Source: a virus
IMG/VR virus record: IMGVR_UViG_3300050033_000393
Coordinates: 1-25,785 of that record
DNA: 25,785 bases
Direction: 5' to 3' (one strand)
The position numbers and the translations under genes were made by a program. Numbering within the stretch: position 1 is the stretch's first letter; every line of letters begins with the position of its first letter. Positions 1 to 25,785 of this stretch are shown here, piece after piece. The notes beneath the pieces are model-generated. The model had not been told where the DNA came from. It was given only the letters and a program-made list of their open reading frames with translations, and did not search any database.

Positions 1-122
1 TTGCTTTCGATATCTTCATAGATTACGGCGACACACTAGGTATTCAGTCCGAGGATCAGCGAAAACTGATTACAAGCGAACTCGAAAAGATAAAAAGGAA
101 ATTAGACAAAAATGTCCAGTAA
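1..122 (+). CDS. C-terminal end of an unidentified protein (5' truncated by window edge)
   Basis: An open frame enters from the left edge (codons in phase with base 3) and encodes about 39 residues ending in KIKRKLDKNVQ before TAA at 120-122. The tail is charged and probably helical (SEDQRKLITSELEKIKRKL). There is too little sequence to name a family. The stop codon lies inside the 5' arm of a strong terminator hairpin, which supports this as a real gene end. The stretch looks less AT-rich than the endonuclease gene that follows. Confidence 0.6.
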   Translation, partial: AFDIFIDYGDTLGIQSEDQRKLITSELEKIKRKLDKNVQ

Positions 123-148
123 ATAATCGAATTTACTGGACATTTTTT
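111..148 (+). terminator. Intrinsic terminator of the left-edge gene
   Basis: Perfect 14-bp inverted repeat: AATGTCCAGTAAAT (111-124), loop AATCGA, complementary arm at 131-144, followed by a T run (143-148). It overlaps the stop codon of the upstream gene. Confidence 0.85.
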
Positions 149-222
149 ACCGTTATAACGGTAAAATTCAGCATTTTACAGCCATCCACCTATAGCAATC
201 GGGTAATATAGGTGCTATAGCA
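145..222. repeat. Cluster of palindromes in the spacer before the GIY-YIG gene
   Basis: Directly after the terminator lies a perfect 22-bp palindrome (145-166; half-site TTTTACCGTT, two-base centre). Then CACCTATA (187-194) pairs with TATAGGTG (207-214), while the overlapping CTATAGCA (190-197) pairs with TGCTATAG (213-220). These last two pairings are mutually exclusive. TGCTATAGCA at 213-222 is itself a palindrome. Bases 223-294 show nothing further that I recognise. Function is unknown; operator, recombination site or RNA structure are all possible. Confidence 0.6.
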
Positions 223-294
223 GTAATTACTCAATATTTATCACATCTGATTTAACCCTATTATCATTATAAATGTTGTAATTGTAATTTTTTT

Positions 295-306
295 AGTATT
301 TATATT
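295..306 (+). promoter_or_regulatory. AGTATTTATATT motif, candidate phage promoter element
   Basis: Exact copy of a 12-mer also found before the minus-strand genes at 1830 and 4869 and at 1876-1887. It lies 12 nt before the start codon of the GIY-YIG gene. The role as promoter is inferred from its recurrence before starts. Confidence 0.45.
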
Positions 307-318
307 AAAGATCATAAT

Positions 319-1296
319 ATGAAAAATTTAAATAACATAGGAATCTATAAAATATTAAATACCGAAAATGGTAAATATTATATAGGTTCGTCGAATGACG
401 TTAAAAATAGAATTAGAAAGCATTTTGAATTATTAAAAAGAAATTGTCATCATAGCATTTATTTACAACACGCCTATAATCTGTACGGAAAAGACGCTTT
501 TAGCGTATCAATTTTAGAAAACTGTAAAATCGATCAAACGCTAATAATAGAGCAAACATATTTAGATGCTATTACAGACTGGACTCAATGTTATAATATA
601 GCTAAAATGGCAAGCGGATCGGGATATGATTTGGCGTCGCATCCCGACTGTGAAGAAATCAGAAAAAAAATGAGTATAGCAAATACTGGTAAACACGCAA
701 AACCATTTTACATTAATGACGTGAGATATAAAACATTGAAAGATGCATCACTTATTTTAAAAATTCCTATAGTAACAATTGCATATAGGCTAAAACAATG
801 GAATACTAAAAATTATTATTACGATGGACTTTTTAAAGATACTGAATATAATGAGAATCTTTCGAAATACTATAAACAACCCATTCTAAGAAAGCCAAAG
901 CCAGTAAAAATTAAGATAAAAAAAGTGCCATTTATTTTAATTCGTCCTGTTTTTATTTGTGGCATCATTTATAATACCGTTAAAGAAGCCTCTCGGCAGT
1001 TAAAATCAGAATACCATACCTTATTATATAGAATTGGCTCAAATACTATTAGGTATAAGGATTACTATTACATGGATATGCCTAAGAATATTTGTGACTT
1101 GACGACGATAGATCAAATATATGAAAAAATATCTGAAAAAAAGATTGGAAACACTAATCGTAAAAATAAACCATTTACGATTAATGGTATATATTATAAT
1201 TCTTTGGGTGATGCTTCTAAGACAATAAAACTATCAAAAGACGCTATATCTAATAGAATAAAAAGCGATAAATATACTGAGTATAGATATGCTTAG
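319..1296 (+). CDS. GIY-YIG homing endonuclease with tandem NUMOD-type DNA-binding repeats
   Basis: A free-standing homing endonuclease of 325 aa. The N-terminal GIY-YIG nuclease domain is complete by eye: GIY at residues 8-10, YYIG at 20-23, Arg31/Arg33, metal-binding Glu78 in IIEQTYLD, and Asn93 in YNIA. A NUMOD3-like helix follows (EEIRKKMSIANTGKHAKP, about 111-128). The rest holds three related repeats of about 40 residues, each with a [YV]xTLKDAS / YNTVKEAS / YNSLGDAS core (about 128-172, 207-255, 285-324); these resemble NUMOD1/IENR1 DNA-binding modules. A second NUMOD3-like piece (ISEKKIGNTNRKNKP) precedes the last repeat. The gene abuts the 3' end of the minus-strand neck gene with no spacer. 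It probably spreads by cutting DNA of a related phage lacking it. No disruption is visible. Confidence 0.9.
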   Translation: MKNLNNIGIYKILNTENGKYYIGSSNDVKNRIRKHFELLKRNCHHSIYLQHAYNLYGKDAFSVSILENCKIDQTLIIEQTYLDAITDWTQCYNIAKMASGSGYDLASHPDCEEIRKKMSIANTGKHAKPFYINDVRYKTLKDASLILKIPIVTIAYRLKQWNTKNYYYDGLFKDTEYNENLSKYYKQPILRKPKPVKIKIKKVPFILIRPVFICGIIYNTVKEASRQLKSEYHTLLYRIGSNTIRYKDYYYMDMPKNICDLTTIDQIYEKISEKKIGNTNRKNKPFTINGIYYNSLGDASKTIKLSKDAISNRIKSDKYTEYRYA

Positions 1297-1830
1297 TTAT
1301 TCAAATGGCATGGTGTCCAATTTGACAGGTACACACTTCACAGTTTTGAAATATGGCTTGAATCCGCCAATACTTTTCTTAGTTGTGTCAGTTACATTAT
1401 TTGCATTCTCTACTTCGTAGAATCGGCTCTTTTCGCCGCTAAAGTTATATTCGATGATGTCGCCTCTGGATATGTCCGCATTTTTTTCTTCGAGTTCTTT
1501 CAGATACACGCCAAAGTTTAAAGCACCTGAGTCATCACGTGAAATTCCTCCTTTTCCATCGCCATAAAATACCTGTGTACCATCCTCAACACCAACCATA
1601 ACATTTAATCTGATTGGCGGAAAGAATTTTTTATCTATACTTTTTGCTTGACCGTATAAGCTATGCGTTTTTGTTTCGATAACGTTTATTTTATAAAATG
1701 TTACGAATTGAACATTGTCTGTTTTCAAGTATTGTCTACCATAAAATATATCGAGATCAAATGAACTGTCCGTCATGAACAATCCATATCTTTCGTCTTC
1801 CAAATTAATTCTATTTGCTTTCTTTTTCAT
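1297..1830 (-). CDS. Probable neck / head-completion protein (T4 gp14-like)
   Basis: A 177-aa protein if started at the ATG at 1830. The frame is open further upstream to 1908, but that extension would cover the plus-strand promoter at 1859-1889, and the AGTATTTATATT motif lies 17 nt before 1830, so I prefer the shorter form. Visible landmarks are LDIFYGRQYL near the N-terminus, LYGQAKSIDKKFFPP in the middle, and ISRGDIIEYNF followed by SRFYEV, IGGFKPYF and VKCVPVK near the end. The order (an FG/YG motif, then a GD-I-aromatic motif followed by a FE-[IV] strand) recalls T4 neck protein gp14 as I remember it. The gene sits on the same strand as, and downstream of, another likely neck gene (3742-4869), as gp13-gp14 do in T4. 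A generic virion protein is the alternative. The pair is split by an endonuclease cassette. Confidence 0.6.
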   Translation of the reverse strand: MKKKANRINLEDERYGLFMTDSSFDLDIFYGRQYLKTDNVQFVTFYKINVIETKTHSLYGQAKSIDKKFFPPIRLNVMVGVEDGTQVFYGDGKGGISRDDSGALNFGVYLKELEEKNADISRGDIIEYNFSGEKSRFYEVENANNVTDTTKKSIGGFKPYFKTVKCVPVKLDTMPFE

Positions 1831-1847
1831 ATTAAATAGCGAGTCTG

Positions 1848-1859
1848 AATATAAATACT
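1848..1859 (-). promoter_or_regulatory. AGTATTTATATT motif before the gp14-like gene
   Basis: Exact 12-mer on the minus strand, 17 nt before the start at 1830. It touches, back to back, the TTG of the plus-strand host-type promoter at 1859-1889. Confidence 0.45.
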
Positions 1860-1889
1860 TGTTTTTATAAATTAAAGTATTTATATTTG
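1859..1889 (+). promoter_or_regulatory. Bacteroidetes-type promoter for the RHH/endonuclease pair
   Basis: TTG at 1859-1861, 20-nt spacer, TATATTTG at 1882-1889. This matches the Bacteroidetes TTG...TAnnTTTG housekeeping consensus. Transcription would begin a few bases downstream, shortly before the ATG at 1912. The AGTATTTATATT 12-mer (1876-1887) overlaps the downstream element. Confidence 0.6.
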
Positions 1890-1911
1890 TAGTGTTAAAT
1901 AAATACATAAA

Positions 1912-2058
1912 ATGAAATATACTAAAGATAAAATAAAAACATTAAATATTAGATTAGAAGCCGATTTAAAAGAAAGATATTATAAATTTCTTAAGGATAA
2001 TGGCTTTTCAATGGCAAAAAGAATAAGAATATTGCTTGAAAATGATATGAAAAAATGA
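1912..2058 (+). CDS. Small ribbon-helix-helix DNA-binding protein
   Basis: A 48-aa gene, short enough to be missed by usual length cut-offs. It reads MKYTKDKIKTLNIRLEADLK and ends in MAKRIRILLENDMKK. The pattern of a short alternating beta strand (KTLNIRL), a first helix (EADLKERYYKFLKDN), a turn (GFS) and a second helix (MAKRIRILLENDM) is that of Arc/MetJ/CopG-type RHH regulators, which bind DNA as dimers through the strand. Its stop codon overlaps the start of the next gene in ATGA (2055-2058), so the two are translationally coupled. A host-type promoter ends 22 nt upstream. Likely roles, both inferred, are autorepression of the cassette or assistance to the endonuclease. No independent evidence for a target operator was found. 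Confidence 0.75.
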   Translation: MKYTKDKIKTLNIRLEADLKERYYKFLKDNGFSMAKRIRILLENDMKK

Positions 2059-3749
2059 ACGATAGTAAAATTGATTTTTTTACAGCCGAAAATAAAAATG
2101 GTTTAAGGTCTTCTGAAAAATACTTATCTGAGAATTATAACAATATATTTAATTCCGTTATTAATTGGAGTGCTGCATATGTAAATATGCAATTTAAAGA
2201 AAGAATATATCTTTATATGAATCATATGTTATATAAGCCTAAGTGCTTAAAATGCGGTAATGATATCAAATTTACGGGATCATTTATAAAAGGATATCGA
2301 ACATACTGCTCACGAAATTGTGCATGTATGTCCGATAATAAAAAAATGAAAACAATCGAAACAAATATATCACGATATGGCGTAGGCTGCGTATTTAAAT
2401 CAGATACAATTATAGAAAAAATTAAAAATACAAATATAGAATTATATGGCGTTGAAAATGTTTTCTCATCGAAAGCAATAAAAAGTAAAATAAAACAAAC
2501 AGTTTTAGAGACATATGGCAATGATCAATATTCAAAAACAGCCGATTTTAAAAAAAAATATGAAAAAGCCATTAAAGCTAAATATGGCGTAAGTCATTTT
2601 TCAAAAACAAATACTTTTAAAAATGACTTTAAAGCAACAATGACTAATCGATATGGTGTTGATAATCCATTAAAAAGTGCCGAAATAAAAGAAAAAATGC
2701 GTGTAAACTGTGACAAGGCTTTCAAAGCTAGATTAAAAACAAAAGGGTATGATGTTATTAAAATTGATAATTATCTTATAACTGTTATGCATCCAGATGG
2801 ACATATATTTACAGAAGATAGAAGATTTCTTATTAATAGATTTAATACAAATGTTGAGCTTTCAACAGAACTGTTACCAAAGTATCATTCCAATCCAGAA
2901 TCCGATTTAATTTCTTTTATCGCAAGCCTTACCAATAATTTGCTTTTAAACAAAAGGTCTATTTCCGATGGTAAAGAAATAGACATTTATATACCCGATA
3001 AAAAGGTGGGCATTGAATTTGATGGACTATATTGGCATTCAAACATATATAAGGATAAGCAATATCATAAAAATAAGACAGAATTATGCAAAAATGACGG
3101 CATACAATTATTACATGTGTTTGAAGATGAATGGGCAAATAAAAAAGAAATCGTTAAATCCATTATAAGGTCTAAATTGGGAATGATTGAAAATCGAATC
3201 TATGCTAGGAAATGTGTTGTTAAGGAACTTGAATCTAAAGACTGTTCTAAATTTTTAAATGAAAATCATTTACAAGGCAATGTGGGCAGTGCTGTTAAAT
3301 TGGGTTTATACTTTAATAATGAGCTTGTTTCTGTGATGACGTTCGGTAAAAAAAGGGTTTCTATGGGCGTTAAGGCGAGATTAGACGGCGAATTCGAAAT
3401 GATGAGGTTTGCCAATAAATTAAATACAACTGTTATTGGAGGCGCTGGTAAATTATTAAAGCATTTTATAAAAACGAATAATCCTGTATCTATATTGAGT
3501 TTTGCTGATAGACGTTATTCCAACGGCGGATTATATAAACAATTGGGCTTTAAATTTATTGGTAACACAGAACCAAATTATTTTTATTTTAAAAAAAATG
3601 AACTTATTCGAGAATATCGTTTTAAATATAGAAAAGATATTCTTGTTAAGAACGGCTTTGACCCATCCTTAACGGAATTTGAAATCATGGCAAAAAGAGG
3701 ATTTCTTCAAATATATGATTGCGGCTCAATGAAATTCGAACTTAAATAG
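2055..3749 (+). CDS. Free-standing homing endonuclease: zinc finger, YGV repeats, Vsr/EDxHD-like nuclease, GNAT-like C-terminal domain
   Basis: 564 aa. Residues about 63-90 form a zinc finger (CLKCG...YCSRNC). About 100-215 hold five tandem repeats around a tyrosine-glycine core (SRYGV, ELYGV, ETYGN, AKYGV, NRYGV), each followed by a lysine-rich helix; such repeats are common in phage Hef-like endonucleases and probably bind DNA. About 280-375 is a Vsr/EDxHD-type nuclease: ESDLISFI, KEIDIYIPDKKVGIEFDGLYWHS and a terminal HVFEDEW. The last 190 residues (from IYARKCVVKEL) form a domain with acyltransferase-like features (LGLYFNNELVSVMTFG, MMRFANKL, LSFADRRYSNGGLYKQLGF) often fused to these nucleases. 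Translation is coupled to the RHH gene. The 3' end overlaps the convergent neck gene by 8 nt. The same C-terminal domain survives in the remnant at 10614-11426. Confidence 0.88.
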   Translation: MNDSKIDFFTAENKNGLRSSEKYLSENYNNIFNSVINWSAAYVNMQFKERIYLYMNHMLYKPKCLKCGNDIKFTGSFIKGYRTYCSRNCACMSDNKKMKTIETNISRYGVGCVFKSDTIIEKIKNTNIELYGVENVFSSKAIKSKIKQTVLETYGNDQYSKTADFKKKYEKAIKAKYGVSHFSKTNTFKNDFKATMTNRYGVDNPLKSAEIKEKMRVNCDKAFKARLKTKGYDVIKIDNYLITVMHPDGHIFTEDRRFLINRFNTNVELSTELLPKYHSNPESDLISFIASLTNNLLLNKRSISDGKEIDIYIPDKKVGIEFDGLYWHSNIYKDKQYHKNKTELCKNDGIQLLHVFEDEWANKKEIVKSIIRSKLGMIENRIYARKCVVKELESKDCSKFLNENHLQGNVGSAVKLGLYFNNELVSVMTFGKKRVSMGVKARLDGEFEMMRFANKLNTTVIGGAGKLLKHFIKTNNPVSILSFADRRYSNGGLYKQLGFKFIGNTEPNYFYFKKNELIREYRFKYRKDILVKNGFDPSLTEFEIMAKRGFLQIYDCGSMKFELK

Positions 3750-4869
3750 CAATTATTGGGAACATAATGGGCTGAAAACCTCTTTCCTTGTTAATATTCT
3801 CTGCAATTGTCGCTCTTTCCAAAGTTAAATTAGACTGAGACATTTTTTCCAATGCGTCGATAATGACTTTTTCGGTATCCTCTTTTAATTTAGTGCCTTC
3901 GTCAAGTAGATGGCGATAATCCATTACCAAAGCTTTTTCAGCAACCCCTAGTTCGCCCGTAAAGAAGCCCCTAATGCCTCCGACAACCATTTTCACCTTA
4001 GCAATTAAAAGATTTCTTATTTGCTGTTTCGCAACGTCATTTAAATTATCCCATTGTAAAACTTCTGTTGGAGCATCCGATGGCAATCTAACAATATCAG
4101 AATTCTTTTTTAAACATTTTTTCACATCTTTTGATGACGAAAACATTGTATCATAATACCAATACCATACTTTTCTACCAGCATAATGTTTGCCCCAGCC
4201 ATAAGCAATTTCATGGCGGCCCCCAGGAATTGGATACAAATGAAGCATCTTTTCGCCTGTTTCTAAGCCAGTTATGCGATAAGTTAAAATAGATTGAAGT
4301 ACCCTTTGTTTCATGCTTCTGTCCTGTGCTGATAATAATGCAGAATATGTGGGCTGAACATACATAGATGGACGCCCAAGGTATGACCAGCCAGCCATGC
4401 CTGGCGTGAACGTGTTAAGTGCCATAGGATCAATGAGTCCAGCATCTACTGACGGCGGAGTTTCCCATAAAACCTCATTAACTTCTCTACCAGCAGGTAT
4501 TAAATAATGCTGTGTATTTTCGGTAGTTAATATGAAGTCACGTTTTAATTCCCAACCAGCACCAGCAGGTGCATTTGTGCCTAATCCAACTTGCTTTGAA
4601 TATGCATATGTAAATGCTTTCATATAGTTGTTAGACTTAGTCGTAAAAGCCGAAAGGAAGTCACTACCAGTCTTATCCATGCCCTCTAAATTGATCCAGT
4701 TCTGATGTATTAACCATGAGTTAACGAACGATGAATAGTCCTCTATAACCATTTCAAGATATGACATCATCATATCATCTTTGATTTCAAAAGGTCTTAA
4801 TGGATAGCCCATTTCATGTTTTACATGAAGAAACAATTTATTTTTATTTACGCTTGTTATTATCGCCAT
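3742..4869 (-). CDS. Virion structural protein, probable neck protein (T4 gp13-like position)
   Basis: 375 aa, no signal peptide or membrane segment. Recognisable stretches are ELKRDFILTTENTQHYLIPA, then GREVNEVLWETPPSVDAG, a Gly/Tyr/Trp-rich middle (GMAGWSYLGRPSMY, AYGWGKHYAGRKVWYWYYD) and a helical C-terminal part (IAKVKMVVGGIRGFFTGE, MDYRHLLDEGTKLKEDTEKV). I know this type of sequence as a conserved structural protein of large myoviruses but cannot name it with certainty. Its place upstream of the gp14-like gene on the same strand, and its size, suggest a gp13 or head-tail connector role. It starts at ATG 4869, 21 nt after an AGTATTTATATT motif. Its 3' end overlaps the convergent endonuclease gene by 8 nt with no terminator between them. 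Confidence 0.6.
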   Translation of the reverse strand: MAIITSVNKNKLFLHVKHEMGYPLRPFEIKDDMMMSYLEMVIEDYSSFVNSWLIHQNWINLEGMDKTGSDFLSAFTTKSNNYMKAFTYAYSKQVGLGTNAPAGAGWELKRDFILTTENTQHYLIPAGREVNEVLWETPPSVDAGLIDPMALNTFTPGMAGWSYLGRPSMYVQPTYSALLSAQDRSMKQRVLQSILTYRITGLETGEKMLHLYPIPGGRHEIAYGWGKHYAGRKVWYWYYDTMFSSSKDVKKCLKKNSDIVRLPSDAPTEVLQWDNLNDVAKQQIRNLLIAKVKMVVGGIRGFFTGELGVAEKALVMDYRHLLDEGTKLKEDTEKVIIDALEKMSQSNLTLERATIAENINKERGFQPIMFPIIAI

Positions 4870-4884
4870 AATTTAGTATTTTTG
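4854..4884 (+). promoter_or_regulatory. Bacteroidetes-type promoter for the helicase operon
   Basis: TTG at 4854-4856, 20-nt spacer, TATTTTTG at 4877-4884. Transcription would begin about 4890, leaving a leader of roughly 25 nt before the ATG at 4916. The TTG lies inside the 5' end of the divergent gene at 4869. Confidence 0.6.
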
Positions 4885-4890
4885 TACCTA

Positions 4891-4902
4891 AATATAAATA
4901 CT
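4891..4902 (-). promoter_or_regulatory. AGTATTTATATT motif before the gp13-like gene
   Basis: Exact 12-mer on the minus strand, 21 nt before the start at 4869. It lies across the expected transcription start region of the plus-strand helicase operon. Confidence 0.45.
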
Positions 4903-4915
4903 AAAAAATTGGAAT

Positions 4916-5392
4916 ATGATTAAGATTGAATACGACATTAAATTGAATGAGGAAACTGGCATGCCTTATATTGATTTACCCGAAGGTTACGTCATGAAGT
5001 CTGAGGATAAATTCTTTGCTTTTGAAATTACTAGATACATTTTAAATGGTATGATCACAAGTAAAAATTATAGCGGAACACCAGTTCTCCAAAAGATATT
5101 AGAAGATAATTTTGCCTTTATTAGTGATGTTGCAGCAGAAGTCGGCTCACTCATATTGGGACAAATGAAAACAAACGCTGAAATATGTCGAGCATTTGAT
5201 ATGTTTTATAATTTTAAGGTTGATACCTTCAAAGATTTATCAGGAAGAGATAAATTTCAATATGATGATAAGCTTTTTCTACTTGATGAAGGTCTACTTG
5301 TTTATGTAGTTGACGAGAAAGAAGTTTATGAGTATAAAGTAGACGGAGTTACGAACCTTTCATCTTGGGTAAGAAAGGACGGGGCGTTTTAA
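4916..5392 (+). CDS. Hypothetical phage protein, first gene of the helicase operon
   Basis: 158 aa, not assigned to a family. Visible features: an N-terminal strand-rich segment with GMPYIDLPEGYVMKSED, a central helical part (FFAFEITRYILNG, LQKILEDNFAFISDVAAEVG) and a strand-rich C-terminus (LLDEGLLVYVVDEKEVYEYK). There are no membrane segments and no obvious catalytic motif. It stops in TAATG (5390-5394), overlapping the helicase start, so the two are probably made together. Promoter position and operon suggest an early gene, perhaps helping DNA replication or repair, but nothing in the protein itself shows this. Confidence 0.7.
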   Translation: MIKIEYDIKLNEETGMPYIDLPEGYVMKSEDKFFAFEITRYILNGMITSKNYSGTPVLQKILEDNFAFISDVAAEVGSLILGQMKTNAEICRAFDMFYNFKVDTFKDLSGRDKFQYDDKLFLLDEGLLVYVVDEKEVYEYKVDGVTNLSSWVRKDGAF

Positions 5393-8300
5393 TGAAAATG
5401 ATTCCAACAGCCGAACAAAAAACAATCTTTAAATTCGTTAAGGATCGACCTGAAAATATTTTAATAGAAGCATTCGCTGGTTCAGGTAAATGTCTCGGAT
5501 TTAACACGCCAATTTTAATGTATGATGGATCAATTAAAAATGTTCAAGATATTGTAATAGGCGATCAATTAATGGGTGATGATTCGTTGCCAAAAGACGT
5601 GTTAAATACGAATATAGGCAGCGGCGAATTATACAAAATAATTCCAATGAATGGCGATGAATGGATATGCAATGATGTTCATGTTTTGACAATTCATAAT
5701 GAATTGTCAAAAAAGCTAATGGATATACCATTAAATGAACTTAAATATCCTAAATACCCAAATGGTAATTATAGGTACGCAAGACTTCAAAGAATTGGTG
5801 TCGAATTTTCAGAAAAAAAAATGGAAATCGATCCATATTTAATGGGCTTATGGCTTGGTGACGGTACAAAAGAAAATGGATCACCATGTATAACCGTACA
5901 TGCATCTGAGACTCCGATATTAAATTACCTTAAAAATATAAAATACGTAAATATTACGCCAAAATTTAATGAATATGTAAAAAATATTTATACTGTAAGT
6001 CTCACAACGCCAAATTTTAATGGACGCAAAGTAAACAATGTACTAAGAGATGAATTTAAAAAATGTCTTAATAATGATGGAAGCTTTTCTATACCAGATA
6101 ATTATTTACGTAATTCTAAAATAAATAGACTAAAATTGTTGGCAGGCATAATAGATACCGATGGCAACAATGCTGGCAAATATTATGAGATTATAACAAA
6201 ATATAAATCATTTGCTGATGATCTCTTATATCTGTCACGTAGTTTAGGCTTTGCAGCTTATTGCAAGCCTAAATCAGGAACGATAAAGCCCTTAAATTTT
6301 ACTGGCAATTATTATAGGATTAATATAAGCGGATCATTTGAAGAATTACCATGTTTATTAGAAAGAAAAATATGCGAACCTAGATTACAAATAAAGTCAG
6401 TTTTAAGAACTGGTTTTAAAACTGAAGCCATAGGTATTGGAAATTATTATGGCTTTACATTAAATGGCAATGGCAGATTTTTATTGGGCGATTTTACTAT
6501 TACACACAATACCACAACAATTGTTGAGGCGGTAAAATTATTACCATCATCATTAGCTATAACATTTTTAGCATTCAATAAACATATTAAAGAAGAGCTT
6601 TCTTTAAAGCTTCCAGAGTATGTTAAATGTTATACTACTTATGGATTAGGCTATGCTGCGATTATGCGTAAATATAAAAATAAGATCAAATTTGACGAAT
6701 TAAAAATCGATAAAATAATTCAGAAAAAAGCCAAATCATGGTCTTTATCGGACAATATTAAAAATGAGTCCGATAAATATATTTATTTCGGACAAATAAA
6801 ACGATTAGTCGACGCTTGTCGCCTAACTTTAACACTAAAGCCAGAATATGTCCCATATATATCGGACAGATATGACATAGGCTTAAATAAACCAGAGGAT
6901 ATGAAACGAGTTTTAAAAGTATTAGACGCAGCTACAAATGACCGCTTAACATTCGATTATACGGATATGGTGTATTTGCCAGCTGTTGATAATTCAATAT
7001 GGATGTTTCCACAGGATGTTGTTTTTGTTGACGAATGTTTACCTAAAGATTCATATATTTCAACTGAAATGGGTAAATTGAAAATATATACATTATTTAA
7101 TAAATTTAATAAGAACGAAACTCTCCCAATGGTAACAACATTTAATGAGGAGAGTAAAATATTTGAATATAAGAAAATTAAAAATATTTGGTGTAACGGT
7201 ATAAAGAATGTTCATTATGTTATGTTGGGTGGAAAAAGGAAGTTAAAATCAACCGTAAATCATAGATTTTTAACTGACAATGGCTGGAAAAGATTAGACG
7301 AACTTAAAATCGGTGATGCTATAATTAGTAATTATAATGACCAGCCATATCATGAGTTTCTAAATGAATCGCAGAAAGAAATTTTTATAGGATCTATAAT
7401 AGGCGATGGTCATTTGGACGCCCTATCAGAACACATAAATAGAATACGAGTAATACACGGCGCCAATCAACTTGAGTATATTAAATGGAAAGCATCGTTT
7501 TTTGATTTGGCATTGACACACATATTGGAAAACGGATTTTCAAAAAAATTAGCCCATACTTTCGGAACTCAGGGATTTTTTATAAATACTGATAAGGAAA
7601 GGGCGATTAATGAATTAACAGCTAAATCGTTGGCAATTGCATGGATGGACGATGCTAATATAAATAAGAATAATTATTTATCGTCACGATTATACTCATA
7701 TGCAAATGATTTAAATCTTATTACTAAATTATCCGATGCCATATTAAATAAGTTTGGTATAGCATCAAAAATAAAAAATAGTAATAGTAGCTCAACAGGC
7801 ATCCTATATTATTTTCTAACCTTTAATAAAGAAAATACAATAAAAATATCAAAATTAATATCGCCATTCATTCACAAATCTATGGATTATAAAATAATGC
7901 CTGAACATAGATTGAATATATCTGAAAATAATTGGCGTAAATCTGAAAAATCGAATATCGGATGTTGCGTGGTAACTAAAGAACACACTTTTTATAAAAG
8001 TGAAAATGTTTATGACATATCTGTTGAAGATAATCATAATTTTATAATTACATCGAAATCGATGGGAATAAAAAAATCTGTTGCTGGCGGTTATGGAATT
8101 GTCGCGCACAATTGCCAAGACATGAATAGGTGCCAAATTCGAATAATTGAAAAAATTCTAAAAAAAGATAAAGTAACTGGTAAGACGGTTGGGAGACTTA
8201 TTGCCGTTGGAGATTATTTTCAAGGTATTTATGGCTTCAATTTTTCCGATGATAAATCATTTCAATGGTTTAGAGACTATAAAAATACGTCGATATTGCC

Positions 8301-8985
8301 GTTATCATATTCTTTCAGATGTGCTAAAAATATAATATTAAAAGCAAATGAGATTGTTCCAGATATAAAAGCACTGGAAACTGCTCCAGAAGGCACAGTG
8401 AGAGAGGGTTCAATTCTAAAAGAAGCTGAGAGTGGCGATTTTGTTTTGTGTAGAACGACAGCACCTTTAATCAGATTATTTTTTGAATTACTCGTTCAGC
8501 ATAAAAAGGCAGTCATAAAAGGAAAGGATATCGGCGATGGTTTAATCGAAATGATCAAAGATCATAAGACAATTGATAAAATGATATATTATTGGGAAAC
8601 GAAACTCTTTAATATGAAAAGAGATTTGGCTGCCACGCAAATGCTAAATCCTGAAAAACATACTGGATATGTCGCTTTAGAGGATAAAGTATTAACATTA
8701 ACATTTCTCGGCAGACTATCTCAAGATATAATCGATTTAAAGGCTAAAATATCAATGATTTTTAGCGATGATAATGGCGACGGAATCATACTATCAACGA
8801 TACATAAGGCTAAGGGTAGCGAAGCTAATAGAGTATTTATTGCTCGTCCAGATTTAATGCCATTGCCTTGCTCAAGAGGCTGGCAAATGGCACAGGAAAA
8901 AAACTTGGCATATGTCGCAATTACTAGAGCTAAGCATGAATTAATTTATGATAATGAGTGGACTGACGAAAAAATGGAGGATTAA
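5392..8985 (+). CDS. UvrD-like superfamily 1 DNA helicase interrupted by two inteins
   Basis: The precursor is 1197 aa; removal of two inteins leaves about 498 aa. Helicase motifs in order: Q-motif (TAEQKTIF, 5404 on), Walker A GSGK/T split by intein 1, the motif-II strand and DE/CQD split by intein 2, motif III GDYFQGIYGF (about 8209-8238), motif IV-like LPLSYSFR, motif V STIHKAKGSEANRVFI (about 8795), and motif VI LAYVAITRAKHELIY near the C-terminus. This is the UvrD/Rep/PcrA layout; in a T4-like phage it could take the place of Dda, but I would not equate them. I place the start at ATG 5392 (TAATG overlap with the previous gene); the TTG at 5365 would add nine residues that overlap that gene. 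ATP hydrolysis needs both splice events, because both nucleotide-binding motifs are cut. Three small genes follow with 3-nt spacing or ATGA overlaps. Confidence 0.9.
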   Translation: MKMIPTAEQKTIFKFVKDRPENILIEAFAGSGKCLGFNTPILMYDGSIKNVQDIVIGDQLMGDDSLPKDVLNTNIGSGELYKIIPMNGDEWICNDVHVLTIHNELSKKLMDIPLNELKYPKYPNGNYRYARLQRIGVEFSEKKMEIDPYLMGLWLGDGTKENGSPCITVHASETPILNYLKNIKYVNITPKFNEYVKNIYTVSLTTPNFNGRKVNNVLRDEFKKCLNNDGSFSIPDNYLRNSKINRLKLLAGIIDTDGNNAGKYYEIITKYKSFADDLLYLSRSLGFAAYCKPKSGTIKPLNFTGNYYRINISGSFEELPCLLERKICEPRLQIKSVLRTGFKTEAIGIGNYYGFTLNGNGRFLLGDFTITHNTTTIVEAVKLLPSSLAITFLAFNKHIKEELSLKLPEYVKCYTTYGLGYAAIMRKYKNKIKFDELKIDKIIQKKAKSWSLSDNIKNESDKYIYFGQIKRLVDACRLTLTLKPEYVPYISDRYDIGLNKPEDMKRVLKVLDAATNDRLTFDYTDMVYLPAVDNSIWMFPQDVVFVDECLPKDSYISTEMGKLKIYTLFNKFNKNETLPMVTTFNEESKIFEYKKIKNIWCNGIKNVHYVMLGGKRKLKSTVNHRFLTDNGWKRLDELKIGDAIISNYNDQPYHEFLNESQKEIFIGSIIGDGHLDALSEHINRIRVIHGANQLEYIKWKASFFDLALTHILENGFSKKLAHTFGTQGFFINTDKERAINELTAKSLAIAWMDDANINKNNYLSSRLYSYANDLNLITKLSDAILNKFGIASKIKNSNSSSTGILYYFLTFNKENTIKISKLISPFIHKSMDYKIMPEHRLNISENNWRKSEKSNIGCCVVTKEHTFYKSENVYDISVEDNHNFIITSKSMGIKKSVAGGYGIVAHNCQDMNRCQIRIIEKILKKDKVTGKTVGRLIAVGDYFQGIYGFNFSDDKSFQWFRDYKNTSILPLSYSFRCAKNIILKANEIVPDIKALETAPEGTVREGSILKEAESGDFVLCRTTAPLIRLFFELLVQHKKAVIKGKDIGDGLIEMIKDHKTIDKMIYYWETKLFNMKRDLAATQMLNPEKHTGYVALEDKVLTLTFLGRLSQDIIDLKAKISMIFSDDNGDGIILSTIHKAKGSEANRVFIARPDLMPLPCSRGWQMAQEKNLAYVAITRAKHELIYDNEWTDEKMED
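5491..6510 (+). mobile_element. Intein 1 of the helicase, in the Walker A motif, with LAGLIDADG endonuclease
   Basis: 340 aa. It starts with Cys after AFAGSGK and ends in THN before Thr-Thr-Thr, so the extein joins as GSGK-TTT. Block A is visible at the start (CLGFNTPILMYDGSIKNV). The B-block region has NDVH rather than TxxH. Two LAGLIDADG motifs, LMGLWLGDG and LLAGIIDTDG, mark the homing endonuclease. The C-terminal splice block reads FLLGDFTITHN with Thr as +1 nucleophile. The P-loop lysine/threonine junction is a classic intein site in phage and archaeal ATPases. Confidence 0.93.
7036..8112 (+). mobile_element. Intein 2 of the helicase, in the Walker B (DECQD) motif, with LAGLIDADG endonuclease
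   Basis: 359 aa. It begins with Cys in DE|CLPKDSYIS and ends in YGIVAHN before CQDMNRC, restoring DE-CQD. The B block is STVNHRFLT and the F block is VYDISVEDNHNFIITS, a canonical class-1 form with penultimate His. LAGLIDADG motifs appear as FIGSIIGDGHL and SLAIAWMDDANI; the second is diverged, though its Asp-Asp remains. No frame break is visible, so both splicing and cutting may be active. Confidence 0.93.
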
Positions 8986-8988
8986 GAT

Positions 8989-9393
8989 ATGGCAAAAATA
9001 GTGTGTTATGATGCAAGATATATTTTGGATAAGTGTAAAAAGGATGTCCTGAATTACATGGTAGATATTGAAGTGTTCACTCAGAAAGATTATGATCTTT
9101 TAACGCAAGCTGAAAAGGACGGATTGATAAATATGTTTGGTAACAAAATATTTATATCAGATATCAGTATACCTGTTACATTTAATAACACTATAGTTGG
9201 CTATACATGTAATGAAGGTAAAACAATCGAATTTGTTGATAACAACGCAAGGGACATGCTACAAGACATGCTTAATATTCAAGGTTTGATAGGTATATCA
9301 TCAAGATCAGTTGGAAATATAGACGAATACGATTTTATAACGAATAAAAAACCAATAGAATTATCATTTTTTAAACTAAATAAATTAATATGA
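8989..9393 (+). CDS. Hypothetical protein with a motif resembling the prohead-protease serine loop
   Basis: 134 aa, starting 3 nt after the helicase stop and ending in ATGA overlap with the next gene. I do not recognise the family. The C-terminal part reads GLIGISSRSVGNIDEYDF and then PIELSFFKL; the gp21-like protease in this window has KLGISSRGVGTLKE and then FELISFDLV in the same order. The preceding segment (IFISDISIPVTFNNTIVGYT) could be the beta-barrel that normally comes before that loop. No counterpart of the catalytic His-Pro motif is present, so if the relation is real this is unlikely to be an active protease of that type. The similarity was seen by eye only. Confidence 0.65.
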   Translation: MAKIVCYDARYILDKCKKDVLNYMVDIEVFTQKDYDLLTQAEKDGLINMFGNKIFISDISIPVTFNNTIVGYTCNEGKTIEFVDNNARDMLQDMLNIQGLIGISSRSVGNIDEYDFITNKKPIELSFFKLNKLI

Positions 9394-9653
9394 AAATAAT
9401 TAGCTTTGATGCATTTTTGGACGGCGGAACATTTAATGTTAACACCGATAAAGGGGATTACTATTTTGATCACAGAATAAAGACAACAACAGCTGGTAAA
9501 CTATATCTAGGTTACCCAAGGCATGATAATAGTAATATAATCAATAACTCGGACGAATTGGAACGCGAGATCATAGATGTTCTAAAAACATATAAGGCTG
9601 GGTTTTATCAGCAAACAGTTGATAACATAATACAAAAATACGAAAAATTATGA
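9390..9653 (+). CDS. Small hypothetical protein
   Basis: 87 aa. Its start overlaps the previous stop and its stop overlaps the next start, both as ATGA, which argues for a real, co-translated gene. The N-terminal half looks strand-rich (KIISFDAFLDGGTFNVNTDK) and the C-terminal half helical (SDELEREIIDVLKTYKAG, then VDNIIQKYEKL). No membrane segment or known motif is seen. Function unknown. Confidence 0.65.
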   Translation: MKIISFDAFLDGGTFNVNTDKGDYYFDHRIKTTTAGKLYLGYPRHDNSNIINNSDELEREIIDVLKTYKAGFYQQTVDNIIQKYEKL

Positions 9654-9949
9654 AATGGTATGTAAAAATCGAAAATAAGCCTAATCTACGCATAGCCGTA
9701 ACTTATGACGGGCTTACAAATAATCTTATATTCACTGGCGAATATAAGGAAAAGAATCTTTCGTGGGTTCCTATAACTAGAAACGAGGTAAAATATTCAA
9801 ATGAGACATTTGATATAATTTCCGAAATTCTTTATAATGTTCATATAAAGATGGCTACAATTGTCGATAATATTAATTATATTGCTAGTCAGTTTGAGCA
9901 TATAAAGTTGATCGAAGTCGTCGATGAAGACGCTGAGGAAGAAGGTTAA
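9650..9949 (+). CDS. Small acidic-tailed hypothetical protein, last gene of the helicase operon
   Basis: 99 aa. An N-terminal strand region (MKWYVKIENKPNLRIAVTYD) precedes a helix (FDIISEILYNVHIKMATIVD) and a strongly acidic tail (DEDAEEEG). It is coupled to the previous gene by ATGA and is followed within its last codon by a long bidirectional terminator, so it closes the operon. Acidic tails occur in DNA-mimic and single-strand-binding-partner proteins, but that is not evidence enough to assign a role. Confidence 0.65.
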   Translation: MKWYVKIENKPNLRIAVTYDGLTNNLIFTGEYKEKNLSWVPITRNEVKYSNETFDIISEILYNVHIKMATIVDNINYIASQFEHIKLIEVVDEDAEEEG

Positions 9950-10000
9950 AAATTATGAATGGCTTTAATACGACCATTTAAAGCCATTCATAATTTTTTT
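9948..10000. terminator. Long bidirectional terminator between convergent operons
   Basis: Perfect 21-bp inverted repeat: arms 9948-9968 and 9978-9998 around a 9-nt loop. One arm begins with five A and the other ends with a T run, so it can end transcripts from both sides. The plus-strand operon stops at 9949. The minus-strand GIY-YIG frame ends inside it, with part of its C-terminus (GFKW...) coded by one arm. Confidence 0.85.
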
Positions 10001-10672
10001 ATCTTTACACCATCGAGATATTGTTGATTGATTAACATTTTCATTCTTTGAAGCAATCGCTGTTGATTCGAATATGTTTATTATAATATCATTTAAATTT
10101 CTTTTATAAACCCTTTTACATAATACATCCTTCTGTTTATCGGATATACCATTTTTTAATTTAGTTTGACTTATTTTATCCTTTGTAATTTGATCTCTTT
10201 CTTTACCGAGCCAGAATTTTGGAGAATTTATGCTCAATTCTGTTTTTTCATCGTCTGTCTTTGCTTTGCCATATTTTTTTGCGTTATCAGACCCAGCAAT
10301 AGCTATTCGATTATTAATCCATTCGGTAGATTGCTTGATTCCCTGATGTGATCTCGACATTTTTTCAAGAGTTTCTGTAGATGGAATTGAATTACATCCG
10401 CCAGATTCTATATTATATCCAAAATTTCGATCATTTGATTTATATTTCGAAATGTAATAGATTTCTTTTTCATTTAGCTCGGTTATATTTGTGGCACTAT
10501 CAATCATGGTGAATTCAAATGCATCCCAGCCATATTTATTAAATGAGTTTAATAAATATTGATTATAAAATACACCTTTATTATATGCACTTTTATACTC
10601 CCATATTCTTTTATTAAGTGTTCGAGTTGTTTGACCTATATATATAACCAAAAATAACCATATTATTCTCAT
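9965..10672 (-). CDS. GIY-YIG homing endonuclease, probably degenerate at its N-terminus
   Basis: 235 aa as an open frame. From about residue 10 it matches a GIY-YIG enzyme: VIYIGQTTRTLNKRIWEY (YIG and the catalytic Arg), NSFNKYGWDAFEF, a Glu in LNEKEIYYISKY and YNIESGG. NUMOD3-like helices follow (LEKMSRSHQGIKQS, KDKISQTKLKNG), and the end is a NUMOD1-like segment (INIFESTAIASKNENV ... NGFKWSY). The first residues (MRIIWLFLV) are not those of a normal GIY strand. The expected start, MVIFGYIY, lies in the overlapping frame at 10661, and about ten residues between the GIY and YIG motifs are missing. The gene therefore looks like a fragment with a deletion and frameshift. It lies directly downstream of another endonuclease remnant and ends in the terminator stem. 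Confidence 0.75.
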   Translation of the reverse strand: MRIIWLFLVIYIGQTTRTLNKRIWEYKSAYNKGVFYNQYLLNSFNKYGWDAFEFTMIDSATNITELNEKEIYYISKYKSNDRNFGYNIESGGCNSIPSTETLEKMSRSHQGIKQSTEWINNRIAIAGSDNAKKYGKAKTDDEKTELSINSPKFWLGKERDQITKDKISQTKLKNGISDKQKDVLCKRVYKRNLNDIIINIFESTAIASKNENVNQSTISRWCKDKKIMNGFKWSY

Positions 10673-11426
10673 TCAATCTGATAACGTATCGTAATTTACC
10701 ACAGTTCCATACCCTTTTAGAATCATCCCTTATTATACTTTTTTGTATGTCGCTAATTTCATTGTTTCTAAAAAATTTAGTACCGTAAGTAAATTTATGA
10801 TATAAAATATTTGAACTTTTTAATAAAATCTTGTAATCAGGTTGAATAACTTTATTCAGATAAAAATTATTTGAATCATATATATTTTTATATTTATTTG
10901 TATAATTTAGATCGGCGTATGATGTTATTTTTAATGGCTTATAATCGTTTATGAATTGTTTTAAAATCTTAGAAAAAACTCCAACGACAATATGCCCCAA
11001 ACTTATCGAAAATCTTGACAAATCAAATTCATTATCATTTTGTTTGCCGTTCATTTTTGATTTATTATCGAAAGTCATGACAGCAATCAGTTCATCATTT
11101 TTATAAGCACCGTAAAAAATTTGAGACTTATCAGTTCCTTGTATGTGATTTACATTTAAAAAATTATTTTTTATAGTATTTTCAATGTGTCGTATTTTAC
11201 ATTCTCTAGCGTTAATTCTTATTTGATCTCTAAAATTCAACTTATTTATCTTATCTTTTATGATGTTTTTATGATGTTTTAAATCATGATAATTATAAAT
11301 TATACAGTTTTCATAAGACGTTAAATAATTTTCTTTAATTTTTTTTAAATCCCCTCTGTTCATCGTGATCATATCATCGATGCTTAGGAATAGGATTATA
11401 GTTTTATTATAAACCAGATTCTTCAT
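10614..11426 (-). CDS. Truncated homing endonuclease remnant: GNAT-like C-terminal domain without a complete nuclease
   Basis: 270 aa. From about residue 70 it follows the C-terminal domain of the endonuclease at 2055-3749 segment by segment: INARECKIRHIE against IYARKCVVKELE, FLNVNHIQG against FLNENHLQG, AVMTFDNKSKM against SVMTFGKKRVSM, LKITSYADL against VSILSFADR, and VWNCGKLRY against IYDCGSMKF. Only a vestige of the preceding nuclease remains (YENCIIYNYHDLKHHKNIIKDKI, compare LLHVFEDEW and the helix after it). The zinc finger, YGV repeats and most of the Vsr-like core are absent. The end of the frame reads into the GIY-YIG start (MVIFGYIY) before a stop. It overlaps the upstream gene by 20 nt. 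It may be a pseudogene, or a short protein retaining only the accessory domain. Confidence 0.65.
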   Translation of the reverse strand: MKNLVYNKTIILFLSIDDMITMNRGDLKKIKENYLTSYENCIIYNYHDLKHHKNIIKDKINKLNFRDQIRINARECKIRHIENTIKNNFLNVNHIQGTDKSQIFYGAYKNDELIAVMTFDNKSKMNGKQNDNEFDLSRFSISLGHIVVGVFSKILKQFINDYKPLKITSYADLNYTNKYKNIYDSNNFYLNKVIQPDYKILLKSSNILYHKFTYGTKFFRNNEISDIQKSIIRDDSKRVWNCGKLRYVIRLNENNMVIFGYIYRSNNSNT

Positions 11427-11778
11427 ATATTCTATGTATTAACGTTTGTGATCTTTTTGAGGGTGCTTTTGTTAAAAATGCCGAATATCTTGACTCATTA
11501 TAATTGATATCAAAATCATATTGATTTTTTGTAATATCTATAATTGTGCCATCAAGTTTATTTTTTAAAAACCAATGAGTATCGTTATTTATTTTTAATA
11601 CTGATGGGCAATAAATTTCCTTTTCGTCGTCATCTAATAAATGATATAACGTTTCCGTTGCAACATAACAGTGACCTGTATATTTGTTTCTGAGTGGCAT
11701 TTTTCTGTATTTAGGCTTTAATAAGCTGTCATCCAGATTTTCGATTATTAATTCAATTAATTCTTTCATATTTTTCAT
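11407..11778 (-). CDS. Small protein with transglutaminase/papain-like Cys-His-Asp pattern
   Basis: 123 aa. The core reads TGHCYVATETLYHLL (Cys37), NNDTHWFLKNK (His68) and DGTIIDITKNQYDF (Asp81). This spacing and context (Cys at the head of a helix, His followed by Trp in a strand, then a Gly-xx-hydrophobic-Asp-x-Thr strand) resemble the transglutaminase-like cysteine-protease fold. I also recall similar unnamed proteins in phages and bacteria. There is no signal peptide, so it would act in the cytoplasm. It lies just downstream of the capsid gene but has its own host-type promoter (11802-11832), suggesting early expression. The target is unknown; a host-modifying enzyme is one idea, a non-catalytic structural homologue another. 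The endonuclease remnant has been inserted right behind it. Confidence 0.75.
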   Translation of the reverse strand: MKNMKELIELIIENLDDSLLKPKYRKMPLRNKYTGHCYVATETLYHLLDDDEKEIYCPSVLKINNDTHWFLKNKLDGTIIDITKNQYDFDINYNESRYSAFLTKAPSKRSQTLIHRIYEESGL

Positions 11779-11801
11779 GCATCTTATTTACTAATGCGAT
11801 G

Positions 11802-11832
11802 CAAAGATAAAAAAAAGGACTCACAAATGCAA
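11802..11832 (-). promoter_or_regulatory. Bacteroidetes-type promoter for the 123-aa gene
   Basis: On the minus strand: TTG at 11832-11830, 20-nt spacer, TATCTTTG at 11809-11802. Transcription would begin about 11796, some 18 nt before the ATG at 11778. It shares bases with the capsid-gene terminator. Confidence 0.55.
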
Positions 11833-11843
11833 GCCCTTTTTTT
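11810..11843 (-). terminator. Terminator of the major capsid gene
   Basis: Inverted repeat with A-run and T-run arms: AAAAAAAGGACT at 11810-11821 against AGCCCTTTTTTT at 11832-11843, with one internal mismatch and a loop of about 10 nt. It lies 14 nt after the capsid stop codon on the minus strand. Confidence 0.7.
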
Positions 11844-11856
11844 AATATATTTACGA

Positions 11857-13500
11857 CTAGTTTAAATCGCCGATTCCGAATGTCTGTAGACCATCGCAGA
11901 AGATTCTACCGAAGTAACGGTTAAGAACCATTTTCTTAGCATAACGAGTGATGATACCACGTATTGGGGTGAAATCATAAGGGTTATACATTACAGGTGT
12001 TAACTGCATGGGAACGTAGGGAGCGTATATGTAACCGGTTTCAAGGATACTTGTTCCTTTGTGACCGATAAGGATCGTGTTTGCTGGTGCATATGGATCA
12101 CGATACACAAGGTAACGTGCTGATAATGTACCGACCTTCTCGATTCCCATATTATACTTATCTTGCTCTGGATCGGCATTAGATACGTGGAAATACTCTA
12201 AGTCATCCATTACGGCACTAACTTCTGGAGAAACAACAATCCAAGATGCACCACCACGAAGGGTTGATTTGTGAATCTGGGCACTGATCTGGTTGATCTT
12301 GGTTAACAAGGTCTGGTTCCAGTCTTTTTGAGTACCCATATAGGAAGTAGTCTGACGTCTAAGACCGTTATAGTCCCAACGAGCAGTCCAAGCTGCGCCT
12401 CTACGAAGGTCACGAAGAATTTCTCTATCGATTTCAGCGGCCATTTGTTCTGACAATAAGGCAGTCAATTCAGCTTCTGCATCAATGTTGTGAAATGCGC
12501 TAACGTCCTGTGCAAGTTCTGGAGTCCACTGTGATCTCATTTTACGAGTTTCGACAGAAACAGTTACCTGATCAAGAACGAAAGTTACCTCAGCCATATG
12601 AGAATCTTCTTCAAGATCAGAATATGTTCTGTAAGTATAGTTGAAAGTTACACCAGAAGTTGCAGCTGATAATGGTTGGTAACCATCTGCGCCAGGGTAA
12701 GTTAAGTCAACAATCAATTCGATAACGCCAGCTGTGTTGACAATTGCTTGTCCGTATTTCTGAACCTTAACATTGAAAGGTAGTGTAGCTCCAGCAAGAA
12801 TGTTTTCAGCTGCGAAAGCTGTGGGTGCATTGAAATCCACGTTAGAAGTGATCTTCAAACCTGCAAGGAATGATTCAGTATCCTGAGCAGCACCTTTAGG
12901 CCCGATCAATTTACCCTGTTCTGTTGCAGTGAAACCACTGAATTTTACACTTACATACTTGTCGCCAGCAACATATGCTGAAACAGTTGTACCTGTATTA
13001 GATGTGATAGCTCCTTTAGAGTTGTCGAACAATGAAGTTCCTTCGTCGTTGTAGCTCTGAGCATAAAATGCATCATACAATGAACGTGATTCATACTGAG
13101 TACCAGCGTCTGGTTGATTGTCAGCTGCATTGCCATAAGCACCTCTTGGAGCCATATGTGGAGCTGTACTGGTTTTAGGGTTGATGTAATACAATTTACC
13201 GATAGGTAAATTCAATGCCTGAACACTAACGATATCATTAGCAAGTAACTTTGCAAATACACGTCTGATGACAGGAAAAGCCACAGTCTCAAACTGACCT
13301 GATGATGCTGAATCGGTTGATTCATTGATCATATAGGACAACTGGTTTTCGAAAAGCTGTGCGCAGTTTTCTTTCACATGTCCGTCAAGACCTTTAAGCA
13401 AACCGATTTTTTCCCAACGGTTTGTGGTTATTTCTCTTTGTTCGCGAAGTTGTTTAAGTCCAATGTTGCCTACTTCGTTACTTTCTGTTAAAAATCCCAT
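11857..13500 (-). CDS. 23: Major capsid protein (T4 gp23-like)
   Basis: 547 aa, forming the icosahedral shell of the head. Typical gp23-family stretches are FPVIRRVFAKLLANDIVSVQ, then LNLPIGKLYYINPKT, and later MRSQWTPELAQDVSAFHN, DAEAELTALLSEQMAAEI and YNPYDFTPIRGIITRY. The N-terminal 60 residues look like a removable delta-domain: INE|STDS at residues 58-64 fits the (I/L)xE rule of T4-type prohead proteases and lies close to where T4 gp23 is cut (around residue 65). The middle (about 130-300) is Thr/Ala/Gly-rich and probably surface-exposed. The gene is 42 nt behind the scaffold gene with no promoter motif in the A/T-rich gap, so the two are probably co-transcribed; a terminator follows the stop. 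Length and order (21-22-23) match T4. Confidence 0.93.
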   Translation of the reverse strand: MGFLTESNEVGNIGLKQLREQREITTNRWEKIGLLKGLDGHVKENCAQLFENQLSYMINESTDSASSGQFETVAFPVIRRVFAKLLANDIVSVQALNLPIGKLYYINPKTSTAPHMAPRGAYGNAADNQPDAGTQYESRSLYDAFYAQSYNDEGTSLFDNSKGAITSNTGTTVSAYVAGDKYVSVKFSGFTATEQGKLIGPKGAAQDTESFLAGLKITSNVDFNAPTAFAAENILAGATLPFNVKVQKYGQAIVNTAGVIELIVDLTYPGADGYQPLSAATSGVTFNYTYRTYSDLEEDSHMAEVTFVLDQVTVSVETRKMRSQWTPELAQDVSAFHNIDAEAELTALLSEQMAAEIDREILRDLRRGAAWTARWDYNGLRRQTTSYMGTQKDWNQTLLTKINQISAQIHKSTLRGGASWIVVSPEVSAVMDDLEYFHVSNADPEQDKYNMGIEKVGTLSARYLVYRDPYAPANTILIGHKGTSILETGYIYAPYVPMQLTPVMYNPYDFTPIRGIITRYAKKMVLNRYFGRIFCDGLQTFGIGDLN

Positions 13501-13542
13501 AGTTTTTTAATTTTTATTCTTTAATTTTTATGTTTGCCTAAA

Positions 13543-14886
13543 TTATCTTCTTTCAACATAGTCAATAACTTTCTGCATTCTTCTCATATGCTCGTTATTA
13601 ACATAAGTTGTTTTTTCTGTCACTTCGTCTAATTTTTGTTTTGAAGATGGCTGTATAGAGGCTGATACTTTATCTTCAATACTTTCAGTGATAGGTTTTT
13701 TTCCTTTCTTCATTTCTGAAATAACGGATTTATACTTATTCTGAGACTCAGTGATATCATTAATGTTTTTAAATTCGTTAATGATTTTTATTTTTTCTGG
13801 TTGTGTTAACGCCAACTCTTCATTTATTAGAATATTGTTAACATGTGCGAGGTTTGTATTAAATACAGCCATTTCCTTTAATTGCGTTCTGTATTTACCT
13901 AAAGCAGCTTTATACTGGTTAATAGTTGCGTCGGCAGCTTCTTTCAACTTAATAGCTGTATTCAATTTCTTGGTCACTGCTTTGTTTTCGTTGATAAGTC
14001 CAGCTACTTTCTTTTTTGACTCTTGCATAAATGCTGGAGATTGATCTCTTTCGCCTGCGCTAAGATATTCATTGTTTGGCGTATGTCTACCAGTATTGTT
14101 ACGTCTGGCAGTATAAGACAAACCATGAGATTCATCAACCTCTGGCTCATTAGAAAATTCTTCTTCTTGTAATGCACTGTCAATTTCGTCGTCAGATGGA
14201 AGTTCGATTTCATACACTGAACTAAGATCATCATCTTCGCCTGATGCTGCTGAATCGTCAAATGATGTTTCGTCGCCAGCTGCATCATCACTAGTGACTT
14301 CAGCTTCTCCGTTATCTTCAAGACCCATTGCAGCAATAATGCTATCCAATTTATTTCTCAGTTCGATTAATTCATTTCCAACATTTTCGTCGTCACCAAC
14401 TTCTTCTCCGCTAGCTTCTTCACCAGCATCCTCAGCTTCGGGTTCACTACCCTCAATTCCACCATCAGGAGCTTCTTCACCAGTATCGCTCATGTTATCA
14501 AATTCTGATAATTCTCTTTCAATGTCTTCCATTGTTAAGGAAATGTTATCAGCACTTGCACTGCCTTCTGTTTGATCAAATTCTTCTTTGATTACATCCT
14601 TTGCAGGAATGTCTTTACCTTTAACTTTTTTCTCGGTCTCTTTGGTTTTCATAACAGAATCTTTGTTTTTTTTATCATCCGATTCTTCGGATTCTTTATT
14701 TTTGTCAACATTATCCTTATCGGATTCTTTTGTTGATTTTTTATTTTTTTTAAATTCTTCCTTGATCAATTCGCTAATCCTAGCAGGATACTCTTCAGCT
14801 AGTCTACTTTTAGCTCTAGCATCGGAAGCTTCCTTTAATTGGTTATACTCTATTAAGGCGTCTTTTAATAATTTCTTATTTTCCAT
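13543..14886 (-). CDS. 22: Prohead core scaffolding protein (T4 gp22-like)
   Basis: 447 aa, longer than T4 gp22 (269 aa). It occurs between protease and capsid genes as in T4. The N-terminus is charged and helical (MENKKLLKDALIEYNQLKEA). Residues about 50-250 are low-complexity and very acidic, dominated by Glu, Asp, Ser and Gly. The C-terminal third is a predicted coiled coil (ESKKKVAGLINENKAVTKKL, AADATINQYKAALGKYRTQL), the part that most resembles gp22. Such proteins form the internal core on which the shell assembles and are then degraded by the protease; several (I/L)xE sites are present (for example LINE in the coiled coil). The extra acidic block may reflect a larger head or fused core proteins (inference). 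Confidence 0.85.
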   Translation of the reverse strand: MENKKLLKDALIEYNQLKEASDARAKSRLAEEYPARISELIKEEFKKNKKSTKESDKDNVDKNKESEESDDKKNKDSVMKTKETEKKVKGKDIPAKDVIKEEFDQTEGSASADNISLTMEDIERELSEFDNMSDTGEEAPDGGIEGSEPEAEDAGEEASGEEVGDDENVGNELIELRNKLDSIIAAMGLEDNGEAEVTSDDAAGDETSFDDSAASGEDDDLSSVYEIELPSDDEIDSALQEEEFSNEPEVDESHGLSYTARRNNTGRHTPNNEYLSAGERDQSPAFMQESKKKVAGLINENKAVTKKLNTAIKLKEAADATINQYKAALGKYRTQLKEMAVFNTNLAHVNNILINEELALTQPEKIKIINEFKNINDITESQNKYKSVISEMKKGKKPITESIEDKVSASIQPSSKQKLDEVTEKTTYVNNEHMRRMQKVIDYVERR

Positions 14887-14916
14887 ATTAATAATCGTAA
14901 TTAATTTAATATTTTA

Positions 14917-14928
14917 CTAATAAATACA
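14917..14928 (-). promoter_or_regulatory. TATTTATT variant of the promoter-like motif before the scaffold gene
   Basis: Minus strand TGTATTTATTAG, 30 nt before the ATG at 14886. It is a weaker match to AGTATTTATATT. The rest of the 85-nt gap (14887-14971) is plain AT-rich sequence without a hairpin that I can see. Confidence 0.3.
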
Positions 14929-14971
14929 TTTCATTTGTAAAAAAGTATATATTTTTAATAAAATAATTTAT

Positions 14972-16750
14972 TTATAGTAAAAATATATCGAGAGCACTTT
15001 GCATTTTATCTTCATTCTCGCTTAGTTTTTTTGTTGTTACAATAGGCTTTTCACCATTATCTGGAAACAAAAAGGCCCCAGGTGTACTAGGTGAACTAAC
15101 TAAGTCAAAGCTAATTAACTCAAAATCATCTTGAACATAATTCTCGCCTCTTATTTCTTTCAACGTTCCAACGCCTCTTGATGAAATACCTAATTTCATT
15201 TTATTCATGACGTATAAAAGTATCTTATCACCTATAACAGATACAACGCCAGATCTTATGAAACCTGGGCTGACGATCAATTTCAGCTTACCATATAATG
15301 TATTTTCGTTATCATCGGTGCCCCACCACATCTTTGTGATCATGTGTGATATGTTTTGTAACGATATAACCGAACTATCTGGGTGATCACAGTTTAATGT
15401 CCATAAAGCCTTACCATTTCTCATGACAAATATTGTCTCATTGGGCACTTGAACACATACTACTTTGCCGTCATAATGATATTTATTCACCTTAATACTA
15501 CGTCTATCCAAATAGATATGTTCGGTTTCGGATAGGTTTAAATTAAATAAAGCCTTTGAGTTTATTCTTTTTATAACTCGCTCAGTCTTTGTTATAATTT
15601 CTTCACCGTTAATTATCGAGTATTTATCGTCGATTATAACTCTATCATTTCTTTTTGTATCGATGGTAATATTGCCAGACCTTCCAGATTTATATAAAAT
15701 TTCATTAAGATCGTATATTAATTTCTTTGAGGTCGAAAATACTGAATTTTTTCTTTGTTGCTGGCCTTTCAAACTTGAATATTTAACATTTCTGCCGTCG
15801 CCCAATTGAAACCAGTCAACAAGTATTTTTAACAAATCAGCTGATCCATTTTTTAATTCTGTTGAAATGTATTTTTTTGACGCTTTACCAAGCGGTTTCA
15901 AATACTCAAAAAGGGCATTATTCTCAATTACAAAATCAACAGTGCCATTTTTTCTGGTACGTTTATTATAATATAAGCCAGTTTTATTCAGTAAGTTTTC
16001 TATTTTTGTAATAACCACTTCCTTTTTTTGAGTTATCTGTATATTTCTATCTTTAATAAGAACACATCCTTCTGATAAATATATTCCCATAAAAGCATAA
16101 AATAGTTCGGGTTTGATTTTTATCTTTCCAAACTCAAAGTCAGATAAGCTATCATTATGCCAATTAATTTTTTTTATTATCTTATATTTGCCATTAAAAT
16201 ATTTATTTTCGGATATATTTTCGAAAAGCTCTGAAGCTCTTACCTCAACTAAATTATCATTTCTATCAGCGATTAAAAATCTATGATAAGGCGTAACTTT
16301 TATATCAATATTAGTAGATTTAATATGATACATATCGCCAGAATGATCCTCATATATTTTTTTTGATATAATTTGATATTCGGCTTTATTTGTCATCCTG
16401 TTCAATGTTAAAATATTTTCAGTTTCTGAAATATCTTTCATCACCTTCCAGCCTTCCTTTGTCAAAATTTTCGTATCAGGCGAAAAACACTCGCCCATAG
16501 CCTGATTGTTATCCACCAACTTTTGGTATTCTAAAATCTGTGGTAATAACACTTCCTTGGAATATATTCTACCGTTTTTATTTTTAACACCCCATTTTTG
16601 TAAAATACAGGTGATCATCACGGGTTCATTTTCTTTAAATTGAAAACTTTCGGCAATAATCTCTTTATTTAACTCAGCTGATATGTAGCCTGAGTCGGAT
16701 TCAATTAGAATACCGAATCCACACTCACCTTTTTTTAATATATTGCTCAT
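14972..16750 (-). CDS. 21: Prohead maturation protease (T4 gp21-like) interrupted by an intein
   Basis: The precursor is 592 aa; without the 366-aa intein it is 226 aa, close to T4 gp21 (212 aa). N-extein: ITCILQKWGVKNKNGRIYSK, then NNQAMGE. C-extein: CDHPDSSVISLQNISHMITK, then MWWG, GKLKLIVSPGFIRSG, KLGISSRGVGTLKE and LISFDLVSSPSTPGAF. The His of DHP and the Ser of GISSRG are the expected catalytic residues of this serine-protease family (herpesvirus assemblin-like fold). The enzyme sits in the prohead and cuts capsid, scaffold and itself at (I/L)xE sites. The intein is inserted two residues before the catalytic His, so the precursor should be inactive before splicing. The start at 16750 is 15 nt after a promoter-like motif. 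Confidence 0.93.
   Translation of the reverse strand: MSNILKKGECGFGILIESDSGYISAELNKEIIAESFQFKENEPVMITCILQKWGVKNKNGRIYSKEVLLPQILEYQKLVDNNQAMGECFSPDTKILTKEGWKVMKDISETENILTLNRMTNKAEYQIISKKIYEDHSGDMYHIKSTNIDIKVTPYHRFLIADRNDNLVEVRASELFENISENKYFNGKYKIIKKINWHNDSLSDFEFGKIKIKPELFYAFMGIYLSEGCVLIKDRNIQITQKKEVVITKIENLLNKTGLYYNKRTRKNGTVDFVIENNALFEYLKPLGKASKKYISTELKNGSADLLKILVDWFQLGDGRNVKYSSLKGQQQRKNSVFSTSKKLIYDLNEILYKSGRSGNITIDTKRNDRVIIDDKYSIINGEEIITKTERVIKRINSKALFNLNLSETEHIYLDRRSIKVNKYHYDGKVVCVQVPNETIFVMRNGKALWTLNCDHPDSSVISLQNISHMITKMWWGTDDNENTLYGKLKLIVSPGFIRSGVVSVIGDKILLYVMNKMKLGISSRGVGTLKEIRGENYVQDDFELISFDLVSSPSTPGAFLFPDNGEKPIVTTKKLSENEDKMQSALDIFLL
15392..16489 (-). mobile_element. Intein in the prohead protease with LAGLIDADG endonuclease
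   Basis: 366 aa, Cys1 (CFSPDTKILTKEGWKVM) to Asn366, then Cys+1 of CDHP. B block is VTPYHRFLI. LAGLIDADG motifs are FMGIYLSEGCVL and LVDWFQLGDG. The end reads KVVCVQVPNETIFVMRNGK, then ALWTLN. It lacks the usual penultimate His (Leu instead), has Cys at F-block position 4 and Thr two before the final Asn; the latter two are residues of the class-3 WCT signature, but Cys1 is present. Confidence 0.92.
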
Positions 16751-16765
16751 TTAATGTGTTATTTT

Positions 16766-16777
16766 CTATATAAATAG
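16766..16777 (-). promoter_or_regulatory. CTATTTATATAG motif before the protease gene
   Basis: Variant of the AGTATTTATATT motif, 15 nt before the start at 16750 on the minus strand. It directly abuts the TTG of the plus-strand promoter at 16778. Confidence 0.4.
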
Positions 16778-16806
16778 TTGGAATTAAATATAAAGTAGTA
16801 TTTTTG
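16778..16806 (+). promoter_or_regulatory. Bacteroidetes-type promoter for the hub gene
   Basis: TTG at 16778-16780, 18-nt spacer, TATTTTTG at 16799-16806. A further CTATTTATTT element (16815-16824) lies 11 nt before the ATG at 16836. Confidence 0.55.
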
Positions 16807-16835
16807 TTTATTAACTATTTATTTAAAAATATACA

Positions 16836-19800
16836 ATGATAAACGATAGTATCTCAACAGCGGTAGCAAATAATAATGGTACAAATTTTCCATACGTGTC
16901 AGGCGTAAACTTAGTCGACCCAAATGAATTGCTTAGCACTAACGGTATTTTAAATGGTGCTCCTCAGTATCAAGATATGCATATTTTTGCTAAATTAACA
17001 GCAACAGGTACAGATAGATCTGTTATAACCGTAAATGGTAATTTAAATAGCGTTATATCTGAAAGAGGCTCTGGAGTTGCGACGAATTTTTTGGGAGCAA
17101 ATGTTGACATGAATTTCACAACAAATTGGCATGAAAGTGATTCGCTTGAATCGTTTGGAATAACATCTATTAAGACAACTATTAATTCATCATTCATACC
17201 TCAAGTAAATATTAAATTTATTGATATTAGAGGACTATCGTTTTTCAATAACTCAAAATCTCCATATAGAATTTTATTTGATTTTCCGCCACCTATCTTT
17301 AATTTAACAATTAAGGGTTTTTTTGGTAAAGCATTATCGTACCAATTGCATTTAGTTAAATATACTAGTGATTTTCAATCAGATACGGGTAATTTTATTA
17401 TCGACGCCGATTTTGTTGCTATGACATTTGCTCCTTTATCAGATGTATTGTTCCAGTATAGCGCACATACGGCATTAATAGGTGCTGCGCCGCTTAATAC
17501 AGATTTGGGTGTTAAGCCAGCTAATACACGTGAATTGATTGAGAAAATTAGAATTCTATATTCAAAATTACCTAATAAAGCTAAGAGCGACGCAAATACA
17601 GGATATCTTAATAACGCTATAGCTAGCATTGATCATAATAAAGAGGCTTTTGAAAAACTAGCTGCTTTTCAAGCAAGTGAACTCTTGAGTGTTGGAAAGG
17701 CTGAACTTTACATTCTATCAACTAGTGGTAAAAAGGATGAAGCAAGTCTAACTGTTTTAAAATCTTTAAATGACTATAAAACAGCATTTAAAGATTTTAA
17801 TTATGTATCAACAAAGCCTCCATTATATATAGGCTTTGAAACATCTAACATTCCGAATTCAACAATTATTACGCCGTATGCGACATATGCACCATTAACA
17901 TCCAATACGAGTGCAATGGTTGATGCATTGAATAAATATAGTGCTGATTTAATTGTGCGATTTAATGCTCAATTTAGAAGCGACCCTAATTTTACAGGGT
18001 CTATTAAATCGCCAGTGGTTATCAACAGCTTGAGTTCAAACGGTAAGGGCATAGTTGAATATATCTGTATTAATATTACTGATTTATATAATAGTTTACG
18101 TGATCATAGTATAAAGTCCACTAACAGTAAAAATACTGCGAGTGATAAGCTAACTATTAGCATAAATAAAATGATATATGAACTATTGGGCATGAAACCT
18201 TCAATCTATAATATATTTGAAATATTGTTAAATGATGTCGATGATTTCTTTAATAAGCTCAGAAAAACCTCTAAAGATGCTCAGACAAGACATACTGCCG
18301 ATATAGGCTTAATATCAAAACCGAATTCAGGCATAGAATCTAGTACTAATGATGTATATTCCTTTCCGTTAATAATGGAAAGGAATATACGAGTGTCGCC
18401 ATTAAAATTGAAAAATGATCGTGATATTGCCTTTCCTGAATTAGACTTAATAAATGATTTTATCTATACATATCTTACCGAAAAGCAATATTTACAGAAA
18501 ATGCATACCAAGGAGGATTTGTCTTCAAATGGTAATAATGTGTGGATTCCATTTACGCCAGCTGATAGTATTATCTCAAATTCATTACAAAGCAATTCGA
18601 CGCCTTATACTAATCCGAGTGATTTAACATTAACATATAATACGTTGATGAATCGATATGATATAATTGCAAACACAATTGATTTTGCAATTATAACAGA
18701 TGAATCAATTGCCGAGGCTTATGGTACGGCTGAGGCACTTAATTTAGTAAATTCTATTTACGATGTAATTGTAATTGATAAAATATCTGGACAGGCTGAG
18801 AATTATTCAAACAATATTTCGCAATTTTTTATTGACGTTAAATCAAATGATTCATACAATTTTAAAGGTACTTATAAAACCTTAAATAGCTCCGAAAAAG
18901 GCGTTAAGTTTTATACTGATAGAAAAAACAGTGATAATGAATTCACTGGACTTGAAATTTTTCAAAATTTAGATCTTGTGAAAAGAACAGATGTCGCCAA
19001 TGACGACCCTATGGATATATTCATGAAAAAAATTAAACCATCTATTTGGAAATCTATATCAACTTCTGAATATAATAGCTTGAATAGCTTTTACACTAGG
19101 GAAAATATTCTAGTTATAAAAGATACAAACGAGACAAACGAGGCACCTTTTTCAAAAACAAAATTTTGCTATCCTGCTGATTTCGTCGATAACTGGTCAT
19201 TGTTTCTAAGCCTATTCAGCGATGTATTTAAAACAAATGACATATTGTTAAACGACCAAAAATTAAGAGCTTTATTTTATTTATCCAATTTTGGTACGAC
19301 ACGCTCAATGTTTTTCAAAGGAAAACCCGATATTAATAATATTATGTTTTCCTTTCCAGCCATTGTTGAGGTGCCGATGTTTCTACCAGCATATATTGGC
19401 GGTATATTGGAAAATTTTGTTCCTGATGACCCAAACACGGCCACAAAGATATCATTGTTCAAAACATTATTTAAAACAATAAACTCTGGCGTATATACTG
19501 GCGAGAATCTGTTTTCAGACATTAACGATTGTAATGCGTATTTAAGTGCCAATGATAAAGCATTATTTATAGCCGAATATAGCCAATTTTGTAATGAGAA
19601 TTATGAAGCCATTAATAATTCAGTTAATGAAATGATCATTGAAGCTAATTCTAAATCTTCGGCAGATAAGAAATCATATTTTATTAAAGTCTTGAATGAC
19701 GATGCTAAATATAAAAATATACAAACAGAATTGATGACCAGAAAATATATTATTAATTATAATGCTATCACATTTAAGATTGTTGATGCTGATGCATCAA

Positions 19801-21911
19801 ATTATAAATCCATAGACGAGCTACATTCTGGAGTGGCAAAAAATAATGTTGAAATGTTTTTTAAATCGTTTTTTAAAAGAGTTTTAACTGAACTGGGAAC
19901 TAGAAAAAAAGGTTTGAAAGACATTAATGAGTCCTTTAAAAGCAGATCACATGACGAGGATATTATTAATCAGATGTATTATTCATTTAAAAATATTAAT
20001 GACAAGTGGCTAGCAGGAACAAATGAAAATATTCAAGGATATCCATTTAATATTAATAAAGGCAGTCTTATTGACATGTTTATATTTGTTGATAGGAGTA
20101 TGAACCCTATTGGCGATACAATAATAAATCCTGAGATATTGGTTGCTTTATTCGATAATAATAATGAAGCAAGCATTTTTACAGTGCTAACGACTCTATT
20201 GTCGCATAACGGTTTTGAATTTTTCCCAATTCAAAACTTTATGACGGTAAAAGGTAAAGAGAATTTTGAAAATTGCTTTAGAATTGATAACGGCGTTATT
20301 GTGGACACAAGTCCGATGTATGTTTGCATGTATGTCGGCGGTTCATCAAATTATCTTTCTGATAGCAATGGTTATTATTTTAATGACGGCATAGTCGATC
20401 TTGAAAAGGATTCAACCGTTTTTTATGATAAGACATTTATTTCGCCTTTCGCCACTGAGAATATTAATCAAATGCGAAATCAGGCGGTTGATTGGGGTAA
20501 TGTCAATGCATTTAAAGTTAAGTTTGGAGCACAAAATCAGAGTATGTTTAAAGATTTTAAAATAGATAGTAAAGAATTTCCTGAAACAAACGAGTCATTA
20601 CAAATATTATCGAGACTTGCTGGAGACACTAATATGCAAGCCCCGACGCCAAAGGGCCAAAATCTTTTCAATCTTTATGAAAACAGGGCATATAAGGCGA
20701 CCATAACTGGCTTGGGAAACGTTATGATTCAACCCACACAGTACTTTCAATTAGAAAATGTCCCAATGTATAACGGCGTATACTTAATATTGGGCGTTGA
20801 TCATACTATCACTGAAAATAATATGGTGACAGAATTTCATGGAACCAAGATATTGAAATATCCTATACCAAGAGTCTTGGATGCTTCAGTTGCTTTCGGA
20901 TATGGCGGCGGCAACTCAACGATGACGGACGGCGATGATCATACAACATTACAAGCATCAATGCCTGTGAATAAAATGACTGAAATAAATTCATTACACA
21001 CATATAAAGTTGGTGAAAAATTTGTAGGATTAACAGCAAAAGCTAAAAGTTTTATTCGTGATACATGTAGCAATCACCAGAGTAAATTATTTACAAGCAC
21101 ATTAGATTATCTTAATGATGGCAATTGGACGCCAAGGACATGGACAGCAAATCCAACATACACACAGCGAACATTGGATTTAAATGGCAAGGTAGTATCA
21201 TCTACGCCAAATGTGCAGATGACGACTAGTAACTATGCAGACGCTATAATATCATTATACAATTATTATTCATCGATTTATAATTTAGACGCGAATGTAA
21301 TAGCAGCCGAAGAATATGTGGAATCATCATATGAAACATGTTCATATTCATTCAATTATGACGATAAAAATACTAGAATAAAAACAGGCATCGCTGCAAT
21401 GGGTATATCGCAATTTCTCGCTGCAACAATAATTGGCAATATATTGAAGAGTAATGATTTTACCGCTGTTGAAAAAGATGCTATAACAAAGGGAATGAAC
21501 GACATCGATAAAAATGTTTTTATTAGCTCTAAATCGGGTGTAAATGAGATTGATAGCGAGAGAAACCGTATAAAATCAGATATAAATCTACCATTATTAA
21601 TACAGAATGTGTTTGACAATCCTGAGATAATAATAAAAGCTCATTGCAAATATATAAATTACAATGCTTCGCAGTGTAAAAATTTAGCATCAAGTGCAAT
21701 ATTTTGTTACAATCAGGGCGCACATTATGCACCAAATTATACGAATACGATTCAAAAGGCTAGAGAGCATGGTATAGCTGAAAAGAATATTAATGACGGC
21801 ATTAAGTATGTTTACAATGTTTTCAAATTATTAGACAACTCGTTCTACGCCAGTAAAGACGTATTGGCATTTGATGAACCCTATGATAGCTTTGCCGCAA
21901 ATGTCTCATAA
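16836..21911 (+). CDS. Baseplate hub / tail-tip protein with C-terminal lytic transglycosylase domain
   Basis: 1691 aa. The N-terminal part (about 85-200) contains IIFxL-type baseplate sequence such as YRILFDFPPPIFNLTIKGFF and GKALSYQLHLVKYTSDFQSD, seen in structural proteins of large phages. The centre is long and unassigned. Residues about 1280-1360 (YKATITGLGNVMIQPTQYFQ, YNGVYLILGVDHTITENNMV) resemble the gpD/gp27-type hub fold. After a Gly/Thr linker, about 1430-1691 form a lytic transglycosylase-like domain: AAEEYVESSYE with probable catalytic Glu1496, GIAAMGISQFLAATI, and ASSAIFCYNQGAHYAPNY. The protein would sit at the tail tip and open peptidoglycan on injection. It is the only plus-strand gene inside the minus-strand head cassette, has a host-type promoter and ends at a bidirectional terminator. 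Confidence 0.82.
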   Translation: MINDSISTAVANNNGTNFPYVSGVNLVDPNELLSTNGILNGAPQYQDMHIFAKLTATGTDRSVITVNGNLNSVISERGSGVATNFLGANVDMNFTTNWHESDSLESFGITSIKTTINSSFIPQVNIKFIDIRGLSFFNNSKSPYRILFDFPPPIFNLTIKGFFGKALSYQLHLVKYTSDFQSDTGNFIIDADFVAMTFAPLSDVLFQYSAHTALIGAAPLNTDLGVKPANTRELIEKIRILYSKLPNKAKSDANTGYLNNAIASIDHNKEAFEKLAAFQASELLSVGKAELYILSTSGKKDEASLTVLKSLNDYKTAFKDFNYVSTKPPLYIGFETSNIPNSTIITPYATYAPLTSNTSAMVDALNKYSADLIVRFNAQFRSDPNFTGSIKSPVVINSLSSNGKGIVEYICINITDLYNSLRDHSIKSTNSKNTASDKLTISINKMIYELLGMKPSIYNIFEILLNDVDDFFNKLRKTSKDAQTRHTADIGLISKPNSGIESSTNDVYSFPLIMERNIRVSPLKLKNDRDIAFPELDLINDFIYTYLTEKQYLQKMHTKEDLSSNGNNVWIPFTPADSIISNSLQSNSTPYTNPSDLTLTYNTLMNRYDIIANTIDFAIITDESIAEAYGTAEALNLVNSIYDVIVIDKISGQAENYSNNISQFFIDVKSNDSYNFKGTYKTLNSSEKGVKFYTDRKNSDNEFTGLEIFQNLDLVKRTDVANDDPMDIFMKKIKPSIWKSISTSEYNSLNSFYTRENILVIKDTNETNEAPFSKTKFCYPADFVDNWSLFLSLFSDVFKTNDILLNDQKLRALFYLSNFGTTRSMFFKGKPDINNIMFSFPAIVEVPMFLPAYIGGILENFVPDDPNTATKISLFKTLFKTINSGVYTGENLFSDINDCNAYLSANDKALFIAEYSQFCNENYEAINNSVNEMIIEANSKSSADKKSYFIKVLNDDAKYKNIQTELMTRKYIINYNAITFKIVDADASNYKSIDELHSGVAKNNVEMFFKSFFKRVLTELGTRKKGLKDINESFKSRSHDEDIINQMYYSFKNINDKWLAGTNENIQGYPFNINKGSLIDMFIFVDRSMNPIGDTIINPEILVALFDNNNEASIFTVLTTLLSHNGFEFFPIQNFMTVKGKENFENCFRIDNGVIVDTSPMYVCMYVGGSSNYLSDSNGYYFNDGIVDLEKDSTVFYDKTFISPFATENINQMRNQAVDWGNVNAFKVKFGAQNQSMFKDFKIDSKEFPETNESLQILSRLAGDTNMQAPTPKGQNLFNLYENRAYKATITGLGNVMIQPTQYFQLENVPMYNGVYLILGVDHTITENNMVTEFHGTKILKYPIPRVLDASVAFGYGGGNSTMTDGDDHTTLQASMPVNKMTEINSLHTYKVGEKFVGLTAKAKSFIRDTCSNHQSKLFTSTLDYLNDGNWTPRTWTANPTYTQRTLDLNGKVVSSTPNVQMTTSNYADAIISLYNYYSSIYNLDANVIAAEEYVESSYETCSYSFNYDDKNTRIKTGIAAMGISQFLAATIIGNILKSNDFTAVEKDAITKGMNDIDKNVFISSKSGVNEIDSERNRIKSDINLPLLIQNVFDNPEIIIKAHCKYINYNASQCKNLASSAIFCYNQGAHYAPNYTNTIQKAREHGIAEKNINDGIKYVYNVFKLLDNSFYASKDVLAFDEPYDSFAANVS
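18354..18390. repeat. Perfect 14-bp inverted repeat inside the hub gene
   Basis: GTATATTCCTTTCC (18354-18367), a 9-nt loop, and the exact complement at 18377-18390. It codes for ordinary residues (around VYSFPLIMERNI, about residue 507). No T run follows, so it is not a standard terminator. Confidence 0.75.
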
Positions 21912-21943
21912 AAAAAAGCCTCTGAAATTCAGAGGCTTTTTTT
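21911..21943. terminator. Bidirectional terminator between the hub gene and the 252-aa gene
   Basis: Perfect 14-bp stem with A7 and T7 ends around GCCTCTG/CAGAGGC and a 5-nt loop. It begins at the hub stop codon and ends inside the stop codon of the minus-strand gene. Confidence 0.9.
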
Positions 21944-22700
21944 AAAGTATTCCCATTCGTAAATCATATAGTTTTAGAATATCATCGTCGAAAGTTTTTT
22001 CTGAATATCTCATTTCATTTATGCGACTAATGGTTCTAGCTATTTTGTCTTCAATTTTTCCGTCGTTAATGTTTTTCAATAATATAATATTTTCAGATAT
22101 TAATTCGTTGAACATTTCCTCTTTGTTTGCGCAGTTGATAATCTTTCTTAAAAATTCTGTCTCAGATTCGTTTAGTTCCGAATATGTTTCATTGAATTTA
22201 TTCATTGCTATTTCAATAACATCGTCGTTATATAATTCTTCTTCGACTTTACTTTCGTTGATCTTGTTTTTCTTAATATGATCAATAATAAAATCCAGAG
22301 ATTCGTGAATAATGTTCACGTCCACATCCGTATTTATTTTCAATGATTCCTGAATTAGATTTCCAATTGATTCATATAGTTTTAATCTATATTTATCAAT
22401 CTTTTTCACATCTTCTTTTTTTATGAATCTTTTTAATTTAGCATGCTCGGCATCCAGTTCTCGTATTGTATAGGTTTCAAACAATTTTATATTGTTATCA
22501 ATATACCTCATTGCTTTAATATCTTCTGATATTGTTTTATTTTCAATATTGTCAAGTATATTAAATTCAAGCTGTAGGAGTTCTGAGCCATTTAAGATTT
22601 CAAAAATCTCAGAGACCATTCCAACGCCTTCGTTTAAACTGTTTTCAACAATCTTATTTGATATTACTAAATTAGCAATTCCGATATTGATATTGTTCAT
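21942..22700 (-). CDS. Hypothetical protein at the prohead-core position between portal and protease genes
   Basis: 252 aa, almost entirely helical and charged: LQLEFNILDNIENKTISEDI, AMRYIDNNIKLFE, LDAEHAKLKRFIKKEDVKKI, FLRKIINCANKEEMFNELIS. There are no membrane segments. I do not recognise the family with certainty. T4 carries its small prohead core genes (67 and 68) between genes 20 and 21, so a core or internal head protein is the reasonable guess from position and composition. It has its own promoter-like motif 18 nt upstream and ends in the terminator shared with the hub gene. Several (I/L)xE sequences (for example LINESL-like SLNEG, LISE) would be possible protease sites if it is packed in the prohead. 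Confidence 0.65.
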   Translation of the reverse strand: MNNINIGIANLVISNKIVENSLNEGVGMVSEIFEILNGSELLQLEFNILDNIENKTISEDIKAMRYIDNNIKLFETYTIRELDAEHAKLKRFIKKEDVKKIDKYRLKLYESIGNLIQESLKINTDVDVNIIHESLDFIIDHIKKNKINESKVEEELYNDDVIEIAMNKFNETYSELNESETEFLRKIINCANKEEMFNELISENIILLKNINDGKIEDKIARTISRINEMRYSEKTFDDDILKLYDLRMGIL

Positions 22701-22718
22701 AATTGGATATTTAATTTG

Positions 22719-22730
22719 TATATAAATACT
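22719..22730 (-). promoter_or_regulatory. AGTATTTATATA motif before the 252-aa gene
   Basis: Eleven of twelve bases match AGTATTTATATT, minus strand, 18 nt before the start at 22700. Confidence 0.4.
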
Positions 22731-22766
22731 ATCACTAAATCATTTGTTGTAGTTATTTATCATTTT

Positions 22767-22961
22767 TTATAACTCCTCCCTTTTCTCTGGTATAAAAATG
22801 TCGCAATCAGGGATATTGAGCGTATCAATATCCCTGATTTCCTTTTTAAACTTAATTACAATTGACCTTATATATTCCTCGATTTCGTCTTCGGGAATGT
22901 TCCCGACGTTAATAGTAAAAACTCTTTTTTCGGAATGATCGGGCATATTAATATTTTCCAT
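22767..22961 (-). CDS. Mini-portal: 64-aa protein copying a segment of the adjacent portal protein
   Basis: 64 aa from ATG 22961, or 59 aa from the ATG at 22946, which stands one base after the portal stop codon. The core KRVFTINVGNIPEDEIEEYI...IKFKK parallels the portal's KKVFKIDVGNIDDDDIEEYM...TKFKK, about 20 identical residues over some 30. The end (DCDIFIPEKREE) parallels DEDYFLPVRN. About 11 residues between these blocks are lacking, and a 15-bp inverted repeat codes for that stretch. The portal part concerned corresponds to the conserved FYIDVGNL segment of gp20 proteins. It is probably a partial duplication of the portal gene. Whether it is made and binds portal assemblies, or is a relic, cannot be told from sequence; divergence without stop codons slightly favours a used gene. 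Confidence 0.6.
   Translation of the reverse strand: MENINMPDHSEKRVFTINVGNIPEDEIEEYIRSIVIKFKKEIRDIDTLNIPDCDIFIPEKREEL
22805..22839. repeat. Perfect 15-bp inverted repeat inside the mini-portal gene
   Basis: AATCAGGGATATTGA (22805-22819), loop GCGTA, exact complement at 22825-22839. On the minus strand the sequence after it (GCGACATTTTTATACC) has only a displaced T run. It could weaken or stop transcription leaving the portal gene. Confidence 0.75.
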
Positions 22962-25785
22962 CTGGCAGTTCTATATTTTTTGTAAATTCACTAACATCAT
23001 TTAAGTCACCGTTGATAAGTTCATCGATTTCATTAATCATATTAATAGCATTTTTATTTGATGCATTTAATTCATTTTCGTAAATAACCTGTGGATTTGA
23101 TTCGCTCTTCAACTTATGTCCGTAAACAAGTTTTTCAACTCTTTCGTCAAATTCTGTTTCAGACATTAGTTTTCTTCTACCAACGCTTTCAGCTTCTATT
23201 GGAGGTAGCTCGGATGGCGATTGATTTGGCAAACCCTCAGCTGGTGGTGACATACTGCCTTCGCCGCCTCCCATATCATTCATTCCGATTGGAGGCATAC
23301 CACCACCAGCAGGTGCTCCCACAGCAGGTGCGCCGCCTTGTCCAGTGTTTCCACTTGCGACTGCCGTCATAGCTGTTGGGTCGCCATATCTTTTATCAAT
23401 ATCAGCAAATAGTCCAGATTTTTTTATCGTGACAGGCGCATCAGCAAATTCTTGCATAATAACCTTTTCCATTTTCTGTTGTTTTAAGTCCTCAACGATT
23501 TCTCTATCGGTCATATTGAATAACATTCTCTTTGCGCCAGTGTGCGACATTGCAGCGATACCACCTTCTGATCTAGTAAGTTCGGTGTATGTTTGAGATT
23601 TTTCTCTCAACAATTCAGATTTCTGAATATCTAACTGAGTAGATGGATTTGTTAAAGTTAGCGTGAAGTCATTGAAGTCCTCAGTGCTATAACCTAAAAG
23701 ATATAAATGAATCATACCCATTTTGGTTAATTCCTGAACCATAGCCTGTTGAATTCTGTTTACTTTCTTAGCAAATCTAATATCAAACTGTGATACGTTT
23801 TTTCCACCGCCGCTAGCATCTTGAAATGATAGAAAAGGCTTTGGAATACCAAGACCCATGAACAAATTATCCCTTAAATATTCGATATCATGTATGTCAT
23901 TAAGGTTCGTAGCACCTGGCAATGTTTCGATACCTGTCTGAGTATTAGCGTTTCTGACAGGCAAGAAGTAATCTTCGTCGTTACCAAGAATGTTAAATCT
24001 GTAGTCAATTTGACCGTCGTTTGGAGATACTTGTTGAACTTTTTTAAATTTGGTTGCAACTTTATACATATATTCTTCAATATCATCATCATCAATATTA
24101 CCAACGTCAATTTTAAAGACCTTTTTCTCGCCTGCTCTTATAATTCTATATGTGAGCATGGCATCCTCTGCCATTATAAGCTGTCTAAAAACCCTTCTTA
24201 CTTTATTTAGTAGTGATGAACCATATGGAATGTATTTGTCGTCTCCTAGCAGTCTAAAGTGAGCTATTTCAAACGCATTGAATTCGTCGCCAGTCATTCT
24301 TTCCTTGAATAGAATACTAGACTTGCCATTGACGATTCTTTCGGTTCTTTCAATTTCAAAATTCACCATTTGCTTGATAGCAGTGATACCCTTTTTTCTT
24401 TCGCCTAACATAAGTACGAAGTTATCACCATATTTACAATTCGAAACGAACACGCCATTTCTTTGATATTCGCCATTTTCGTTTCTACCGCAAATCGGAA
24501 AATTGTGTCGATCTTGTTCATTATTCGGCCCAACGACTTCCATACAATAAACATCCTGTGTTTCAATAAGTCTTTCAACTGATAAGACTTTATGATTAAT
24601 TATTACTTCTGCCTTATGCTTGCTAAAGCTAGATATACTGTTTGCACGTTTGAAATTTGACTCATTTATCACATCTGGCTTAATACTATAAACAAAATCG
24701 TAATATGATAGGTTTGTTGCTCTGTTAATAAGTTTATACACAGTTGTCGAACTCAATGATTTGTATAGGTCTTTTCTAAAATGATTATTAGTCGCTTTAA
24801 ATAGCTCCATAAAGGCATTATCATTTTTTAATTTCTCACCCAAATTTTTAGCACTTATATAATTACTACCTTTTAAAAAATTTATTATATAAGCTAAACA
24901 TTCGTTATCAATTTTTAATGTCATTCGATCCTTAACGTTATTTTTAAAGTTGGTATCAGACCATAATTTTAACATGCCTCTTTTGCGAGTGATATTATGT
25001 GCATCATGTAAAGAACTATTATTATAATCATTAAAACACTGAGGATAAATTCCAGACATATCCTCAGACATTTTATCTCTTCTTTTTTTCGAACGTAAAT
25101 ACTTATTAATACCTTGCATTCTCTTTTCAACTACGTCAGGTCTTTTTAAAATCTTTTCAGATATGTTATTATGATATGATATATGATCACTTGTTGTCAT
25201 TCTTAACAAATTGGTTGGGTAGTTGTCTAATTTGTTGAAGTTTTTGTGATGTGTGATGTACTTATCGTTAGAAATTTGTTCAATATCCAAATTTCTAACA
25301 CACTCATGAGATATAATTCTGTGTGTAAATTTATAATGATTTGTTGATGGATTATAAACCTTTTCATAGCCTTTAATGTGCACATTAGACTCATTAGTGA
25401 CTAATGTGTAAAATGGCATCAAACTATCCCCAGATAGTAATTCGTCAGCTCTTTTATATTTGCCATTACGAAGCATGAATTCGTGATCAACAGTAGTTTC
25501 AACAAAATTGCCGTCATCAAGATGAATTTTTAATATTTCGCTATCTTTTCTCGTTAAATCACACCAAACTATTTTACCTGTTACTATATTCTTGGTTTCA
25601 TCCTGTACAGCATACGTCCAAATATCGTTTGACGGATTATCCTTCAATCTATCTGATATTTCTTTAATGGTAATTGTTTCGCCATTTAGTAATGGAACCA
25701 TTGTATTATATTTGACAGGGGTATTTCTTGTCCAGAATGGTAGGTTCGTGTTAACATTTAGAATATTGTAGTAGAAATCCTCTAA
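22948..25785 (-). CDS. 20: Portal protein (T4 gp20-like) interrupted by an intein; 5' end outside the window
   Basis: The frame runs without a stop to the right edge, 945 residues visible. N-extein at the edge: DFYYNILNVNTNLPFWTRN. After the intein: CKYGDNFVLMLGERKKG, IPYGSSLLNKVRRVFRQLIM, AEDAMLTYRIIRAGEKKVFK, IDVGNIDDDDIEEY, DEDYFLPVRNANTQTGIETL, PGATNLNDIHDIEYLRDNL and GIPKPFL. This is the gp20 order (RAPERRVFYIDVGNLP-like segment, LPRREG-like segment, TLPGGxNL). The C-terminal 120 residues are a Gly/Pro/Met-rich linker and a helical tail. The portal forms the dodecameric DNA channel at one head vertex, binding terminase and neck. The ATG at 25701 lies within the intein and is not the gene start. 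The mini-portal gene follows with overlapping codons. Confidence 0.92.
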   Translation of the reverse strand, partial: LEDFYYNILNVNTNLPFWTRNTPVKYNTMVPLLNGETITIKEISDRLKDNPSNDIWTYAVQDETKNIVTGKIVWCDLTRKDSEILKIHLDDGNFVETTVDHEFMLRNGKYKRADELLSGDSLMPFYTLVTNESNVHIKGYEKVYNPSTNHYKFTHRIISHECVRNLDIEQISNDKYITHHKNFNKLDNYPTNLLRMTTSDHISYHNNISEKILKRPDVVEKRMQGINKYLRSKKRRDKMSEDMSGIYPQCFNDYNNSSLHDAHNITRKRGMLKLWSDTNFKNNVKDRMTLKIDNECLAYIINFLKGSNYISAKNLGEKLKNDNAFMELFKATNNHFRKDLYKSLSSTTVYKLINRATNLSYYDFVYSIKPDVINESNFKRANSISSFSKHKAEVIINHKVLSVERLIETQDVYCMEVVGPNNEQDRHNFPICGRNENGEYQRNGVFVSNCKYGDNFVLMLGERKKGITAIKQMVNFEIERTERIVNGKSSILFKERMTGDEFNAFEIAHFRLLGDDKYIPYGSSLLNKVRRVFRQLIMAEDAMLTYRIIRAGEKKVFKIDVGNIDDDDIEEYMYKVATKFKKVQQVSPNDGQIDYRFNILGNDEDYFLPVRNANTQTGIETLPGATNLNDIHDIEYLRDNLFMGLGIPKPFLSFQDASGGGKNVSQFDIRFAKKVNRIQQAMVQELTKMGMIHLYLLGYSTEDFNDFTLTLTNPSTQLDIQKSELLREKSQTYTELTRSEGGIAAMSHTGAKRMLFNMTDREIVEDLKQQKMEKVIMQEFADAPVTIKKSGLFADIDKRYGDPTAMTAVASGNTGQGGAPAVGAPAGGGMPPIGMNDMGGGEGSMSPPAEGLPNQSPSELPPIEAESVGRRKLMSETEFDERVEKLVYGHKLKSESNPQVIYENELNASNKNAINMINEIDELINGDLNDVSEFTKNIELPDGKY
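24439..25722 (-). mobile_element. Intein in the portal protein with HNH endonuclease and unusual splice residues
   Basis: About 428 aa. The C-terminal junction is clear: GVFVSN|CKYGDN. The N-terminal junction is uncertain, after WTRN (Thr at 25722) or after WTRNT (Pro at 25719); no Cys or Ser stands there. Block B is TTVDHEFMLRNG. An HNH endonuclease is recognisable around 25200-25265 (YITHHKNFNKLDNYPTNLLR, SDHISYHNN), unlike the LAGLIDADG of the other three. Block F is DVYCMEVVGPNNEQDRHNF with Cys at position 4; penultimate His is replaced by Ser. Confidence 0.85.

Follow-up and report, generated by a model that had tools for sequence, protein, structure and literature searches.

A small, predicted ribbon-helix-helix gene precedes selfish nuclease genes in a group of large phages and may serve in their control

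How free-standing homing endonucleases are controlled is, for most of them, still an open question, and a review of T4 finds translational control not obvious for the remaining free-standing endonucleases (PMC2988022). The locus described here raises this question in a particular form: an endonuclease gene lies directly behind, and overlaps, a gene for a 48-residue protein with a probable ribbon-helix-helix (RHH) fold. What might the small protein do for the nuclease, or for the site at which the two genes reside? The locus lies in the IMG/VR virus record IMGVR_UViG_3300050033_000393, whose 25,785 bases were analysed as a whole and are called the window. Judged by its capsid protein sequence, the window phage is a distant T4-like phage. 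An INPHARED nucleotide search with the window gave no match; relatives are present among other IMG/VR contigs, and 57 of these were collected through neck13, one of the two genes that flank the pair. (The names neck13 and neck14 are labels of convenience for 1297-1830 and 3742-4869; relatives are cited by their L numbers.) The features of the locus are as follows.

1297-1830, minus strand: flanking conserved phage gene neck13, 92% identical in L016-L019
1850-1859, minus strand: late-promoter-like motif facing neck13, paired with the same motif at 1876-1885
1859-1889, plus strand: putative host-type promoter (Bacteroidetes-like, by consensus), TTG-N20-TATATTTG, with the same spacing in relatives
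1876-1885, plus strand: phage late-promoter-like motif AGTATTTATA, about 27-36 nt before the RHH start
1912-2058, plus strand: RHH gene, 48 aa (open reading frame, homologues, profile matches, purifying selection)
2055-2058, plus strand: ATGA stop/start overlap joining the RHH and nuclease genes (direct sequence)
2055-3749, plus strand: Hef-family EDxHD/Vsr-like homing endonuclease gene, 564 aa (PHROG, Pfam-type and PDB profile matches)
3742-4869, minus strand: flanking conserved phage gene neck14, 97% identical in L016-L019

A two-gene cassette at a variable site

The 48-aa reading frame is coding, since homologues occur in the same position (L032, L043, L046, L050-L061, near copies of L050 included, and L073; 50-68% identity) and because pairwise dN/dS values of about 0.1-0.4 indicate purifying selection. 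Family members are 48-54 aa long and consist of an RHH core, at about residues 8-47, with no extra domain. A preliminary description of the locus had proposed the RHH fold, with a profile search as a check. Such searches do return RHH families, and the proposal holds up: single-sequence matches are weak, yet they are consistent over 13 members. The best are ParG (1.8e-5), DUF6364 (6.7e-5), and DUF6290 (6.9e-4); RelB is matched by five of the 13 (best 0.0014) and PHROG 582 (Arc-like) by nine (best 6e-5). The window protein alone scores weakly (RelB 0.02 in Pfam, RelB_DinJ 0.0011 in NCBIfam). Against the PDB, the family profile matches 2kel at 0.003, followed by weak matches to DinJ and RelB. 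An AF2 monomer built from 25 alignment rows has an extended N-terminus and helices at residues 17-30 and 34-47 (pLDDT 73); an earlier model from six rows, a single long helix, was uninformative. Foldseek with the later model gives eight PDB matches, mostly RHH antitoxins or regulators, none of the eight significant. Thus, an RHH fold of the MetJ/Arc superfamily is well supported, though not proven. The 48-aa protein, searched singly in INPHARED and IMG/VR, found no relatives, and a search of GTDB contigs with A2 likewise found none; the relatives came only through alignment and neighbour-gene routes.

The 564-aa protein matches PHROG 3339 (homing endonuclease) at 7e-134. It contains DUF7487 repeats at residues 99-219 (E=2e-25), a nuclease domain at about 305-374, and a Mom-like C-terminal domain at 388-523 (E=1e-7); it also matches MTES_1575 (6e-4) and is 31% identical to the Hef protein of U5. 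The earlier description of this enzyme as Vsr-like is upheld by matches of the nuclease to the EDxHD structure 3r3p (profile A1, E=0.0011) and to vsr (E=0.013). On such profile evidence the product of 2055-3749 is a Hef-family EDxHD/Vsr-like homing endonuclease, with presumed homing activity. Elsewhere in the window, at 9965-11426 on the minus strand, an overlap joins a GIY-YIG endonuclease gene to a Hef C-terminal (Mom-like) region that has no nuclease domain; the two are 92-96% conserved in L016-L019.

The ATGA overlap that had been reported is directly visible at 2055-2058 on the plus strand. In relatives the paired genes overlap by 8-14 nt (L043, L046, L050) or about 20 nt (L073). At the edges of the pair, the stop region of neck14 overlaps the endonuclease stop, and the upstream flanking gene is better fitted by a start at 1830 than at 1908. 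In many relatives, L016-L020 among them, neck13 and neck14 lie 1 nt apart and thus form an empty site; this neck site is occupied in the window, L043, L046, and L050, a presence/absence polymorphism at a fixed position. At the right junction the window has kept TCGCTATTTAATATG, identical to the empty L019. The left junction ends with GCTATTTAA, from which it follows that the insert has part of the neck14 end on either side. The suggestion that the pair is a mobile two-gene cassette is supported by the 1-nt spacing of its flanking genes in L016-L020. Its placement between two neck genes stands as an insertion between two minus-strand genes, whereas a neck function for these genes finds no support in Pfam or PHROGs. 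The best reading of 1912-2058 and 2055-3749 is that of two translationally coupled genes that make up a site-specific homing cassette.

The other side of neck13 is also occupied in the window, by a GIY-YIG/I-TevI-type endonuclease gene (319-1296) whose relatives, 45-48% identical, lie directly beside neck13 in L028, L029, L031, and L063. With endonucleases on both sides, neck13 appears to be flanked by two homing hot spots. The cassettes of L028, L039, and L042 carry additional opposite-strand sequence that is partly gene-like.

Recurrence of the pair and exchange of its nuclease

A profile of the RHH family, run over 44 whole records, finds 17 places at E up to 0.1, and 16 of these lie below 1e-7 (the exception is L096, E=0.025). 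The genes occupy three genomic sites: the neck site, a position beside a tail-region gene (L094, L098, L097), and a position behind a helicase-like gene (L095, L099-L101). At all of these places a nuclease gene then follows, except in L097/L105. There the RHH gene is intact and the nuclease is a stub of about 20 codons, which implies that the RHH gene outlived its nuclease. Further scans added pairs in L102, L104, L114, L116, L154, and L157. By a hand count over 50 records, near-duplicates included, the DUF7487 nuclease genes number about 49, and about 16 of these have an RHH gene in front. In other phages (L107, L112, L158-L161), related RHH genes occur with no nuclease. Thus, as far as gene order and sequence matches tell, an RHH gene often precedes selfish nuclease genes in a group of large phages. 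The preliminary description also asked whether the small gene precedes related endonucleases in other phages, its absence there being a ground for refutation. This is so in the IMG/VR phages, and the idea is not refuted; it is not so in the Hef family of the named phages examined, where a scan of 19 Hef-type loci of other phages with the RHH profile found none with an RHH gene in front, nor for the same-site endonucleases of L028, L031, L039, and L042, which have no RHH.

Comparison of the copies separates the history of the RHH gene from that of the nuclease. Distinct neck-site copies of the RHH protein are 48-68% identical, whatever the nuclease; between sites the identity is 25-55%. The neck-site nucleases behind it are of Hef type (window, L043, L046), of 382 aa (L050), or of 490 aa (L073). 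For example, the RHH proteins of the window and L050 are 66% identical, and their nucleases 27% over the N-terminal part. The L050 nuclease is instead close to same-site nucleases that lack an RHH partner (66% identical to that of L031, 61% to L042, and 57% to L028). Similarly, a single RHH type (53-72%) is found at the helicase site before nucleases of two types, DUF7487 (L108, L114, L154) and CapR/DUF723 (L116, L157). By this identity matrix, which compares short proteins, RHH sequences group by insertion site and not by nuclease. The earlier pairing with a Vsr-like partner is correct for the enzyme in the window but too narrow, since the RHH gene keeps its site while the nuclease types change. 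The RHH gene is regarded as an accessory because the same nuclease types also occur without it, and the 66% identity between the L050 nuclease and that of RHH-less L031 indicates that it is not needed for the nuclease as such. The idea that the RHH protein replaces a lost DNA-binding domain of the nuclease was discarded, given that these two nucleases are also of nearly the same length.

The control region and the role of the small protein

The preliminary description gave the pair its own TTG-N20 promoter, and this is found as described, with TTG at 1859-1861 and TATATTTG at 1882-1889 separated by a 20-nt spacer; the chance of such a promoter in the shuffled 111-nt upstream region is about 0.003. 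The exact N20 promoter is conserved in five other neck-site RHH copies (L032, L043, L046, L050, L059), in the form TTG-N20-TAnnTTTG, and related elements are present in four of five tail-site cassettes. Within three mismatches, the full 31-nt promoter occurs only in these cassettes and before one nuclease-like gene in three related records.

In the window this host-type promoter overlaps the motif AGTATTTATA. Of the occurrences of AGTATTTATA in 431 kb of relatives, about 54 of 60 lie 22-38 nt before a start codon, a position from which the motif is read as a phage late promoter; it is likely to be the late-promoter motif of this phage group (L016-L072 and the window). In the same group it is often merged with the host-type TATATTTG element. 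Each of the 17 RHH genes tested has GTATTTA at a distance of 28-36 nt on its upstream side. The composite promoter also serves nuclease genes that have no RHH, and helicase-site cassettes contain the late motif and lack both the host-type promoter and the palindrome found in the window. This palindrome, an inverted repeat at 1848-1887, is made of the motif at 1850-1859 (minus strand) and that at 1876-1885 (plus strand). It was rejected as evidence of an RHH operator because a late motif found throughout these phages explains both arms. The conserved promoter spacer is too weak a candidate operator to support a claim, and a search of the control regions for a cassette-specific operator found none. 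A T4-style RNA hairpin that masks the start codon was likewise set aside: the palindrome arms do pair in read-through RNA of the window (-13.6 kcal/mol, z -1.7), but this hairpin stops about 25 nt short of the ATG, transcripts from the cassette's own promoter lack it (z +0.5), and it is unsupported in L043, L046, and L050. At the neck site of L028, L031, and L042, which have no RHH, a common leader, GGAAA..GGTTG...GCGAGTATTTATA, precedes the start of the 382-aa type nuclease; this leader may be an RNA or operator element.

The favoured role for the RHH protein, with a probability of about 0.5, is repression or timing of the nuclease operon in cis. The endonuclease would cut cassette-free genomes near the neck13/neck14 junction, and repair of the cut would then copy the cassette in. 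The small protein would form an Arc-like ribbon-helix-helix dimer that binds the control region of the cassette, where host-type and phage late promoters overlap. By repressing or timing the operon, the bound dimer would keep the nuclease at a low level. In this scheme we infer the DNA binding, the operator, the repression, and the homing activity of the cassette. A function on DNA in cis fits a gene that follows site and promoter rather than enzyme, and the families that the RHH protein matches are repressors or operon autoregulators. The cis-repressor is favoured because the protein is too short for a classical antitoxin, because its partner is exchangeable, and because there is a precedent: I-TevI of T4 represses its own late promoter (PMC2988022). 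Several findings stand against it. The main ones are the lack of a cassette-specific operator in the search described above and the RHH gene that is kept without its nuclease in L097/L105, where a pure nuclease repressor would not be needed. Endonucleases that have no RHH carry the same composite promoter, helicase-site cassettes have the late motif without the host-type promoter or the palindrome, and it is by consensus that the promoter is read as early and host-type.

The persistence of the RHH gene in L097/L105, together with the grouping of RHH sequences by site and the presence of RHH-like genes before TnpB, would also be expected of a factor that acts in targeting or shielding, that is, one that binds the homing site or its flank and guides the nuclease or protects the copy already in place, with repression not its main task. 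This is the strongest rival. It is nonetheless unlikely, given that same-type nucleases occupy the same site without an RHH (L028, L031, L039, L042), that the nucleases retain their own DUF7487 or CapR/zinc-ribbon modules, and that TnpB enzymes are RNA-guided. Alternatively, the RHH protein may also regulate the neighbouring structural gene, insulating or re-timing flanking late genes that the insertion has split and thereby sparing the phage some of the cost. In neck-site and tail-site cassettes a divergent late motif for the flanking gene does share the control region, at about 60-90 nt from the start of the RHH gene; in empty sites the flanking genes adjoin each other, so that a shared arrangement is lost on insertion. 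However, helicase-site cassettes have no divergent promoter and the neck site also harbours RHH-less insertions that tolerate this situation, which makes this role quite unlikely.

The remaining possibilities concern the bond between the two genes. A common phage gene might have been caught in front of nucleases several times and have no role for them, a view to which the nuclease-less relatives in L107, L112, and L158-L161 lend some weight. Such hitch-hiking is improbable, since in the 44 whole records all convincing family members adjoin a nuclease or a nuclease stub, and tight spacing or overlap and purifying selection have been kept. The RHH protein could instead be an antitoxin that binds and inactivates the nuclease, in the manner of type II toxin-antitoxin modules. 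The analogy, drawn earlier, is apt for the layout, with a small RHH gene first, a harmful enzyme second, and an overlap between them, and the closest profile matches include RelB/DinJ (NCBIfam E=0.0011). It fails for the protein, which at about 48 residues barely exceeds the RHH core; with no extension for toxin binding, a classical antitoxin is hardly to be expected. As one RHH type is also paired with differing nuclease architectures and same-type nucleases exist without it, this reading is highly improbable.

TnpB and other known systems

In L106 (guided_TnpB, 6e-26) and L117 (TIGR01766, 5e-6, under the curated cut-off), the nuclease behind a divergent RHH gene is of TnpB type. Among relatives of the L106 TnpB, an RHH-like reading frame with a GTG start lies directly in front in L179, L180, L182, and L184. 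The record IMGVR_UViG_3300028364_000020 contains two TnpB copies, L179, preceded by the RHH-like frame, and L181, preceded by a serine recombinase; their DNA is 94% identical over a stretch that begins at the start codon and extends about 65 nt beyond the stop. TnpB-linked RHH proteins are distant from the main family (E about 1e-4 with the A3 profile, and 1e-7 to 1e-6 with A6, a profile that includes L106). In L181 the recombinase holds the place that the RHH-like gene has in L179, as in IS607-type TnpA-TnpB elements, from which the RHH-TnpB copies differ in having no transposase next to TnpB. It is tentatively proposed, as a plausible though far from secure generalisation, that a small phage RHH protein recurs as a module for the control or targeting of selfish nucleases from unrelated superfamilies (the EDxHD/Vsr, CapR-repeat, and TnpB types), staying with its site while nucleases are exchanged and, in TnpB cassettes, taking the former place of the transposase.

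Several known systems resemble parts of the cassette. Free-standing homing endonucleases of T4-like phages, Hef among them (U5 hef, the Hef-like enzyme of KARL-1, and that of Tenacibaculum phage PTm1), belong to the same nuclease family and, as here, are inserted between late structural genes; however, they have no RHH in front at the 19 loci of other phages, whereas the window cassette has one. With I-TevI the proposed likeness is that the homing system itself supplies a DNA-binding activity by which the late promoter of the nuclease is occluded (PMC2988022). I-TevI uses its own DNA-binding domain for this, whereas here a separate small protein would bind. The RelB/DinJ, ParD, and CopG type II toxin-antitoxin operons share gene order, overlap, and an RHH-type first gene with the cassette, which differs in having no toxin-binding tail, a mobile endonuclease as second gene, and an exchangeable partner. 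CvkR, a MerR-type repressor of CRISPR-associated transposons, is described as likewise a small regulator on a mobile element (PMC9938897); its fold and element differ from those of the RHH cassette. A search of the open PMC literature for a homing endonuclease with an RHH or Arc-like protein, and for TnpB with an RHH, found no such pair reported. What is new here is the presence of one RHH family before nucleases of several types at three genomic sites. That the small gene keeps to its site while the enzyme behind it changes suggests a dedicated control switch of selfish nucleases. If so, this separable regulator, tied to the site, would add a new part to the selfish-nuclease toolkit, and RHH proteins may link classical homing endonucleases and TnpB in one control scheme.

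The window also contains three large reading frames that appear to include inteins (5365-8985, 14972-16750, and 22948-25785). One is helicase-like, another is a prohead protease that matches Intein_splicing and LAGLIDADG, and the third was judged by eye.
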